Shown here: one piece after another, positions 1-64,000 of the stretch
Position numbering within the stretch: position 1 is the first letter of the stretch
Layout: each line of letters begins with the position of its first letter
From: Prosthecobacter dejongeii
GTDB taxonomy: Bacteria > Verrucomicrobiota > Verrucomicrobiia > Verrucomicrobiales > Verrucomicrobiaceae
Direction of reading: 5' to 3'
NCBI RefSeq assembly: GCF_014203045.1
Contig: NZ_JACHIF010000011.1
Location: forward strand, 186,001-250,000
Length of the DNA stretch: 64,000 nucleotides
Program-made: the position numbers and the translations under genes
Notes under the pieces: generated by a model
Seen by the model: the letters and a program-made list of their open reading frames with translations, nothing else
Databases searched by the model: none
Told to the model about the DNA's origin: nothing

Positions 1-7
1 ACGCAAA

Positions 8-574
8 ATGTACTCACCGGAAGCCGAGCTCATTCCTTCCTATCTCAGCAACACGGAGGCTTCGGCACTTTACGAGGCCTTGCTGAAGAGCATCGTTTGG
101 GATGAACGAATGAAAGCCCGCAAGACTGCGTGCTACGGACAAACTTATGATGATTCAGGGGTGGATTATCAGGTCGTGCCAATGCATCCACTTCTCGTGC
201 CCATTTGTGAGCGACTGGTCAAAAACCTTGGCTTCCGCCCAACCAATTGTCTGATCAATTACTATGAAACGGGACGCTCCTCGATGGGTTTTCATTCAGA
301 CGCCACCCACAATCTTGCAGAAGGCACCGGTGTCGCGATTCTTTCGCTGGGGGCAGAACGTAGCCTGACGTTTCGCAGCAAGACCGATCTAACTCACACG
401 GTCAGTTATCCGCTGCCAAACGGTTCGTTATTCTACATGACCCAGGCGACTCAGGAGTTCTGGACTCATGCGATCAAAAAAACCGAAACAGATGACAGTC
501 GGCTCAGCCTCACGTTTCGACACATCCTTACACCAGAAGAACTGGAACAAAAAAGAGCCACGAGGATGGGCTAG
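8..574 (+). CDS. AlkB-like 2-oxoglutarate/Fe(II) dioxygenase
   Basis: The protein (188 aa) resembles the AlkB branch of the 2OG-Fe(II) oxygenases, which remove alkyl groups from damaged nucleic acid by oxidation. The sequence shows the AlkB core: an N-x-Y-x-x-G stretch at about residues 84-89, an HxD iron motif (H96, D98), a distal histidine (H154) and an R-x(5)-R pair (R165, R171) of the kind that binds 2-oxoglutarate. The length is near that of short AlkB homologues, so the catalytic domain is complete. The ATG lies only 7 bases inside the window, so an upstream in-frame start cannot be excluded. The gene converges on rbfA with a 29-base gap. The family assignment is firm; the substrate (DNA, RNA or protein) cannot be told from sequence. 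Confidence 0.87.
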   Translation: MYSPEAELIPSYLSNTEASALYEALLKSIVWDERMKARKTACYGQTYDDSGVDYQVVPMHPLLVPICERLVKNLGFRPTNCLINYYETGRSSMGFHSDATHNLAEGTGVAILSLGAERSLTFRSKTDLTHTVSYPLPNGSLFYMTQATQEFWTHAIKKTETDDSRLSLTFRHILTPEELEQKRATRMG

Positions 575-603
575 CTTCGTCCCAGTGTCGTTTCAGCGTT
601 TTG

Positions 604-984
604 CTACTTCATCTCAGGCTCCTCCTCACCTTCAGGGAGAGGATCAGCAGGAGGAGGCAGATTATCAATGGCGTTGAGAATCTTCACCCCACGCTCGACA
701 GATTTATCCAAACGGAAGAAGATCTGCGGGGAGTTTTTCATGACGATGCGTTTGTGTACTTCTCGCTGGATGGCACCACGCTGTTTGTTGAGCTTTTCGA
801 TGATGCTTTCCTCATTCCCAGCGGTGCTGATGATGCCTACATAGGCAAAACATTGCTTCAGGTCGGGAGTGGCCCGCACTTCATGCACGGTCAGGATGGC
901 ATTATCCATGCGATAATGGCGCTCCAGCACCATGCTAAGCTCGCGTTTTACCAATTCGCTGACGCGTTGGACTCGTTGGGACAT
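604..984 (-). CDS. rbfA: Ribosome-binding factor A
   Basis: RbfA (126 aa) is a small KH-fold protein that binds the 30S subunit and helps late 16S rRNA maturation, including processing of the 5' end. The sequence has the family's usual start (helix with RVQRVSELVKREL), the central strand with a DLKQCFAYVGI-type segment, and an acidic, proline-rich tail. It lies 74 bases downstream of infB on the same strand, and nusA-infB-rbfA is the widespread bacterial order, so cotranscription is likely. It is the last gene of the cluster before the convergent AlkB-like gene. The identification rests on both sequence and context. Confidence 0.93.
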   Translation of the reverse strand: MSQRVQRVSELVKRELSMVLERHYRMDNAILTVHEVRATPDLKQCFAYVGIISTAGNEESIIEKLNKQRGAIQREVHKRIVMKNSPQIFFRLDKSVERGVKILNAIDNLPPPADPLPEGEEEPEMK

Positions 985-1058
985 GGGGATCTTTGATTGG
1001 AATGATCAACCTACCAGCGCACCGAAAAAGCGGTGCTCTGGTGGGCTGAACCATAAGG

Positions 1059-3332
1059 TTAGAGAGTCTGGGCAAACTTCTCGAGCTCGTAACACTCAAT
1101 GACGTCGTTCTCTTCGTAATCGCTGAAGCCGCTGAGTTTGATGCCGCACTCGAGGCCGTTGCGGACTTCTGAAACTTCGTCGTGGAAACGACGCAGCGTT
1201 TCGAAACCACCGTCATACACGGCCTGGCCATTGCGCAAGACGCGAGCACGCTGCTTACGATCAATGCGGCCATCTGTGACGATGGAACCACCGACGTAAC
1301 CACGGTTGACCTTGAACACCTGTTTGACCTTGGCATGACCCAGGACCTTCTCACGGGTGAGCGGGTCAAGCATTCCAGTCATGGATTCCTTCACCTGATC
1401 AATGAGTTCGTAGATGATAGAGTAAAGTTTGATCTGAACGCCTTCACGCTTGGCCACACTGAGGGCCTTGTTCTCGACCTTCGTGTTAAACCCAATGATG
1501 ACGGCGTCTGAACCCGAAGCGAGGAGCACATCAGACTCAGTGATCGGCCCCACATCGGAATGAAGGATCTTTTGATTGATCTTGTCGCTGGTGATTTCAC
1601 CCAGGCACTTGACGATGGCTTCCACAGAACCCTGCACGTCCGCTTTGAGGACGATCTTGAGGGTCTTCTTGTTGCCTTCATCAATGCTATTGAAGAGAGA
1701 TTCCAGAGTGGAGCGACGGGTGACCGTGAGCTTCTTCTGGCGCATTTCTTCCAGGCGCTCGATGCTGAGTTTCTTGACGGAGCGTTCGCTATCCATCACC
1801 ACGACTTCATCACCCACGTGAGGCATGTCGCTGAAGCCGACGAGTTCGACCGGCATACCGGGACGCACTTCCTTGATCGGCTGGCCGCGGTCATTGATGA
1901 GCGCACGGGACTTACCCCAATGAGGTCCACAAATGAAGGGCTGCCCCACTTTCAGGGTACCCTGACGGACGATGACCGTGGCCACAGGGCCTTTGCCCTC
2001 GACCATCGAAGATTCGATGACGGTGGCGCGAGCGGGGGCTTTCGGATCGGCTTTGAGTTCCAAAACTTCCGCCTGAAGGGCCATGGTTTCCAGGAGACTA
2101 TCAATGCCCAAACCAGACTTGGCAGAGACTTCCATGCACTCGGTCTCGCCACCCCAGTCAACGGGTGCGAGCCCGATCTCTTGAAGCTGGCCTTTCACAC
2201 GCATGACGTCGGCGGCAGGCAGGTCGCACTTGTTGATAGCGACCATGATGGTCACATCGGCAGCTTTTGCATGATTCAGGGCTTCGCGCGTCTGAGGCAT
2301 GATACCGTCATCGGCAGCGATGATGAGGACCACAATGTCCGTCACATGAGCACCACGAGCACGCATGCCAGAGAAGGCGGCGTGGCCAGGAGTGTCAATG
2401 AAAGTGATGGGCTTGCCATCATGGAAAACGCTGTAAGCACCGATGTGCTGAGTGATACCGCCAGCCTCTCCATGGACCACCTGAGTCTTACGGATCGCAT
2501 CGAGAAGAGAAGTCTTACCATGGTCAACGTGCCCCATGAAAGTGATGATGGGCGCACGAAGCTCCAGTTTCTCTTCTTCGATCTCTTCAACCACCTGAGC
2601 CACGGGCTCGACGATGACTTCTTCTACTTTGTGGACACCGCCGCCTTTTTCGCGCTTCTCGCGTTCCAGGTGGAAGCCGTGCTTCTCACAGACTTTTTCA
2701 GCCACTTCGATGTCGATCGCCTTATCTGCATTGGCCACGAAGACCTTCAGGGCGATGAGATCCGCAATGATTTTGAAAGGGCGAAGACCCATCCGCTCAG
2801 CCAGCTCTTTGACAATGACGGGAGCTTTCAGGTGAATGATTTTCTCACCTTTTTCTGTCAGCTCAAATTCAGGGGCGATGGCTTCCTCGACCTTGGGAGC
2901 TGGAGGTGCCACAGGGGTGGGCAGCGAGGGTGGCGGCGGCATGGCCTGCACCGGGCCTGGCTCACGGATCATCGAGATCGGTGGCAAGGATTTCGCCTGT
3001 TCAGGCGGACGACGCTTTACCTTGGGCTTGTCATCGTCTTCGAAAAGATTCAGCGCTTCGCGCTTGTGGTCGTCGAGCGTCTTTTTAGGCGCTTCGGGTG
3101 CCTTAGCGACTGGTTTCGCAGGCACTGGGGCTGGTTTGGCACCTAGAGCAGGCAGCGGCGTGGCATCACGTCGGGGCGCTCGGGCTTTGGGTTTATCGTC
3201 CTCCTCAATCAATGAGAGCACTTTTTTGGCCGCCACTTTCTTGGGGGGCGTGCTCTCAGCCGTTGCTTTCTCCTCAGCGGTGCTGTCGGGAGTGGCTTTG
3301 GCAGGTTTGGATGAAGAGGATCGGCTTGGCAT
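1059..3332 (-). CDS. infB: Translation initiation factor IF-2
   Basis: IF-2 (757 aa) is the GTPase that recruits initiator fMet-tRNA to the 30S subunit and promotes subunit joining. Residues 1-155 are a low-complexity Lys/Pro/Ala/Glu linker. An IF2_N helical module follows at about 157-225. The G domain has GHVDHGKT at 267-274, then a DTPGH motif, an NKCDLP motif and an SAKSG motif, all in the proper order; domains II-IV and the C-terminal fMet-tRNA-binding domain complete the protein. It sits between nusA (79 bases upstream) and rbfA. It is somewhat shorter than the E. coli protein because of the N-terminal linker. Long antisense open frames here are artefacts of composition. Confidence 0.97.
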   Translation of the reverse strand: MPSRSSSSKPAKATPDSTAEEKATAESTPPKKVAAKKVLSLIEEDDKPKARAPRRDATPLPALGAKPAPVPAKPVAKAPEAPKKTLDDHKREALNLFEDDDKPKVKRRPPEQAKSLPPISMIREPGPVQAMPPPPSLPTPVAPPAPKVEEAIAPEFELTEKGEKIIHLKAPVIVKELAERMGLRPFKIIADLIALKVFVANADKAIDIEVAEKVCEKHGFHLEREKREKGGGVHKVEEVIVEPVAQVVEEIEEEKLELRAPIITFMGHVDHGKTSLLDAIRKTQVVHGEAGGITQHIGAYSVFHDGKPITFIDTPGHAAFSGMRARGAHVTDIVVLIIAADDGIMPQTREALNHAKAADVTIMVAINKCDLPAADVMRVKGQLQEIGLAPVDWGGETECMEVSAKSGLGIDSLLETMALQAEVLELKADPKAPARATVIESSMVEGKGPVATVIVRQGTLKVGQPFICGPHWGKSRALINDRGQPIKEVRPGMPVELVGFSDMPHVGDEVVVMDSERSVKKLSIERLEEMRQKKLTVTRRSTLESLFNSIDEGNKKTLKIVLKADVQGSVEAIVKCLGEITSDKINQKILHSDVGPITESDVLLASGSDAVIIGFNTKVENKALSVAKREGVQIKLYSIIYELIDQVKESMTGMLDPLTREKVLGHAKVKQVFKVNRGYVGGSIVTDGRIDRKQRARVLRNGQAVYDGGFETLRRFHDEVSEVRNGLECGIKLSGFSDYEENDVIECYELEKFAQTL

Positions 3333-3411
3333 GAGAAACGTTGGTCTTTCGAACGGCGGGGCGGGCTGTCGGTGTGGGATTTGAAAAGTTGAAGGAAGCG
3401 TGGCTCATAAG

Positions 3412-4665
3412 CTACGCTTTAGGGATGTAAGCTGCAACTAGGGCGTACACCTGTTCGGCGAGCTGTTGATCACCCCCAAGGGCGTCCGTGATGGATTCGA
3501 CATCCTCCTGCTGGAGGGTTTCGATCGCTCCCAGACCGACATTAGCCAGCTTGCGAGCCGTTTCGAGATTGATGCCCAGGGCACGCTCCAGTTCATGGGC
3601 AGCAGTGTCCAATTGACCTTCAAAGACTTCAGCGGCGTGCTCATCGCGCTCGATGCTCAGCTCCATGCCGACTAGGCGGGAGGTAAGACGGGCGTTTTGA
3701 CCACGGCGGCCAATGGCTTTGGACAGATCTTCTTCACTAACGGTGAGGCGAGCAGCCTTTTTGTCAGGGGAAACCTGGATGGAGAGAACTTTGATCGGTT
3801 TGAGCGCCTCGCGGACGAACTCGGCCGGATCTGACTTCCAGCGGATGATGTCCACCTTCTCATTGTTCAGTTCACGAACGATGTTCTTCACGCGGGCTCC
3901 ACGCAGGCCCACGCAGGCACCCACCGGATCCACTTTATCATCACCGCTATGCACGGCAACTTTCGTGCGATAACCAGCTTCACGAGCGATGCTGGCAATC
4001 TCCACGGTGCGATCACCGATTTCGCTAACTTCAAATTCAAACAGGCGACGGACGAAATTCACATGAGCGCGGCTGAGGACGATCTCAGGCCCACGGGCCC
4101 CTTCACGCTCAACGGCCTTCACGTAGAAACGCATGCGGTCACCCGGGGTGTAGTCTTCCGTGGAGACGCGCTCCTTGGAAGGCATACTGCCCTCAAATTT
4201 ACCCAGGTCCACAATGACGTCAGATTTGTCGAAACGACGAATGGTACCGTTGACGACATCGCCCGTACGGTCCTTAAATTCATCGTAAAGATTCTCCTTC
4301 TCAGCCATGCGCAGGCGCTGGAGCATGGTCTGCTTCGCCGTTTGAGCGGCGATACGACCCATGTTTTTGGGAGTGACTTCGAGGTCAATCTCATCACCGA
4401 GTTGAGCGTCTTTCTTGATCATCCGGGCCTTCGCCAGCGGAAGCTCTTCCCAGGGATTGGAAACGGTTTCGACGGCGAGCAGCTTGGCCCACGCCTTGAT
4501 CGTCCCCTTGTCAGGATCAATGTCAATGCGCAGCTCACGTGCCGGACCGATGCTCTTCTTCGAGGCAGCGAGAAGAGCCTGAGAAAGTGCTTCAACCATC
4601 TTCTGACGGTCAATCCCCTTCTCTTTCTCGTAGTAATCGAATAGTGCTTTTAGTTCGCTGATCAT
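3412..4665 (-). CDS. nusA: Transcription termination/antitermination factor NusA
   Basis: NusA (417 aa) binds RNA polymerase and nascent RNA, and modulates pausing, intrinsic termination and rRNA antitermination. The domains are in the expected order: N-terminal RNAP-binding domain (1-125), S1 domain (about 133-200), KH1 (about 205-285, with the GACVGLRGARV loop), KH2 (about 290-345, with AIGRRGQN) and one helix-hairpin-helix acidic repeat at the end (about 355-412). The ATG at 4665 begins the conserved MISELKALFD-type helix, which supports this start. It is followed by infB. rimP, normally found just upstream, is absent: the preceding 319 bases lack a gene and the next gene is on the other strand. 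A terminator-like hairpin lies 22 bases before the start codon. Confidence 0.96.
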   Translation of the reverse strand: MISELKALFDYYEKEKGIDRQKMVEALSQALLAASKKSIGPARELRIDIDPDKGTIKAWAKLLAVETVSNPWEELPLAKARMIKKDAQLGDEIDLEVTPKNMGRIAAQTAKQTMLQRLRMAEKENLYDEFKDRTGDVVNGTIRRFDKSDVIVDLGKFEGSMPSKERVSTEDYTPGDRMRFYVKAVEREGARGPEIVLSRAHVNFVRRLFEFEVSEIGDRTVEIASIAREAGYRTKVAVHSGDDKVDPVGACVGLRGARVKNIVRELNNEKVDIIRWKSDPAEFVREALKPIKVLSIQVSPDKKAARLTVSEEDLSKAIGRRGQNARLTSRLVGMELSIERDEHAAEVFEGQLDTAAHELERALGINLETARKLANVGLGAIETLQQEDVESITDALGGDQQLAEQVYALVAAYIPKA

Positions 4666-4687
4666 AAAAATGGTGACCTATCCAGAC

Positions 4688-4715
4688 AAAAAAGAGCGGG
4701 GAAGACCCCACTCTT
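4688..4715 (-). terminator. Terminator-like hairpin in the nusA leader (possible attenuator)
   Basis: Read on the minus strand, AAGAGTGGGG pairs with CCCCGCTCTT around a TCTT loop (one internal mismatch) and is directly followed by six T residues. This is the form of an intrinsic terminator. No minus-strand gene lies upstream for it to end, and the nusA ATG comes 22 bases later, so it sits in the nusA 5' leader. Autoregulation of nusA through leader termination is known in other bacteria; that it operates here is inference. Confidence 0.6.
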
Positions 4716-4948
4716 GCCAAAAAACAGTGCCTTGTCCCGGAAAGGAAGCGAGATTGTAATTCAGGGAGGCATTTCAGCAAGCCGAAATTCCGAGAGACTT
4801 ATCGTCAGAGAAATAATGAGGGGGGATGGGCAGAATTTTGACCTTTCCGCAACTCGATTGGCCAAGAAGTGAGTTGCTAGAAAAATTCAGCCTGGAGACT
4901 TTGGCGAAAATTTGCTCATTCCAGGCCCATATTTCCTCCAGCCATCAT

Positions 4949-4976
4949 TTGGCACGGGGACGCGGTGTGATACACT
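4949..4976 (+). promoter_or_regulatory. Sigma70-like promoter, possibly giving a leaderless mRNA
   Basis: TTGGCA (4949-4954) and TACACT (4971-4976) are spaced by 16 bases and match the -35 and -10 consensus at 5 of 6 and 4 of 6 positions. Only 8 bases separate the -10 box from the ATG at 4985, so transcription would begin at or next to the start codon. No Shine-Dalgarno sequence is present before that ATG. Confidence 0.45.
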
Positions 4977-4984
4977 GGCGGCTT

Positions 4985-5764
4985 ATGGCCCTCCTCCGCG
5001 TTGAAAACCTGCAAGTTCATTTCCCGATCCGTTCGGGCTGGCTGGGAAAGCGTGATGTTGTGAAAGCGGTGGATGGAGTGAGTTTTGAAGTGAACGAGGG
5101 TAAAACCCTGGGCCTCGTAGGGGAGAGCGGCAGTGGTAAGTCCACCGTCTCCCGCGCACTGTTGAAACTCATCCAGCCTACCGGCGGTAGCGCCTATTAT
5201 AAAGACCGTGAGATCTTTGGTATGGCTGAGGCGGATTTTCGCCCGCTGCGCAAGGAGATCCAAATGATTTTCCAAGACCCCATCGGCTCACTCAACCCAC
5301 GGATGACCATTGAGTCCATCCTGGCGGAACCGCTGACGATTCATTTTAAAGAAATGACAGCCAAACAGCGCCGGGATGTCTCCGCCGCCCTCCTGCACCG
5401 CGTAGGCCTGCCAGAGGACTCCCTCCACCGTTACCCGCATGAATTCAGCGGCGGGCAGCGGCAGCGCGTTGGCATTGCACGAGCCTTGGCCGTGCAGCCG
5501 AAATTTCTGATCTGTGATGAGCCGGTGAGCGCTTTGGACGTGAGTGTGCAGGCCAGTGTGCTGAATCTGCTCAAGGATCTTCAAGATGAGTTCAAACTGA
5601 CCTATCTTTTTATCGCTCATGATCTAGCCGTGGTGAGGCACATGAGTGATGACATCATTGTCATGAACCGTGGCCGAGTCGTTGAAAGTGGGCCTGCCGA
5701 TGATCTCTGTGAGCGCCCGCAGCACGACTACACTCGCAAACTTTTGGCCTCTATCCCTGCTTAA
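4985..5764 (+). CDS. Oligopeptide/dipeptide-type ABC transporter ATPase (DppF/OppF-like)
   Basis: This is the ATP-hydrolysing subunit (259 aa) of a peptide- or nickel-type ABC importer. It has Walker A GESGSGKS (46-53), a Q-loop glutamine at Q97, the signature FSGGQRQR (154-161), Walker B FLICDEP (174-180), a D-loop SALD and an H-loop histidine (H212). The start at 4985 is chosen because [10 protein letters not shown] is the usual family N-terminus; an upstream ATG at 4826 would add 53 unrelated residues. The C-terminal oligopeptide extension is minimal. Permease and substrate-binding genes are not adjacent, so this is an orphan subunit whose partners must lie elsewhere. rodA follows after 31 bases. 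Confidence 0.87.
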
Positions 5765-5795
5765 TTCGCGGATAGCCCCCCCTTCCCCAACCTCA

Positions 5796-7004
5796 ATGAC
5801 ACCCCTTTTTAAAAAGTTTCTCGGCATCAACTGGATTCTGATCCTGACGATGCTCGGCCTGCTAGCCTTCGGCGTGTATGCCATTTACAATGCGTCTTAC
5901 TTCCGTGAGACTGGGGATCTGGCGCTCAAATGGAAACAGCAGATGACCTGGATCGGCCTGGGAGTGCCTTTCCTTTTCACCGCCAGTTTGATTGATTATA
6001 AGTGGGTGCGCTGGGCTTGCTGGCCTATGTATTTGGCAGGCATCGGAGGCCTCGTTTACCTGCATTTCAAAGGCATCGAGATCAACGGTAACAAAAACTG
6101 GGTCATCATCGCAGGACAATCCATCCAGCCTTCGCAGTTTGCCATCATGTCCGGCATTCTGATGCTGGCCGTGGTGTTTGGGGAGCTACCTCGCATGTGG
6201 CCAGTCTTTCGTCGTCCCTGGTTGCGGATCATTGTGGGAGGTTTGCTGGCGGGCATTCCAGCCGCCATGGTTATCAAGGAGGACTTGGGCTCGGGCTTGG
6301 TTTGGGGACCGGTGTTCCTTTCGATGATGCTAGTGGGCAGCATCCCATTCCGTTACCTCATCACCTTGGTATTGGGGGCTTTATGCGTCATCCCTCTGAT
6401 TTATTTCTTCGTGCTGAAGCCTTACCAGCAAGCGCGTATTGACACCACCTGGTATCTCCTGACCAATCAGATGGAAAAAGTGGACACTCGCGGGGATGGT
6501 TGGGTGCCTAACTTCGTGCAAACGGCCGTGGCTTCAGCAGGCTTTGAAGGCAAAGGCCCCATGTCTGAAAAGGTGCCAGATCAACGCAGCATTCACCGCA
6601 ATTTCTTCCCTGAAGCTGAGGCTTTCAGTGACTTCATCTTCAGCGTGATTTGTGAAGAGTTTGGCTTTCGAGGAGCGGTGCTGCTGCTGACAGGCATTGC
6701 CCTGCTTTTGATCCAGGGGATCTTCATGGCCTTTTACTCCCGAGATCAGGTAGGGCGATTGTTGGTGGTAGGCGTGGTGACGATGTTCTTTGCCCACACA
6801 TTTCAGAATGCGGGCATGAATCTCTGCATGCTTCCCGTGATCGGGCTGCCCATGCCCTTCATCAGTTACGGGGGGACTTTCATGATCGTGACCCTCTTTC
6901 TGGTGGGGATGATGCAGAGCGTCTGGGTCCACCGGAATATTTCTCCTGTGAGGAAAAAGACCGTCGGTGGACGTGAAATCCGCGACGATGACGACGAAGA
7001 TTAA
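5796..7004 (+). CDS. rodA: Rod-shape SEDS peptidoglycan polymerase RodA
   Basis: The protein (402 aa) belongs to the SEDS family of membrane glycosyltransferases, which polymerise lipid II; RodA works with a class B PBP in the elongation machinery. About ten hydrophobic segments are visible. The C-terminal half has the family signature of a NAGMNLCMLPVIGLPMPF-type loop followed by ISYGG, and the long periplasmic loop lies in the middle. I prefer RodA to FtsW because of the short N-terminus and the GINWILILTMLGLLAFG opening. The start at 5796 drops 42 residues that overlap the end of the ABC gene and are not membrane-like. The expected PBP2 partner is not adjacent. An acidic tail (DDDDED) ends the protein. 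Confidence 0.88.
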   Translation: MTPLFKKFLGINWILILTMLGLLAFGVYAIYNASYFRETGDLALKWKQQMTWIGLGVPFLFTASLIDYKWVRWACWPMYLAGIGGLVYLHFKGIEINGNKNWVIIAGQSIQPSQFAIMSGILMLAVVFGELPRMWPVFRRPWLRIIVGGLLAGIPAAMVIKEDLGSGLVWGPVFLSMMLVGSIPFRYLITLVLGALCVIPLIYFFVLKPYQQARIDTTWYLLTNQMEKVDTRGDGWVPNFVQTAVASAGFEGKGPMSEKVPDQRSIHRNFFPEAEAFSDFIFSVICEEFGFRGAVLLLTGIALLLIQGIFMAFYSRDQVGRLLVVGVVTMFFAHTFQNAGMNLCMLPVIGLPMPFISYGGTFMIVTLFLVGMMQSVWVHRNISPVRKKTVGGREIRDDDDED

Positions 7005-7038
7005 GGCAGCCCGATTCTCCCAGGCGTAGATTACATTC

Positions 7039-7581
7039 ATGTCCATTGCCACCCGCCGAGGCGACCAGGGGGAGACCGATCTCCTCTTTGGTCAACGCAC
7101 GTCCAAGTCCCACCCTCGTGTCCATGCCCTCGGGGCGGTGGATGAGCTCAATGCCGCCTTAGGCCCTCTGCGCATTGCCGCGCTAAAATCTGAGACGAAG
7201 GAGATCGTAAAAAAGGTGCAGCCCCTGCTGATCAGCCTCATGGGGGAACTGGCAACGCCCGCTGGGCTAGAGGCCAAGTATGCGGCCACGCACCCGCCTT
7301 TCGAAGCAACACACGTGCTCTGGCTAGATGAATGGGTGGCCAAGCTGGAAGCGGGTGGTGCCCTGCAATTCAAAGGCTGGGCACTCCCCGGTGAAGCCGG
7401 AGTGATGAGCGGGGCCTATGCGGATCTCGCCCGCACCGCCTGTCGCCGTGCGGAGAGGCACGTAGTGGACCTTCTGGGCACCGATCAAGAAGTACCGAAC
7501 CAAGAGGTCGTGCGCTACTTGAATCGGCTGGCCGATGTACTCTGGCTACTGGCCCGCTGGGAAGAGCGGCCTCTGCGCTGA
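7039..7581 (+). CDS. Cob(I)alamin adenosyltransferase, PduO type
   Basis: The enzyme (180 aa) transfers adenosyl from ATP to cob(I)alamin to make coenzyme B12. It shows the PduO-type landmarks: the N-terminal ATP-binding TRRGDQGETDLL (about residues 5-16), ALGAVDELNAALG (30-42), RTACRRAER (132-140) and YLNRLADVLWLLAR (160-173). The length is normal for the single-domain form. It follows rodA by 34 bases on the same strand, though the functions are unrelated, and it ends 5 bases before the convergent propeller gene. No B12-dependent enzyme is visible nearby. Confidence in function is high. Confidence 0.92.
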   Translation: MSIATRRGDQGETDLLFGQRTSKSHPRVHALGAVDELNAALGPLRIAALKSETKEIVKKVQPLLISLMGELATPAGLEAKYAATHPPFEATHVLWLDEWVAKLEAGGALQFKGWALPGEAGVMSGAYADLARTACRRAERHVVDLLGTDQEVPNQEVVRYLNRLADVLWLLARWEERPLR

Positions 7582-7586
7582 GTTTC

Positions 7587-8837
7587 TCACTTTGAGCCGA
7601 TGCGCCACAGATGGCTCTCGGTGCGAATGAGAAAGTCATCTTCAATCACTGCGTAAGAAGCCAGTGAGCGTTCAGCGAGGTCATTCTTGGCCAAAATGCG
7701 GAAGGTTTTGCCGGGCTGGACAATCACACCGAGCCCTTTTTCATCCTGAAGATAGAGCTTACCATCGGCATGCAGAATGGAGGCACTGATAGGGCCTGTG
7801 CAACGCTCTTGGTAATGAACGGTGCCTGTTTTAGCATCCGCACAGGTGAGCACTCCATTATCAGCGACGAAGTAAATCTCATCCCCCACAATGACCATGC
7901 TAGGATTGTGCGGAACGAACTTTTCAATCTTCCAGGCGATATGAGTATCCGTCACGTCACCTTTGCCATCCACGCGAATGGCGAGAGCCAGGGGTTTATT
8001 ATAACCCGTACCAATGTAGATCATACCATTCGCATACAAGGGACGCGGCACGACGGAATAACCCTGGTCATAACGTGCCTTCCAGATTTCGGTGCCCGTG
8101 AGAGGATCCAAAGCATTCACCACCCCACTACCCGCACTGATGAGTTGGCGCTGTCCATTGACCTCAATCACCAGCGGGGTGCTAAATGAGAACTTGTTCT
8201 TGGCATCGCTGATGCGGGAAAATTTCCAGACCTGAGTGCCCGTTTTTTTGTCCAGAGCAATCACAGCAGGATCCGTTTCAGCATCGGCATTGAAGATGAA
8301 CAGCCCCCCTTCGATAACAGGGCTGCCCCCATTGCCATGCACTGGCTTGTAGCCAAAGGATTGGGTTTTCCAGACCATAGTGCCGTCCGCCGCATTCAGG
8401 CAGGCGCTGCCCTGGTGACCAAAGTGGACATACAATTTTCCGTCTTCATAGACAGGCGTGGGGCTAGCGTGACTGTTCTTTTTATGAACGGCGGGAGCGT
8501 CTTTGGGTTGGATGAAAACCTCCTGATCCCACACCACCTTACCATCTACAGCCTGGAGGCAGAGAGCCCGCAGGCTGCGCTCTGCATCTGGCTTTTCCAC
8601 TCCGCCCTGAGTGACCGCAGTAGTAAGATAAACACGATCACCCATCACCACTGGAGACGACCACCCCACCCCTGGCACCGATGCCTTCCAAAGGATATTT
8701 TTGTTTACGGAAGGACTCCACTCCGTGGGAAGGCCCGTCGTTAAAGTCTGCCCCTGGTGAGTGGGCCCACGAAATTCGGGCCAGTCTTCAGCGTGACAGA
8801 AGGAGGAAATGGCAAGAAGGGGAAAAAGAAAACGCAT
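7587..8837 (-). CDS. Secreted PQQ-type beta-propeller protein
   Basis: This is a signal-peptide protein of 416 aa (cleavage probably after FCHA, before EDWPEFRGP) made of repeated beta-propeller blades of the PQQ/BamB type. Blade motifs such as G-x-V/L-x-W (GKVVWDQEV, GTMVWKTQS, GTQVWKFS, GTEIWKA) recur about every 45 residues. The EDWPEFRGP opening is common in exported propellers of planctomycetes and verrucomicrobia. The start at 8837 gives a clean signal peptide; an ATG at 8867 would add 10 residues. No quinoprotein dehydrogenase active site or heme motif is apparent, so it may be a binding or scaffold protein. It lies downstream of the Gfo/Idh/MocA gene (53-base gap), which is often linked to such propellers in sugar-related loci. 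Confidence 0.82.
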   Translation of the reverse strand: MRFLFPLLAISSFCHAEDWPEFRGPTHQGQTLTTGLPTEWSPSVNKNILWKASVPGVGWSSPVVMGDRVYLTTAVTQGGVEKPDAERSLRALCLQAVDGKVVWDQEVFIQPKDAPAVHKKNSHASPTPVYEDGKLYVHFGHQGSACLNAADGTMVWKTQSFGYKPVHGNGGSPVIEGGLFIFNADAETDPAVIALDKKTGTQVWKFSRISDAKNKFSFSTPLVIEVNGQRQLISAGSGVVNALDPLTGTEIWKARYDQGYSVVPRPLYANGMIYIGTGYNKPLALAIRVDGKGDVTDTHIAWKIEKFVPHNPSMVIVGDEIYFVADNGVLTCADAKTGTVHYQERCTGPISASILHADGKLYLQDEKGLGVIVQPGKTFRILAKNDLAERSLASYAVIEDDFLIRTESHLWRIGSK

Positions 8838-8890
8838 AGGGTAGGTGACTGAAAGAGAACTCATCATTGATCTAGCGTGGAATCACCATC

Positions 8891-10294
8891 CTAAAGTTTC
8901 CATCCGGCACGTGGGGTGCGGCTGAGGAAACGATTCGCGGCTTCATTGTTGGTGATTTTCATCGCTTTGGCATCCCAGAGAATTTTGCTACCGGCACGGA
9001 AAGCAACATTGCCGAGGTGATTTGCCTCGCTGAGGGGGCCTGCATAACTGAAGGGGCTGGCAGTTGGGCTGCCAGTCTTGATCGCATTCAGCCATTCGGT
9101 GTGCTGCCCTGGAGAGTCAGGAATGAAGGGCGCCGGGCGCTGGAAGTTCTTGAAGTCGGCCTCAGGAAGCAGGACGTGTTTATTGTAGTCAGAAAGCAGC
9201 ATGCCTTTGTCGCCAACGAAAAGCACGCCGCTGTTCCATTTGCTGATGAAGGGATCGTTCTTCCACACTTCTGGTTTGGCGCTGCCTTGGTTCCAGTGGA
9301 CTTTGCAGGCAGCACGCGAACCACGTGCTGCATATTCGTAGGTGGCCGACATGGAAGCTGGTGCAATCTCTGGATGTGGCTCAGGGCCGAAAGCCTCCAC
9401 GCTCAGCGGGGCGTCCAGGTTCAACGCCCAGAAAGGCAGGTCATTCCAATGGCTGCCGAGATCTGACATGGTGCCATTGCCAAAGTCCCACCAGCGATAC
9501 CACTTGGGCCCAGGAAAATAGACTTCATGATAAGGGCGGTAGGGGGCTGGGCCTAGCCAGAGATCCCAATCGAGATACGGCGGAGGTGTCTGCCCCTCCT
9601 TCGGGCGCTCGGTGACAAAGACGATGTCCTTGTTCGCTTCAGCTTCTTCCTTACTTTGCAGTCCCCAGGCACGAGAAACGCATACGTGAGCGTCGGTGAC
9701 TCTGCCGATGGCTCCGCTCTGGATCAATTCCACCACACGACGATAGTTAGGCTGACCATGAATCTGCGTTCCCATCTGGGTGGCGACTCCGGCCTTAGCC
9801 GCAGCCTCGGTGATGAGACGTGCTTCCGCCACATCGCGGGTCAGCGGTTTCTCACAATAGACAGGCTTGCCCATGAGCAAGGCTGGCAGCGTGGCATAAG
9901 CATGGGTGTGTTCTGTGGTGCTGACGACTACGGCGTCAAAGTCCTTGGACTCTTCATACAGCTTCCGAAAATCACGGAAAGCTTTGGCTTTTGGGAAAGC
10001 CTCGGCAGCACGATCCAGGTTCATACCGTTCACATCGCAGATAGCCACCACATTCTCCGAGGGTTCTTTGATCGGCGGTGCGGCCTCTCCTTCCTTGAGT
10101 TTCGGCGGGTATAGGGAGGTGCCGACGAGGCTTTGAATATTCGCGGCACCACGACCGCCTACGCCAATGAATGCCAGATTCACCTTGGCATTGGGTGAGC
10201 GTGAACTGACGATGGCCGGGAAGCCCAGGGCTGCTCCAGCCGCGAGTGAACTTTGCGTCAAAAACTGGCGGCGAGAGGAAAGTGAGCTGGACAT
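8891..10294 (-). CDS. Tat-exported Gfo/Idh/MocA-family oxidoreductase
   Basis: This is an NAD(P)-dependent oxidoreductase (467 aa), of a family acting mostly on sugars, inositols and their derivatives. A twin-arginine signal ([12 protein letters not shown] at 8-9) and a hydrophobic Ala/Gly stretch indicate export as a folded protein with its cofactor. The Rossmann motif GVGGRG is at 44-49 and the family's EKP motif at 148-150, where the lysine is catalytic. The C-terminal alpha/beta domain has the [14 protein letters not shown] segment typical of the large secreted subfamily of planctomycetes and verrucomicrobia. The substrate cannot be inferred. The gene is 37 bases downstream of the ABC-F gene and 53 bases upstream of the propeller gene, all on one strand. 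Confidence 0.9.
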
Positions 10295-10331
10295 GGCGAA
10301 GGAACGCCCGTTCCCCGCCAGGTCTTACGGA

Positions 10332-12197
10332 TCAACCGACAGCCTCTTTGGCAATCAAGGCTTCTAACTCACCCGCAGCTTTTTCCCAAGCCGTGGTTTT
10401 GGTGGCGACGCGAGGTTCGATCTCTTCCAACTCCTTGCTCAGGGCCTTAAACCGAGCGGCATCGGAATACACCGCCCCATCCTGCAGCATCTCCACGAGC
10501 TCCATCTTACGTTTGTCGAGCGCGGCGAGTTCTTCTTCAATACGGGCGACATTTTTCTCCAGGTCCTTTCGGCCTTTGGCTCGGTTGTTCCGGGCTTCTG
10601 CCTCCAGGCGCTTTTGTTCTTTCGACTTTGGTGGGGCGTATGCCTTCTTGGGTGCATCCCAGGCACCGGGCTGGCTGTTGGTCAAACTGGCAGTCAGGGC
10701 CTCGCGGGCAGAGGTGGCCTTGGTCTTGTCGAGGAAATACTGGTAATCTCCGGCATAAGGAGTGAGCACCCCACCGGCAATGTGGATAACACCCCGGGCC
10801 ATGGCACGGATGAAGTGAACATCGTGGCTGATGAAAACCAGCGTGCCTTCATAGTCTTCCAACGCACCGATGAGCGCATCAATGCTGCCCATGTCCAGGT
10901 GAGTGGTCGGCTCATCCATCAGCAACAGGTTCGGCGGATCCAAAAGCAGGCGCACCAAAGCGAGTCGGGATTTTTCGCCACCGCTAAGAACTCCGACCGG
11001 CTTGAACACATCGTCGCCATGAAACAGAAAGGAGCCTAACAAGGTGCGGCACATGTTTTCCCCCGGGCGGCTGGGGAGATCCATGGCTGATTGAAGCACC
11101 GTGTGCTTCATGTTCAGCACGTCGCCACGATACTGCGCAAAGTAGCCCTGCTTCACATTGTGACCGAGCTCGCGCTTGCCTGCCTGCGGTGTCAAAGCGC
11201 CGGCGAGGAGCTTCAACAGCGTGGATTTACCGGCTCCGTTTGGCCCCACGAGCACGATGCGCTGACCTCGTTCGATCTCAAAATCCAAACCATTGTAAAC
11301 CGGTGTTTCGCCGTAGGCGAAGTCCAGCCCCTTCAGCGTCAGCACGCGCTGGCCACTGCGTGGAGGCTGGGGAAAACGGAACTTCACGGTCTTCGCCGCT
11401 GCTGCCGGACCCTCCAGCTTCTCCATGCGATCAATCATCTTCAGTTTGTCCTGGGCACGGGAGGCAAAGTTCGCCTTGGCCTTGAAGCGGTCGGCCCACT
11501 GTTGGAGCTTGGCGATTTCGCGCTGCTGATTTTCAAATGCGCCTTTCATCTGCTCCTCACGGGCGGCTTTTTCTACCAGGTAGGCATCGTAGTTTCCACG
11601 ATAGCGGTTCACCTTGCTGTGGGCGATTTCGAGGATGGCATCCGTGAGCGCGTTGAGAAATTCACGGTCATGTGAAATCATCAAAATGGCACCTGGATAA
11701 CTCTGCAGATAGTCTTGGAACCAGATGAGGGACTCAAGATCAAGATGGTTCGTCGGCTCATCCAGCAGCAGCAGATCAGGCTCCTGAACCAGCAGTCGGG
11801 CCAAATGAGCGCGCATCACCCAGCCACCGCTAAGCGTGCGAGCGTTGCGATCAAAATCTGTTTCACGAAAGGCCAGACCTTTGAGGATACGCTTGGCCTT
11901 CGGTTCGGCTTCCCAACGGCTGTGTTCGTGAACATGGCTCGTCGCCAGTTCTAGCACCGTGACGTCATCCACTGGAGCACTTTCCTGGGGAAGAAACCCA
12001 AACTCCAAGTTCTTTTCCATCGTTACCAACCCATCATCGGGCGTCGTCTCACGCAGCAGCAGGGAAAATAGCGTGGACTTGCCAGCTCCATTGGGGCCAA
12101 TGAGGCCGATCTTTTCCCCCCGGTTGATGTGAAAAGACACACCGCTAAAGAGGGTGCGGCCTGCATAGGTCTTGCTGACATTGGAAACGGAGAGCAT
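10332..12197 (-). CDS. ABC-F family ATPase (Uup/EttA-like)
   Basis: This soluble protein has two ABC domains and no membrane part (621 aa). ABC-F proteins bind the ribosomal E site and relieve stalled or drug-bound ribosomes. First domain: GPNGAGKS (34-41), LSGGW signature (122-126), Walker B LLLLDEPTNHLD (142-153). Second domain: GPNGAGKS (318-325), LSGGE (404-408), LLLMDEPTTHLD (424-435). Between them is the charged P-site tRNA interaction linker (about 200-265). From about 535 a charged coiled coil follows, as in Uup/YheS proteins, where it can bind nucleic acid. Whether this is a housekeeping translation factor or a resistance factor cannot be decided; the absence of drug-related neighbours favours the former. 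Confidence 0.92.
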   Translation of the reverse strand: MLSVSNVSKTYAGRTLFSGVSFHINRGEKIGLIGPNGAGKSTLFSLLLRETTPDDGLVTMEKNLEFGFLPQESAPVDDVTVLELATSHVHEHSRWEAEPKAKRILKGLAFRETDFDRNARTLSGGWVMRAHLARLLVQEPDLLLLDEPTNHLDLESLIWFQDYLQSYPGAILMISHDREFLNALTDAILEIAHSKVNRYRGNYDAYLVEKAAREEQMKGAFENQQREIAKLQQWADRFKAKANFASRAQDKLKMIDRMEKLEGPAAAAKTVKFRFPQPPRSGQRVLTLKGLDFAYGETPVYNGLDFEIERGQRIVLVGPNGAGKSTLLKLLAGALTPQAGKRELGHNVKQGYFAQYRGDVLNMKHTVLQSAMDLPSRPGENMCRTLLGSFLFHGDDVFKPVGVLSGGEKSRLALVRLLLDPPNLLLMDEPTTHLDMGSIDALIGALEDYEGTLVFISHDVHFIRAMARGVIHIAGGVLTPYAGDYQYFLDKTKATSAREALTASLTNSQPGAWDAPKKAYAPPKSKEQKRLEAEARNNRAKGRKDLEKNVARIEEELAALDKRKMELVEMLQDGAVYSDAARFKALSKELEEIEPRVATKTTAWEKAAGELEALIAKEAVG

Positions 12198-12274
12198 GGG
12201 GGGCGCACTCTGTGCCCTGAAGGGAGCCGGGAGTCAAGCAGGAGCGTGGGAGCTCCGCCCCCAGTCTCGGCCAT

Positions 12275-12304
12275 AAAAAAGAGGGAGCCCTCACAGGCTC
12301 CCTC
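12275..12304 (-). terminator. Intrinsic terminator of the peroxiredoxin gene
   Basis: A perfect 9-bp stem (GAGGGAGCC / GGCTCCCTC, loop CTCACA) lies 20 bases past the peroxiredoxin stop codon. On the minus strand it is followed by six T residues. Confidence 0.9.
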
Positions 12305-12324
12305 TTCGCAAAAACGGTCTAAAA

Positions 12325-12819
12325 TTAGGCCAATTCCTTCAGCTTCGCCTGGATAGCAGTGAAGTTTGGCAGGTCACCGGGGCTCTCCAGAACTTCTGCG
12401 TATTGAATCACGCCGGCCTTATCAATGATGAAGGCGGAACGCTTGGGCACGCCGCCCATGATCAGGTTTTTGGCAGGCAGGAAGCTCTCATAAGCCACGC
12501 CGTAGGCCTCAGTGATCTTGTGATCGTAGTCGCTGAGAAGCTGGAGCGTGATGCCTTCCTTCTCAGCCCAGGCTTTCTGAGCAAAGGGATTGTCACCGCT
12601 GATGCCGATGACCTTCGCATTCAGGGAGGTGTAGGCATTGATACCTTTCGACAGTTCGCAGAACTCAGTGGTGCAAACGCCCGTGAAGGCCATCGGCACG
12701 AACAGAAGTAGGATGTTAGAAGTGCCGATGTTTTCGGACAGCTTGAACAGCTCAGGGCCATTGGCGCCGAGGGTGGTGACGGTGAAATCAGGGGCGGAAG
12801 AGCCGACAGAGAGTGCCAT
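12325..12819 (-). CDS. Thioredoxin-fold peroxiredoxin (AhpC/TSA family)
   Basis: This thiol peroxidase (164 aa) reduces hydrogen peroxide and organic peroxides. The peroxidatic cysteine is in the FTGVCTTEFC motif (C49), with a second cysteine at C54. This spacing is as in BCP/AhpE-like enzymes, and C54 may act as resolving residue. The arrangement APDFTVTTLGA at the N-terminus and the RSAFIIDKAG strand near 130 are typical. It is cytoplasmic (no signal peptide). It forms its own unit: a strong terminator follows, and the preceding 147 bases to the divergent orphan gene hold its promoter. No thioredoxin gene is adjacent. Confidence 0.92.
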   Translation of the reverse strand: MALSVGSSAPDFTVTTLGANGPELFKLSENIGTSNILLLFVPMAFTGVCTTEFCELSKGINAYTSLNAKVIGISGDNPFAQKAWAEKEGITLQLLSDYDHKITEAYGVAYESFLPAKNLIMGGVPKRSAFIIDKAGVIQYAEVLESPGDLPNFTAIQAKLKELA

Positions 12820-12966
12820 GATGATAAAGATGGGTTGAATTCAAAAACACCGGAACCCGGCGCGGCGCATAGGAACGCGGCAGAGGCAATAGGTCAAGCA
12901 GGGAAGCTGAAACGAAGTTTTCCATTGCGCCCCTCAGGCCCTATGGAAAACTAAGCTATCAATGAC

Positions 12967-13629
12967 GTGGGAAGAGATAGCCGCCAAAATGCGCAAAACA
13001 CGCTCAGAGATGCCGAAATGCACCTCCGAGCAAGCCTACGCCCAAATGGCACTATTGATGAGGACGACTGGGACTACCCTGACAAAGAAAAAGCTGCGTT
13101 ACACATCTGGGCAAAAGAAAGAAACCTGATTCTACCGCCAAGTTTCAAGATGCCACCTGAGTCCAAGAGCAGGGAACACGATGTTATTTATGACGAGGAA
13201 TCTGGCCTGTGGTTAAAATATACAAAGCCAAACGCAGCAGGATATGCTGTCGAGTGGGATACCCAAGGGAATCCCTATATGGTTTCTGCTTTTCCTATCG
13301 AATATTTTCAAAGGCTGCGCCTTCAAAACGAACTATTTGGTGACAATATTCAATTAAAGGGTTTGTGGTGTGACCTCAATGGAGGTTGGCGCATTGTCAC
13401 CACTCAGCCCCACGTAAAGGGAACCCAACCAACTTCAGATGAGCTTGTTCATGCTTTCGTTGCACTCGGATTTGAAAAACTGCCCTGGACCGGTATCGGC
13501 TATGAACATTCATTGGCTTTTTGGAAGGATGGATACGACGTCTGGGACGTAAGACCGGCAAATGTAGTGCTCGCAATAGGTTCTAACCTCCCTTTGCCTT
13601 TTGATGTAATTATCAGGTCCGTTCCCTGA
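12967..13629 (+). CDS. Orphan protein resembling the kinase-like domain of phage polyvalent proteins
   Basis: The 220-aa protein shows the pattern I associate with the putative Ser/Thr/Tyr-kinase-like domain described in phage and plasmid polyvalent proteins: an E-H-D-V-x-Y-D-E strand (about 70-77), a lysine-bearing strand LWLKYTKP (81-88), SAFPIEYFQRLRLQNELFGD (107-126), WRIVTTQP (141-148) and a terminal DVRPAN (194-199) followed by PFDVII. By analogy K84 or K87, N199 and D213 could be the kinase lysine, catalytic-loop Asn and metal Asp; this is inference from memory of the family. It stands alone, whereas the domain usually sits in very large proteins. The region is AT-rich (47% and 35% GC in two 60-base stretches counted by hand), suggesting transfer. 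The start is uncertain: GTG at 12967 is used, and an ATG at 12962 opens another frame of about 56 codons. Confidence 0.55.
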   Translation: MGRDSRQNAQNTLRDAEMHLRASLRPNGTIDEDDWDYPDKEKAALHIWAKERNLILPPSFKMPPESKSREHDVIYDEESGLWLKYTKPNAAGYAVEWDTQGNPYMVSAFPIEYFQRLRLQNELFGDNIQLKGLWCDLNGGWRIVTTQPHVKGTQPTSDELVHAFVALGFEKLPWTGIGYEHSLAFWKDGYDVWDVRPANVVLAIGSNLPLPFDVIIRSVP

Positions 13630-13647
13630 AATTAAATACTCCAATCT

Positions 13648-14793
13648 TCACTTCTGATAAATCGGCAGAAAGTGGTGATACACACTGAGGCTGAGGAGGG
13701 CCAGAGAGGTGGCGTACACGGGGCCGGCGGATTTTTCATTGCCGTTGCGTGGGAACCAGGCGCCTTCGGGGCTTTGGGCTCCCACGAGCATCTGCTCGGT
13801 CTTCTGCCGGGCGGTGGCGGCGTGGTCGCCCCCACGATGATACATGCCTTGAGCATAATAATAGCAGCCGTAGTAAAACCAGGGCTCATTGACCTCCGGT
13901 GGAAACTTGAGCAGCCAGTTGGATGAGCCCAGCACTTCAGGAATGTTGTATTGGCCAGCCACTTGGAGAGAAAGCAGGCCAGCAGAGGTGGTGGAGAAGG
14001 TTTGCCGCCCCCCGTAAGGTTCATAGCTGAACGCGGCCTCCAGTTGCTTGAGGTTGCCATTGCTATCTCGCTCCGCTCGGTAGCTGCGCTTGATGTAGGC
14101 AATGCCATTATCAATGGCTTCTTTGGGGACTTCGATGCCGCTATTCTTGGCAGCACGGAGAGACATCAGTTGCCACACACTGACGCTGATGTCGCTATCG
14201 CTGCTAGCTGGCTCGTAGCGCCAACCGCCTTTGTTGGCATCGCTTTTAGGAACCTGCTGGGCACGAATGATGAGCTTGATGGCTTTCTCCGTCATGGAGC
14301 GGACTTTTTTATCCGTTTCGATGTCGGGAGACATGCCAAGCATTTCAGTCAGCATCAGTGTGATGATACCGTGGCCATACATGCGGCTACGGTCGCTGCG
14401 CCCCAGATAGCCGTTTTCGTCGGGCTCCACGTGGTCCACCACGTATTTCAGGGCGCGCTGGGCCGCTTGACCTTCAGGAGTAGGATCGCCTGGGAGATGC
14501 CCCACTGAGGCCAGTCCCATGATGGCCAGAGACGTCATCGCTGCACTGTGGCTAGGGATGTCCCCACGCTGGATTTTTTTATCTGTCTTTTGTTCCGAGA
14601 AGAAACCGGCAGGCTGCTGCTGCTTCAAAAGCCAGGCCAGTCCACGATCCACGGCGATTTTGACCTGAGGAGAAATGATCTCCGCCCGAGGTGCCTGCGC
14701 GTGAAGGCCAGCCATCGGTGCATAAAGCGCCAGAATCAGAACGAAACCGATGATTTTGGCAAAAAGAGAGGGCATAGAACGAAAAGGGAACAT
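13648..14793 (-). CDS. Secreted alpha/alpha-toroid protein (squalene/prenyltransferase-repeat type)
   Basis: This is a signal-peptide protein (381 aa) with repeats of the terpenoid-cyclase/prenyltransferase alpha-alpha toroid, seen as VDRGLAWLLKQQQPAGFFSE, AAMTSLAIMGLAS, YGHGIITLMLTEMLG, SVWQLMSLRAAKNSGI and TTSAGLLSLQVAGQYNIPE. Such proteins are frequent in planctomycetes and verrucomicrobia, usually without the DxDD motif of class II cyclases; I see no DxDD here, so catalysis of terpene cyclisation is unlikely. A second possible start (14775) would also leave a good signal peptide. It converges on the orphan kinase-like gene (18-base gap). The role is unknown; it may bind or process polymers in the envelope. 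Confidence 0.75.
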   Translation of the reverse strand: MFPFRSMPSLFAKIIGFVLILALYAPMAGLHAQAPRAEIISPQVKIAVDRGLAWLLKQQQPAGFFSEQKTDKKIQRGDIPSHSAAMTSLAIMGLASVGHLPGDPTPEGQAAQRALKYVVDHVEPDENGYLGRSDRSRMYGHGIITLMLTEMLGMSPDIETDKKVRSMTEKAIKLIIRAQQVPKSDANKGGWRYEPASSDSDISVSVWQLMSLRAAKNSGIEVPKEAIDNGIAYIKRSYRAERDSNGNLKQLEAAFSYEPYGGRQTFSTTSAGLLSLQVAGQYNIPEVLGSSNWLLKFPPEVNEPWFYYGCYYYAQGMYHRGGDHAATARQKTEQMLVGAQSPEGAWFPRNGNEKSAGPVYATSLALLSLSVYHHFLPIYQK

Positions 14794-14948
14794 CCAAAGT
14801 CTGCAAAGAACACAGAGTGTGCATAACGCCTCTGGCGCGGATTCCTCGCCTCTTCACCCATATTTTTGCAATTTGCCTGGGGAGCCTTCACCGAATTACC
14901 TACAATCACACGTATTGACTTATCCGGCGGCGTCTGCGAAAAAGAGAA

Positions 14949-15230
14949 ATGGCTAAAACAGCATCTACCACTCCACGTAAACCCAACGAAGCCCTGATGA
15001 AACCCGTCCAGCCGGACGAAACTCTGGCCGCTGTGGTTGGATCCACTCCGCTTCCACGTGGCGAACTGACCAAGAAACTTTGGGACTACATCAAGGCTAA
15101 AGGCCTTCAGGACACCAAGAACAAGACCCTCATCAACGCAGACGAAGCGCTGAAGAAGGTGTTCGACGGCAAGACCCAGGTCTCTATGTTTGAGATGACC
15201 AAGCTCGTCTCTGGCCACGTGAAGAAGTAA
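14949..15230 (+). CDS. SWIB/MDM2-domain protein
   Basis: The 93-aa protein has a 28-residue basic lead and then a complete SWIB domain (about 28-93), with LAAVVGSTPLPRGELTKKLW and NADEALKKVF segments and the end VSMFEMTKLVSGHVKK. SWIB domains are best known from eukaryotic SWI/SNF chromatin complexes. In bacteria they are scattered, notably in chlamydiae and other PVC-group members, where they occur alone or fused to topoisomerase I and may be linked to DNA condensation or topology. A free small SWIB protein therefore suggests a nucleoid-associated role, which is inference. An AAAGAGAA stretch just before the ATG may serve as ribosome-binding site. A strong intrinsic terminator follows 26 bases after the stop. 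The gene is monocistronic. Confidence 0.9.
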   Translation: MAKTASTTPRKPNEALMKPVQPDETLAAVVGSTPLPRGELTKKLWDYIKAKGLQDTKNKTLINADEALKKVFDGKTQVSMFEMTKLVSGHVKK

Positions 15231-15242
15231 TTTCCTTCAGAG

Positions 15243-15560
15243 TCAGATTTTTGAAGATGGCTGGAGGTTCGCCTCCAGCCATTTTTCTTTTTGAGCTCGG
15301 CTGAGAGCTTTAAAGACACGCTCGGCTTTCAATGCCGCAGGCATATCGCCATGTGGCCAAGAGCCTAGCAGCCATAGAGGTCCCCTACCCCGCGTGTACT
15401 TCGCCCCCTTGCCTTCGCGGTGCATGTCCAGCCGCCGATGCAGATCATTGGTGATGCCACAGTAGAGGCTCCCATCTCGACAACGCAGCACATACAGGCA
15501 CCAGGTCTTGGCTTCGATGGATTTACCTTCAGCAGGAGTCGGCGAGTCAGAACTGGACAT
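15243..15560 (-). CDS. GIY-YIG nuclease-superfamily protein (YhbQ/UPF0213-like)
   Basis: The protein (105 aa) has one GIY-YIG domain. The two signature strands are CLYVLRC (21-27) and SLYCGIT (31-37), followed by the helix with the conserved arginine (DLHRRLDMH, R42 or R43) and a glutamate at E80. Small stand-alone proteins of this type resemble YhbQ; a DNA repair or nuclease role has been proposed for the family but is not well fixed. The N-terminus before residue 18 is variable. It converges on the SWIB gene with a 12-base gap between stop codons. The SWIB terminator hairpin lies within its 3' end, so its C-terminal residues (ANLQPSSKI) are dictated by the stem. The RND pump gene ends 37 bases upstream on the same strand. 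Confidence 0.87.
   Translation of the reverse strand: MSSSDSPTPAEGKSIEAKTWCLYVLRCRDGSLYCGITNDLHRRLDMHREGKGAKYTRGRGPLWLLGSWPHGDMPAALKAERVFKALSRAQKEKWLEANLQPSSKI
15257..15292 (+). terminator. Intrinsic terminator of the SWIB gene, inside the GIY-YIG coding sequence
   Basis: A perfect 11-bp stem (15257-15267 with 15272-15282, UUCG tetraloop) is followed by a T-rich tract. It terminates the plus-strand SWIB transcript. The same bases encode most of the last dozen residues of the convergent GIY-YIG gene, whose stop codon is at 15243. Confidence 0.92.
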
Positions 15561-15597
15561 AACGATCAGCCAAGTGACTTTGGGCCAAAGGCTAACT

Positions 15598-18500
15598 TTA
15601 AGCCGAAGGTGCCCCTAATGGCATGGCGATTGGTTGAGGTTTGCGCCCTAAGATGCGATTGATGATACGGCCCAGGTCATCCACTGCCAGATAACAGAGG
15701 GGAACCAAGAAGAGCGTGATCACCGTGGCAAAGAGGCTGCCGTACCCCATGGAAACAGACACCGGCGTGAGGAACTGGGCGCTGGTGGCCTGCGCAGCGC
15801 GATTGTCACCAAAGATTGCCGTGAGAATGTGACTGATCCCCGGAGGCGAATTTTCAATGAGACTGCCAAATTCAAACATCAAGGGCATGAGGCCAACGAA
15901 GGTGGTGATCTGAGTCAAAAAGATGGCTCGGAAGCGACTGCGCCCTCCCTCCTGGACGGCATATTTCAGGTCGCCCGTTTCTTCACGCAGTTGGTTGATG
16001 CGATCCACTAAGACCAGCGTGTCATTCACGATCACCCCAGTGACCGCCAGCATGCCGCAGATGCTCATGCTACTGACGGGCATGCTGTGGAAAAGATGCC
16101 CCAGCACGGCCCCTACGATGCCGAAGGGGACAACCAATAAAACGATGAATGGTTGGGTGTAGCTTTTGAAAGGGATGGCCATCATCGCATACATGCCTAA
16201 CAAAATGATCGCCAATGCCCACTTGCCCGCATCGGCCCCTTCACGCTGTGCCCGGGCTTCGCCTTCAAAGCTCCACTGAATGTGCGGATGCGTGGCCATG
16301 AGCTCCCGGACATAAACTTCCACATCCGCCCTCACCTTGGCGGGATCGGTCGTGGATTTATTGACGTCGGCCGTGATGTTCATGGCGCGGCGCCGGTCCA
16401 CCCTTTTGATGTTGGTAAAGCTTTTCCCCACCTTTGCCTCTGCCACGCGGGAAAATGGAATCTCCAAACCCGCCGCAGTACGCACCCGCATGGTCTCGAG
16501 AGTGGCGAGGTTTTTGCGATCATTTTTCGGGTAACGCAGCATCACCTTGACCTCATTGCGCCCACGCTGGATGCGTTGCACTTCATTGCCATAAAACGCC
16601 TGCCGCACCTGCTGTGCTAGGTCACTCACTGTCACGCCAAAAGACTGTGCTTCCGGCTTGAGGCGGAGCTGGATTTCATTGCGGCCGCTATCGAGAGAAT
16701 CTGTAATGTCAAAGACGCCTGCGTAGGTGGCTAGGTGGGCTTTGATCTTGTCTGAAATATCCAACAGCTCATCCGGATCTGTGCCGGTCAACTGAAGGTC
16801 CACGGGATCACCACTGCGAATGATTTCAGCTCGGAAATTCAGCTCCTCTGCGCCCACGATATTGCCGATTCGCTTCCGCCAGTCAGCGGCCATGTCCACG
16901 GTATTTACCTTGAGGCTGCGCTCTTCAGGACCGTAGGTCTCGATATTGATCTCTCCCACATGAGAGCTGCCGGTGCTGCCACCGCTTCCCCACGTCAAGC
17001 GGGTGGTGCCAGTGGTGGCGAGGATAGCACGAATAACCGGCTTCCCATCCGGTCCCACGTACTCTTTTTTCATCTGCTCGGCGATCTCATACATCCGCTG
17101 GATGTGGCCATCAGTGACTTCAAACGGGGTACCATCCAGCATGGTCAGCTTCGCCTCAATACGCTCACTCTGCACACGGGGAAAAAAGATCCAAAGGATG
17201 CGTCCGCTAAAAAAGAAACCGCAGAGGATGATGAGCCCCCCAAAGAAAGCAGCGAGAGCCGTGTAGCGATGATGCACACACCAGCGCAGTGCAGGGCGGT
17301 AAAAGGTATCCACGAACTTCCTCAGTGTGCGCTCTGACCACCGATGAACAGGCCCCAAGATATCCGAGGCCCCACTCAGGCCGGGCACTGGATGAGCGAG
17401 GTGAGAAGGCAGGATGATCTTGGTCTCCACCAAGGCGATCAACATCACCAAAATGAAAACGATGGCGATGGGCTTAAACATCATCAAGAAATCGCTGGCT
17501 CCAACCGCCATAGGCAGGAAGGCGATGACCGTGGTGAGAACCCCAAAGGTGATGGGCACTGCCATTTCCTTGGTCCCTTGAATCGCCGCATCCAGGGCCG
17601 ACATGCCACGCTGACGCAGCGTATCCACGTGCTCTGAAATCACGATGGCATCATCCACAACGATGCCTAGAACCAGGATGAATCCGAAGAGCGAAGAGAG
17701 ATTGATGGCAATGTCAAAAAACGGCATCAGAGCAATGGCCCCCATGAAGCTGGCCACCATGCCCACAGCTACCCAAAACACGGCATCTAGCCGCAGGAAG
17801 AGTCCCACACAGAGAAAGACTAAGATGAGACTGCTCTGAGCATTTTGAATGAGCAGGCTGATGCGGCCTTTGACGATCTTGGAACGATCATTCCAGAATT
17901 CGATCTGCACCCCATCCGGCATCCGTTTCTGGGCCGTGGTGATGTATTCTTTCACGGACTCAGCGATGTTGATGGCGTTTTGGCCACCTTCCCGCATCAC
18001 GTTTACCACCACACAGCGTTTGCCATTGAGCCGGGCTAGGAGGGGGTTCTCGTTAAAACCATCTTGAATGATGGCGATCTCCCCCAGCGTCAGCTTGGTG
18101 CCATCGGGCCTGGTGAGGATGACCACGCGGGAGTAATCCTCCCCAGTGTAGGCGCGTCCACGGGTGCGGATGGAAACATCGCCCGCTTCGGTTTGCACCA
18201 CGCCCGCAGGCAGATCCAGCGCACTGCCTCGGATGGCCTGACTGACACGCTCCAGATTCAGGCCATACTTTCTCAAGGTAGCCTCGGGGATTTCGATGCC
18301 GATCTCATAAGGCCTCACCCCTGAAAGCCCGGCGTGGGTGATGCCTGGCAGGGCGGAGATCTCATCGCGGATTTGTTCCCCCAAACGGCGGAGGTCCGCC
18401 TCGGCCATGTCCGCTGCTACCGCGACGGTGATAACAGAGTGGAAATTGTCATCAAGCTGGATGGTGGGTTTTTCGGCCAACTCCGGCAGATTCGGGATGG

Positions 18501-18840
18501 CATCCACGCGGATTTTGATGTCATCCAGCACCTCGCGCGGGTCCTTCCCTTCTTCCACCTCGATCACGACTGTCCCGCCGCTGGAGGAGGCTGTGGAATT
18601 GATATGCTTGATGCTGCCCACCTGCTGGATGGCTTCCTCGATCTTGAGGACGATGCTTTCCTCCACCTCCTCGGGAGCTGAGGCCGGGTAGGGCACGGTC
18701 ACGGAAATCATGCGCGAGGGCATGTCTGGGAACACCTCCAAAGGAATGCGATCCGAAGCAAGAGTCCAGATCCCCGCGATCACCGCCCCCAGCATGAGGA
18801 GATTGGCAGCGACGTGATTGCGGGCGAACCAGGAGATCAT
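15598..18840 (-). CDS. RND-superfamily efflux transporter (AcrB/HAE1-like)
   Basis: This is a proton-driven inner-membrane pump (about 1080 aa). It has the typical N-terminal ISWFARNHVAANLLML helix, two large periplasmic loops, twelve predicted membrane helices and the paired aspartates in TM4 (GIVVDDAIVISEHV), needed for proton relay. The N-terminal loop has the PYPASAPEEVEESI segment found in the HAE/heavy-metal type. The start at 18840 fits the family; an upstream in-frame ATG at 18957 would add 39 residues of another hydrophobic character. Neither a membrane-fusion protein nor an outer-membrane factor is adjacent, unlike most RND operons. The substrate is unknown. Confidence 0.92.
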   Translation of the reverse strand: MISWFARNHVAANLLMLGAVIAGIWTLASDRIPLEVFPDMPSRMISVTVPYPASAPEEVEESIVLKIEEAIQQVGSIKHINSTASSSGGTVVIEVEEGKDPREVLDDIKIRVDAIPNLPELAEKPTIQLDDNFHSVITVAVAADMAEADLRRLGEQIRDEISALPGITHAGLSGVRPYEIGIEIPEATLRKYGLNLERVSQAIRGSALDLPAGVVQTEAGDVSIRTRGRAYTGEDYSRVVILTRPDGTKLTLGEIAIIQDGFNENPLLARLNGKRCVVVNVMREGGQNAINIAESVKEYITTAQKRMPDGVQIEFWNDRSKIVKGRISLLIQNAQSSLILVFLCVGLFLRLDAVFWVAVGMVASFMGAIALMPFFDIAINLSSLFGFILVLGIVVDDAIVISEHVDTLRQRGMSALDAAIQGTKEMAVPITFGVLTTVIAFLPMAVGASDFLMMFKPIAIVFILVMLIALVETKIILPSHLAHPVPGLSGASDILGPVHRWSERTLRKFVDTFYRPALRWCVHHRYTALAAFFGGLIILCGFFFSGRILWIFFPRVQSERIEAKLTMLDGTPFEVTDGHIQRMYEIAEQMKKEYVGPDGKPVIRAILATTGTTRLTWGSGGSTGSSHVGEINIETYGPEERSLKVNTVDMAADWRKRIGNIVGAEELNFRAEIIRSGDPVDLQLTGTDPDELLDISDKIKAHLATYAGVFDITDSLDSGRNEIQLRLKPEAQSFGVTVSDLAQQVRQAFYGNEVQRIQRGRNEVKVMLRYPKNDRKNLATLETMRVRTAAGLEIPFSRVAEAKVGKSFTNIKRVDRRRAMNITADVNKSTTDPAKVRADVEVYVRELMATHPHIQWSFEGEARAQREGADAGKWALAIILLGMYAMMAIPFKSYTQPFIVLLVVPFGIVGAVLGHLFHSMPVSSMSICGMLAVTGVIVNDTLVLVDRINQLREETGDLKYAVQEGGRSRFRAIFLTQITTFVGLMPLMFEFGSLIENSPPGISHILTAIFGDNRAAQATSAQFLTPVSVSMGYGSLFATVITLFLVPLCYLAVDDLGRIINRILGRKPQPIAMPLGAPSA

Positions 18841-19032
18841 GGGAAAAAGTAAAAGATGAACAACGAACGAAGCACCGACCAACAAAGTTGCCCGAAGCCG
18901 AGGGCAAGGGCGAGCATAAAGAAAGCTCTCAGTGCGCAAGTTTATCCGCTGAGGCAAGGCCGATTCACCTGCACGGCATCAGCCAGAGCTTGCAGACAAG
19001 CGTAACCCGGCGAAGCATCTTCACACAACTTT

Positions 19033-19872
19033 ATGAATCAACCCTCTCCCGTCGGCGTTCTCGGGCTCGGCATCATCGGCAGCCGGGTGGCTGAAAACCT
19101 GCGCCGAGCTGGCCACCCCGTGCACGTCTGGAGCCACACCGCCCGCAACGTTCCTGGGGCCTTACCAAGTCCGCGAGACGTGGCAAATGCCGCCATGGTC
19201 ATCCAGATCTTCGTTCGCGACGGCGAGGCCCTGCTGACAGCCCTGCGGGACATGCAGCCTGCATTGACGCCCGATCACGTCATTCTGAACCACGCCACCG
19301 TCAGCAAGACAGCTACGCTGGAAGCCGCTGCTCTTTGTGCGGAAAGTGGCGCTACATTCCTAGATGCCCCATTCACAGGCAGCAAGATGGCGGCACAAAA
19401 TGGCAAGCTCGTTTACTACATCGGCGGGGCCACTGAAGTTCTCGAAAAAGCACGTCCCATCCTGGAGGCTTCATCGGCCAAAATTCTTCCGCTGGGAGAA
19501 ACCGGCGATGCGACGGTGCTGAAGATCGTCACCAATCTGGTGACCGCTATCACCGTCAAGGCTCTGGCGGAGGCGGCGGCCATCACACACAGCCAAGGAA
19601 TCCCGCTTGAGAACCTTCTGACCGCTTTGGAAAATAATGCGAACTACTCAGGCCTCATTGGAATGAAGTTACCGACCATCATCCAAGGGGATTTTGAAGC
19701 ACACTTTTCCCTGCGTAACATGCTGAAGGATGCCAACTTTGCCCGCGAGCTTGCTTCGCAAGGAGGTGTCTCAACGCCTGCCTTAGACTGCACTGCCGAG
19801 ACAATGCGCAGCGGTGTGAACCAAGGGAAAGGCGATCTCGACTTTTCTGTCATCGGCCAGATTGCCTCTTAA
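19033..19872 (+). CDS. NAD(P)-dependent beta-hydroxyacid dehydrogenase (HIBADH/GLYR1 family)
   Basis: This oxidoreductase (279 aa) belongs to the 3-hydroxyisobutyrate/6-phosphogluconate dehydrogenase superfamily. The Rossmann motif GVLGLGIIGSRVAENL is at about residues 8-23. The substrate-binding DAPFTGSKMAAQNGKL motif (near 114-129) and the catalytic-lysine helix (LKIVTNLVTAITVKAL, about 161-176) follow. The family reduces or oxidises small hydroxyacids and succinic semialdehyde; the exact substrate cannot be told. Its stop is 5 bases from the start of ygfZ, so the two are almost certainly cotranscribed. It lies divergent to the RND pump, with 192 bases between. Confidence 0.87.
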   Translation: MNQPSPVGVLGLGIIGSRVAENLRRAGHPVHVWSHTARNVPGALPSPRDVANAAMVIQIFVRDGEALLTALRDMQPALTPDHVILNHATVSKTATLEAAALCAESGATFLDAPFTGSKMAAQNGKLVYYIGGATEVLEKARPILEASSAKILPLGETGDATVLKIVTNLVTAITVKALAEAAAITHSQGIPLENLLTALENNANYSGLIGMKLPTIIQGDFEAHFSLRNMLKDANFARELASQGGVSTPALDCTAETMRSGVNQGKGDLDFSVIGQIAS

Positions 19873-19877
19873 TTTTC

Positions 19878-20750
19878 ATGACTGCCGATCGTTACTCCAC
19901 CCTCGCCACCCAGGGAGCCTGGGTGAATCTGTCCACCCGCGCCAAGTGGCGGCTCTCCGGAGCGGATCGCGTGCGTTACCTCAATGGCCAAGTGACCAAC
20001 GATGTTCGCACGGCCAACAGTCTCACGGCGCTCTATGCCTGTGTGACCAATCTTAAAGGCAAGATCGAAGGAGATATCTTCATCCATGCGGCTCCCGATG
20101 GTGAAAGCCTGCTGCTGGATGCCGATACAAGCCTGCGTGAATCTTTGGGCATAAGGCTGGAGCGCTACATCATCGCTGACGATGCGGTGCTGGAAGATAT
20201 CACGGATGACTGGCAACTGTGGCACAGGATCTCTCCACCTAATGGGACAGAAAATCCACCCTCCGCCGAAGGTCACTACCTAACCAATGAGTATCGTTTT
20301 CACCTCCCGGGTTATGATGTATGGCTACCAAACACCAGCGCACCGCCAAGTGAGACATGGCTGAGCGAAGCCGAGGCGGAGACCCTGCGCATCCTGAACA
20401 GAGTGCCTGCTTACCCGCACGAATTGAATGCCGAGACCTTCCCTCAAGAGGCCGGGCTGGAAAGCCGCGCCATGAGCTTTACCAAAGGCTGCTACATCGG
20501 TCAGGAGATTCTTTCCCGCATCAAAACCACTGGCAAGATGCCTCGCCAGCTCATCGCCTGGACCAGCGAAACGGAGCAACCCCATGGAGAGTTTTTGATG
20601 AATGCCGAGGGTAAAGAAGTCGGCCAGATCACCAGTGCCACTTGGCACCCCGAAAAGCAGACTTACGTCGGCCTGGCGTATGTACGCCAAGCTGCCGCAG
20701 ATGCAGGCACATGGCAGACTTTCTCAGGGCAGACGGTGCAGGCGGTTTGA
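19878..20750 (+). CDS. ygfZ: Folate-binding YgfZ/GcvT-fold protein
   Basis: This protein (290 aa) has the aminomethyltransferase (GcvT-like) fold. YgfZ uses folate to support assembly or repair of certain iron-sulfur clusters, such as that of MiaB. The diagnostic motif KGCYIGQE is at residues 203-210 and contains the conserved cysteine. The N-terminal LSGADRVRYLNGQVTNDV segment (26-43) is also family-typical. The full glycine-cleavage context is absent, which favours YgfZ over GcvT. It is directly downstream of the hydroxyacid dehydrogenase (5-base gap) and converges on the exosortase gene (23 bases). A cysteine desulfurase gene lies about 10 kb further on but is not part of the unit. Confidence 0.88.
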   Translation: MTADRYSTLATQGAWVNLSTRAKWRLSGADRVRYLNGQVTNDVRTANSLTALYACVTNLKGKIEGDIFIHAAPDGESLLLDADTSLRESLGIRLERYIIADDAVLEDITDDWQLWHRISPPNGTENPPSAEGHYLTNEYRFHLPGYDVWLPNTSAPPSETWLSEAEAETLRILNRVPAYPHELNAETFPQEAGLESRAMSFTKGCYIGQEILSRIKTTGKMPRQLIAWTSETEQPHGEFLMNAEGKEVGQITSATWHPEKQTYVGLAYVRQAAADAGTWQTFSGQTVQAV

Positions 20751-20773
20751 TCAAAATCACGTCGTTCCCTTTT

Positions 20774-22528
<1,755 letters not shown>

Positions 22529-22572
22529 TCACAGGCTGGAATTTATTTGATATTGAGCTTAATTATTTCCAC

Positions 22573-23631
22573 ATGGCCGAAACTCCCCCCTCCTCCCCGG
22601 CACGGAAGCCCTTGCTCAAGGATGCTCCCGAATCCACTCCTGCCCCCGCCCCAGCCCGCGCTCCCAGCACCGCCCAGCGCAAAAAGCAGGAACCGACAAA
22701 GCCGACCTCCAGCGTGTGGAAACCAGCCCTCATTTTATCTGCCGTTCAATTCGTCTTCGTGGGAGGCCTTGCGCTTTGGGGGAGCTCTTATTTAGCGCAG
22801 AAGGCACCTACTAGCAGCCCAGGTGCAGCATCACCGGAGGTTTCCGCCTCCATGAAAGTGGCTCTCGACCAAGCGAATGCCCAGATCGCAGCGCTGCAGC
22901 GGCAATTGGATGCCCAAGGTGAAGAACGGGCCAAGACTCAGAGCCGCCTTCAGGAAATGGCGGACCGCATGGCCCTCGTCATACAGCAGTCCTCCTTCGT
23001 CCCTTCGGCAGACACGGCCCGCGTCTCTGACCAGGATGCCTCCCAAGTCGCCGCCATGATGCCCAGTGTGACGCCGGCCACGGGGGAGCTGATTCTCATC
23101 AAGGAGCGCAATCGTCTCACCAGCTACGCCGATAAAGCCATCGCCACGGGCAGCCGGGAATCTCTCCAGGCCCTGGTCGAAGCCATGATGGACCCCGCCA
23201 TGAAAAACTTGACCCATGCGGCGCAGGCGGAATTTAAACGCGTGCAGGCTTACTACGACATGGGCATCAGCATTGACCCAGGCTACACCCTGCCCGTGCG
23301 CGAGCTGTTTAAAGACAGTCCCGTCACGCGTGAGGCGGATCTCTCCCCTGCCCAGCTTCATGGCCTGATGCAGGATGCAAAACAGCCCTGGGAGGCACGC
23401 CTGCGTTCAGCTTTCCTGCTTCGCTCTAGCACAGAAGCTGAGACCAATGCCCTCCTGCTCAAAGTCCTCAAAGAAGATCCGATTCTGGACGTGGCCAAAC
23501 AAGCCCAAATCACCTTTGAAAACCGTGTGGGCCGTAAGTTCCGCCTTTTTGATATCCCTTCCATTGAGGCCTGGTGGCAGGCGCAGGGGGGCGACAAGCC
23601 CGCCTTAAAGATGATCGAGCCCGGCAAATAA
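22573..23631 (+). CDS. Single-pass membrane protein with coiled coil (unknown function)
   Basis: I do not recognise this protein (352 aa). It has a Pro/Ala-rich, basic N-terminal segment (1-50), one transmembrane helix (about 51-72), then a heptad-like coiled coil (about 90-140, QANAQIAALQRQLDAQ region) and a helical, probably periplasmic C-terminal domain (about 170-345). The last part (LLLKVLKEDPILDVAKQAQITF) is helical and might be HEAT-like. The topology is N-in, C-out. It starts 101 bases from the divergent exosortase gene and is followed after 199 bases by a PEP-CTERM gene. It may therefore belong to the exosortase export pathway; that link rests only on position. Confidence 0.75.
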   Translation: MAETPPSSPARKPLLKDAPESTPAPAPARAPSTAQRKKQEPTKPTSSVWKPALILSAVQFVFVGGLALWGSSYLAQKAPTSSPGAASPEVSASMKVALDQANAQIAALQRQLDAQGEERAKTQSRLQEMADRMALVIQQSSFVPSADTARVSDQDASQVAAMMPSVTPATGELILIKERNRLTSYADKAIATGSRESLQALVEAMMDPAMKNLTHAAQAEFKRVQAYYDMGISIDPGYTLPVRELFKDSPVTREADLSPAQLHGLMQDAKQPWEARLRSAFLLRSSTEAETNALLLKVLKEDPILDVAKQAQITFENRVGRKFRLFDIPSIEAWWQAQGGDKPALKMIEPGK

Positions 23632-23830
23632 ACAGCCGTTATGGGGTCGCATCGGTGCCACCCGCTCGGCACCACCCTAAAGATCTGCCTGATCTTGCCG
23701 CTAGATCCCGCCTCGGCCTTGATGCCTGGGGAGGTTCAGATACATTTGCTGTCCCCCCACCCAATGAGAGCCCCCGCACCACCAGCAGGGGCATCTCCAT
23801 TTTTTTGGTTGGGGCTCACCTGCCCTAACC

Positions 23831-24688
23831 ATGAAATTGCCCCCTCTTTTTCGCGCTTCGGCCCTGCTTCGCTCCCTCCTGTTCTTGGCAGCTTGGGTTT
23901 TAGCCGGTGCTGGGATTTCTCCAGCCGCCGTCTTGTTACAGGACAGTTTTGAAAACGGCATCAAAGCCACCCCAGACAGCAGCAGCATCGGCAACTGGAC
24001 CAATTTCGCGGACGCAGGGGTGACCGAATCTGGTGGGGTGCTGACCGTGATGACGACCAACAGCGGCGTTTCCAATTCAGGTAACTTTTCCACCACCGTC
24101 CGGCCAGAGCTGAATCCCTTCACTTCCACCATTCAGTTTTCGGTCACTGACTTTGATCTCGCCGGCACGGGAGATTATGCGGCGGACAACACCGGGCGCT
24201 TCCGCATCGGCCTCACCTCCACGCTGGGATCCTTCTTTGGTAGCAACGACGCCTTCGCTCTGGAAATCAACAATGGTGGCCATGGCTTTCGCCTGGGTAC
24301 CAAAGCCGACAATACCGCCAATGATCCCAGCGGCTCGGTCGCTTCAGGCTTCGGCCTCACCAGTGCCATCACCGCCTTTGATTTTACCTTCACTAGCACC
24401 ACTTGGGACCTCGTGCTGTATTCCGGCGAAACCATTCTCTTCGATCAAGCCGGGAACTGGTCTCTAGGAGATGCGGCCAACTGGGGCGCGGGCACGGCCA
24501 ATACAGGAGCCTCATCCCTCTTACTCGCCGTCCAAAACACCAATACCACCGGCACCCCCACGGGTTTCAAATCCTTCTCCATTGGCAGCATCGAAGTCAG
24601 TGCCACCATCGTGCCCGAGCCCTCACGCGCGCTGCTACTCGGCCTAGCTCTCGCGGGCCTAGCGCTGAGAAGGTCCCGGGCGCCATAA
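23831..24688 (+). CDS. PEP-CTERM sorting-domain protein, candidate exosortase substrate
   Basis: This is a secreted protein (285 aa). It has an N-terminal signal peptide (MKLPPLFRASALL to about residue 32) and a C-terminal PEP-CTERM tail: VPEP at 261-264, then a hydrophobic helix and a terminal basic cluster (RRSR). The central part is rich in Thr, Ser, Asn and Gly and starts with LLQDSFENG, like secreted lectin/beta-sandwich domains of this group; the binding partner is unknown. The exosortase would cut at or near the PEP motif in the membrane. Its neighbours are the membrane coiled-coil gene and, 1.4 kb away on the other strand, the exosortase. A 6-bp hairpin (GGTGCC/GGCACC, 23654-23673) lies in the 199-base gap before it, without a T-run. 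Confidence 0.88.
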   Translation: MKLPPLFRASALLRSLLFLAAWVLAGAGISPAAVLLQDSFENGIKATPDSSSIGNWTNFADAGVTESGGVLTVMTTNSGVSNSGNFSTTVRPELNPFTSTIQFSVTDFDLAGTGDYAADNTGRFRIGLTSTLGSFFGSNDAFALEINNGGHGFRLGTKADNTANDPSGSVASGFGLTSAITAFDFTFTSTTWDLVLYSGETILFDQAGNWSLGDAANWGAGTANTGASSLLLAVQNTNTTGTPTGFKSFSIGSIEVSATIVPEPSRALLLGLALAGLALRRSRAP

Positions 24689-24853
24689 AGAAGGTCTCTC
24701 GAACGAGATATCGTCGGTTCATCACTTCAGGAGTTAGACTGAGGATCGTCCATCTCCCTCATTCACCTCATCCGCAGGCAATCAAATTCCGAACCGATTC
24801 CAGTAACAGATGACTTTTCACCGAGACTTTCTTATAACCTGGAAAGCTCCCTG

Positions 24854-25384
24854 ATGAACACATCCTCGACGACTCAAAATCCCATCCGTCACGAAGTCGA
24901 AATTCAAGTGACTCGCGAGATGATGATCAAGGCTTGGCGGGCCTGGTTTTTCAAAAATGAACATTGGTTAGGCCTGAGCCTAGCTGTCTTGCTGATTGGC
25001 ATTGGCGTCTGCATGGATCTACGTGATGGCATCTTAGGCAGCTTCTCCATCATCTCCCTCACATTACTGGCGATGGGTTTCTTCATTTACGTGGGGGGTT
25101 ATTGGATGGGGCGAAGCCGCGCCATCACGAAGTTGGAAAGTATCATCGAGGGCAAAGCCCGATACACCTTTACCGAAGAGACTATCCAAGCTGAGAGCTC
25201 GCTAGGCAGTATGACCCTGGGCTGGGCTGCCTTGGACGAGGTGAGGCAATATGAAGACCTGATCCTCCTGGGCTTTCGTGGAGCCTCGTATTCTACCCTG
25301 CCCAAAGCACAGCTCACACCTGCAGCCCTCGCCTTTTTGCTGGAGCGCGCGGAGGTGAATGGGATCAAGACCCGAGGGTTTTGA
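24854..25384 (+). CDS. YcxB-like membrane protein
   Basis: This membrane protein (176 aa) resembles the YcxB family. It has an N-terminal segment (MIKAWRAWFFKNE), two adjacent hydrophobic helices (about 38-57 and 62-84) and a C-terminal cytoplasmic domain with the family's alternating pattern: YTFTEETIQAESSLGSMTLG, WAALDEVRQYEDLILL and YSTLPKAQLT. The function of YcxB proteins is unknown. It is 165 bases after the PEP-CTERM gene and converges on a lipoprotein gene (20-base gap). It is likely an independent transcription unit. Confidence 0.72.
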   Translation: MNTSSTTQNPIRHEVEIQVTREMMIKAWRAWFFKNEHWLGLSLAVLLIGIGVCMDLRDGILGSFSIISLTLLAMGFFIYVGGYWMGRSRAITKLESIIEGKARYTFTEETIQAESSLGSMTLGWAALDEVRQYEDLILLGFRGASYSTLPKAQLTPAALAFLLERAEVNGIKTRGF

Positions 25385-25404
25385 CATCCTCGCCAGCCAT
25401 AGTG

Positions 25405-25776
25405 TCACTTTTTTGCAGAAGCGTTAATGCGTTGTCTCCATTCATTCACCGAAAGGATTTCAACCTCTTCAAAAGGCAGTTCCTTGAGGCTCGTCCAGCG
25501 ATCCTCGACCTTCGCTCCACGGAAATCGAAGGTCATCACATGGATGGAGCCGTCCTTAAACACATAGTTGACCTCATGCGGTCGCTGAAGAGAGAAGTGC
25601 TTTTCCACGCCCATCACTTCGGGGCTGATGTGCACGGCGATGCCGCGCAGCTCTGGATGAGCCTGAACCGCGCTGAGCCATGAAGGCAGCGAGGTTTCAC
25701 TCGTCTTTTTAGGGGCCGTCACACAGCCTGTCATTAAACAGACAGCTAGGGACAACAGATGAAATTTGCCAGTCAT
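25405..25776 (-). CDS. Small predicted lipoprotein of unknown function
   Basis: This protein (123 aa) has a lipoprotein signal: MTGKFHLLSLAVCLMTGC, whose lipobox ends in LMTGC. The mature part has VVxHxS-like strands (LRGIAVHISPEVMG, VNYVFKDGSIHVMTFDFRG) but no domain I recognise. The start at 25776 is chosen because it gives the signal peptide and leaves 8 bases to the upstream L,D-transpeptidase stop; a start at 25821 would overlap that gene. Cotranscription with the L,D-transpeptidase is likely, and both are lipoproteins, so a shared envelope role is plausible. Confidence 0.7.
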   Translation of the reverse strand: MTGKFHLLSLAVCLMTGCVTAPKKTSETSLPSWLSAVQAHPELRGIAVHISPEVMGVEKHFSLQRPHEVNYVFKDGSIHVMTFDFRGAKVEDRWTSLKELPFEEVEILSVNEWRQRINASAKK

Positions 25777-25784
25777 AACACCCC

Positions 25785-26444
25785 TCACGGCACCACCGTC
25801 ACAGGCGTGCCCATGGGGCAAGCGAGGAAGAATTTCTCGGCCATGTGGCCGGGGAGGCGGATGCAGCCGTGGGAGGCGGGGTAGCCGGGGAGGTAGCCCT
25901 GGTGCATGCCCACACCGCCGTAGATGCGCATGAAATAGTACATCTTCGCCCCTTCAAAGCGGGTGCCAGGCGGGCGGCGGTCCTTGCGGTTGTCAATGTT
26001 TGTCATCACCACATTGCCGTACATGTCTTCGTAGTCGCCGTAGATGGAGGATTTGTGGTCAATGTCCTTCTCGATCACGCGATAGCGCCCTGGGCGAGTA
26101 TCATACCCTTCGGAGCCGGAGGAAATAGGCGAGCCACCCGCGAGGTGACCACCTTTGTAGAGATAGACCATCTGCTCGCCCAGGACGATGCGGATGGAGG
26201 GCCGGCCCTGCATCCCATCGGCATACCAAAAGGAGCCATCGCTGCGAAACAGGCCCATCACGCGGGAGGGCAGTTTTTTGGCCACATTCACGCCCTGCTG
26301 CCCATAACGAAACAGGTTCTGCCCATAGGACGGCTGGCCCCCGTATGCGGGCTGCCCGCCATAATAATAAGGCTGGGTGGAGCAACTGACGCTGAGCAGC
26401 GGCAGAAGAAGCAGGCAGGCGGAAAGCAGGCGGGGGAAGGTCAT
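25785..26444 (-). CDS. L,D-transpeptidase (YkuD) lipoprotein
   Basis: The protein (219 aa) crosslinks or modifies peptidoglycan, or anchors proteins to it, using a catalytic cysteine. It is a lipoprotein: lipobox LSVSC with C21, followed by an unusual Tyr/Gly-rich repeat (YYGGQPAYGGQPSYGQ) that probably acts as a flexible linker. The YkuD domain (about 80-217) has H181 and the SHGCIRL motif at 191-197, with C194 catalytic. Anchoring of a YkuD enzyme by a lipid suggests activity at the outer membrane/peptidoglycan interface. It is followed closely by a small lipoprotein gene and divergent from the PagL-like gene. Confidence 0.93.
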   Translation of the reverse strand: MTFPRLLSACLLLLPLLSVSCSTQPYYYGGQPAYGGQPSYGQNLFRYGQQGVNVAKKLPSRVMGLFRSDGSFWYADGMQGRPSIRIVLGEQMVYLYKGGHLAGGSPISSGSEGYDTRPGRYRVIEKDIDHKSSIYGDYEDMYGNVVMTNIDNRKDRRPPGTRFEGAKMYYFMRIYGGVGMHQGYLPGYPASHGCIRLPGHMAEKFFLACPMGTPVTVVP

Positions 26445-26553
26445 GCGGAGGGTGATACGGATGAAAGCATAAAGATAGCCTGCTTGGACAGATAAGTTTC
26501 AGCCCTGCTTCTGCCCTTGCATCTGAGAACGCTCCATGGCTTCATGGGCGCGC

Positions 26554-27159
26554 ATGAAGCGTCTCCTTACTCTTTTCGCCTTTCTCACCACGGCAGCCTT
26601 TGCCGGGGAACCTGCGTCCATCGCCCCAGGTCTGTCTCCAGATGTCAAACCCTGGCAGCAAAACTCCATCGACCTGGAAGTGGGCTACCTGTGGAAGGTG
26701 GGCGGTGATACGCCCCTGGACTATGAAAGCGCCCCAGTGATGCTGTCCTGGCGCCCAGCCTACATGATGCACCATGTGTTTGAAGATGGCTCCGCAATCG
26801 TCGTGCGCAGCCGCTTTGCCGCTATCGGCCAGGCCATCCTCCAGGGGCCTGAAAATCATTACTTCGGCTTCATGGCCGCCCCTTCCCTGGAATATTGGGA
26901 TGCCACCGGCACTTGGTCCGTGTATGGCCAGCTCGGCGGTGGTCTGGGCTGGATTGACTCCCAGGGCGTGACCGGCGGCCAGGGCCAGGACCTAACCTAC
27001 AATTGGTTTGCCGCCGCTGGCGTTTCCTACGCTGTGGCTGAAAATGTGGACCTGCGCCTAGGCGCGATGTTCCAGCACCTGTCCAACCAGGGTGCCACCG
27101 ATCCGAACCCGGGGCTGAATTCCCTGGGTGTCACACTGGGCGTTACCTGGAGTTTCTAA
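26554..27159 (+). CDS. PagL-like lipid A 3-O-deacylase / acyloxyacyl hydrolase barrel
   Basis: The protein (201 aa) is an outer-membrane beta-barrel type with a cleaved signal peptide (MKRLLTLFAFLTTAAFA). Its C-terminal part has the His-x-Ser-Asn pattern of PagL (H175, S177, N178 in MFQHLSNQG), followed by PNPGLNSLGVTLG and a terminal aromatic residue (WSF), typical of a barrel end. PagL removes the 3-O-linked acyl chain from lipid A. The match to the catalytic dyad is good, but overall similarity cannot be measured here, so another porin-like barrel remains possible. The start at 26554 is chosen for the signal peptide; 26536 would add 6 residues. An acyl-CoA ligase gene follows after 9 bases. 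Confidence 0.7.
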   Translation: MKRLLTLFAFLTTAAFAGEPASIAPGLSPDVKPWQQNSIDLEVGYLWKVGGDTPLDYESAPVMLSWRPAYMMHHVFEDGSAIVVRSRFAAIGQAILQGPENHYFGFMAAPSLEYWDATGTWSVYGQLGGGLGWIDSQGVTGGQGQDLTYNWFAAAGVSYAVAENVDLRLGAMFQHLSNQGATDPNPGLNSLGVTLGVTWSF

Positions 27160-27168
27160 TACGGCTTC

Positions 27169-28632
27169 ATGTTCAGCATCGTCGAAGCCATCCGTCAGCG
27201 TGCGACGCCCCAAGCGGTCGCGTTGGTCCAGAAAGACCGCACGCTCAGTTACGAGTCCCTTTTCCAGCAGTGCGATGCCCTCGCTGCGATGATCCAGCAG
27301 CATGTGCCGCATGATCCCGCGCGGGTGGATCGCCTGCGCATCGGCGTACACTTCCCCAGCAGCCTGGACTATGTGCCCCTGGCGCTGGCCACTCTGGCCG
27401 CCGGAGCCTGCTTTGTCCCCATTCCGGATGAACTGGCCGATGAGGAAAAGCGCGACCTCGCCACCCGCACCGGCATGGATGCCGTGCTGGTGCTGGAAAC
27501 GCTGGCCGGCTGGCTGCCTGAGGGCACGCAAAAGCTGGGCGCCTTCAGCGTGGCCGAACAAAAAGTGCTGATCCAGCGCCTGCCCGCTGTCACGCCCGGT
27601 TTCCCAGCAGCGGCGTTTGAGGGGATTAACCCCGCCTTCATCCGCTTCAGCTCCGGCACCACGGGCAAATCGAAAGGCGTTCTGCTTTCCCACGAGTCCC
27701 TGCTGGAGCGCATCACCGCCGCCAATGAAGGCCTGCGCATTGGCCCTGGCGATCGTGTACTGTGGGTGCTGCCCATGGCGCATCACTTTGCCGTCTCCAT
27801 CGTACTGTACCTCTACCACGGGGCCACAACCATCATCGAGGAAACCCACATGGGTGAGGACCTGCTGCGCGCTGGGGCTGAGCAAAAAGCCACCGTCATG
27901 TACGGCAGCCCCGTGCACTATCGCCAGCTGGTGGAGGCACCGCCCGTGGGCGAGTGGACCACCCTGCGCCTGGCGGTGGCTACCGCCGCTGCGCTGGATG
28001 CTGCCACGGCGGAGAAATTCCGCGCCCGTTTTGGCCGCGATCTGGTGCAGGGCCTGGGCATCATCGAACTCGGGCTGCCCGTGCTGAACCTCACTGGCGC
28101 GCAAGAGGCCCCCGAGGCCATCGGCCTGCCGCTGAGCGCCTATGAATGCCTGCTGAAGGATGATACGGGCCGCGAACCACCTGCGGGTGAGCCAGGCGAA
28201 ATCTGCCTGCGTGGCAAAGGAATGTTCGATGCCTACCTGGACCCCTGGATGCCGCGTGCGGAAGCCCTGGATGCGGAAGGTTGGTTCACAACCGGTGACC
28301 TGGGCCGGCGTGATGCGGCAGGCCGCGTGACCATCTGCGGACGCAAGAAAACCCTGATCAATGTCGGCGGTATGAAGGTCTTCCCAGAGGAAGTGGAGCG
28401 CGTCCTGGATTCCCACCCGAAGGTGCAGCGCTCCCTCGTCGAAGCTCGTCTGCATCCTCTCTATGGGGAGGTGCCCATCGTGCGCTACATCGCCAGTCCC
28501 GAAGGTGCCCCCACCACCATGGAGCTACGCAATCACTGCCGCGCTCACCTTGCCGGGTATAAGATTCCCCTGCTCTTCAGCGCCGTGCCACAACTGCCGC
28601 TGACCGCCAGCGGCAAGCTCAAGCGCGCCTAA
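27169..28632 (+). CDS. AMP-dependent acyl-CoA synthetase/ligase
   Basis: This adenylate-forming enzyme (487 aa) activates a carboxylic acid, probably a fatty acid, to acyl-AMP and then a thioester. The P-loop motif SSGTTGKSKG is at 161-170. The A8 region GWFTTGDLGRRDAAG, the KTLINVGGMKVFPEEVE segment and a catalytic lysine at K483 (SGKLKRA) complete the family set. It is shorter than many acyl-CoA synthetases and ends just after the lysine. It starts 9 bases after the PagL-like gene stop, so a shared transcript is likely. An attractive idea is that it recycles acyl chains released from lipid A; this is inference. Confidence 0.88.
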   Translation: MFSIVEAIRQRATPQAVALVQKDRTLSYESLFQQCDALAAMIQQHVPHDPARVDRLRIGVHFPSSLDYVPLALATLAAGACFVPIPDELADEEKRDLATRTGMDAVLVLETLAGWLPEGTQKLGAFSVAEQKVLIQRLPAVTPGFPAAAFEGINPAFIRFSSGTTGKSKGVLLSHESLLERITAANEGLRIGPGDRVLWVLPMAHHFAVSIVLYLYHGATTIIEETHMGEDLLRAGAEQKATVMYGSPVHYRQLVEAPPVGEWTTLRLAVATAAALDAATAEKFRARFGRDLVQGLGIIELGLPVLNLTGAQEAPEAIGLPLSAYECLLKDDTGREPPAGEPGEICLRGKGMFDAYLDPWMPRAEALDAEGWFTTGDLGRRDAAGRVTICGRKKTLINVGGMKVFPEEVERVLDSHPKVQRSLVEARLHPLYGEVPIVRYIASPEGAPTTMELRNHCRAHLAGYKIPLLFSAVPQLPLTASGKLKRA

Positions 28633-28644
28633 CCAAAGGTTAAG

Positions 28645-28677
28645 CGGGGATAAAGAGCCTAACGCTTTTTATCCCCG
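28645..28677. terminator. Bidirectional terminator-like hairpin
   Basis: A perfect 10-bp stem, CGGGGATAAA with TTTATCCCCG, lies between the convergent acyl-CoA ligase (stop 28632) and aminotransferase (stop 28682). The A/T-rich part of the stem gives short T-runs in both directions. Confidence 0.6.
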
Positions 28678-28681
28678 TTCC

Positions 28682-29809
28682 TTAAGCCACACATCCGCGC
28701 AGCACTTCTAAGGCACGTCTCACATCGGCCCGGGTATTGTAGCCATGCACCGCCAGCCGAATACGGCCCGCACTGTGCATGACATGAACATCGGCTTTTT
28801 CCAGCGCTGCATGGATCTCGCCACTGCGTTCATGCATGAAGGCGATGATGCCCGTCTTCAGGTCTGCATGCAGTGGGCACATGGGTTTTAAACCGAGGGC
28901 GATGAGGCCTTCATAAAGCTCTTTCACTAACGGATCCGCATGGGCCGAGATCGCGGCCACGCCCACATCATCCACGTAACGCAGCGCCGCATTCAGGGCA
29001 TACAGAGCCGCGAAGTTCGGCATACCCACCGAGAAACTCAGTGCCCCCGGCTTAGTCACCGCCCGGTCAAAGCGATCGGCATCAAAGGCGTTGCTCAAAT
29101 GGTACCAGCCGCCAGCATGGGTCGTTAGACGCTGAGCATTCTGTTTCGGCACCCCGATGATGCAGCCCCCATGCACTCCCAGCGTCCATTTATGAGTGCT
29201 GCTGATGAGAATATCTGCCCCAGGGCAATTCAACTCCACCCGGCCAAAAGCCTGCGTGATGTCCACGGAGATGAGCGCATTCGGTGCTAGCTTACGCACG
29301 CTCTCGTGCAAGGCCGTCCAAGCAATGCGGTGCCCGTTAAAAAAACTTATCAGGGAGACCTGAACGAGCTTCGTTTTCTCATTCAGTAATGAAGCCAGTT
29401 CAGTCGCTTTCAGTTCTCCTTCGGTGGCCTTCCATAAGCGTACCCTGGGAGGCTGCACCGCACGCAGCCACGGAGTCGCCCCGGCGGGAAAGTCCAGATC
29501 GGTCACCACCACCTCATCCTCCGCGCTCAAATTCAAGGCGCTGGCCAAAAGATTGTAAGCCTCCGAGCTGCAAGAGCAGAAAGACACTTCGTCCGTGTTC
29601 AGTCCTAGCATTTTAGCACTGATCTCCCGGCAGTTTTCCACCGCAGCAAAGTGCCCTTCACGCCCTCGCATCCCCCGTGTTTTGTCCTTCCAGTAAGCTT
29701 GCAGTGCTTCGCCCACGCCCAGAGGCGGGATGCTTTCAGCCGCAGTATTGAGGTAGGTGATGCCTTGCAGCGTGGGAAAATCGCGGAGCCGGGAGGAGTC
29801 TGTAAGCAT
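28682..29809 (-). CDS. PLP-dependent aminotransferase, class V
   Basis: This is a fold-type I PLP enzyme (375 aa) of the class V group, which includes cysteine and selenocysteine lyases, isopenicillin-N epimerase-like proteins and kynureninase-like enzymes. The Schiff-base lysine K207 is in SSTHKWTLGVHGG. The PLP-pyridine aspartate (SVDITQAFG, D183) and a phosphate-binding SSEAYNLLAS segment (81-90) are visible. Unlike the cysteine desulfurase nearby, it has no obvious mobile catalytic Cys loop, so an epimerase, lyase or aminotransferase role is more likely than sulfur transfer. The start at 29809 is preferred; the longer form adds 12 residues that are not conserved-looking. It is divergent from recO. 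Confidence 0.85.
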   Translation of the reverse strand: MLTDSSRLRDFPTLQGITYLNTAAESIPPLGVGEALQAYWKDKTRGMRGREGHFAAVENCREISAKMLGLNTDEVSFCSCSSEAYNLLASALNLSAEDEVVVTDLDFPAGATPWLRAVQPPRVRLWKATEGELKATELASLLNEKTKLVQVSLISFFNGHRIAWTALHESVRKLAPNALISVDITQAFGRVELNCPGADILISSTHKWTLGVHGGCIIGVPKQNAQRLTTHAGGWYHLSNAFDADRFDRAVTKPGALSFSVGMPNFAALYALNAALRYVDDVGVAAISAHADPLVKELYEGLIALGLKPMCPLHADLKTGIIAFMHERSGEIHAALEKADVHVMHSAGRIRLAVHGYNTRADVRRALEVLRGCVA

Positions 29810-29919
29810 GGGTGAAAATACAACGCAACATCCTAGCCGCTGCAATCAAAGGACCGATCTTCCCCCGCAGAAAATGGCGCAACTTGCAGCGGGGGCATTT
29901 GAATGAGACATACTCACCC

Positions 29920-30477
29920 ATGGAAAAAACGGAGGCCATCCTCATCGGACGCACACGCTACTCGGAGACGACGCTGATCGTCCAATGGTGCAGTGCTGAT
30001 CAAGGGCTCTTCCGCACCATTGCCAAAGGGGCTCTCCGCCCCAAATCCGCTTTCGCAGGCTTGTTGGATCTTTTTGTCTCAGCAGACATCAGCTACACCC
30101 AGTCTCGCAGCAGTGATCTGCACAAACTGGTGGAGGCTCATTGGCAAAATCCACGTCTCGGCCTGCGTAGCAGTTACGGGCGCGTACTCGCTGCCACCTA
30201 TTTGGTTAAACTCATTTCTTTAGTGGTGGAGCCTCACGCGCCACTGCCCGCCATTCATGAACTCCTTATCAAGGCGCTGGATTACCTCAATGATCACGAT
30301 CCCAGCCGTGCTTTGATTGAGCGTTTTGAGCTCCGCCTAGCTGAAGACCTAGGTCTTGTAGGCGAAGGTTTAGCCGCCGGAGGTCAAGCGGCCCATGCCA
30401 TTGAGGATAACTTTCACCGTCGGCTACCTGTGCAACGCAGGCAGGTGCTCACGTGGATTGAAGAACGCCCCACCTGA
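29920..30477 (+). CDS. recO: DNA repair protein RecO, short form
   Basis: RecO (185 aa) helps load RecA onto SSB-coated DNA in the RecFOR pathway. The N-terminal OB-fold segment is clear: EAILIGRTRYSETTLIVQWCSADQGLFRTIAKGALRPKS is in the expected form, with the typical aromatic/basic pattern. The helical second domain follows. The protein is shorter than the usual 230-250 aa and has no C-terminal zinc-finger cysteines. The start at 29920 avoids 36 unrelated residues. The cysteine desulfurase gene starts 24 bases after its stop, so the two are probably on one transcript. Confidence 0.82.
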   Translation: MEKTEAILIGRTRYSETTLIVQWCSADQGLFRTIAKGALRPKSAFAGLLDLFVSADISYTQSRSSDLHKLVEAHWQNPRLGLRSSYGRVLAATYLVKLISLVVEPHAPLPAIHELLIKALDYLNDHDPSRALIERFELRLAEDLGLVGEGLAAGGQAAHAIEDNFHRRLPVQRRQVLTWIEERPT

Positions 30478-30501
30478 TCCATTCGTATCTCTCCTGCTCC
30501 C

Positions 30502-31656
30502 ATGATTTACCTTGATGCCAATGCCACTACACCGCCGGACCCGGCTGTGATTGAGGCCATGCTGCCGTTTTTATCGCAGCACTACGGCAATGCTTCATCC
30601 TCCCACGCTGCTGGCCGCCATGCCCGACGGGCGGTGGAGAATGCGCGTAAACAAGTCGCGACACTGATCGGAGCTGACGAGTCCGAGATCATCTTCACCA
30701 GTGGAGCGACAGAGAGCATCAATAGCGTTCTTCTTTCAGCCCGCCACACCTGTCCAGACCGCTCGCTGCTGATCATCAGTGCTACCGAGCACCCTGCCAC
30801 GCTGGAATGCGCCGAACGCTGGCAGGCCCAGGGAGGCCAAGTAAAGGTCATTCCCGTCCACCAAACTGGCCTGCTAGACCTTGAGGCTCTAAAGACGGCC
30901 CTCATTCCCGGCGAGACAGCTCTAGTGTCCATGCTCTGGGCAAACAATGAAACGGGGGTCATCCAGCCCATGACCGAGATCGCAGCGCTCGCTCATTCCG
31001 CCGGCGCACTGGTGCATGCAGATGCAGTGCAAATGCTGGGCAAGCTATCTGTGGATGTGCGCGACGCGGGCGTGGATTTCCTCAGCCTGAGTGGGCACAA
31101 GATGCATACGCCCAAAGGCATCGGTGCATTGTTTGTTAGTCACCATGCACCCTTTCAGCCCATGATCATCGGCGGTGGCCAGGAAAAAGAACGCCGCAGT
31201 GGTACCGAGAATGTCCCCGGTATCGTCGCTCTAGGAAAAGCGGCTGAACTGGCCATGATCAGCCACATTGACATGCAGCCTCTGCGTGACGCGCTGGAGC
31301 AGCAGCTCCTCGCGGCTCTGCCAGAGCTAGAAATCCACAGCCAGTCCGCTCCGCGACTGCCCAATACTTCTTCCATTCACTTTCCTGGAGTGGATGCGGC
31401 AGCCCTCCTCATTCGCCTGGATCAAAAAGGCCTCGCCTGTTCGGGAGGATCGGCTTGTCACACTGCTTCCTTGCATCCGTCCCACGTCCTGGAGGCCATG
31501 GGATACGATGCGCGCCACGCCGCCAGTACCCTGCGTTTTTCTTTATCTCGACTCAATACCGAGGCCGAAATTCCCCAGGCCGCGCAGGCCATCATCGCTG
31601 CTGTGCACCACCTCCGCGCCCAGTGGGACCCATCGGTGGTCGTTACGATGGCGTGA
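30502..31656 (+). CDS. Cysteine desulfurase (NifS/IscS family)
   Basis: The enzyme (384 aa) takes sulfur from L-cysteine as a persulfide, for iron-sulfur clusters, tRNA thiolation or cofactors. It shows the MIYLDANATTPPDPAVIEAM start of the family, the PLP lysine K200 in SLSGHKMHTPKG, the PLP-contacting TEHPAT (95-100), the HADAVQ segment (172-177) and the Cys loop GSACHTASLHPS with C319 as catalytic persulfide residue. No IscU/IscR neighbours are present, so it may serve tRNA thiolation or general sulfur transfer. It follows recO by 24 bases. Confidence 0.93.
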   Translation: MIYLDANATTPPDPAVIEAMLPFLSQHYGNASSSHAAGRHARRAVENARKQVATLIGADESEIIFTSGATESINSVLLSARHTCPDRSLLIISATEHPATLECAERWQAQGGQVKVIPVHQTGLLDLEALKTALIPGETALVSMLWANNETGVIQPMTEIAALAHSAGALVHADAVQMLGKLSVDVRDAGVDFLSLSGHKMHTPKGIGALFVSHHAPFQPMIIGGGQEKERRSGTENVPGIVALGKAAELAMISHIDMQPLRDALEQQLLAALPELEIHSQSAPRLPNTSSIHFPGVDAAALLIRLDQKGLACSGGSACHTASLHPSHVLEAMGYDARHAASTLRFSLSRLNTEAEIPQAAQAIIAAVHHLRAQWDPSVVVTMA

Positions 31657-31794
31657 CAAAAGGCCTTTTTGGCCTATCGTGCATGTTCGGTGTGATTTCC
31701 ACATTGCCGCGCAAAAGTTTTTCTCGGCTAGTGTCGAGACCTCGCAACCATTTCCCCTGCTCATCACCACCTGTTTTGAGCCTCTTTCCCGCCC

Positions 31795-34269
<2,475 letters not shown>

Positions 34270-34314
34270 CACCAGATGGCCATTTTTCATTTTTGTAGGG
34301 TCTGCACCTCGGAT

Positions 34315-34340
34315 GTGGATTCGGGGAATCCACGTTTTTT
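34315..34340 (+). terminator. Intrinsic terminator of the U32-family gene
   Basis: A 7-bp stem (GTGGATT / AATCCAC, loop CGGGG) is followed by G and six T residues, 46 bases past the U32 stop codon. Confidence 0.88.
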
Positions 34341-34408
34341 ATCTCAACGAGCCACGCCAAAACCATGTCTCAAACGAATGTATTTAGACAACGACAACCC
34401 CAACTACC

Positions 34409-34723
34409 ATGATCATCCAAGTCAACACCGACAATCACATCACGGGCCGTCAGGAATTCACCGCTGAGGCTGAAGCCGTCGTCACAGACGCCCTTTCTCA
34501 TGTCAGTGACCACGTGACACGTGTGGAGATACACATCCATGATGAGAACAGCAAAAAGAGCGGTCCTCAGGACAAACGCTGCATGATGGAGGCTCGGCTG
34601 GAAGGCCATCCTCCGATCGCCGTGACCCATAAGGCAGAAACCATCGCCTTCGCCATGGACGGTGCGGCTGAAAAATTGAAAGCCACGCTCGAACACAAGT
34701 TGGATCGTCTCCAGCGCCATTGA
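34409..34723 (+). CDS. HPF/RaiA-family ribosome hibernation-type factor
   Basis: The 104-aa protein has the beta-alpha-beta-beta-beta-alpha pattern of the sigma54-modulation/ribosome-hibernation family: MIIQVNTDNHI opening, the VTRVEIHIHDENS strand, CMMEARLEGHPPIAVTH and a C-terminal amphipathic helix with AMDGAAEKLKATLEHKLDRLQRH. Such proteins bind the 30S decoding region and silence ribosomes in stationary phase. It is the short form, with no C-terminal dimerisation domain. It lies alone, after the U32 terminator. A hairpin without a T-run (34748-34773) follows. Confidence 0.85.
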   Translation: MIIQVNTDNHITGRQEFTAEAEAVVTDALSHVSDHVTRVEIHIHDENSKKSGPQDKRCMMEARLEGHPPIAVTHKAETIAFAMDGAAEKLKATLEHKLDRLQRH

Positions 34724-34747
34724 GCGAATGAGTTGAGCGAATAAAAG

Positions 34748-34773
34748 CAGGGGTGGTCTCTATACCGCCCCTG
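34748..34773 (+). other. Stable hairpin after the HPF-like gene
   Basis: CAGGGGTGGT pairs with ACCGCCCCTG as a 10-bp stem with one G-U pair (loop CTCTAT), 24 bases past the HPF-like stop codon. There is no T-run, so factor-dependent or weak termination, or 3'-end protection, is possible. Confidence 0.5.
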
Positions 34774-34914
34774 ACTCAAATGCACCCACCGCCAGCATGT
34801 TCGTTTTTTTCTCCAATCGGCTGGGCTGCGTCAGCTCAATCCTCGTCTCACTTGCGGGCAGCGCGCTACTTTTTCTCATTCTGCGCGGATGCTCCGGCGC
34901 TGTTTAGGCGACTT

Positions 34915-36378
34915 TTATTCCTGTTTAAATCCATCAATAGCCCGAATTTTTGCGCCTGTGATTTTCGGGTTAATGAGGCGGATGTTTAACTCAGGGTTCC
35001 GCGCACGATCACTGGTGGTAAAGCCAAACTCCAGGGTCTCAAGAGACTGCACATTTTCCGCACGGCAATCTTTAAGCGTGATGTTTCGAGGTGAGCGTGT
35101 TTTATCAAAACCGAGTTCAAAACCAGCGATGCCATTGGAAGCTCGTCCGGGGCGCACCCAGTAGCCCTGCACTCCAGTTTCGAGAGCAGCGCAGTTGATG
35201 AACGAAATGTTTTCACACTCAGATCCGATGGTGAAACTGCGGAAGCCCGCACGCTCTGAAGTGCAATTGATGACTCTGCCGTTCTTCTGCGGATGCGCGT
35301 ATTTGAAGCCGTAGGAAAAGCTGTCGCTGATTTGGATGTTTTCTTGTAAAAAGCCATCTGCGCCTTTCCCTGTGAGATCAATACCCTCCCAGGTATTGGT
35401 GATCACACAGTCTCTCATCACTAGCCCTTTTACACCGCCCACGGTCACTCCATCGGCCTGCCACGGCAGAAATTTTCCGTCCACACGAGTGCCGATCCTT
35501 TCGATGCGCGAGTTGATCAACTCGACATCCTCACAGTTACCGATCGTGATGCCAGTGAGCTGCTCCTGCACGCGAACCCGGATGAAGTGACCAGCCCGCT
35601 CATCGAAGTCATAAATGGGACTGTTGTTCCAGCCAAAATCACGACCTAGCACTTCGCCGGAAAACATTACATCTCCCTCATACGGAGCCCAATGAATGTC
35701 GTGAATACTCAGTTTATCCATCCTCACCTTCGCACAACGGTTGAGATATAGACCGGCACCTTTACCGTCCCCAGTGATCTCGATCTCTTTCAAAGAAATG
35801 GGCGCGGCATCCACCAGATAAAGACCGGCAGAGTTTGAATGCATCCCCGCCTCTGGGTGGTTACCACGCAGGATTTTCACCCGGTTCAGCTTCACCGAAA
35901 CAGGCTGTTTTTCCGTCCCGTAAATGAATAAGGTGCGGATGTTTAGCATCGCACGAATGGCCTCTAAATCAGATCCCGTCACGAGGGGGTCTTCCGCATA
36001 GGTGGCCACTCCATCATAACGCAATAGGGGTACCCCATTGACCATTTGGGTCAGGGCCTCGGCTGGCACAACGGTAGGAGTCGTGGTGTTTTGGGTCGAA
36101 CGAATAAATTTTGTCGTATCTACTCGCCCCATGGTTTGAAGGAGGGTGGCATTGCTTAGATTTACCGCTACACGGACATGGACGGAGCCATGCACCGCAT
36201 AGGTCAGCCCCTCGCCGTCCACTGGCTGTCCCGCACTTTGTCTCAGCGCGGCTTCCAACGCGGCCCGGTCATCCGTCACCCCGTCGCCCTTAACCCCCAT
36301 GGAGCGCAGCGTGAGGGCGGCAGACAAAAATGAGGCAGTTCCCCAAAAGAGAGAAACTATGAGAAAGAGCAGTTTCAT
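34915..36378 (-). CDS. Secreted right-handed beta-helix protein (pectate lyase 3-like)
   Basis: This protein (487 aa) has a signal peptide (MKLLFLIVSLFWGTASFLSA) and opens with LTLRSMGVKGDGVTDDRAALEAAL, the typical N-terminal cap of pectate_lyase_3/polygalacturonase-type beta-helix proteins. Short repeats with VELINSRIERIG, GLVMRDCVITNTWEG and NISFINCAALETG, alternating hydrophobic and Asn/Asp positions, fit parallel beta-helix coils. Such proteins act on or bind polysaccharides; no catalytic residues could be assigned. It is a monocistronic minus-strand gene, divergent from the SUMF1 gene (229 bases between). Confidence 0.78.
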   Translation of the reverse strand: MKLLFLIVSLFWGTASFLSAALTLRSMGVKGDGVTDDRAALEAALRQSAGQPVDGEGLTYAVHGSVHVRVAVNLSNATLLQTMGRVDTTKFIRSTQNTTTPTVVPAEALTQMVNGVPLLRYDGVATYAEDPLVTGSDLEAIRAMLNIRTLFIYGTEKQPVSVKLNRVKILRGNHPEAGMHSNSAGLYLVDAAPISLKEIEITGDGKGAGLYLNRCAKVRMDKLSIHDIHWAPYEGDVMFSGEVLGRDFGWNNSPIYDFDERAGHFIRVRVQEQLTGITIGNCEDVELINSRIERIGTRVDGKFLPWQADGVTVGGVKGLVMRDCVITNTWEGIDLTGKGADGFLQENIQISDSFSYGFKYAHPQKNGRVINCTSERAGFRSFTIGSECENISFINCAALETGVQGYWVRPGRASNGIAGFELGFDKTRSPRNITLKDCRAENVQSLETLEFGFTTSDRARNPELNIRLINPKITGAKIRAIDGFKQE

Positions 36379-36607
36379 GCGGAGTGGGTATATCGTAATG
36401 ATAGTCCGAACCAGTAGCGACTTTTGATCGAACCATCTTGCTATTTAGCAGAATAATACAGGTTCGTGTCAGAATCGGCTCAAAAGCCGCGTACAGGTGA
36501 TGGCGCTTTCGAACGCCCTTACTCAATCCACTTTTATCTTCTCGCTTATCCCCCGCATCCCCTCCCGAGTGGACAAAAAGCCCCACTCATGCTAAACCAA
36601 CTCTTCC

Positions 36608-38353
36608 ATGTTAGCCCACCGCCCCTTAACCTCTGCCTTTCTCGCCCTCGCCGCGATGCCCGGACTCACCGCGGCAGCCGCCACGAAGGTGGATTTTAAC
36701 ACTCAGGTCAAACCCATCCTCGAAGCTGCCTGCACCCACTGCCACGGTGTGGACAAAGACAAAGGTGATTTCCGTCTCCACACGAAGGAAGACATGATCA
36801 AAGGGAATGAAAACGGCCCAGGTTTGACGGCAGGTGACCTGAAAAAAAGCGCCATTTACACCACCCTCATCCTACCCGCCGAAGATGAAATGGTGATGCC
36901 TCCATCCAAAGAAGGCCTGCTGGCCGCTAATCAGATCGAAGTCATCAAAAATTGGATCGAGCAGGGAGCCGAGTGGCCCGCCGGCGTGACCCTGGAGGTG
37001 AAGCCTCGCATTGACTTTGTGAAGCACATCCAGCCCATCTTGGAACAGAACTGCGTGAGCTGCCACAACCCTGAAAAGGACAAGGGTGACTACATCCTCA
37101 GCACCAAGAAAGAAGCATTTGAGAGTGGCGAAAACGCCCCGAACATCGTTGCCTTCGACCTGGCCAAAAGCGCCCTCTATCATCTCACCACCCTGGGTGC
37201 CGATGAAGATGACCTCATGCCTCCTGCTAAAAGTGGCGGCCCGCTGAAGAAGGAAGAGATCGCCATGCTGAAAGGCTGGATCGAGCAAGGGGCTGTGTGG
37301 CCCGAGGGCGTAACCCTCAAGGCCAAGGAAAAAGGCGCTGCGCCAACCAACAATCCAGACACCATGGAGTTGGTGAAAAAGATTCACGCGAAGATCGTCG
37401 CCACGGCTCAAGAAAAAGCTGAGGCCGACATGAAATCCTACGATGCTAAGGTGCCAAAAACGGGCGCTCCCTACTCCATGGTCGCCATCAAAAGCGGTGA
37501 GTTCCTGATGGGGAGCCCCGCTGGTGAAGCCAACCGGGCGGACGACGAAGGCCCGCAGGTGAAGGTGCAGATCAAGCCTTTCTGGATCGGCAAATACGAA
37601 GTGACCTGGGATGAGTATGAGCCCTTCCAGCTCACCGCCGAAGGTCGCAATAAGGACGGTAGCCGCAAAGTCTGGTCCCCCAATGACAAGCCAGAAGACC
37701 TCATCTCCCAGCCCACCCCACCCTACCAGCCGATGGATTTTGGCATGGGCCGCAATGGCTTCCCCGCCATCTGCATGACTCAGCACGCCGCCAATAAGTA
37801 CTGCCAGTGGCTCAGCGCTCAGACGGGGCATTTCTACCGCCTGCCTACCGAAGCTGAGTGGGAGTATGCAGCCCGCGCCGGCACCACGACGGCCTACTTC
37901 TTCGGTGACGATCCCAAAGACCTCGGCGAGTACGCCTGGTATTTCGATAACGCGCCTAACTTCCAATACAGCACCGTCGGCAAGAAGAAGCCGAATCCCT
38001 GGGGGCTCTACGACATCTACGGCAACGTCTGTGAGTGGACGCTGGACCAATACAACGAAGGCACCTACAAAAGCCTGAGCAACGGAGCTGTGGGCAACAA
38101 ATGGGTGCCCTCCAAGACCCCCTACCCGCACACAGCGCGTGGCGGCACCTACGACGACGATGCCGAATTCCTTCGCAGTGCCTCCCGCCGTGCTTCCGAG
38201 CCCGCCTGGAAGCAGCAGGACCCGCAATTGCCCAAGAGCATCTGGTATCTCACCGATGCCACTTGGCTGGGCTTCCGCATCGTCCGCCCGTTGGAAATCC
38301 CAACGGTGGAAGAAATGTACTCCGCGTGGAACAATGGCGTGGCTCGCGAATAA
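36608..38353 (+). CDS. Secreted SUMF1/FGE-fold protein with two N-terminal c-type heme domains
   Basis: This exported protein (581 aa) has a signal peptide (1 to about 25), then two similar domains of about 110 residues, each with a heme c motif: C42-T-H-C45-H46 and C149-V-S-C152-H153. Each is followed by a KGDF/KGDY segment and MPP (96-98 and about 206-208), as in planctomycete-type cytochrome c modules. A formylglycine-generating-enzyme/SUMF1-like domain follows (about 285-560, opening YSMVAIKSGEFLMGSPAGEAN). Catalytic FGE needs a Cys pair in a RGGSY...C...C region; here that region reads HTARGGTYDDDAEF without cysteine, so formylglycine formation is unlikely. A redox or ligand-binding role in the periplasm is inferred. 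A bidirectional terminator follows. Confidence 0.87.
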   Translation: MLAHRPLTSAFLALAAMPGLTAAAATKVDFNTQVKPILEAACTHCHGVDKDKGDFRLHTKEDMIKGNENGPGLTAGDLKKSAIYTTLILPAEDEMVMPPSKEGLLAANQIEVIKNWIEQGAEWPAGVTLEVKPRIDFVKHIQPILEQNCVSCHNPEKDKGDYILSTKKEAFESGENAPNIVAFDLAKSALYHLTTLGADEDDLMPPAKSGGPLKKEEIAMLKGWIEQGAVWPEGVTLKAKEKGAAPTNNPDTMELVKKIHAKIVATAQEKAEADMKSYDAKVPKTGAPYSMVAIKSGEFLMGSPAGEANRADDEGPQVKVQIKPFWIGKYEVTWDEYEPFQLTAEGRNKDGSRKVWSPNDKPEDLISQPTPPYQPMDFGMGRNGFPAICMTQHAANKYCQWLSAQTGHFYRLPTEAEWEYAARAGTTTAYFFGDDPKDLGEYAWYFDNAPNFQYSTVGKKKPNPWGLYDIYGNVCEWTLDQYNEGTYKSLSNGAVGNKWVPSKTPYPHTARGGTYDDDAEFLRSASRRASEPAWKQQDPQLPKSIWYLTDATWLGFRIVRPLEIPTVEEMYSAWNNGVARE

Positions 38354-38383
38354 TCTTCACTGAAAGCCTCTCCCTAAAAATCC

Positions 38384-38411
38384 AAAAGCCCATGCGAAAG
38401 CATGGGCTTTT
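38384..38411. terminator. Bidirectional intrinsic terminator, SUMF1 gene / anti-sigma gene
   Basis: AAAAGCCCATGC pairs with GCATGGGCTTTT around a GAAA tetraloop and gives a T-run on each strand. It ends the SUMF1 gene (stop 38353) and can also serve the minus-strand anti-sigma gene. Confidence 0.92.
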
Positions 38412-38521
38412 TTCATAACTGTTTGGAAGGTCGTTCCTGGTCGGAAAGGTCGCGTGAAGAAGGCCTCTTCACTCACAGGTAATGATCATCTTATCCACAA
38501 GGAGTCCTCAGCAAAAAGATC

Positions 38522-39433
38522 TCACGGCCCAATCAGAATGATAGGGCCCTCGTTCTTCGCGACGCCGCCTTCACGCTCCACACTCAACGCAAATTTGGCA
38601 GCACTGCTGACTTCTTCCACAGGCTTGAACTCCACCTTAGCAAAGCCCTGTCCGTCCAACTGAACCACCCCTGCATTTACAGGAGTCGGATTCTTGGGGT
38701 CCACGACCCAGAGTTGATAATCCTTGCCCGATTCCACCGGAGGCATTTTCTCCAGCTTGAGCAGGCCTTGATGCTTCTCACTGTCCCACACCACTACAGC
38801 CACGCCTTCCTTGTAGGCAGCGACCGTGCTTTGCAAGCTAGCGATCTGCACCTGGGCAAATGCATCTTTCTTCCGCAGATCTGAAATCTCTTTTGTCAGG
38901 CTGACCAGTTGCTGCTGGGTAATCTGGCTGCTCTCACGCATGCCTTCAAGCTGAGTCGCCAGTTGCACCATCTGCTCCACAGATTTTGCATTTTTCTCAT
39001 CCAGAGCATCGCGTTCATCACGCACACGGATGAGCTGCTGGCGAGCTTCTGCCTCCACCTCTGTCATGGCTGCCACTTGTTGGGCCAACTGGGTTCGTTC
39101 ATTCCATAACCAAAAGCATCCCGCCGCCAAAGTGGCCGCTATGCCCCAGGCCAAAGGCTGCATGCGAGAGGAAGATACAGGACGTGATTTAACCAACTTC
39201 TGAACGCGTGCGCGCTCCTTAACTTGGGCCATGATTGAGGCTTTAAGAGCAGCAGGTGGACGGATGGCAGGTGCTAGAGCGGCCAGTTCTGCCACCGTCA
39301 GTTCCAGCTCCGACGCCAGATCATCCAGTTCGGAATCACGGGTGCGCGAAATCTCCAGCGCGCTTTGCTCAGATTCATCGAGAGCATGCAGTGCATTCAG
39401 AGCAGCGAGTTCTTCTTGTTGCTCGTCCATCAC
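38522..39433 (-). CDS. Anti-sigma factor, RskA type
   Basis: The protein (303 aa) is a membrane-bound regulator of the adjacent sigma factor. The cytoplasmic N-terminal part (1-90) contains an anti-sigma domain with ALNALHALDESEQSAL. One transmembrane helix lies at about 92-110, followed by a long coiled coil (about 112-205) and the RskA C-terminal domain (about 215-303, GKDYQLWVVDPKNPTPVNAGV and ALSVEREGGV). RskA domains are extracytoplasmic and may be processed by proteases when the envelope is stressed or redox state changes. No zinc anti-sigma HxxxCxxC motif is seen. It overlaps the sigma gene by 4 bases (ATGA), indicating translational coupling. Confidence 0.88.
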   Translation of the reverse strand: MMDEQQEELAALNALHALDESEQSALEISRTRDSELDDLASELELTVAELAALAPAIRPPAALKASIMAQVKERARVQKLVKSRPVSSSRMQPLAWGIAATLAAGCFWLWNERTQLAQQVAAMTEVEAEARQQLIRVRDERDALDEKNAKSVEQMVQLATQLEGMRESSQITQQQLVSLTKEISDLRKKDAFAQVQIASLQSTVAAYKEGVAVVVWDSEKHQGLLKLEKMPPVESGKDYQLWVVDPKNPTPVNAGVVQLDGQGFAKVEFKPVEEVSSAAKFALSVEREGGVAKNEGPIILIGP

Positions 39434-39996
39434 GCCAACCCTCCTTTCATCAGATCGCGAAGCTTTAGCAAGCCGCGTCGAATGTGTGTTTTAACGGTGC
39501 CCAAGGGTAATTGTAGATCTTCGGCTATCGCCTGATGGGTGAGCCCTTTTAAAAATGCGAACTCGATCAACTGCCGTTGTTCGCCAGGCAAGGCCAGCAA
39601 GGCGGCATGCACTTGCTTTTGGCGTTCTTTCATCTGCATGGTGTCATCTCCACGGGTCCCTGGGGCATCCAGGGTCGCCTGCTCTATAGCTGCGGTTTCA
39701 TTCAAACGCAGGCGACGTCCCAGCGCCCGCATCCGATCAATCGCCTTGTGGCGGAAAATCATCACCGTCCAGGTAAAGGCACGGCTGCGGCTCACATCAT
39801 AGTCACGGGCATGGTCCCAGAGGTAAAGGAACCCCTCTTGCAGCACATCCTCAGCCTCGCGCTCATCGCCTAGCATCTGGCGCATGAGGCCTAACAATCG
39901 AGGTGAATACCGATCATACAACGTCTCAAAGGCACGCATGTCGCCAGCACCAGCCCGCTGGAGTAAAGTTTCATCGCTGATTTCAGAAGATGGCAT
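39430..39996 (-). CDS. ECF sigma factor (SigK-like)
   Basis: This extracytoplasmic-function sigma factor (188 aa) has region 2 (FETLYDRYSPRLLGLMRQML, EREAEDVLQEGFLYLWDHA) and region 4 (LALPGEQRQLIEFAFLKGLT, HQAIAEDLQLPLGTVKTHIRRGL). The linker is short, as in other ECF members. The start at 39996 gives the MPSSEISDETLLQRAGAGD opening; earlier frames add unlikely residues. It is translationally coupled to the RskA-type anti-sigma gene, whose product should hold it inactive at the membrane. By analogy with SigK/RskA, it may regulate redox or envelope proteins; the nearby exported glutathione peroxidase is a possible target, without direct evidence. Confidence 0.92.
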   Translation of the reverse strand: MPSSEISDETLLQRAGAGDMRAFETLYDRYSPRLLGLMRQMLGDEREAEDVLQEGFLYLWDHARDYDVSRSRAFTWTVMIFRHKAIDRMRALGRRLRLNETAAIEQATLDAPGTRGDDTMQMKERQKQVHAALLALPGEQRQLIEFAFLKGLTHQAIAEDLQLPLGTVKTHIRRGLLKLRDLMKGGLA

Positions 39997-40170
39997 GAGA
40001 CAGACTGGAACAGCTTTAGAACGTCTAGTAATCGTGACAGGGAAAACCCAATTCGCTTTCCGCGAGGTCGTTGGGGTCATCCATGTCAAAGATTGTGTGT
40101 TCACACAAGCATTTGCGTCAGGAAAACGAAGTTGGATTCGGGAAAGGTAAAAAAGTTACTTTTTAAAAGC

Positions 40171-40689
40171 TTATTTACTCAAGGCTGTTTTCAAAGCCGC
40201 TTCAATCTCTCCTCCCTCAGGTTCCGCGTCAGACCCATAACGATCAATGAGTTGCCCATCCTTACCAACCAAAAATTTTTCAAAGTTCCACTGCACAGGC
40301 GAGCTTGAGGTCAAAGCAGCGAAAAGTGGATGTTTGTTTCCCTCAGTGATAGAGACCTTCGCAAACATGGGGAAGCTGACCTTGTAGCGGCTGGTGCAGA
40401 AGTTCTTGATGTCTGCCTCAGAGCCGGGTTCCTGACCGCCAAAGTCATTGCAGGGAAAGCCGAGCACAGAGAATCCATCCTTCGCGTACTTCTCATGCAG
40501 AGCCTGCAGACCCGCATACTGACTGGTGTAGCCGCACTCAGAGGCAACGTTCACGATCAGTAGAACCTTCCCCGCGTATTCTTTCAAAGAGGCCTCTTTG
40601 CCATCAATCGTTTTCAGCGGAATGGACTGGAGATCAGCAGCAGAGACAGCAAGAGAGATCATGGAGAGGAACGTCAGGAGAGTTTTCAT
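40171..40689 (-). CDS. Exported glutathione peroxidase-family protein
   Basis: This Cys-type glutathione/thiol peroxidase (172 aa) carries a signal peptide (MKTLLTFLSMISLAVSAA), so it acts outside the cytoplasm. The peroxidatic cysteine is C52 in NVASECGYTSQY. The second conserved part, GFPCNDFGGQEPGS, has C80 and Q86, and a tryptophan in VQWNFEKFLV completes the catalytic Cys-Gln-Trp-Asn set. Most such enzymes use thioredoxin; in the periplasm the donor is uncertain. The start at 40689 gives the signal peptide. It is upstream of the sigma/anti-sigma pair on the same strand (174 bases before the sigma start) and is probably transcribed alone. Confidence 0.92.
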   Translation of the reverse strand: MKTLLTFLSMISLAVSAADLQSIPLKTIDGKEASLKEYAGKVLLIVNVASECGYTSQYAGLQALHEKYAKDGFSVLGFPCNDFGGQEPGSEADIKNFCTSRYKVSFPMFAKVSITEGNKHPLFAALTSSSPVQWNFEKFLVGKDGQLIDRYGSDAEPEGGEIEAALKTALSK

Positions 40690-40848
40690 GGGGAGACAAA
40701 AGCCACGGCTTCCGTTCAAGAACGCTTCTGGGGCTCATCCTGCGACAGGATTTTTGCCTCCTTGCACATTCGGCTCCAGATTCCCCTAACCATCGCTATG
40801 GCATGCAAGCCGCTGATAACTGCGCCAGTTTCCTGCGTTCCCCTTAAA

Positions 40849-43206
40849 ATGTCCCCCCGTTTTTACGTTTTGTTCAGCGCAGTTCTTTTTCTGCACTCAC
40901 TCCACGCAGCCCCTGCGCCCCCGCCTGCTCCTGTCGCGAAGTTTTTGGATCAGCATTGTGTGGAGTGCCATGATGACGACGTGCAAAAGGGAGGACTGAA
41001 TCTCCAAGCGGTAAATTTTGACCTGAAGAATCAAGAAACCCTACGCCGCTGGGTGCGTGTGTTTGACCGAGTGCATGAAGGAGAAATGCCACCCAAGAAA
41101 AGCGAGAAACCTGATACTTCGGCGGTCAAAACCTTCCTCACCACGCTACAAGGCGATCTGTCGCGTGCGGATCAAGAAGAGACCGTCACTCTTGGCCGAG
41201 TGCGCAGCCGCAGACTTACCCGAGTTGAGTATGAACACACGATTCATGATCTTTTAGGGATTGATATCCCGCTCAAAGATCTGCTGCCAGAGGACCCTGA
41301 ATCGCACGGCTTTGCCACCGTGGCAGACGGCCAGCAGCTTTCCCACCACCAACTTGCACGTTATCTGGATGTGGCGGACTTGGCCCTGGGCGAAGCTTGT
41401 GAGCGGGTGCTCAAAGGCGATTCCAAATTCAATAAATCCTTCACGCCCGATCAACTTGCGGAAGTTACCCGAGGCAACTATCGCGGCCCAGAATCTCGCG
41501 GTGGCCGGAGCCTCTCTTGGCCCATCACGCTGCAATTTTTTGGCAAGATGACCGCCACCACTGTGCCAGAGGATGGCTGGTACCGCATCACCGTGCATGG
41601 AGTGGAGTCCATCAATCCAGGGCCTGGCGGAGCCGTATGGGGCACACTACGCTCCGGTGCCTGTGTTTCAAATGTCCCCATGCTGTACATGATCGGCCTT
41701 ATTGAGGCCACCCCAGAACAGCGCGACTTTGTTTATGAAGCTTGGATGCATAAAGGCCACATGCTGGAGTTAAAACCTAACGATGCCACCCTGCGCCGTG
41801 CCCCCACGGGAGCCCAAGGCGGCAATGTCTCCTTCAAAGGCCGTGACCTCGCAGGCGATGGTTTTTCCGGCATCGCCCACCGTGGCATCGAGATGCAGCG
41901 CATCTATCCCATGGCAGACCGCGCCGGCGTTCATCGGCATTTATTTGGTGAGACGAATCTGAAAAAGGCAGATCCCGCCACCGCACTGGACAAACTGGTC
42001 GCTCGCTTTGCCCGCCGCGCGTTCCGTCGTCCGGTGACCGATGAACAACTGGCCCCTTACCTGAACATGGGGCGCCAGGCTCTAGCCTCGGGCAACTCTT
42101 TAACAGACTCCTTGTTAGTCGCTTACCGCACCATTTTGTGTTCTCCTCGCTTTCTTACTTTCATTGAAGCCCCCGGTGAGCTCGAAGCCTACGCCCTTGC
42201 TTCTCGCCTTAGCTACACCTTCTGGCTCAGCCAGCCAGACAACTCCCTGTTAAAGTTAGCCGCCGATGGCCACCTTAAGCAACCGGAGGTCCTCGCTCAA
42301 CAGGTGGAGCGCATGCTGGCAGATCCCAAGGCAAGCCGCTTCATCCGCAGCTTCACTGACCAGTGGCTCAAACTTTCCAAAATGGACTTCACCTCTCCTG
42401 ACTCCCGGCTCTACCCCACCTACGATGCTGTGGTGCAGGAATCCATGCTGCAAGAGACTCGCACCTACGTCACCGAGCTTGTACAAAAAGATCTCTCCGT
42501 CACTCACTTGGTGGACTCGGATTTCACATTCCTCAATGGTCGTCTCGCCCGCCACTACCAAGTCGCCGCTGAAGTGACACCAGGCCGTGGTCTGCAAAAA
42601 ATTTCACTGACTAACTCAAAGGATGTCAACAGAGGCGGTCTGCTCACTCAGGGCGCTATTCTCAAAGTCACTGCAGATGGCACCACCACCTCTCCGGTTA
42701 TTCGCGGGGTCTTTGTCAATGAGCGCCTACTAGGCCAGCACATTCCCCCGCCGCCGCCTGACATCCCCGCCATCGAGCCAGACATCCGTGGAGCCACGTC
42801 CATTCGCGACCAGTTGGAAAAACACCGCTCCAACGAATCTTGCAACTCCTGCCACGCCACCATTGATCCGCCCGGCTTCGTTTTGGAAAACTTTGATCCC
42901 GTCGGTATCTGGCGCGAGCGCTACGGCCTCCGTGGCAAAGGTGTGCCTGTTGTAGCCTCTGGAACGACTCCCAAAGGTGATCTCTTTACCGACCTGAAAA
43001 GCTGGCAGCAGATCTACCTTCACAAACCAGAACAGCTTGCAGCCGGCTTCGTCGGCCAATTTCTCACCTACGCCACGGGTGCCCCCATCCGCTTTGGTGA
43101 CCGCCCTGCCGTAAAGGCCATCGTCACCCAGACTCAAGGCAAGAATTTCGGCCTTCGTTCGTTGATTCTAGAAGCCGTGAAGAGTCCCATCTTCACGCAC
43201 AAGTAG
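40849..43206 (+). CDS. DUF1592-type protein with planctomycete cytochrome c domains
   Basis: This secreted protein (785 aa) has a signal peptide (to about residue 20) and an N-terminal c-heme motif (C37-V-E-C40-H41). The central part carries the linked domains DUF1587, DUF1595 and DUF1592, with the RRLTRVEYEHTIHDLLGI and FARRAFRRPVTDEQLAPY segments. The C-terminal part is DUF1588/DUF1585 type and includes a second CxxCH (C665, C668, H669, in NESCNSCHATIDPPGF). Such proteins occur in many copies in planctomycetes and verrucomicrobia and are usually paired with a DUF1552 protein; their biochemical role is unknown, and a redox or polysaccharide-related function has been suggested. The start at 40849 gives the signal peptide. 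The DUF1552 gene follows after 11 bases. Confidence 0.92.
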   Translation: MSPRFYVLFSAVLFLHSLHAAPAPPPAPVAKFLDQHCVECHDDDVQKGGLNLQAVNFDLKNQETLRRWVRVFDRVHEGEMPPKKSEKPDTSAVKTFLTTLQGDLSRADQEETVTLGRVRSRRLTRVEYEHTIHDLLGIDIPLKDLLPEDPESHGFATVADGQQLSHHQLARYLDVADLALGEACERVLKGDSKFNKSFTPDQLAEVTRGNYRGPESRGGRSLSWPITLQFFGKMTATTVPEDGWYRITVHGVESINPGPGGAVWGTLRSGACVSNVPMLYMIGLIEATPEQRDFVYEAWMHKGHMLELKPNDATLRRAPTGAQGGNVSFKGRDLAGDGFSGIAHRGIEMQRIYPMADRAGVHRHLFGETNLKKADPATALDKLVARFARRAFRRPVTDEQLAPYLNMGRQALASGNSLTDSLLVAYRTILCSPRFLTFIEAPGELEAYALASRLSYTFWLSQPDNSLLKLAADGHLKQPEVLAQQVERMLADPKASRFIRSFTDQWLKLSKMDFTSPDSRLYPTYDAVVQESMLQETRTYVTELVQKDLSVTHLVDSDFTFLNGRLARHYQVAAEVTPGRGLQKISLTNSKDVNRGGLLTQGAILKVTADGTTTSPVIRGVFVNERLLGQHIPPPPPDIPAIEPDIRGATSIRDQLEKHRSNESCNSCHATIDPPGFVLENFDPVGIWRERYGLRGKGVPVVASGTTPKGDLFTDLKSWQQIYLHKPEQLAAGFVGQFLTYATGAPIRFGDRPAVKAIVTQTQGKNFGLRSLILEAVKSPIFTHK

Positions 43207-43217
43207 TTCTTCCCCCC

Positions 43218-44480
43218 ATGAACACAGCCTCCTTCACCACCCAGCGCCACCTCTCGCGCCGCGCCGTCTTGCGTGGCCTGGGCATTTCCTTGGGCCTACC
43301 TGTGCTAGAGGCAATGACACCTGCCTTTGCCGCCGTGCCGGAAACTCGCCAAGCCAAACGTTTCGTCGGCATCAGCCTCGCTCTTGGTTTGCACAATCCT
43401 CACCTCGTGCCCGAAACTGCTGGCCGTGATTACAAGCCCTCGCAGTACCTGCAATCCTTGCAGGACATTCGCCAGGACTTCACCGTCATCTCTGGGTCTT
43501 CTCATCCCGGTGTCTCCGGCGGCCACACCGCAGAGGGCAGCATCTTTTCTGCCTGCCCTAACCAACGTGGGGCCACCTCCCGCAACACCATTTCCTTAGA
43601 CCAACTGATGGCCAAACAACTGGGCCACGAAACGCGTTTCCCCTCCCTGGTACTCAATACCAACAGCCAGAGCAGCCCTGCCTACACGGAGAATGGAGCC
43701 ATGATTCCGGCAGAGAACAATGCGATGAAGCTCTTCGCCAAACTTTTTGTTAACGACAATGCTGCCGAGCAGGAGCGGCAGACCGAGCTGATCCGCCGTG
43801 GGCGCAGCGTCATGGACGTCGTCGGCGCCGAGGCCAAGACTCTCATGCGTGAAGTCGGTTCTGGAGACCGGGACAAACTGGACGCCTGGTTCACCAGCGT
43901 GCGAGACCTGGAGCAGCGCCTCATCGCCAATGAGGAATGGATCCGCAAACCCAAGCCCAAGGTCAATGCCAAAGCCCCCACTCAGATTCCGCGCGACAAC
44001 GAGGTAGCGGTGGAGCGCATTTACCTGGACATCATTCATCTGGCCCTCGCTACAGACTCTACCCGCTTTGTCACCCTGCATGTGACGGGCAATGCCGTGA
44101 CTGGCCTGGATGGTGTGGATGAAAGCTACCACGGCCTCAGCCACCATGGGATGAACGAGGAAAAGTTGCGACAACTCGCTATCGTGGAACAAGGCATGAT
44201 CAACGAATGGGGAGGCTTCCTTCGCCGGCTCAAGGCGGACTCCATGCTGGATGAAACCATGGTCCTCATGACTTCCAATTTGGGGAATGCCTCCAGCCAC
44301 GACAACAAGAACATGCCTGTGCTTTTCGCCGGAGGCGGCTTCAAACACGGTCAGCATCTTGCCTTCGACCAGAAGAATAACTATCCGCTGCCTAACCTCT
44401 ACCTCAGCACCCTACACCGCCTCGGCCTGCAGGAGGAATCTTTCGCCACCAGCACAGGTGGCATGGATGGACTCATTTAG
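43218..44480 (+). CDS. DUF1552-type Tat-exported protein
   Basis: This protein (420 aa) is exported by the Tat route: LSRRAVLRGLGIS (RR at 14-15) is followed by a hydrophobic stretch and an Ala-rich cleavage region. The mature part matches DUF1552, with the opening AKRFVGISLALGLHNPHLVPETAG and GGHTAEGSIFSA; the fold is related to that of alkaline phosphatase-like DUF1501/DUF1552 proteins. No enzymatic activity is assigned. It lies 11 bases after the DUF1592 gene, as usual for this pair, and the two are almost certainly cotranscribed. It converges on a halogenase-type gene with 3 bases between the stop codons. Confidence 0.92.
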   Translation: MNTASFTTQRHLSRRAVLRGLGISLGLPVLEAMTPAFAAVPETRQAKRFVGISLALGLHNPHLVPETAGRDYKPSQYLQSLQDIRQDFTVISGSSHPGVSGGHTAEGSIFSACPNQRGATSRNTISLDQLMAKQLGHETRFPSLVLNTNSQSSPAYTENGAMIPAENNAMKLFAKLFVNDNAAEQERQTELIRRGRSVMDVVGAEAKTLMREVGSGDRDKLDAWFTSVRDLEQRLIANEEWIRKPKPKVNAKAPTQIPRDNEVAVERIYLDIIHLALATDSTRFVTLHVTGNAVTGLDGVDESYHGLSHHGMNEEKLRQLAIVEQGMINEWGGFLRRLKADSMLDETMVLMTSNLGNASSHDNKNMPVLFAGGGFKHGQHLAFDQKNNYPLPNLYLSTLHRLGLQEESFATSTGGMDGLI

Positions 44481-44483
44481 ATT

Positions 44484-46082
44484 CTAGCTCACCGCAGGTA
44501 CGCCTTCAACAGATTCGGCCGCGCTTACCTTCGCGCCGGGATTTTCAGCAGCGCAGGTTTCATCAAACCAGCTTTTCCATCCTTCGGTAATTTCCAGCCA
44601 GGCCCAGCTTTCTAGCATGGGGAAGAGCTTTAGCATGTTACTACGCCTCAGCATGAAACCAGGGATGAGGCAGCGCCGAGAACGATTGGTTTTACCCAGT
44701 TCCCCCACCCGACGTCGGCGACGGGCGATCTTCGCAAACCTCCGGTTATAAGTGCTCATCAGCGCGGAAAAAAGGCGGCCTGAAGGAGGTGAAAAGGGCG
44801 GGGCAAACAAAGCTTCCTCCCCATGGTTAAAAGGCACCTCCACAACGCCCCAATAGTAAAGCCCCAAGTCTAGACGAAAGGCGAGGCTCATCAGATCAAA
44901 CTCGCCCATGTATTCATACTTGTCCTTGTAAAGAGATTCGAACCAACGGCGATGACTCACACTGAAATCACGATTGTATTTCATCAACCGCTCCACCATC
45001 GGCTTGCCCTGGCGCTGCTCCGTGATCAGATTTGCTGCACTGCTGGTGGTGAAGGAGATCCAGTCCATGCCGGGGCTGTAAAAGGGATCCATGAATGCGG
45101 CCGCATCTCCCACCAGCACAAAACCATCCCCCGCAAAAGTGGTGCTGTAATAGGCCAAGTTCCGTCTCAGGTGCATGTCCTCATCCTGGTATTCCGCATC
45201 CACCAGCATCTCACGTCCCACCGGATGTTTTATCAAAAAAGCCTTGAGCCGATCTCCGATCTTTCCCCCTTCGGAAGGAAACTCGACGAGGCGTTGATCA
45301 AAGACGATTCCCACGCTCACATCCCCGCCTTTCAGCGGGATCCACCAGCTCCACCAGCCATCGCCAATGATGTGGTTCGTCGCTGTGTTGCGGATTCCAT
45401 ACACAGCCCGTGACCACTCGGGATATTTTAGGGCCAGTTCGCGACTGTCCCAATCTTTCACACCTTTCCAGCGGGACCATACTGCTGCAGTGGGATGCTC
45501 CGCGTTGGACTTCCACCAACCGTTCTTCCTTGCCAGCACCGCAGCGAGGCCTGAGGCATCCACCAACCAACGGGTACTCAGTGTCCGTGACTGCCCCTCA
45601 TGCTTCATCTCCAGCGTCTGTAAGCCGCCTTCATTGAGCTGCACATTAGAAACAGTCGCCGGGCGGATCAACTCCGCCCCGGCCAAGCAGGCACGGCGCA
45701 GCACCTCTTCATCAAAGGTGGAGCGATCAAGCTGATAGGAAGGAATGCGCGAAAGATACTTCGCCCCTAGTTCGCTGGCCTCGGAGACATTCGTCACCTC
45801 CTCATTTTCGAACCAGAAGCGCAGTCCCTGCTTCACTAAATGGTTCTCATTCAGGTAATGCGTCAACCCCAACACCCGCCCCATGAAGTAAGCACTGATC
45901 TCCACCGTCGCTTCACCGACACGCCGCGTCAGTTTGGCCGATTTCTCGATGATCAAAAGCCTGATTCCCGGATTGTGCCGGAGCAAAAGTGTCGCCGTCG
46001 CTGCACCAGAAAGAGCACCGCCGATGACAATGACATCGTAGGTGGAGGAGTCGCCCGCAGGCTTGTCATTCGCGTTGTTCAC
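44484..46082 (-). CDS. Halogenase-type FAD-dependent oxidoreductase
   Basis: This flavoprotein (532 aa) belongs to the tryptophan-halogenase-like/PHBH superfamily. The FAD motif is YDVIVIGGALSGAATA (GG at 21-22; the canonical GxGxxG is altered to GGALSG). A second FAD-contact motif lies further on (GDGFVLVGDAAAFMDPFYSPGMDW). The flavin-dependent halogenase signature WxWxIP is present (W244, W246, I248, P249). The basic C-terminal extension (RRRRR near 455) is unusual. Halogenase-like proteins may also be simple monooxygenases or reductases; halogenation cannot be claimed without the catalytic Lys context. It is on the minus strand, directly converging on the DUF1552 gene and 59 bases from a truncated paralogue. 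Confidence 0.82.
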   Translation of the reverse strand: MNNANDKPAGDSSTYDVIVIGGALSGAATATLLLRHNPGIRLLIIEKSAKLTRRVGEATVEISAYFMGRVLGLTHYLNENHLVKQGLRFWFENEEVTNVSEASELGAKYLSRIPSYQLDRSTFDEEVLRRACLAGAELIRPATVSNVQLNEGGLQTLEMKHEGQSRTLSTRWLVDASGLAAVLARKNGWWKSNAEHPTAAVWSRWKGVKDWDSRELALKYPEWSRAVYGIRNTATNHIIGDGWWSWWIPLKGGDVSVGIVFDQRLVEFPSEGGKIGDRLKAFLIKHPVGREMLVDAEYQDEDMHLRRNLAYYSTTFAGDGFVLVGDAAAFMDPFYSPGMDWISFTTSSAANLITEQRQGKPMVERLMKYNRDFSVSHRRWFESLYKDKYEYMGEFDLMSLAFRLDLGLYYWGVVEVPFNHGEEALFAPPFSPPSGRLFSALMSTYNRRFAKIARRRRRVGELGKTNRSRRCLIPGFMLRRSNMLKLFPMLESWAWLEITEGWKSWFDETCAAENPGAKVSAAESVEGVPAVS

Positions 46083-46140
46083 AGAGAATAAATTTATTAA
46101 ATGCAGTTAGGCCCCAGAGATGATTTCTTCATGTGCTCCC

Positions 46141-46320
46141 CTAACCCGAGTCTTTCGAGCTGGAAGCACCTAAATGGATTAGTGACACCCCGATGTGGTG
46201 ACGAGGGAACTGCTTCCGCTCCAGCAGGACCAGACGGAGGCCCGCCCCAGCAAAGATAGCTGTAGAACGGTCTCCCTCAGGTCCTCCACCGATGACAATC
46301 ACATCGTAGTTAGTGCTCAT
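46141..46320 (-). pseudogene. Truncated remnant of a third halogenase-type flavoprotein
   Basis: About 45 residues clearly match the N-terminus of FAD-dependent halogenase-like proteins: YDVIVIGGGPEGDRSTA then LRLVLLERKQFPRHHIGVSLI, equal in position to GGGPAGSTAAT and VLVLEKAKFPRFHVGESLL of the intact gene at 46485. The usual GES motif reads GVS, and after HLGASSSKDSG the frame stops at 46141. The rest of the protein is missing, so this is a broken copy, not a functional gene. It lies between two intact relatives, on the minus strand. ATG at 46320 is the natural start; an in-frame ATG at 46377 exists within an inverted-repeat region. Confidence 0.75.
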
Positions 46321-46347
46321 CAGCTTCAGATAAGACCAGAAACCACC

Positions 46348-46396
46348 ATGCTTAAAATACGTTTTAAGCATCATCATGATGCCATTCAGGCATCAT
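46348..46396. promoter_or_regulatory. Two tandem perfect inverted repeats between divergent flavoprotein genes
   Basis: First repeat: ATGCTTAAAA - TACG - TTTTAAGCAT (46348-46371). Second repeat: ATGATGCC - ATTCA - GGCATCAT (46376-46396). They lie between the remnant gene (minus) and the intact halogenase-type gene (plus, start 46485). They could be operator sites or RNA hairpins; no T-run follows either. Confidence 0.45.
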
Positions 46397-46484
46397 AAAA
46401 ACCACGAAACCTAGGTTCTCTCATTGCACATTTTGAACACCCGAACGATTCTGAAGAAGACCGAAGATAACCAAAAGTGCATTC

Positions 46485-47765
46485 ATGACTCAAGCCTCCT
46501 CCTGCCGCATTCAAGACACCGCATGGGATGTCATCATCATCGGCGGGGGACCTGCAGGATCCACAGCCGCCACCACTCTGGCGAAGGCTAGTAGGCGTGT
46601 TTTGGTCCTAGAAAAAGCAAAGTTTCCACGCTTCCACGTGGGGGAATCTCTCCTTCCTTACAATCGCAAGATCTTTGATGATCTGGGGGTTTGGCCAAAG
46701 ATCGAGGCCGCCGGCTTCATGGTGAAACGCGGAGCCCAGTTTCTCATGGGCAGCGGCTCACACAAGGTGCGGCTGGACTTTTCAAAGGGCTCCTTCACCG
46801 AATATCCCCAGTCTGTGCAGGTGGAGAGGTCCAAATTCGATGACCTTTTGCTGCAGCACTCGCGTGAGTGCGGTGCCGTGGTGAGCGAGGAGAGCCTGGT
46901 ACTGGAGCATGCGGTGAGCGAAGGCCACGTGACCGTCAAATATCGCACGGCCGATGGCAGCGAGCATGAGGTGACGGCCAAAATGATGATGGATGCCAGC
47001 GGCCTGACCAACTTCACCGGCAACCGAGAGTCTCTGCGCGAATATTACTCCGGACACAAAAAGATCGCCATCTTCGGCCACTTTGAAAACCTGGACATGC
47101 CCCAGGGCGACGAATATGGTGACATCCTCATTGTTAGGCGCGAAAACTCCTGGTTTTGGATGATCCCCCTGGAGAACAACAAAACCAGTGTTGGTCTAGT
47201 AATGGATCGAGAAGACTACAGGGTGCTGAACCAAAAGCCTGAAGCAGTCTATACCGATGCCGTGAAAAACACGCCCGTCGTTCAGCAACGCTTTTTGAAT
47301 GCCATTTCTAAAACTCCACTGAACGTGGTGACAGATTTTTCGTATCGCAATGACCGCTTGGTATCACACCGCGTCGTACGGATTGGCGATGCCTCTGGAT
47401 TCATCGACCCCATCTTTTCCAGTGGCGTGCTGCTAGCCATGACCAGCGGTCAGCAAGGTGCCCAGGTCGTGCATGAAGCCCTGACTCAAGGTCAGTCGAT
47501 GACCTCAGGCATGAAGCGCTACGAAAAAGACAACCGCCGCCGCATCGCCCAATACTGGGAATTCATCGAGAATTTCTACAGGCTCCACTTCGCCCAGATC
47601 TTCTTCCAGCCGCATCCGCGCCTGAAGATGTTGTGCTCCATCAATGCCGTACTGGCAGGCTGCACGCGCCTGCCCTTCGCCGCATGGTGGCGACTACGGC
47701 TGTTTTTCTTCCTGGCCTGGCTGAACAAACGCATCCCAGTGACGGCTCGCATCGAGGTCCAATGA
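46485..47765 (+). CDS. Halogenase-type FAD-dependent oxidoreductase (second copy)
   Basis: This flavoprotein (426 aa) is of the tryptophan-halogenase-like group. It has a canonical FAD motif (WDVIIIGGGPAGSTAATTLA, GGGPAG at 20-25), the KFPRFHVGESLLP segment with GES at 53-55, the GDASGFIDPIFSSGVLLAM motif and the halogenase signature WFWMIP (W223, W225, I227, P228). The C-terminal helix is hydrophobic (WWRLRLFFFLAWL), which may associate with a membrane. It is closer to the reductase/halogenase-like proteins of polyketide or aryl-polyene loci than to PrnA, but I cannot test this. It is divergent from the truncated copy and converges on the metallophosphoesterase gene (10-base gap). Confidence 0.85.
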   Translation: MTQASSCRIQDTAWDVIIIGGGPAGSTAATTLAKASRRVLVLEKAKFPRFHVGESLLPYNRKIFDDLGVWPKIEAAGFMVKRGAQFLMGSGSHKVRLDFSKGSFTEYPQSVQVERSKFDDLLLQHSRECGAVVSEESLVLEHAVSEGHVTVKYRTADGSEHEVTAKMMMDASGLTNFTGNRESLREYYSGHKKIAIFGHFENLDMPQGDEYGDILIVRRENSWFWMIPLENNKTSVGLVMDREDYRVLNQKPEAVYTDAVKNTPVVQQRFLNAISKTPLNVVTDFSYRNDRLVSHRVVRIGDASGFIDPIFSSGVLLAMTSGQQGAQVVHEALTQGQSMTSGMKRYEKDNRRRIAQYWEFIENFYRLHFAQIFFQPHPRLKMLCSINAVLAGCTRLPFAAWWRLRLFFFLAWLNKRIPVTARIEVQ

Positions 47766-47775
47766 CCGCGCAGAA

Positions 47776-48693
47776 TCAGCGACGCGGCGCCCAGTCGTAC
47801 CCGATGTAACGATCCTCAAAACTTCCATCTTGATGACAGGTGATGTGGACGAAGCCTTCAGGATTGCCATGGACGGGTCCTTTCCACCACATGCCGCTAA
47901 CGGCCCCACCTTGCAAGTATGTCACTTGGTCGAATTGAATGCGTTCGGAGATGTGCCCATGACCGCTGAGCACCAGCCGCAGATTGTAAGCTGCCAGTAA
48001 TTTCCGAAACTCACGCACGTTCCCGACCAAAGCTCCAAGGCCTAACGTAATCTGCGGTCCTTGAATCACCTGATGCCAGACACTGTAAAAAGGAATGTGC
48101 GTAACAAGGGTGATAGGTGTTTGCCGTCCCACCTTTTCCAGATCGCCTTGTAGCCAAGCAAGCTGCGCATCATCAATCCAGCCCTTGTACCCGCCATCCT
48201 CCCCCAGAGCGATGCTGTCGAGCAGGATGAAATGCCACCCACCGTGGTCAAAGCTGCGATAAGTCCTGCCCGTGCCATAACGGTCTGCAAAGAGCTTCTT
48301 GCCGTAGTCGGCATGGTCGTTTTTCAGAACCGACTTGGGGGACCACCCACACACATCGTGATTGCCAATGGTGTGATAGGCTGTCGGCTGCAAAGTCTTC
48401 ATGACCTCATCCCACAGCTCCCACTGCCGGTGAAGCCGCGCTTCTCCCACAGCCAGAGCATCCATGATCAGATCCCCTCCCGTCACGACAAAGGCAGGTT
48501 TCATTTCATTCACCTTCGCGAAGCACTGCTTTACCCCCTCCACAGCACCCAGCTCGGGCTGGATGTGAGGATCTGTGAGAAAAACAAACTCAAAGGAGGA
48601 TGGCCGGGGTGAAGCCAAAGAGGAAGCCGAAGCACCAATCACAGGCGCGGCCAATGCAGTTCCTAGAAAGTGGCGTCGAGAAAGGCTGGGCAT
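47776..48693 (-). CDS. Tat-exported metallophosphoesterase
   Basis: This protein (305 aa) of the calcineurin-like phosphoesterase superfamily has a Tat signal (LSRRHFLGTALAAPVIGASA). The metal-binding motifs are in order: DPHIQ (D-x-H), GGDLIMD (GGD), GNHDVCGW (GNHD), THIPFYS (H) and LVLSGHGHIS (GHxH). Secreted members cleave phosphodiesters or phosphomonoesters, such as cAMP or phospholipid head groups; the substrate here is unknown. The start at 48693 gives the signal; ATG at 48720 would add 9 residues. It lies downstream of the two propeller genes on the same strand but behind their terminator, so it is probably separately transcribed. Confidence 0.9.
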   Translation of the reverse strand: MPSLSRRHFLGTALAAPVIGASASSLASPRPSSFEFVFLTDPHIQPELGAVEGVKQCFAKVNEMKPAFVVTGGDLIMDALAVGEARLHRQWELWDEVMKTLQPTAYHTIGNHDVCGWSPKSVLKNDHADYGKKLFADRYGTGRTYRSFDHGGWHFILLDSIALGEDGGYKGWIDDAQLAWLQGDLEKVGRQTPITLVTHIPFYSVWHQVIQGPQITLGLGALVGNVREFRKLLAAYNLRLVLSGHGHISERIQFDQVTYLQGGAVSGMWWKGPVHGNPEGFVHITCHQDGSFEDRYIGYDWAPRR

Positions 48694-48780
48694 GCGAATG
48701 GAAAACACAGTCCAGGTCACTCTCTTGCAGCCCGAAGATAAGTTTTTAAAAGGCTAAACCTCTCGAGCTGAGCAGAACGC

Positions 48781-48817
48781 AAAAAAGCGGGCTGAAGGTT
48801 GCCCTCCAGCCCGCTTT
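48781..48817 (-). terminator. Intrinsic terminator after the propeller gene pair
   Basis: On the minus strand AAAGCGGGCTG pairs with CAGCCCGCTTT (one mismatch in the inner stem), ending in six T residues, 22 bases past the stop at 48840. Confidence 0.9.
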
Positions 48818-48839
48818 AGATGGAGAAGCTTTCTCCTGT

Positions 48840-50471
48840 TTATTCAGCACCGCCTGTTTCCACAGGCTTGCCGCCTTCTTTGAAGCAATACAGGTGAGTG
48901 TGAGTGGCGACGTAGAGGCAGCCATTGGCAGCTACCAGACCGCCTAGCAGCGGGGATGGAAATTCGATGGTCTTCAGCTCCTTGAGCTCCTTGCCTTCGG
49001 CCAGGATGAACAATTCGCCTTCTTCGTTGCCAATGTAAACCTTACCATCTGCGACGAGCGGGCTCGCCCAGATATGGCCCTTGGTATCGAACTTCCAGTA
49101 CTCCTTGCCCGTCTTAGCATCCAGGCAGAACAGGCGACCTGTGTAATCGGCGATGTACACCAGACCATCTTTGACGGCGCAGGTGGAGATGGAGCGCTCG
49201 ATCCCTTTGAAGGTCCAAAGAGCTTTACCGGAAAGATCACCCGTGCCTTTAGGGTCAATGCAGCTCAGCATGCCCACGCCTTCACCGTGCTCAGGGTCCT
49301 GACCAATGGCGACGTAAACGAGCCCGTCATACACCACAGGAGTTCCAATGATCTCGCTCGGGCCGTCGTATTCCACGTACTTGATCGGCTCACCTGCATC
49401 GTTTTTGCGATACTCAGGCGGGTTTGCATCATAGCGCCAGTATTCCTTGAGGATGTCAAAATCATCCTTCTTCTCGGTCTCTGGAGCCATTGAGTAAACC
49501 CAGCCGTCCCCCGCAGCAAAGACGATCTGTGGCTTGCCATTGACCTCCGTGTAGGTCGGGCTGGACCAGGAGCAATGCAGCACGCGCTCACTGGCCACAT
49601 GATCCATCTCCCCCATGAGAGTGCCATCGTTGGCATTCAGCATGATGAAGCTGGGGGACTGAGGGGAAGGAATGTTGGTGTGCGTCCAGTCCACGCCGTT
49701 GCAGGTTGGGGCGAAGAGCTTATCCCCGATAACCAGAGGATAACCAGCCGTGGCATTGTGCTGGAAGACTCCCAGTTCCTTGTACATGTCATAGACCCAA
49801 ATGATGTCAGCATCTTGTGGACCAGGCTCCACCGGTGTCAGCTTGCCATCTTTGTCTGGCACAGCCATGAACTGGGCCTCTTCCTTCATGCCATCGTTGC
49901 CATTGGCCATGCCTTCGACATCCAGGCAAATGATCTGGCAGCGGTTGCCAGGAACGTAAGCTCGATTGCCGACGATGGTGGGGCTAGCGCAAATGCCCAG
50001 ATACTCCCAGTCATTCACCTTGCCGCTGCCCATTTTAGGAGAAACAAGCTGCCAAAGGAACTTGCCCGTCTTTTCTTCAAAGCACATCACGATGCCGCGA
50101 TCACCAATGTTTTTCGGGTCACGTGGAGTCTCGTTGTTCGTTCCCACATAGACTTTGCCATTGGCAATGATGGGCGTGCCATAGGTCTGGGAGCCCAGCT
50201 TGGCCACCCAGAGGCAGTTCTTGGTGGTGCTCATGTCCACATCTTCCGCACCTGGCCCTTTGTTGGCCTCTTCTGCATTCGGACGCAGGCGGCCCGCAAT
50301 CTTCGGCGCGGCCTTAGGACCGAACTTTTTCCCAGGTTCGAATTCCAGGGGCAGTCCTTTTTCTTCGGACACCATGTTGCGGCTCTTGCCGCCGCCCCAT
50401 TCGGACCAGTCGGCAGCCTGAAGGGCAGAAGCGCTCAACAGCGCCAGGAGGAGGGTGGGTTTTAGCTTCAT
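48840..50471 (-). CDS. Secreted PQQ-type beta-propeller protein (543 aa)
   Basis: This exported beta-propeller protein has a signal peptide (MKLKPTLLLALLSASALQA) and then ADWSEWGGGKSRNMVSEEKGLPLEFEPGKKF. Blade motifs of the PQQ/BamB type recur (GKFLWQLVSP, GKALWTFKGI, GKEYWKFDTK, each with a preceding D-A/G-K-T-G). The WSEWGG opening is typical of verrucomicrobial and planctomycete exported propellers, which are not quinoprotein dehydrogenases as far as known. No heme-binding CxxCH is present. The gene is 26 bases downstream of another propeller gene; both share a transcript that ends at the terminator at 48781-48817. Partner or ligand is unknown. Confidence 0.85.
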   Translation of the reverse strand: MKLKPTLLLALLSASALQAADWSEWGGGKSRNMVSEEKGLPLEFEPGKKFGPKAAPKIAGRLRPNAEEANKGPGAEDVDMSTTKNCLWVAKLGSQTYGTPIIANGKVYVGTNNETPRDPKNIGDRGIVMCFEEKTGKFLWQLVSPKMGSGKVNDWEYLGICASPTIVGNRAYVPGNRCQIICLDVEGMANGNDGMKEEAQFMAVPDKDGKLTPVEPGPQDADIIWVYDMYKELGVFQHNATAGYPLVIGDKLFAPTCNGVDWTHTNIPSPQSPSFIMLNANDGTLMGEMDHVASERVLHCSWSSPTYTEVNGKPQIVFAAGDGWVYSMAPETEKKDDFDILKEYWRYDANPPEYRKNDAGEPIKYVEYDGPSEIIGTPVVYDGLVYVAIGQDPEHGEGVGMLSCIDPKGTGDLSGKALWTFKGIERSISTCAVKDGLVYIADYTGRLFCLDAKTGKEYWKFDTKGHIWASPLVADGKVYIGNEEGELFILAEGKELKELKTIEFPSPLLGGLVAANGCLYVATHTHLYCFKEGGKPVETGGAE

Positions 50472-50497
50472 GGAAAGGGTAGAGACAGGAGGGAAAG

Positions 50498-52771
50498 TTA
50501 CTTGTTCGGAGTGATGCTCAGATTGTCCAAAAACACACGCTTTTGGTTCATCTGACTAAAACCAAAAATTCCGGGGCTGCCCTGGGTGTGAGCTTTGGCC
50601 ACTTTGGCCTCCACAGTCCAGGCTTCAGGCTCGGGCTGGCCTTTTTCCCACACCTTGCCTCGCACCACACCACTGCCGTCAGCATTCACATCCACCCGGG
50701 TCTTCAGGGTGTACCAGGTATTGGCAGAGACTTTAAAGTTTCCTTCCACCTTCAAACGCTCAGGGTTGGAGCTGATTTCCAGCTTGTTGGCATTGCCACG
50801 CAGACAGATGAGATAGCGCTGGTTGATAAAACCAATGTCAGACTTTAGACGGGCGCTACCTTCCGTACGCACATCTGCCTGCATGGTGTAATTGGACAGG
50901 TGGGAAGGCGCGACGAAGACTGTGCCGCGCTGGAAAAGCAGACGGTCAAAGGTCTTAGCAAACACCTTGTTTCCTTCGAGCTCGCGAACGTCGAACTTGA
51001 AGCGCGCACCGATCCAGGGCAGCGGCGGGTAGGAAAACTTCACGCCTTCGGCAGGCTGATCTTGGTCCAGCTTATAGGCCTCAAAATCTTCCGTCAGAGG
51101 CAGGTTTTTCAGCGCACGACCACGGATGGTTCCGAAGCTGCCATCTGCGGCTGTGGCCTTGAAGGCCCCGGCACTTTCCTTGGCATCCACGGCCACCACC
51201 AGCTCGCCAGCATCGTTGAACTTGGCATCCATGGAGGCTTTTACCTTGGCTGTCGGCGGGATAAAGGATTCCCACTTCACGCCTTTGACGTCTTCGCTGA
51301 CGACAAAGCCATTCGCATCCACGCTGCGGATGCGGAAGGCCTGCTTGCTGCCGTTCATGATGACAACTTCAGCCGGGATGATCTGCAAGGCGGCAGGTTT
51401 ACCCGCTTTCGGGATTTCTACCACCGGGGCTGCATCCAACTTGATGCCGCTGTTAGGAATCGGGAAGCTGTAGAGCTTTTCCGTCGTGGTGACGTAAACC
51501 ACACCATCACAAATGGAGGGGGCTCCCAGGCACTGGCCATCGAGTTTGATCTCTTGGACAATTTCCGCATCCGTCTCGCCCGGCTTCACCACCACCAGCT
51601 TGCCTTCCATCATCGGACAATAAAGAAGGCCGTCAGCATAGACAGCCGAGGAGTGCAGGTTGGCATTGCTGAGCTTTTTCTTCCACAGCTCCTTACCGGT
51701 TTCGATATTGATGCAGTAAAGCTCGCCACCATCAGTGAGCTGATAAAGCATGTCACCCACCACGACGGGGGAGCTGCTCGTTGCCCCCAGTGGCAGACGC
51801 CACAGCTCCGCATCGGCTAGGACAGTGCCTTCCGGGGTGGTCGACGCAGTGAGTGTTTCAGGCAGCTTGATGGCTACCATGCGGCCTTTTTCAGAGCTAT
51901 CAATGTTCTCGTCACCGTGGATGGCGATGAGTTTATTTCCCTTGTGAAGCACCACCGAAGCATTGACCCCGTTTTTGCAAATGGGCATCTTCCAGTAGGC
52001 TTTGCCACTGCGGGCATTCACGCAGACGATATGCCCGCAACCAGTGGTGTAATACATCACACGTTTGCCATCGCGGGTCTCCAGTACAGGGGTGGAGAAG
52101 GAGCTATCCACAGGCGGACTCACGCCCGGAAGCGCCCACCACACCAGTTCCCCCGTTTTTTTATCAAAAGCATAAGCGCGATCAGCCGCAGGACCATCGG
52201 CACCCCAATTGGAGAAAATGAAGTGAGTGATGACCAGATCTCCTTCGATGACAGGACTTCCCACACGAGCATTCGGGAAGGTCATGCGGCCGAAATCCTC
52301 CATCAGAGGGATTTCAAAGACCTTTTTCCCATCCATCTCATAGCATACAAACACGCCAGCATTGCTGACCAGGTAGATGCGCTTCGTCTCTGGGTCCACT
52401 GTCGGAGCACCGATGGAGTAACGATTGTAAATGGAATCACTCAGGTAGTCGGAGATTTCCACTTCCCAGAGCTTCTTTCCAGTCTTGGCGTCTAGCACGG
52501 TCAAGAGCTCAATCAAATCACTCGTTTCACCACGATAGCCCCAAAGAATCACCTTCCCGTCCACAATGACAGGCGTGCCGCGACTGCGCGCATCGTAAGT
52601 CCAGGCGGCTGTTTCGGGCAATTTGCCTGCACCCGTGTAATGTTCCAAACTCACGCCGTTTTGGAGGGGGCCGCGCCAGTTGGACCAATCATTGGCCTGG
52701 AGCGAAAAAGTCAGCAGGGACGCAGCAAGTGCGGACCACGAGGCAGTGCGATGAATGCGGGGGATAACCAT
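50498..52771 (-). CDS. Secreted PQQ-type beta-propeller protein with extra C-terminal domain (757 aa)
   Basis: This protein is the upstream partner of the 543-aa propeller. It has a signal peptide (MVIPRIHRTASWSALAASLLTFSLQA), then NDWSNWRGPLQNGVS, the usual N-terminal of this type. PQQ/BamB blades follow (GKKLWEVEISD, GELVWWALPG, GKAYWKMPICK, GKELWKKKLS). The last 200 residues (from about 555) form a beta-rich domain with YTMQADVRTEGSARLKSD and FLDNLSITPNK, like DUF1080/LamG domains, suggesting carbohydrate binding. The start at 52771 is preferred to an upstream ATG at 52864 because of the signal. It is the first gene of a two-gene transcript; the long region upstream holds its promoter. Confidence 0.83.
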   Translation of the reverse strand: MVIPRIHRTASWSALAASLLTFSLQANDWSNWRGPLQNGVSLEHYTGAGKLPETAAWTYDARSRGTPVIVDGKVILWGYRGETSDLIELLTVLDAKTGKKLWEVEISDYLSDSIYNRYSIGAPTVDPETKRIYLVSNAGVFVCYEMDGKKVFEIPLMEDFGRMTFPNARVGSPVIEGDLVITHFIFSNWGADGPAADRAYAFDKKTGELVWWALPGVSPPVDSSFSTPVLETRDGKRVMYYTTGCGHIVCVNARSGKAYWKMPICKNGVNASVVLHKGNKLIAIHGDENIDSSEKGRMVAIKLPETLTASTTPEGTVLADAELWRLPLGATSSSPVVVGDMLYQLTDGGELYCINIETGKELWKKKLSNANLHSSAVYADGLLYCPMMEGKLVVVKPGETDAEIVQEIKLDGQCLGAPSICDGVVYVTTTEKLYSFPIPNSGIKLDAAPVVEIPKAGKPAALQIIPAEVVIMNGSKQAFRIRSVDANGFVVSEDVKGVKWESFIPPTAKVKASMDAKFNDAGELVVAVDAKESAGAFKATAADGSFGTIRGRALKNLPLTEDFEAYKLDQDQPAEGVKFSYPPLPWIGARFKFDVRELEGNKVFAKTFDRLLFQRGTVFVAPSHLSNYTMQADVRTEGSARLKSDIGFINQRYLICLRGNANKLEISSNPERLKVEGNFKVSANTWYTLKTRVDVNADGSGVVRGKVWEKGQPEPEAWTVEAKVAKAHTQGSPGIFGFSQMNQKRVFLDNLSITPNK

Positions 52772-53098
52772 GTGAAAAATTCCTGGCTGGGGGTGGGCCG
52801 CCAAAGTCAGCGCGTCCGGCACATCTTCAATCAGTTTCGCTGACGGAAGTCTGCCGGGCCACAAACCGACAGGTAGGGCGGGAGGAAGAAACGACTCAAG
52901 GTTAACGCATCTTTCCAGGGAAAGGATCCCTTTGAGAGGGGATAAACCCCGCCTTTCTTATTGCACTTATTCACATGAACAGTCATTTATACACAGGACT
53001 GTCAAGCGCCTTTCTTCTAAAATTATCAGATTTTTCGCACAAAAGCAGATGTCAAAAATGAGAAAACCTCACGTTTTTGCAAAAAACAACCCCTTGGG

Positions 53099-53127
53099 TT
53101 GACGGGAAGGGTAAAACTTTTTAACCT
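53099..53127 (+). promoter_or_regulatory. Candidate sigma70 promoter for a small RNA
   Basis: TTGACG (53099-53104), 17-base spacer, TAACCT (53122-53127). The -35 box is strong; the -10 box is weak. A transcript would begin near 53134. Confidence 0.35.
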
Positions 53128-53133
53128 TACGGC

Positions 53134-53275
53134 GTCTGTCGAAGCCTTGCGCTTGGCAGGCCACGATGTTGCAGCTTCCTCAGCTAAGACTTTCGTGCCA
53201 AACGATCCTCACTGTTGTTGGTTGCTGGATCGCAAACCAGACCCTCCGGCTCCGCATGCCGGAGGGTCTCTTTGT
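53134..53275 (+). ncRNA. Candidate structured small RNA ending at an intrinsic terminator
   Basis: Between a promoter-like pair and a strong terminator lie about 140 bases with three further stems: GGCCACGA with TCGTGCC (53159-53166 / 53193-53199, one bulged C), an inner AGCT/AGCT hairpin (53173-53185), and CGATCC with GGATCG (53203-53208 / 53227-53232). The terminator hairpin follows directly. No plus-strand protein gene exists here to need that terminator. I do not recognise a known RNA family: it lacks the SRP RNA domain IV and tmRNA features, and 6S RNA could not be shown. Ends are inferred. Confidence 0.45.
53240..53275 (+). terminator. Strong plus-strand intrinsic terminator with no upstream protein gene
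   Basis: GACCCTCCGGC pairs perfectly with GCCGGAGGGTC (11 bp, 7-base loop) and is followed by TCTTTGTTT. On the minus strand no T-run follows, so it acts on plus-strand transcripts. Confidence 0.85.
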
Positions 53276-53343
53276 TTCAGGTCATCACTCGAAGATGGAG
53301 TGGCCTTCTTTAAAAACACAGGATGTCTCCCATGCATCCTGAT

Positions 53344-54810
53344 TCACGCATCAAACGTGACCTCAGGATACAAGCGCGCGAGTGTGCATGAGAGACAATC
53401 GGTAACGAGTGGCAAAGCCGACTTGGAAAGAGCATCAGGCATCCCACCCTTCTCCACGCCCTCTTTCCAAAGACGATCCACACCATCGCCATGTTCATCC
53501 AGCACTTGCTCCACCACTTGATTCCAATGAGCAGGCTCCACACACTCCTGCCATTCACCACGACCACGACCAAAGTGAGCCACGGCGAGGTAAGTCAGCA
53601 TGGCTAAACGCACCTGTTCACGGAAGTGCTCTCGTGACCAATGCAGTCGTTGATCACCACCTCGCACGAGATTGTAGCTCTTGATCAAGGCATACGCACC
53701 GAGACCCGCGGCTAAGCCGCCAAGAAGGGCCCCACCGCCGAACGTCATGCCACCCATCTTCAAGTCTGCTATGAGCCCGCCCATGGCCCCACCTGCCACA
53801 CTGCCCACCACGCTCCAGATGGCTTCGGGCACAGGCTGAGGTGAATGAAACTGATCCTTGGCTAAGGCCCCCAGGGCGCGAGCGGACTCCCCTTCTAGAC
53901 CATGCAGGCGGATGAGTGCATTCGTCGTGGCTGTGATGCGGTCTGCCAACTGTGTGGCTAGTTTTTCTCTAGCCTCTTGATACTCCTTATTGAGGTCGGT
54001 TCGGCCTATGCCCACTCGCTCCAGCAATGTTTCATTGCGCACAGCCACACCATCTAATACCGCCGCAGTGAGCAGCTCGGACAGCACCCGGCAGGACTGG
54101 CGAAAGACGTCCACATTCCGCTCATGCCAGGCACGCTTCAGGTGCTTGAAGGCATCGGCCTTACGTTCAGCTAACAAGGGAGCGAGCGACTCCATCAGCC
54201 GATCTTCCTGCACCCAGCAGCGGGCGAACGCATCCATGCGCAGAACATCCCGGACAAAGACATAACCTTTCAGATGTTCACGCCAGGCGGTCATCTCCGC
54301 TTCATCGGTTTCTTGCGATTCCAGGGGACCTGTTTGATTCAGCAAAACCATCACCGGTTTACCCGTCCAACCTAAAATCTCCATCTCTGGGGCAATATAT
54401 GCAGCGACTTCGGGAGGCTCGGTAGCATTGACGAGGTAAAGCACCACATCGGCTTCATCACGCACGTTTTTCAGCGCCTGCTGGCTGCACCACAGAGGCT
54501 TATCGGTGAGGCGATCCCATGTTTGAGATAGGAACCATAACACCGGATTACGCTCGCGTTGCAGCCGCTTTAATAAGCGCGCACTATCGCCAAAGCCTGG
54601 AGTGTCCCACAGCCGTAGCAGACGTGCGTCTTCTTCTAACAAAGTGTAGGACTCATTAAAGAGGGTGACGTGGGCGGCATCTCGCACCTCTCCCACATCC
54701 CGACGCAGCAGGGTACGGGCAAGTGTGGTCTTCCCCGCATTCGTGTGCGAGATGAGACTGAGGGTGACGATATCCGAGGCGGGCGGAGTGATGCCTGGAG
54801 GGGGTGGCAT
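53344..54810 (-). CDS. Dynamin/Era-like GTPase with glycine-rich hydrophobic region (DUF3482-like)
   Basis: This GTPase (488 aa) has a degenerate P-loop SHTNAGKTT (21-29, Ser in place of the first Gly) and a DTPGFGD switch (69-75). The usual NKxD is replaced by NQTG (VMVLLNQTG), which may alter nucleotide specificity. A helical domain (about 190-335) is followed by a glycine-rich hydrophobic segment (VVGSVAGGAMGGL to GGLAAGLGAYALI, about 350-390) that could insert in or bind the membrane. The arrangement resembles the GTPase/DUF3482 family, often paired with a DUF2868 protein; no such partner is adjacent. The start at 54810 is preferred; an ATG at 54888 would add 26 residues. Its function is unknown. 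Confidence 0.72.
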   Translation of the reverse strand: MPPPPGITPPASDIVTLSLISHTNAGKTTLARTLLRRDVGEVRDAAHVTLFNESYTLLEEDARLLRLWDTPGFGDSARLLKRLQRERNPVLWFLSQTWDRLTDKPLWCSQQALKNVRDEADVVLYLVNATEPPEVAAYIAPEMEILGWTGKPVMVLLNQTGPLESQETDEAEMTAWREHLKGYVFVRDVLRMDAFARCWVQEDRLMESLAPLLAERKADAFKHLKRAWHERNVDVFRQSCRVLSELLTAAVLDGVAVRNETLLERVGIGRTDLNKEYQEAREKLATQLADRITATTNALIRLHGLEGESARALGALAKDQFHSPQPVPEAIWSVVGSVAGGAMGGLIADLKMGGMTFGGGALLGGLAAGLGAYALIKSYNLVRGGDQRLHWSREHFREQVRLAMLTYLAVAHFGRGRGEWQECVEPAHWNQVVEQVLDEHGDGVDRLWKEGVEKGGMPDALSKSALPLVTDCLSCTLARLYPEVTFDA

Positions 54811-55113
54811 GATGACGGGAGATGTGAACCCACTCCGACCACCTTCGCAACAAAAGCGATGAGTTCTTTTATCACAAAACGCAATCACATGTCAGAAAAA
54901 GACAGTGAAAGGGTCTCTTCAGTCTCAGCATGCAGACCCGAGCGTGCGTGCAAAACCTGTCCCAGGTTGCCCAGGGCTACCTGACCCAGCAACTGTAAAT
55001 CCACCCTTCACCAGGATTCTCGCCCTGCAAGAAACCAGAAACCCTGGCCAGCTTTCACCACGCCCACTCAGCCTTTGGCTGCGGGCGTGGTGAGGACACC
55101 GTCTCGTAAGACC
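54811..55113. other. Intergenic region with a long stable hairpin
   Basis: No gene is seen. At 55056-55092, CACCACGCCC pairs perfectly with GGGCGTGGTG, and an inner CAGCC/GGCTG stem lies within the loop, 22 bases past the stop at 55114 in the minus direction. No T-run follows on either strand. A second weaker stem, GGGTCT/AGACCC, is at 54911-54939. Part of the region must hold the GTPase gene's promoter. Confidence 0.55.
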
Positions 55114-56700
55114 TCAAGGAGCAGGGAGCAGGGTGAATGGCCCTGCATCTTTAGGACCTATGACATGCCCGTAAAAGCCAGGGGCAAATCCACCACTTGA
55201 ACGCGAGGGGATCAAAATTCCTCTCACTGGGTAGATGTTTTTATTCGTCGCACCATTAGGAATCGCCACATCCAACCCATCTGCGATGCCCGTCACCATC
55301 CCCGTTTTGACATCCACTTTGACGAAGTAACGAGTGAGGTTAAGCCCCAGCGGTTCAAGCAGATTGTCCGTCGTCAGAGTCAAGTTCGTGGGAATGTTCA
55401 CCCCATCCGCCTGCGTGTTACCATTCACCGCACCAGCATTGCCATTGAAAGCAGCGTCCACCCGATTTCCCGCAGGTGGCACAAAGTAGTCACGACCACC
55501 GATCCGCATTGCATGGGACTCACAGCCTAGAGACAGATACTTAGCCCCTAATTTTGCCGCTGGTTGACGGAAAAAATCCGCCTTTCCCGCCAGCACCGTT
55601 TCCACCCGACCCGAAAAAATGCTAAAGTTCGAAAGCAGGCTGGCCGTCGCAGTGAGCTGGCTCTTCGTCCCACCCATGTAGCTGTGGTGGCAAAAACTCC
55701 CGTTGTTGGTTAGCGTCTGGTCCGGTCCATTGCTGTCATTGAGCAGGCGAGTGGAAAAAACAAAAGGCGTCCCTTCTCCTAACCACCCTTTGCCCGTGCA
55801 AAGCCCTGTCGGGCTGATGGTGAGTTTGCAGATGCTGTATCCAAAACCTACATCATCATCGATCACATAATTGTACATCCCCGTGCGCGGACAAGGAGAC
55901 ACCTTGGTGAAAACAGGAGCTAGGCTGGCAAAAGTCACGACAGACTTATCTCCCACGCTAGCAAGGAGACCCGCCCGGGGTTTCAAACTGCCATTGCCAG
56001 TCACCTCCAGTTGCATGACCACATTCACGGGCAACTGGCCCAAACGAGGTACTGAAACGGATACAGCCAAACTTGGCGATACCGCAGAGACAAAGGGATA
56101 GGTTTTCATCCCCATCATCAATTTGCCACTCACCGCACCTTTGTCCGTTAAGGTGAAGATGACCTTGCCGTAGTCTTCCATCGTGGGGTCTTGAAAGTCC
56201 ACACTCACTGCCAGCGCAGACTCGAAGGAAACCGACTGGAATTGAATCAGAGGAGTCAGCAAGAACTGAATGTCCCTCTCGGCAAAGGTATCTACCACAA
56301 AGTAGTAGGGGGTGCCCTTGGTCACAGCCAGTCGCAGTTTAGCGCGAGTCGTGCCTTCGTTATCATCATTCTTGGCTACCAGTGTCAGCTTCGTCAGGGC
56401 AGTACCGCGATAAACGGCCAGGCTGGTATCCCCTGCACTGCCTGTGGTATCGGCTTGCATGTAACCATTGAAGTCGGGCGTGTAACGATACCACACCGTA
56501 CGCATGGGCAGCACGCCAAAACGACGGTGCCCCGGCTCCCCTGCCTCCACCGTCGCTTCGACGGTCGTGCTAATGGAGGTAACACCCAAAATCGGAACAG
56601 TGGCAGCGGCAAAGTTATCATTGACCGGGGGCACCGCCAATGCTGGACGGCCCAAGCAGATGAGCGCGAGAGCGCCTAAGATAAGAGAAGAGATTTTCAT
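55114..56700 (-). CDS. Large secreted beta-rich protein of unknown function
   Basis: This protein (528 aa) has a signal peptide (MKISSLILGALALICLGRPALA) and then VPPVNDNFAAATVPI, an opening typical of secreted pre-peptidase C-terminal-like (PPC) domains (about 25-155, with VWYRYTPDFNGYMQADT). Two further beta-rich sections follow (about 160-300 and 330-520), which look like repeats of one another; their segments include MEDYGKVIFTLTDKGAVSGKL and the later FSIFSGRVETVLAGKADFF. Such domains are common in large surface proteins of verrucomicrobia. There is no enzyme motif or C-terminal sorting signal. It is followed, on the minus strand, by the hairpin at 55056-55092. The upstream neighbour is the kinase-WD40 gene (68-base gap). 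Confidence 0.7.
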   Translation of the reverse strand: MKISSLILGALALICLGRPALAVPPVNDNFAAATVPILGVTSISTTVEATVEAGEPGHRRFGVLPMRTVWYRYTPDFNGYMQADTTGSAGDTSLAVYRGTALTKLTLVAKNDDNEGTTRAKLRLAVTKGTPYYFVVDTFAERDIQFLLTPLIQFQSVSFESALAVSVDFQDPTMEDYGKVIFTLTDKGAVSGKLMMGMKTYPFVSAVSPSLAVSVSVPRLGQLPVNVVMQLEVTGNGSLKPRAGLLASVGDKSVVTFASLAPVFTKVSPCPRTGMYNYVIDDDVGFGYSICKLTISPTGLCTGKGWLGEGTPFVFSTRLLNDSNGPDQTLTNNGSFCHHSYMGGTKSQLTATASLLSNFSIFSGRVETVLAGKADFFRQPAAKLGAKYLSLGCESHAMRIGGRDYFVPPAGNRVDAAFNGNAGAVNGNTQADGVNIPTNLTLTTDNLLEPLGLNLTRYFVKVDVKTGMVTGIADGLDVAIPNGATNKNIYPVRGILIPSRSSGGFAPGFYGHVIGPKDAGPFTLLPAP

Positions 56701-56768
56701 GAAGTGGAATGAGTCCACTCCTCCTCTACGGCACTCTGGATCTGAGGTGGCGCGAGGCAGAAAAAAAT

Positions 56769-59700
56769 CTACGGCTCAGGAGAAGACGCTACTGGCAGCA
56801 GCAGAACCTGCCCGGTTTCGGGGGCTGCTTCAGCCTCGCAGAGGCCCACCGCTAACCACCGTCCATCAGGGGAAAAACGCAGTGCCTCAGTTGTCTTTTC
56901 GAGTCGCAGATAAAACACCTCTCGCCGCGTATCCATCCGCCAAAAACGCAGCCCTAGCCCAATTTCTGAAGACACCAACGTTTGCCCATCGGGTGAAAAA
57001 GCCACGCCAGAAACCTCTTCGATGTGACCTCTCAGCACCGCCTTGAGCTGCCCTTGGGGCAGATGCCGCAAGTGGATATGACCATTGATACCCGCAGTCG
57101 CCATCCACTCGCCATCGGGAGAAAACGCAATATCACGTGCCCAATGCGGATCATTGGAAAAACGCTGGGTCCGATTTGTCTTAAAATCATGCAGAGCCAG
57201 CTCCTGCCATGAAGCGACCGCAAAGTAGCGCCCATCTGGCGACAGCTTCGCGGCTTTGACCTCGGACTCACCTGACAAAGGCTGCGTAAGTAGCTGGGGT
57301 ACAACTTCCCGCCGGCCACTTTGGATCTCGAGCCTCACCACATGGCCTGGGACCTGAAGGCTATAAAAATACGCTCCATTGTAACTGAATCCTGTTTTGA
57401 GAAAAGTGCTTCCTGCAGCCCCCAACGACCATGAAAGCTCGCCATCTTCTCGGCTCAAAACCCCCTTATTGCGATTCCAGCCCCATAGCTGACCTTGATC
57501 ATCATAACCAACCGATGGGGCGGGCAGCACTAACTTTTTCGAGGCTTCCTTGAGAAAGCTTTGTTGCATCGTTTGTTGGCCTTGAGCCAAACAAATCGCT
57601 TTTGAATCTGGGGTAAAGATCAAAGGCTCATAACGCGAGTGGGCGTAACGAGCCAGGGCCGCCAGGCGATCCCCGGCCAAGGGAAAACCAAAGACTTTCA
57701 GAACGCCATCCTTATCCCCTGTAGCCAAGTATTGGCCTTGGGGATGCAGGGCTGCACACCAGATTTCATTTTCATGTGCAGCAGAGAGCTGTGCGACCTC
57801 TCGCCCGTCTTTCCAAGCGCGAATCGAGCGGTCAGAGGAGGTCGTGATCTGCATTTGCGAGTCGGCTGAAAACGTCACCGACCAAGGCCTTAAGGAATGC
57901 CCCTTTAAAGACGGCAGCCGCTCTGCACCAGGCATGGAAAATCGAATCACGTCTGCCCCACCTTGAAATAAGGACACAGCCAAGCTCAGACCATCAGGCG
58001 CAAATTGCAGTGACCAAACCGGGCCTGGCGTGGGTAGCAGTCGAGGAGGCTCATGATCGTTTTTCAAGTTCACTAACCAAAGACCGCTTTCCATGTCAGC
58101 ACGCCCCACATGGGGTCTGGAAAAAGCCAACCGATCTCCCTCACGAGATAACGCCAGAACTCGCCCTGGCTGAGGCAGCGTTTTCCATGGGGAGGGAGCC
58201 CCTTCGCCCAACTTCCAAAGAGTGATTTCACCCGCCGGCTCATAATAAAAAGGCCCTCGTGAACTCACTGCGAGTAAACCTGCTTGTTTGGCCAGCGAGA
58301 ACTGTACGCCTTTGATCTCCCAAATCGGTTGGTCCTGCCCGAGCTTGCGCAGACGAATGACACCATTTGATTCGGCACATATAAATGACTCTTCATCCAG
58401 CCATTTCACCTGATTCAATCGCGGCTTACCGGGAGCCAAAATCTGCTGTTCCATTTTCAGCCGCCCGGCTTTATCCAGACGCCACAACTTTAGGGATCCC
58501 TCATGGGCACCACTCAGCAGCCATTGACCACTCGGGCTCCAGTCCAGCGTGGTGAGAATATGGCCATGAGCTGAAATAGAAAACAACTCCTGCGGGTTCA
58601 TCAAATGCTGTAGCAAGTGCCATTCGGGGCCGCGTAAATCACGCTCACCTAATTCCGGCACAGAATCCCGAAGAAGGCTGCGCGCTTGAGCAGGCAACCC
58701 CGCATTCATCGCCCCTGCCGCTGCTGCAATGTTGCTAGAATAAAGCTCCACACGCCGAGCTTCGGCCTCCCGCGCTGCGTGCTGCCAACCAAGGACGGAG
58801 CCCAAGGTGCCAGCAATGATCGCTAGAACCAAAGCGACACTTAATGCCGCTAAAACAGGCTGTCTTTGCGCCCGACGAAAAACTCGCGCCCAGGTGCTAA
58901 CGGGCCGCGCGAGGATGGAATCGCCTCGAAGAAAACGATCTAGCTCATCCGCCACTTCCTGCGCACTGGCATAACGAGAAGCAGGTTTTTTTTCTAAACA
59001 GCGCAGGCAAATGGTCTGCAAATCCAGCGGGATCGAAGGATTGAGCAAGCGCGGGGCCACTGGCTCTTGCATCTCGGTCGCCGCCAGCAGAGCCGCCACG
59101 GAATCGGCCACGAAAGGAGGTCTCCCGGTGAGGCAATGGTAGAGCACGGCCCCCAGTCCATACACATCTTCAGCCATCGCGGGAGATCCTTCATGAAGAC
59201 CCACGCGTTCAGGAGGCAGGTAACCTGGTGAACCCAGGCTCTGGGCACTGCGCGTGAGCGTATGCCCCGTTTGAGTAAAACGCGCCAACCCAAAATCGGT
59301 CAACATAGGCTCCATCTCATCCCTCAATAAGATGTTCGAAGGCTTCAAGTCTCGGTGAATCACCCCTCTCTCATGGGCATGTGCCACCGCTCGCGCCACC
59401 TGCCTGATGATGTGAGCGGAAAACTCTGGAGTGAGTCTATCCCTCTGCAACCGTTCCCCCAGAGAAAGCCCCTCGACCAACTCCATCGCAATGAAAGGCT
59501 GGCCTAACAATTCACCGATTTCGTGGATCGCCACGATATTGGGATGATTCAGACTGGCTGCCGTCTCGGCCTCACGTTGGAAACGCTGCCGAAACTCTTG
59601 CGACGAAAAGGCAGCACCTGGGAGAATCTTCACCGCCACCACTCTCCTCAGTCTTTCCTGCCGCGCCCGATACACCACGCCCATGCCACCACGGGCGATT

Positions 59701-59852
59701 TCACCTAACAACGTATAACTCGGTAAAGGCGGCAATTCCTCCGCATCCTCCAGCAGTACGCAAACCGGGCAGAGGAGAGCGCCCGAACCAGCAGGCAGAA
59801 TGGCCCCGCAGTCTGGGCAAGAAGTGGAAGGAGAATCTAGCACAATGCTCAT
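56769..59852 (-). CDS. Membrane Ser/Thr protein kinase with C-terminal WD40-type propeller
   Basis: This 1027-aa sensor kinase has an N-terminal zinc-ribbon-like segment (CPDC at 12-15, CPVC at 28-31), a Hanks-type kinase domain (about 46-308) and a transmembrane helix (about 333-355). The kinase has GEIARGGMGVVY, K75, HRDLK (166-170) and DFG (186-188), all intact. The extracytoplasmic part (about 360-1027) holds WD40-like repeats (LLSGAHEGSLKLWRL, ITTSSDRSIRAWKDG, LATGDKDGVLKVFGF, MATAGINGHIHLRHL). The combination with an adjacent ECF sigma gene is characteristic of planctomycetes and verrucomicrobia and suggests signalling from the periplasm to transcription. The stimulus is unknown. The sigma gene ends 29 bases upstream. 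Confidence 0.92.
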   Translation of the reverse strand: MSIVLDSPSTSCPDCGAILPAGSGALLCPVCVLLEDAEELPPLPSYTLLGEIARGGMGVVYRARQERLRRVVAVKILPGAAFSSQEFRQRFQREAETAASLNHPNIVAIHEIGELLGQPFIAMELVEGLSLGERLQRDRLTPEFSAHIIRQVARAVAHAHERGVIHRDLKPSNILLRDEMEPMLTDFGLARFTQTGHTLTRSAQSLGSPGYLPPERVGLHEGSPAMAEDVYGLGAVLYHCLTGRPPFVADSVAALLAATEMQEPVAPRLLNPSIPLDLQTICLRCLEKKPASRYASAQEVADELDRFLRGDSILARPVSTWARVFRRAQRQPVLAALSVALVLAIIAGTLGSVLGWQHAAREAEARRVELYSSNIAAAAGAMNAGLPAQARSLLRDSVPELGERDLRGPEWHLLQHLMNPQELFSISAHGHILTTLDWSPSGQWLLSGAHEGSLKLWRLDKAGRLKMEQQILAPGKPRLNQVKWLDEESFICAESNGVIRLRKLGQDQPIWEIKGVQFSLAKQAGLLAVSSRGPFYYEPAGEITLWKLGEGAPSPWKTLPQPGRVLALSREGDRLAFSRPHVGRADMESGLWLVNLKNDHEPPRLLPTPGPVWSLQFAPDGLSLAVSLFQGGADVIRFSMPGAERLPSLKGHSLRPWSVTFSADSQMQITTSSDRSIRAWKDGREVAQLSAAHENEIWCAALHPQGQYLATGDKDGVLKVFGFPLAGDRLAALARYAHSRYEPLIFTPDSKAICLAQGQQTMQQSFLKEASKKLVLPAPSVGYDDQGQLWGWNRNKGVLSREDGELSWSLGAAGSTFLKTGFSYNGAYFYSLQVPGHVVRLEIQSGRREVVPQLLTQPLSGESEVKAAKLSPDGRYFAVASWQELALHDFKTNRTQRFSNDPHWARDIAFSPDGEWMATAGINGHIHLRHLPQGQLKAVLRGHIEEVSGVAFSPDGQTLVSSEIGLGLRFWRMDTRREVFYLRLEKTTEALRFSPDGRWLAVGLCEAEAAPETGQVLLLPVASSPEP

Positions 59853-59881
59853 GTACGAAGAGGGCGCGGGCAGGTGTCGGA

Positions 59882-60595
59882 TTAACCTCTGAGAAGCTCC
59901 GCCAAGTAGGCCATCTCCGACTGGACTTCATCTGGGGAGGCCACCGTATCTGCAATCTCCCTCTCCAAAAGCATGCGAAAACGTTTTCGAACCCGGAGGG
60001 CAAAGCTTTTCACGGCATCCTCCGTGCTGCCAAAACGCGCGGCCAACTCCAGATAGCCACAGGCCCCTGCTTTTTCACCTGCCACGTTTTCAAACCACTC
60101 CCCTTTCCCACTAGCAGTGTATTCTTCTCGCAGTCGGGCGGTAGCCCTCTGCACCAGATCACGCGCCCATTGGCGATCATAAGCAAGTTCGGGTTCCGCC
60201 TCCGTTGCATGTTCAATGAGATAACCTTCGGATAGATCCAGCTCAAAGGGCACATGGGTAGCTCCACGGCCTCTCTTAGCAGCCTGGCCTTGGCGATGCA
60301 CATCTGTGAGATAATTTTTAAACGAGGTCAGCAGGAAAGTGCGAAACTTCCCACGCATGGGGTCTGCCAACCTCAAAGAATCCCGCGCCAGCAACTGGGT
60401 AAAGTAACCTTGCGTCAGGTCTTCCGCATCCGCCCGGTTGCGCCCAGTGCCGTAACAATAAACAAAGAGCGGTCTCCAGTAGAGCTGACATAGCTGAGCC
60501 AGTGACTCCGAAGCCTGAGGATCTTCCTCATCCCCCGCACGTCTCACCATGGACCAGCGAGTGGTCTGAAAGGTGGTGGCCTCCGTTTTTTCCAT
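59882..60595 (-). CDS. ECF-type sigma factor next to a Ser/Thr kinase
   Basis: This sigma-70-family protein (237 aa) opens with TTFQTTRWSMVRRAGDEED, the N-terminus seen in kinase-linked ECF sigma factors of planctomycetes and verrucomicrobia. Region 2 is WRPLFVYCYGTGRNRADAEDLTQGYFTQLLARD; a region-4-like helix-turn-helix follows (ELAARFGSTEDAVKSFALRVRKRF). The C-terminal part ends with a short tail rather than a full regulatory domain. The absence of an anti-sigma factor gene and the neighbouring kinase suggest control by phosphorylation; this has been proposed for related ECF groups and is inference here. A 13-base palindrome lies 8 bases upstream of the start codon. Confidence 0.87.
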   Translation of the reverse strand: MEKTEATTFQTTRWSMVRRAGDEEDPQASESLAQLCQLYWRPLFVYCYGTGRNRADAEDLTQGYFTQLLARDSLRLADPMRGKFRTFLLTSFKNYLTDVHRQGQAAKRGRGATHVPFELDLSEGYLIEHATEAEPELAYDRQWARDLVQRATARLREEYTASGKGEWFENVAGEKAGACGYLELAARFGSTEDAVKSFALRVRKRFRMLLEREIADTVASPDEVQSEMAYLAELLRG

Positions 60596-60603
60596 GGGTG
60601 ATC

Positions 60604-60616
60604 GTAAACTGTTTAC
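60604..60616. promoter_or_regulatory. 13-base palindrome upstream of the kinase-linked sigma gene
   Basis: GTAAAC-T-GTTTAC is a perfect 6-bp inverted repeat with one central base, 8 bases from the sigma start codon. It occupies the ribosome-binding/leader position, so it could be an operator or an autoregulatory site. The intergenic region to the divergent LamG gene is 230 bases. Confidence 0.4.
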
Positions 60617-60825
60617 ATCTCTTCCGCTTGAATCTCTAGGGGGTATTGAAGGTCATCACTCAATGGGGGCAGAGTGGCCATTCCCCCCTACCTAAAGGAA
60701 CGCCACTCACTCGCCCGAGTTTCACACCGAGGGCCCTCTTCCTCATAAAGTATCCTGCCAAGTGATGGCAAAGCCACACCTGCCCGCAACATCCTCTCTT
60801 TTAACCGGGTATTGTGTGCTTGACC

Positions 60826-63800
60826 ATGCACCGACTGCTCATACCAGCCCTTTTGTTTGCGGCCCTCCCTGTCATTGCTCTCCAAGAAACCTGGGAGAGC
60901 GGTTACACAGGCGATGAGGCTCAAGGCAAGCAAGTGCTAGGATATTGGAAATTCGATGACGGTGCGGAGCTGAAAGACAGTTCTGGCAAAGGCCATGAAC
61001 TCGTGGCCCATGGCGCTGCCCTCCGCGCCGAAGGACGGCATGGGCTAGGATTTGAGTCCTTTCCCGGTTTCCCCGTTTCTGACAAGGCCCACTCGCTTCG
61101 TGTTACAGGCACTGCCCCACTGAGTCCCTCGGGCCCGTTCACGATAGAGATGTGGATAAAGCCCAAGGCCGACTTCGCCAAAACCGGGCGCTGCTACCTG
61201 CTGGACAAACGTTATGTTCCGGATAACCACACCGACTATGCCTGGCAAATTTCTGAACCTGACAAAGCGGGACTTCGCCACTTGATCGTCACTCTCGGTT
61301 TCGGCATGACTTCAGAAACATTTCATTCACAGCCTCTCGCTCTACCTACAGATTGGCAGCACGTGGCCTTCACCTATGATGCCGCTGGCACCGTTACTTT
61401 TTATCGAAACGGTTGCCTCCTCAATCGTGTGACGAAACCTGGTTATACTGGAGTGGTCGCAGGCACCAAACCTTTGCATCTGGGAGATCGGGTGGGCAGC
61501 AATTACGCGGGCTTCCCCGGTTTCATGGATGAAGTGCGGCTTTGCGAAGGCGCGCGTCAGTTTGAATCTCTCGCCCTCACCCTCTCCAGTACACGCCATG
61601 TCTGGCAGCGGATGGAGGCCAGTGAACCTGTGCTTCTCCGCTGCAAAAATCTGCGGAAGGAGAACGTGACCGGGGCACTCTTAGAAGTCACTTTTGGCGA
61701 TCAAAAACAAAACTACCCCCTGCCCGAACTTCGAGCGGGTGCGGAACACACGATACGCTTTGCCATCAACACCGGCCTGAAGGCAGGCAAATACACGCTG
61801 CAAGCCCGGCTACAGGCGGGCACAGCCTTCACCGATGTGACGGAGAGCTTTGAGATCATCCCCCGCCCTGCTCCCTCCATGCCTGTGGTAATGTGGGGAG
61901 CTGGCCCCGAGGAAATGACGCGACTGAAGGACATCGGCTTCACCCACTTCATCGGCCTGCGCGCCTCCGCACTTGAGGAAATCTGGGCCACCCGAATGGA
62001 CAATCAAAAGACCCCTCCGCCTGGAGCTCCTGAAGAAATAGACAGGCAACGCCGAACTCTCGATGAAGCCCTTGCGCAGGGCTTGAAAGTTGTCGCCAGT
62101 TTATCCCCCGGACACTGGCTAGAGACCAAACCGGAACTCCTGCAGGTGGACCGCACGGGCAAGCCTTACGAGCGCCCAGCCATCGCTGCCTCCACGCCAG
62201 ATCTGGTGCCGTTTTTTGAAAAGCTAGGCCGCAGCATCTCACGCGCCTATGGCCAACATCCCGCTTTCGCGGCGACCTTGATCAATACCGAAGTACGCGA
62301 TGCCTCCCGCCCCTCCTTCAATGCCGTGGACCGCGCAAACTACCGCCAGTTTGCTCAAGCGGATATTCCTGCCGAGGTGAATCTGCGTAGCGGAGTGGAC
62401 TGGACGAAGCTGAAGGATTTCCCAGCCAATCGCGTGATCCCCGATGATCATCCCCTGCTCAAATACTACCGCTGGTTTTGGACCGTGGGCGATGGCTGGA
62501 ATGGCCTGCACAGCGCCCTCAACAAAGGCATCAAAAGCAGCGTGCATCGCGACCACTGGACGTTCTTTGATCCTGCTGTACGCCAGCCCAGCATCAGTGG
62601 CGCAGGTGGCACGGTGGATGTGCTTTCTCACTGGACCTACACCTACCCAGATCCTCAACGCATCGGCCTTTGCACGGATCAACTGCTAGCCATGAGTGAG
62701 GCCAGTGGCCGCCGCCAGCGGGTGATGAAAATGACCCAGCTCATCTGGTATCGCAGCCAGACAGCCCCCATCAAAATGGGCCAACCGCGGGAAAGCGTCG
62801 CCTGGGAAGACCATGATCCCGAAGCCGCCTACATCACCATCGCCCCCATGCATCTGAAGGAAGCTTTTTGGACCATGATCTCACGCCCCGTCGAAGGCAT
62901 CATGTACCACGGTTGGCAGTCTTTGGTCCAGACGGACAGCCCCGGAGGCTATCGCTACACCAATCCCAATACTGTCCACGTCCTAAAAGAGCTGATCCAT
63001 GATATCATCCGCCCCCTGGGTCCCACGCTGATGAGTCTGCCAGACGAACGCGCCGAGGTGGCTTTTTTTGAAAGCTTCACCGCCCAGATGTTCGCCCGCC
63101 GTGGTGGTTACGGATCTAACAACGGCTGGTCGGCCGATGTCTGGATGGCTTTGCAACATGCCCATGTGAGGACGGATGTTTTGTTTGAAGAAACGCTTTT
63201 GAAGAACGGTCTCAGCGGCCGCAAAATCCTGGTCATGCCAGAGTGCGATGTCCTGACTGAATCGGCCGTCAAACGTATCCAGGAATGGCAGAAGAAAGGA
63301 GGCAAGATCATCGGGGATGAATTTCTGTGCCCAGCCCTGAAAGCCGATTTCGTCTTACCCAGCTACAAGCGGGAAAAAAATGCAGCGGGAGACAAAGCCA
63401 AGCTGCTCTCTCTGGCAGCCACCTTGGGGCCTCAAGTCACCGCGCTCGGCCTCCAGCCCAAGGTTACGGCAGATAGTCCTGAAATCATCCTGCGCACGCG
63501 TCGGTTTGGCGAAGCACTCTATCTTTTTGCCATCAATGATCGCCGCGAGGCTGGCACCTACGTGGGCCAGCATGGTCTCGTTTTAGAAAATGGTCTGCCC
63601 ACCCAAGCCACGATCACGCTGCACCAAGACAGCGCCAGTATCTATGATCTTACACGTGGCAGCCTCATCATCCCGCAGCGGGATTCCACTGGCAAGCTTC
63701 ACTGGAAGGTGGATCTCGGCCCTTGTGCAGGGCACCTGTATATGATCCTCCCTAAGCCTTTGCTAAAGCTCCAAGCCGACCTGCCTGTGAGCGCCAAACG

Positions 63801-64000
63801 CGGTCATAGAGCAGAGTTGCACGTCACCCTCACGACCACCCAGGAATCTCCGCTCAAAGCTGTGGTCCCCCTACAGATCGAAGTACGCGATGCCAACGGC
63901 AAACCCGCTGAAGGCAGTGGCTTTTACGCCGCAGAAAACGGCCTAGTGACCCTGCCACTTGATATCGCCTCGAATGAAGACCCCGGCACCTGGGAAATCC
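60826..64000 (+). CDS. Large secreted LamG / TIM-barrel-like protein (partial, runs off window end)
   Basis: The open frame from ATG at 60826 is still open at 64000 (at least 1058 residues). It has a signal peptide (MHRLLIPALLFAALPVIA), a LamG/concanavalin-like domain (about 38-240, LGYWKFDDGAELKDSSGKGHEL and WQHVAFTYDAAGTVTFYRNG), then a TIM-barrel-like part (from about 352, VVMWGAGPEEMTRLKDIGFTHF) and a section resembling the amidotransferase-like domain of beta-galactosidases (near residue 800, KILVMPECDVLTESAVKRIQ). After that comes an immunoglobulin-like beta region (about 980-1058). The order suggests a glycoside-hydrolase-like enzyme of the GH42 type or a relative, but no catalytic acids could be assigned. 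It is divergent from the sigma gene. Confidence 0.75.
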   Translation, partial: MHRLLIPALLFAALPVIALQETWESGYTGDEAQGKQVLGYWKFDDGAELKDSSGKGHELVAHGAALRAEGRHGLGFESFPGFPVSDKAHSLRVTGTAPLSPSGPFTIEMWIKPKADFAKTGRCYLLDKRYVPDNHTDYAWQISEPDKAGLRHLIVTLGFGMTSETFHSQPLALPTDWQHVAFTYDAAGTVTFYRNGCLLNRVTKPGYTGVVAGTKPLHLGDRVGSNYAGFPGFMDEVRLCEGARQFESLALTLSSTRHVWQRMEASEPVLLRCKNLRKENVTGALLEVTFGDQKQNYPLPELRAGAEHTIRFAINTGLKAGKYTLQARLQAGTAFTDVTESFEIIPRPAPSMPVVMWGAGPEEMTRLKDIGFTHFIGLRASALEEIWATRMDNQKTPPPGAPEEIDRQRRTLDEALAQGLKVVASLSPGHWLETKPELLQVDRTGKPYERPAIAASTPDLVPFFEKLGRSISRAYGQHPAFAATLINTEVRDASRPSFNAVDRANYRQFAQADIPAEVNLRSGVDWTKLKDFPANRVIPDDHPLLKYYRWFWTVGDGWNGLHSALNKGIKSSVHRDHWTFFDPAVRQPSISGAGGTVDVLSHWTYTYPDPQRIGLCTDQLLAMSEASGRRQRVMKMTQLIWYRSQTAPIKMGQPRESVAWEDHDPEAAYITIAPMHLKEAFWTMISRPVEGIMYHGWQSLVQTDSPGGYRYTNPNTVHVLKELIHDIIRPLGPTLMSLPDERAEVAFFESFTAQMFARRGGYGSNNGWSADVWMALQHAHVRTDVLFEETLLKNGLSGRKILVMPECDVLTESAVKRIQEWQKKGGKIIGDEFLCPALKADFVLPSYKREKNAAGDKAKLLSLAATLGPQVTALGLQPKVTADSPEIILRTRRFGEALYLFAINDRREAGTYVGQHGLVLENGLPTQATITLHQDSASIYDLTRGSLIIPQRDSTGKLHWKVDLGPCAGHLYMILPKPLLKLQADLPVSAKRGHRAELHVTLTTTQESPLKAVVPLQIEVRDANGKPAEGSGFYAAENGLVTLPLDIASNEDPGTWEI

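Follow-up and report, generated by a model that had tools for sequence, protein, structure and literature searches.

What kind of element occupies positions 53099-53275 of the window (the whole 64,000-nucleotide stretch of Prosthecobacter dejongeii DNA analysed here), and what role could it play? A sequence-only reading had placed there, in a gene-free region, a structured RNA of ca. 140 nt, with promoter-like boxes and a terminator hairpin of its own. The region was confirmed to be free of genes: a divergent gene encoding a PQQ beta-propeller protein begins upstream, and downstream a convergent minus-strand gene (DUF3482/GTPase) has its end at 53344. Comparative evidence supports a discrete, independent structured RNA at the locus, and we infer that it is transcribed from there. 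Its ca. 140 nt would fold into four hairpins, P1 to P4, the last being the terminator (Table 1), and its own genome contains a single copy. Covariance model R1, of which the window copy is a part, scores that copy at 137.7 bits, and the segment 53135-53275 has a folding energy of -59.6 kcal/mol (z -3.86), a value equalled by none of 200 shuffles. The internal stems previously proposed at 53159-53199 and 53203-53232 coincide with P2 and P3 within a few bases, and the proposed terminator hairpin was recovered as P4. In P4, 9 of the 12 pairs are G-C, the loop has 7 nt, and CTTTGTTTCA follows, with a T-rich tail reaching to about 53278. Five terminator-like sites were detected between 52300 and 54000, versus a mean of 2.0 (s.d. 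1.3) in shuffled sequences.

Table 1. Predicted features of the small RNA locus in window coordinates
Feature	Position	Strand	Description
Conserved upstream control region	52999..53098	+	TGTCAAG, TCTAAAATTATCAGA, TCTCA..TGAGAAT-like half-palindrome and TTTTTGCAAAA palindrome; from the 57-sequence alignment and per-locus listings
Promoter (predicted)	53099..53127	+	TTGACG (53099-53104), 17-nt spacer with AAAACTTTTTA, TAACCT as -10 box (53122-53127); conserved in 57 aligned relatives
Small RNA	~53132..53275	+	Putative 5' end; full span covered by model R1
P1 hairpin	53134..53161	+	9 pairs, 7 changed on both sides; 81.1% of cells paired
P2 hairpin	53162..53197	+	Three stacked helices; 11 pairs, 6 changed on both sides
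P3 hairpin	53203..53232	+	CGATCC (5' arm) and GGATCG (3' arm) enclosing a large loop; presumed functional core
Core GTTGTTGGTTGCTGGATC	53214..53231	+	P3 loop and 3' arm; exact in 55/55 family loci
P4 intrinsic terminator hairpin	53239..53269	+	Found by terminator scan; 12 pairs, 9 changed on both sides; 99.0% of cells paired

Homologues were retrieved by blastn with a 211-base query from 55 of 68 family genomes (Prosthecobacter and other Verrucomicrobiaceae), including 46 of the 48 genomes of the genus. For 54 genomes the match was at E 8e-5 or better; the remaining one, G002, matched at E 0.001 and scored 70.1 bits by the covariance model, of which it is a part. These 55 family loci are L001 and L009-L062. 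The 13 genomes in which blastn gave no orthologue (G005, G011, G012, G022, G035 and G060-G067) are not all true absences, as the model recovered G012 and G064, and in G035 the loop complement lies at a contig edge. Altogether, the covariance model added two genera to those reached by blastn. When it was run on 387 genomes of the phylum, matches were obtained in 21, convincing ones in G000, G014, G017, G046, G002, G064 and G012, and no convincing homologue was found outside the family among the 387; weak relatives may have been missed because stricter filters were applied in this search. Genera g7, g9 and g10, whose genomes are not necessarily within the 387, gave no confirmed copy. Weak matches outside the family (G081, G097, G100, G111, G117, G134, G151, G184, G204, G207, G288, G301, G333 and G355) were rejected: by eye, those of 12 of these 14 genomes look terminator-like or coding, and the other two (L141 and L149) lack GGTTGCTGGATC, TTGGTTGC and GCTGGATC on either strand. 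G117 and G184 match 14-16 letters of the core, and a P3-like stretch of G301 lies antisense to a frame of 465 amino acids; both cases are probably due to chance. A groEL similarity to P1 was also a chance match.

The promoter-like boxes of the sequence-only reading held up as conserved elements among relatives, TTGAC being present at matching distance in 57 of 58 (the 58th, L061, is cut by the contig end), but not as a consensus promoter, since a strict sigma-70 scan accepted no promoter in the region, the boxes TTGACG and TAACCT included. The common pattern is TTGAC, 17 nt and TAnnnT, with AAAA(C/G)TTTTTA in the spacer of most copies. The 57-sequence promoter alignment was anchored on TTGAC, so that independent evidence comes only from conserved columns outside this motif, for instance the final T of the -10 box (at least 95%). 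The exact combination of promoter elements occurs once in the 6-Mb genome. The promoter did not mark a wider regulon: 14 matches were found at up to 3 mismatches versus 20 for a reversed control, and only the gene itself matched perfectly. Further upstream, elements resembling TTTTTGCAAAA, TCTCA..TGAGAAT and CTAAAATT, together with TGTCAAG, follow one another at nearly fixed spacing over ca. 100 bp. TGTCAAG occurs in 49 of 57 loci, 47 of which have it 99 to 101 bp before the -35 box, and GTCAA occupies this position in 54 of 57; L014 and L015 are longer by ca. 11 bases in the interval from the palindrome to the -35 box. As these elements are kept although the upstream gene varies between clades, they probably belong to the RNA. 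A separate observation concerns TATTCACATGAACA, at window positions 52968-52981 before the divergent PQQ gene, which is one mismatch from the LexA-type box TGTTC-N4-GAACA. It was dropped as an element of the locus because a one-mismatch box occurs in 17 of 57 loci, and not always at the same position.

The structure was assessed on alignment A1, made up of 51 sequences: 49 of the 55 loci plus L068 and L079, both found by means of the 18-mer core. Left out were L029, L050, L054, L057 and L061, whose promoter was not recognised by pattern, and L035, a near-duplicate of L033. Across A1, 92.3% of 1898 cells were paired, versus 83.5% in shuffled alignments and 30.9-42.5% when the structure was slid along the sequences. 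Pairs with changes on both sides numbered 23 of 38 (13.6 in shuffles) and cells changed on both sides 209 (70.6 in shuffles); none of 500 shuffles reached any of the five measures. The three helices of P2 had 90.2, 91.7 and 93.8% of their cells paired. P2 columns were chosen on the same alignment used for counting, and held-out scores and folds serve as the check. Members outside the model scored 134.2, 106.4, 106.4, 105.2, 56.4 and 48.8 bits, and one held-out copy from genus g8 (L136), folded alone, adopted P1 to P4 (z -5.55) and formed three additional pairs within the P3 loop. Among 15 members sharing less than 80% identity, paired cells amounted to 99/133 for P1, 139/158 for P2, 88/90 for P3 and 176/178 for P4.

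The compensatory changes that the sequence-only reading had asked for in P2 and P3 were thus present overall and in P2, but nearly missing in P3, where 96.1% of cells were paired in A1 and one pair only had changed on both sides; none had in the 15 non-redundant members. This scarcity is due to the invariance of the 3' arm, and the evidence for pairing in P3 consists of exchanges between A-U and G-U and of the asymmetry between its arms. Folding of single sequences gave a mixed picture. L062, which is in the model, formed P3 when folded alone (z -4.55), and the mean pairing probability of P3 was above 0.5 in 31 of 51 sequences and at or below 0.5 in 20. The window copy and L068, folded singly, preferred an alternative in which the 5' strand of P2 pairs with the P3 loop. 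Given this alternative and the limited number of sequences with P3 above 0.5, the consensus structure rests on comparison and not on energy, and the RNA may switch between the two folds.

Regarding identity, the statement that no known family was matched stood up to a search of Rfam 15, which gave no match above the gathering score in the window; nine sub-threshold matches (E 0.44-9.5) were all at chance level, and on L068 and L100, another locus found by the 18-mer, only one tRNA each was reported. 6S RNA, for which a check had been suggested, gave a negative result (RF00013, no match in the window). A 6S-like locus was detected instead on another contig (L063, G000:C12:125890-126075), scoring 40.6 bits where the gathering score is 46.4. 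This is probably the 6S RNA of the lineage, missed by the default threshold, and as it is located elsewhere, 6S was rejected for the RNA studied here. Both RNAs are of similar size class and single copy, with strong hairpins; 6S RNA has the shape of a single long hairpin with a central bubble, which is not seen here. That the locus encodes a divergent piece of a housekeeping RNA (6S, SRP, tmRNA or RNase P) would fit its single copy and its presence in nearly the whole genus. The Rfam result, the 6S-like locus and the confinement of convincing homologues to the family within the phylum set make it a remote prospect.

A short peptide gene is hardly credible. In the window copy a frame of 58 amino acids (53166-53342) does cross the core, but comparison of 51 relatives shows no conserved frame, and the first, second and third codon positions of the core are alike invariant. 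Of 153 sequence-frame combinations, just 13 had a frame that runs through the core and is preceded by an ATG. The spacing from TTTCG to the core, which is 21, 22, 23, 24 or 25 nt in 46 of 48 sequences, varies in a way that precludes a conserved frame.

The neighbourhood was analysed for the 55 loci. The nearest upstream frame was divergent in 43, on the same strand in 11 and absent from the stretch in 1; the nearest downstream frame was convergent in 47, on the same strand in 6 and absent from the stretch in 2. Neighbouring proteins fell into 12 upstream and 12 downstream clusters, which differ between clades. These orientations bear on whether the hairpins, which end in a terminator, could be a cis-acting leader or attenuator of the downstream gene, as might be imagined from the Patescibacteria copies described below, where ddl follows the RNA in the same orientation. 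The downstream gene is on the opposite strand in the window, as in 47 of the 55 loci, and we consider an attenuator very unlikely. What was found is an own promoter (recognised by conservation and not by consensus scan), an intrinsic terminator and no conserved adjacent gene, in a sequence that is structured, non-coding and under selection. The literature in open-licence PubMed Central yielded nothing on this RNA; with no match in Rfam 15 and no paper found there, the family appears to be undescribed. Hence the RNA family looks new, whereas its kind, the trans-acting sRNA, is already known.

Conservation was concentrated in P3. GUUGUUGGUUGCUGGAUC, which comprises the P3 loop and 3' arm, was unchanged in all 55 loci, in contrast to the drifting P1 and linkers. 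In genera g8 and g11 the loop is shorter (GTATTGGTTGCTGGATC). In the 15 non-redundant members, mean column conservation was 1.0 for the core loop and 0.99 for the P3 3' arm, versus 0.91 for the P3 5' arm, 0.67 for the linker and 0.58 for P1. The 5' arm drifts within pairing, from A-U to G-U. A fixed loop and 3' arm, a drifting 5' arm, and the different hairpins that surround P3 in L100 together point to P3 as the recognition element.

The reading that we favour, and to which we would give an even chance, is that of an Hfq-independent trans-acting regulatory RNA with the P3 loop as recognition module. Regulators that bind the conserved upstream elements would govern its promoter, and an RNA of ca. 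140 nt would be made under this control and ended by the intrinsic terminator. P1 and P2 would serve as scaffold hairpins and the large loop of P3 would present its G/U-rich strand for recognition, the 5' arm mostly needing only to pair with the 3' arm. Acting in trans and without Hfq, the loop would pair with C/A-rich mRNA stretches near start codons, candidate partners being sites like AGCAACCAA; once P3 had opened, the 3' arm would also pair with the mRNA, and ribosome binding would be changed. The Hfq-free form of this reading was preferred because Hfq (PF17209, E 0.001) was found in none of 19 genomes (the own genome, 12 of the genus and 6 of the order), a search in which 5 of 14 controls were positive.

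Pairing with C/A-rich mRNA sites was inferred by analogy to the R1 seed of GcvB. Hfq-independent trans-acting sRNAs of the Firmicute type, such as RsaE, likewise expose a conserved loop without Hfq, but their loop seeds are C-rich and match Shine-Dalgarno sequences, unlike the G/U-rich seed proposed here. The R1 seed of enterobacterial GcvB is G/U-rich and unpaired, and the proposed reading of C/A-rich mRNA sites by a conserved seed would be shared with it. GcvB differs in using Hfq, which was not found in the genomes searched here. It shows no sequence or covariance relation to the present RNA, for which no Rfam family matched, and the seed proposed here is presented by a hairpin whose loop adjoins an invariant stem arm. 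A published account gives CACAACA as the GcvB R1 target consensus and describes repression by GcvB of the translation of numerous proteins (PMC4104026).

An invariant loop is equally expected if P3 binds a protein, by titrating or guiding an RNA-binding protein or a part of the transcription or translation machinery. Such binding is a serious rival to mRNA pairing, although we rate it as rather less likely. It would account for 18 invariant bases that include a fixed stem arm, and would sit well with the lack of a convincing mRNA complement in the own genome and of a detected Hfq. Against it speaks the single copy of the motif per RNA, which differs from titrating RNAs with several copies.

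The search for targets of the favoured pairing gave one weak lead. In the own genome, a complement of the 18-nt core with fewer than 2 mismatches was found only at the RNA gene itself; five other places had 2-3 mismatches, versus one such place for the reversed control, and none of them is a convincing start region. Across 48 genomes, the complement of an 11-mer of the loop gave 167 matches (ca. 46 being the RNA gene), versus 86 for a reversed control that was not dinucleotide-matched, a mild excess only. Inspection of 20 such sites from 9 genomes revealed one just before a convincing start codon, and no conserved target was found. In G043, the 5' region of a gene for a SWIB-domain protein (PF02201) is perfectly complementary to the loop over 14 nt, at a site 13 nt ahead of the ATG. 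Among 16 SWIB orthologues with another 5' region (L218-L233), 12 formed one-mismatch duplexes at -21.7 or -21.8 kcal/mol, the other four (L219, L222, L227 and L231) reaching only -17.1 to -20.1; L217 gave -10.6. Values for L234-L245 ranged from -9.9 to -17.8 kcal/mol except for L244 (-22.2), whose start codon, like some others, was wrongly assigned. As background, 4 of 364 start regions reached -21.8 kcal/mol, many of the frames being doubtful. The genome of the window contains one SWIB match only, of a more distant paralogue type. The SWIB gene was not accepted as a target, the sequence matches being suggestive at most. As side observations, a SWIB-domain gene (PF02201) is located at 14940-15224 of the window, and two SWIB matches were obtained in 18 of the 39 genus genomes, with frequent complementarity between the RNA loop and the second paralogue's 5' region.

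Beyond the phylum, an exact scan for the 18-mer in 84,980 species genomes returned 57 stretches. Eight were titled outside Verrucomicrobia and two were accepted, both from Patescibacteria (L068 and L100); L074, L075, L085, L102, L115 and L119 were rejected, their flanking similarity not exceeding that of shuffles. L068, from G448, is a full-length homologue with 85.1 bits, a score that is not independent because L068 is among the 51 sequences behind R1; the 75 bases before its core align to a genus-g1 copy at score 67, shuffles reaching 24 at most. In L100, from G449, which is outside the model, only P3 was recognised (27 bits) and other hairpins surround it. With a flank score of 24 versus 23 in shuffles, L100 rests on the exact core, on GATCCTCACT before the core and on synteny, and its stretch, which does not include the terminator, folds no better than shuffles (z 0.01). 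Both copies lie between uvrC and ddl. In this gap (2449-3840 of L068 and 2521-3955 of L100), the RNA adjoins an open frame of 183 or 188 amino acids, respectively; the two frames differ from each other and have no Pfam match at E 0.01.

A search of the class to which G448 belongs (285 genomes) gave no convincing match other than G448, and weak Patescibacteria matches in G617, G593 and G522 lack GGTTGCTGGATC. The sequence relations look like horizontal transfer between Verrucomicrobiaceae and Patescibacteria, in either direction. A phage or plasmid origin was rejected, as none of 50,697 phage or 72,556 plasmid records matched. Eight IMG/VR contigs carry the 18-mer, always antisense within a frame of similar size and position, and were therefore regarded as chance matches. 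An extension of these data, speculative and on the whole unlikely, would have P3 as a portable recognition module shared by horizontal transfer and read by an RNA-binding protein or by Hfq-free pairing, with scaffold hairpins swappable around an almost invariant 18-nt core.

For the PVC group, a table in one publication counts 8 sRNAs (PMC9029176). The RNA proposed here would add an sRNA distributed across a family to the few described for this group, in a lineage without detected Hfq, and its near-invariant loop offers one easily mutated element for probing Hfq-free regulation. The Patescibacteria copies raise the question of regulatory RNAs passing between phyla. Elsewhere in the window, the minus strand of 56769-59852 encodes a protein of 1027 amino acids with a protein kinase domain followed by WD40 repeats.
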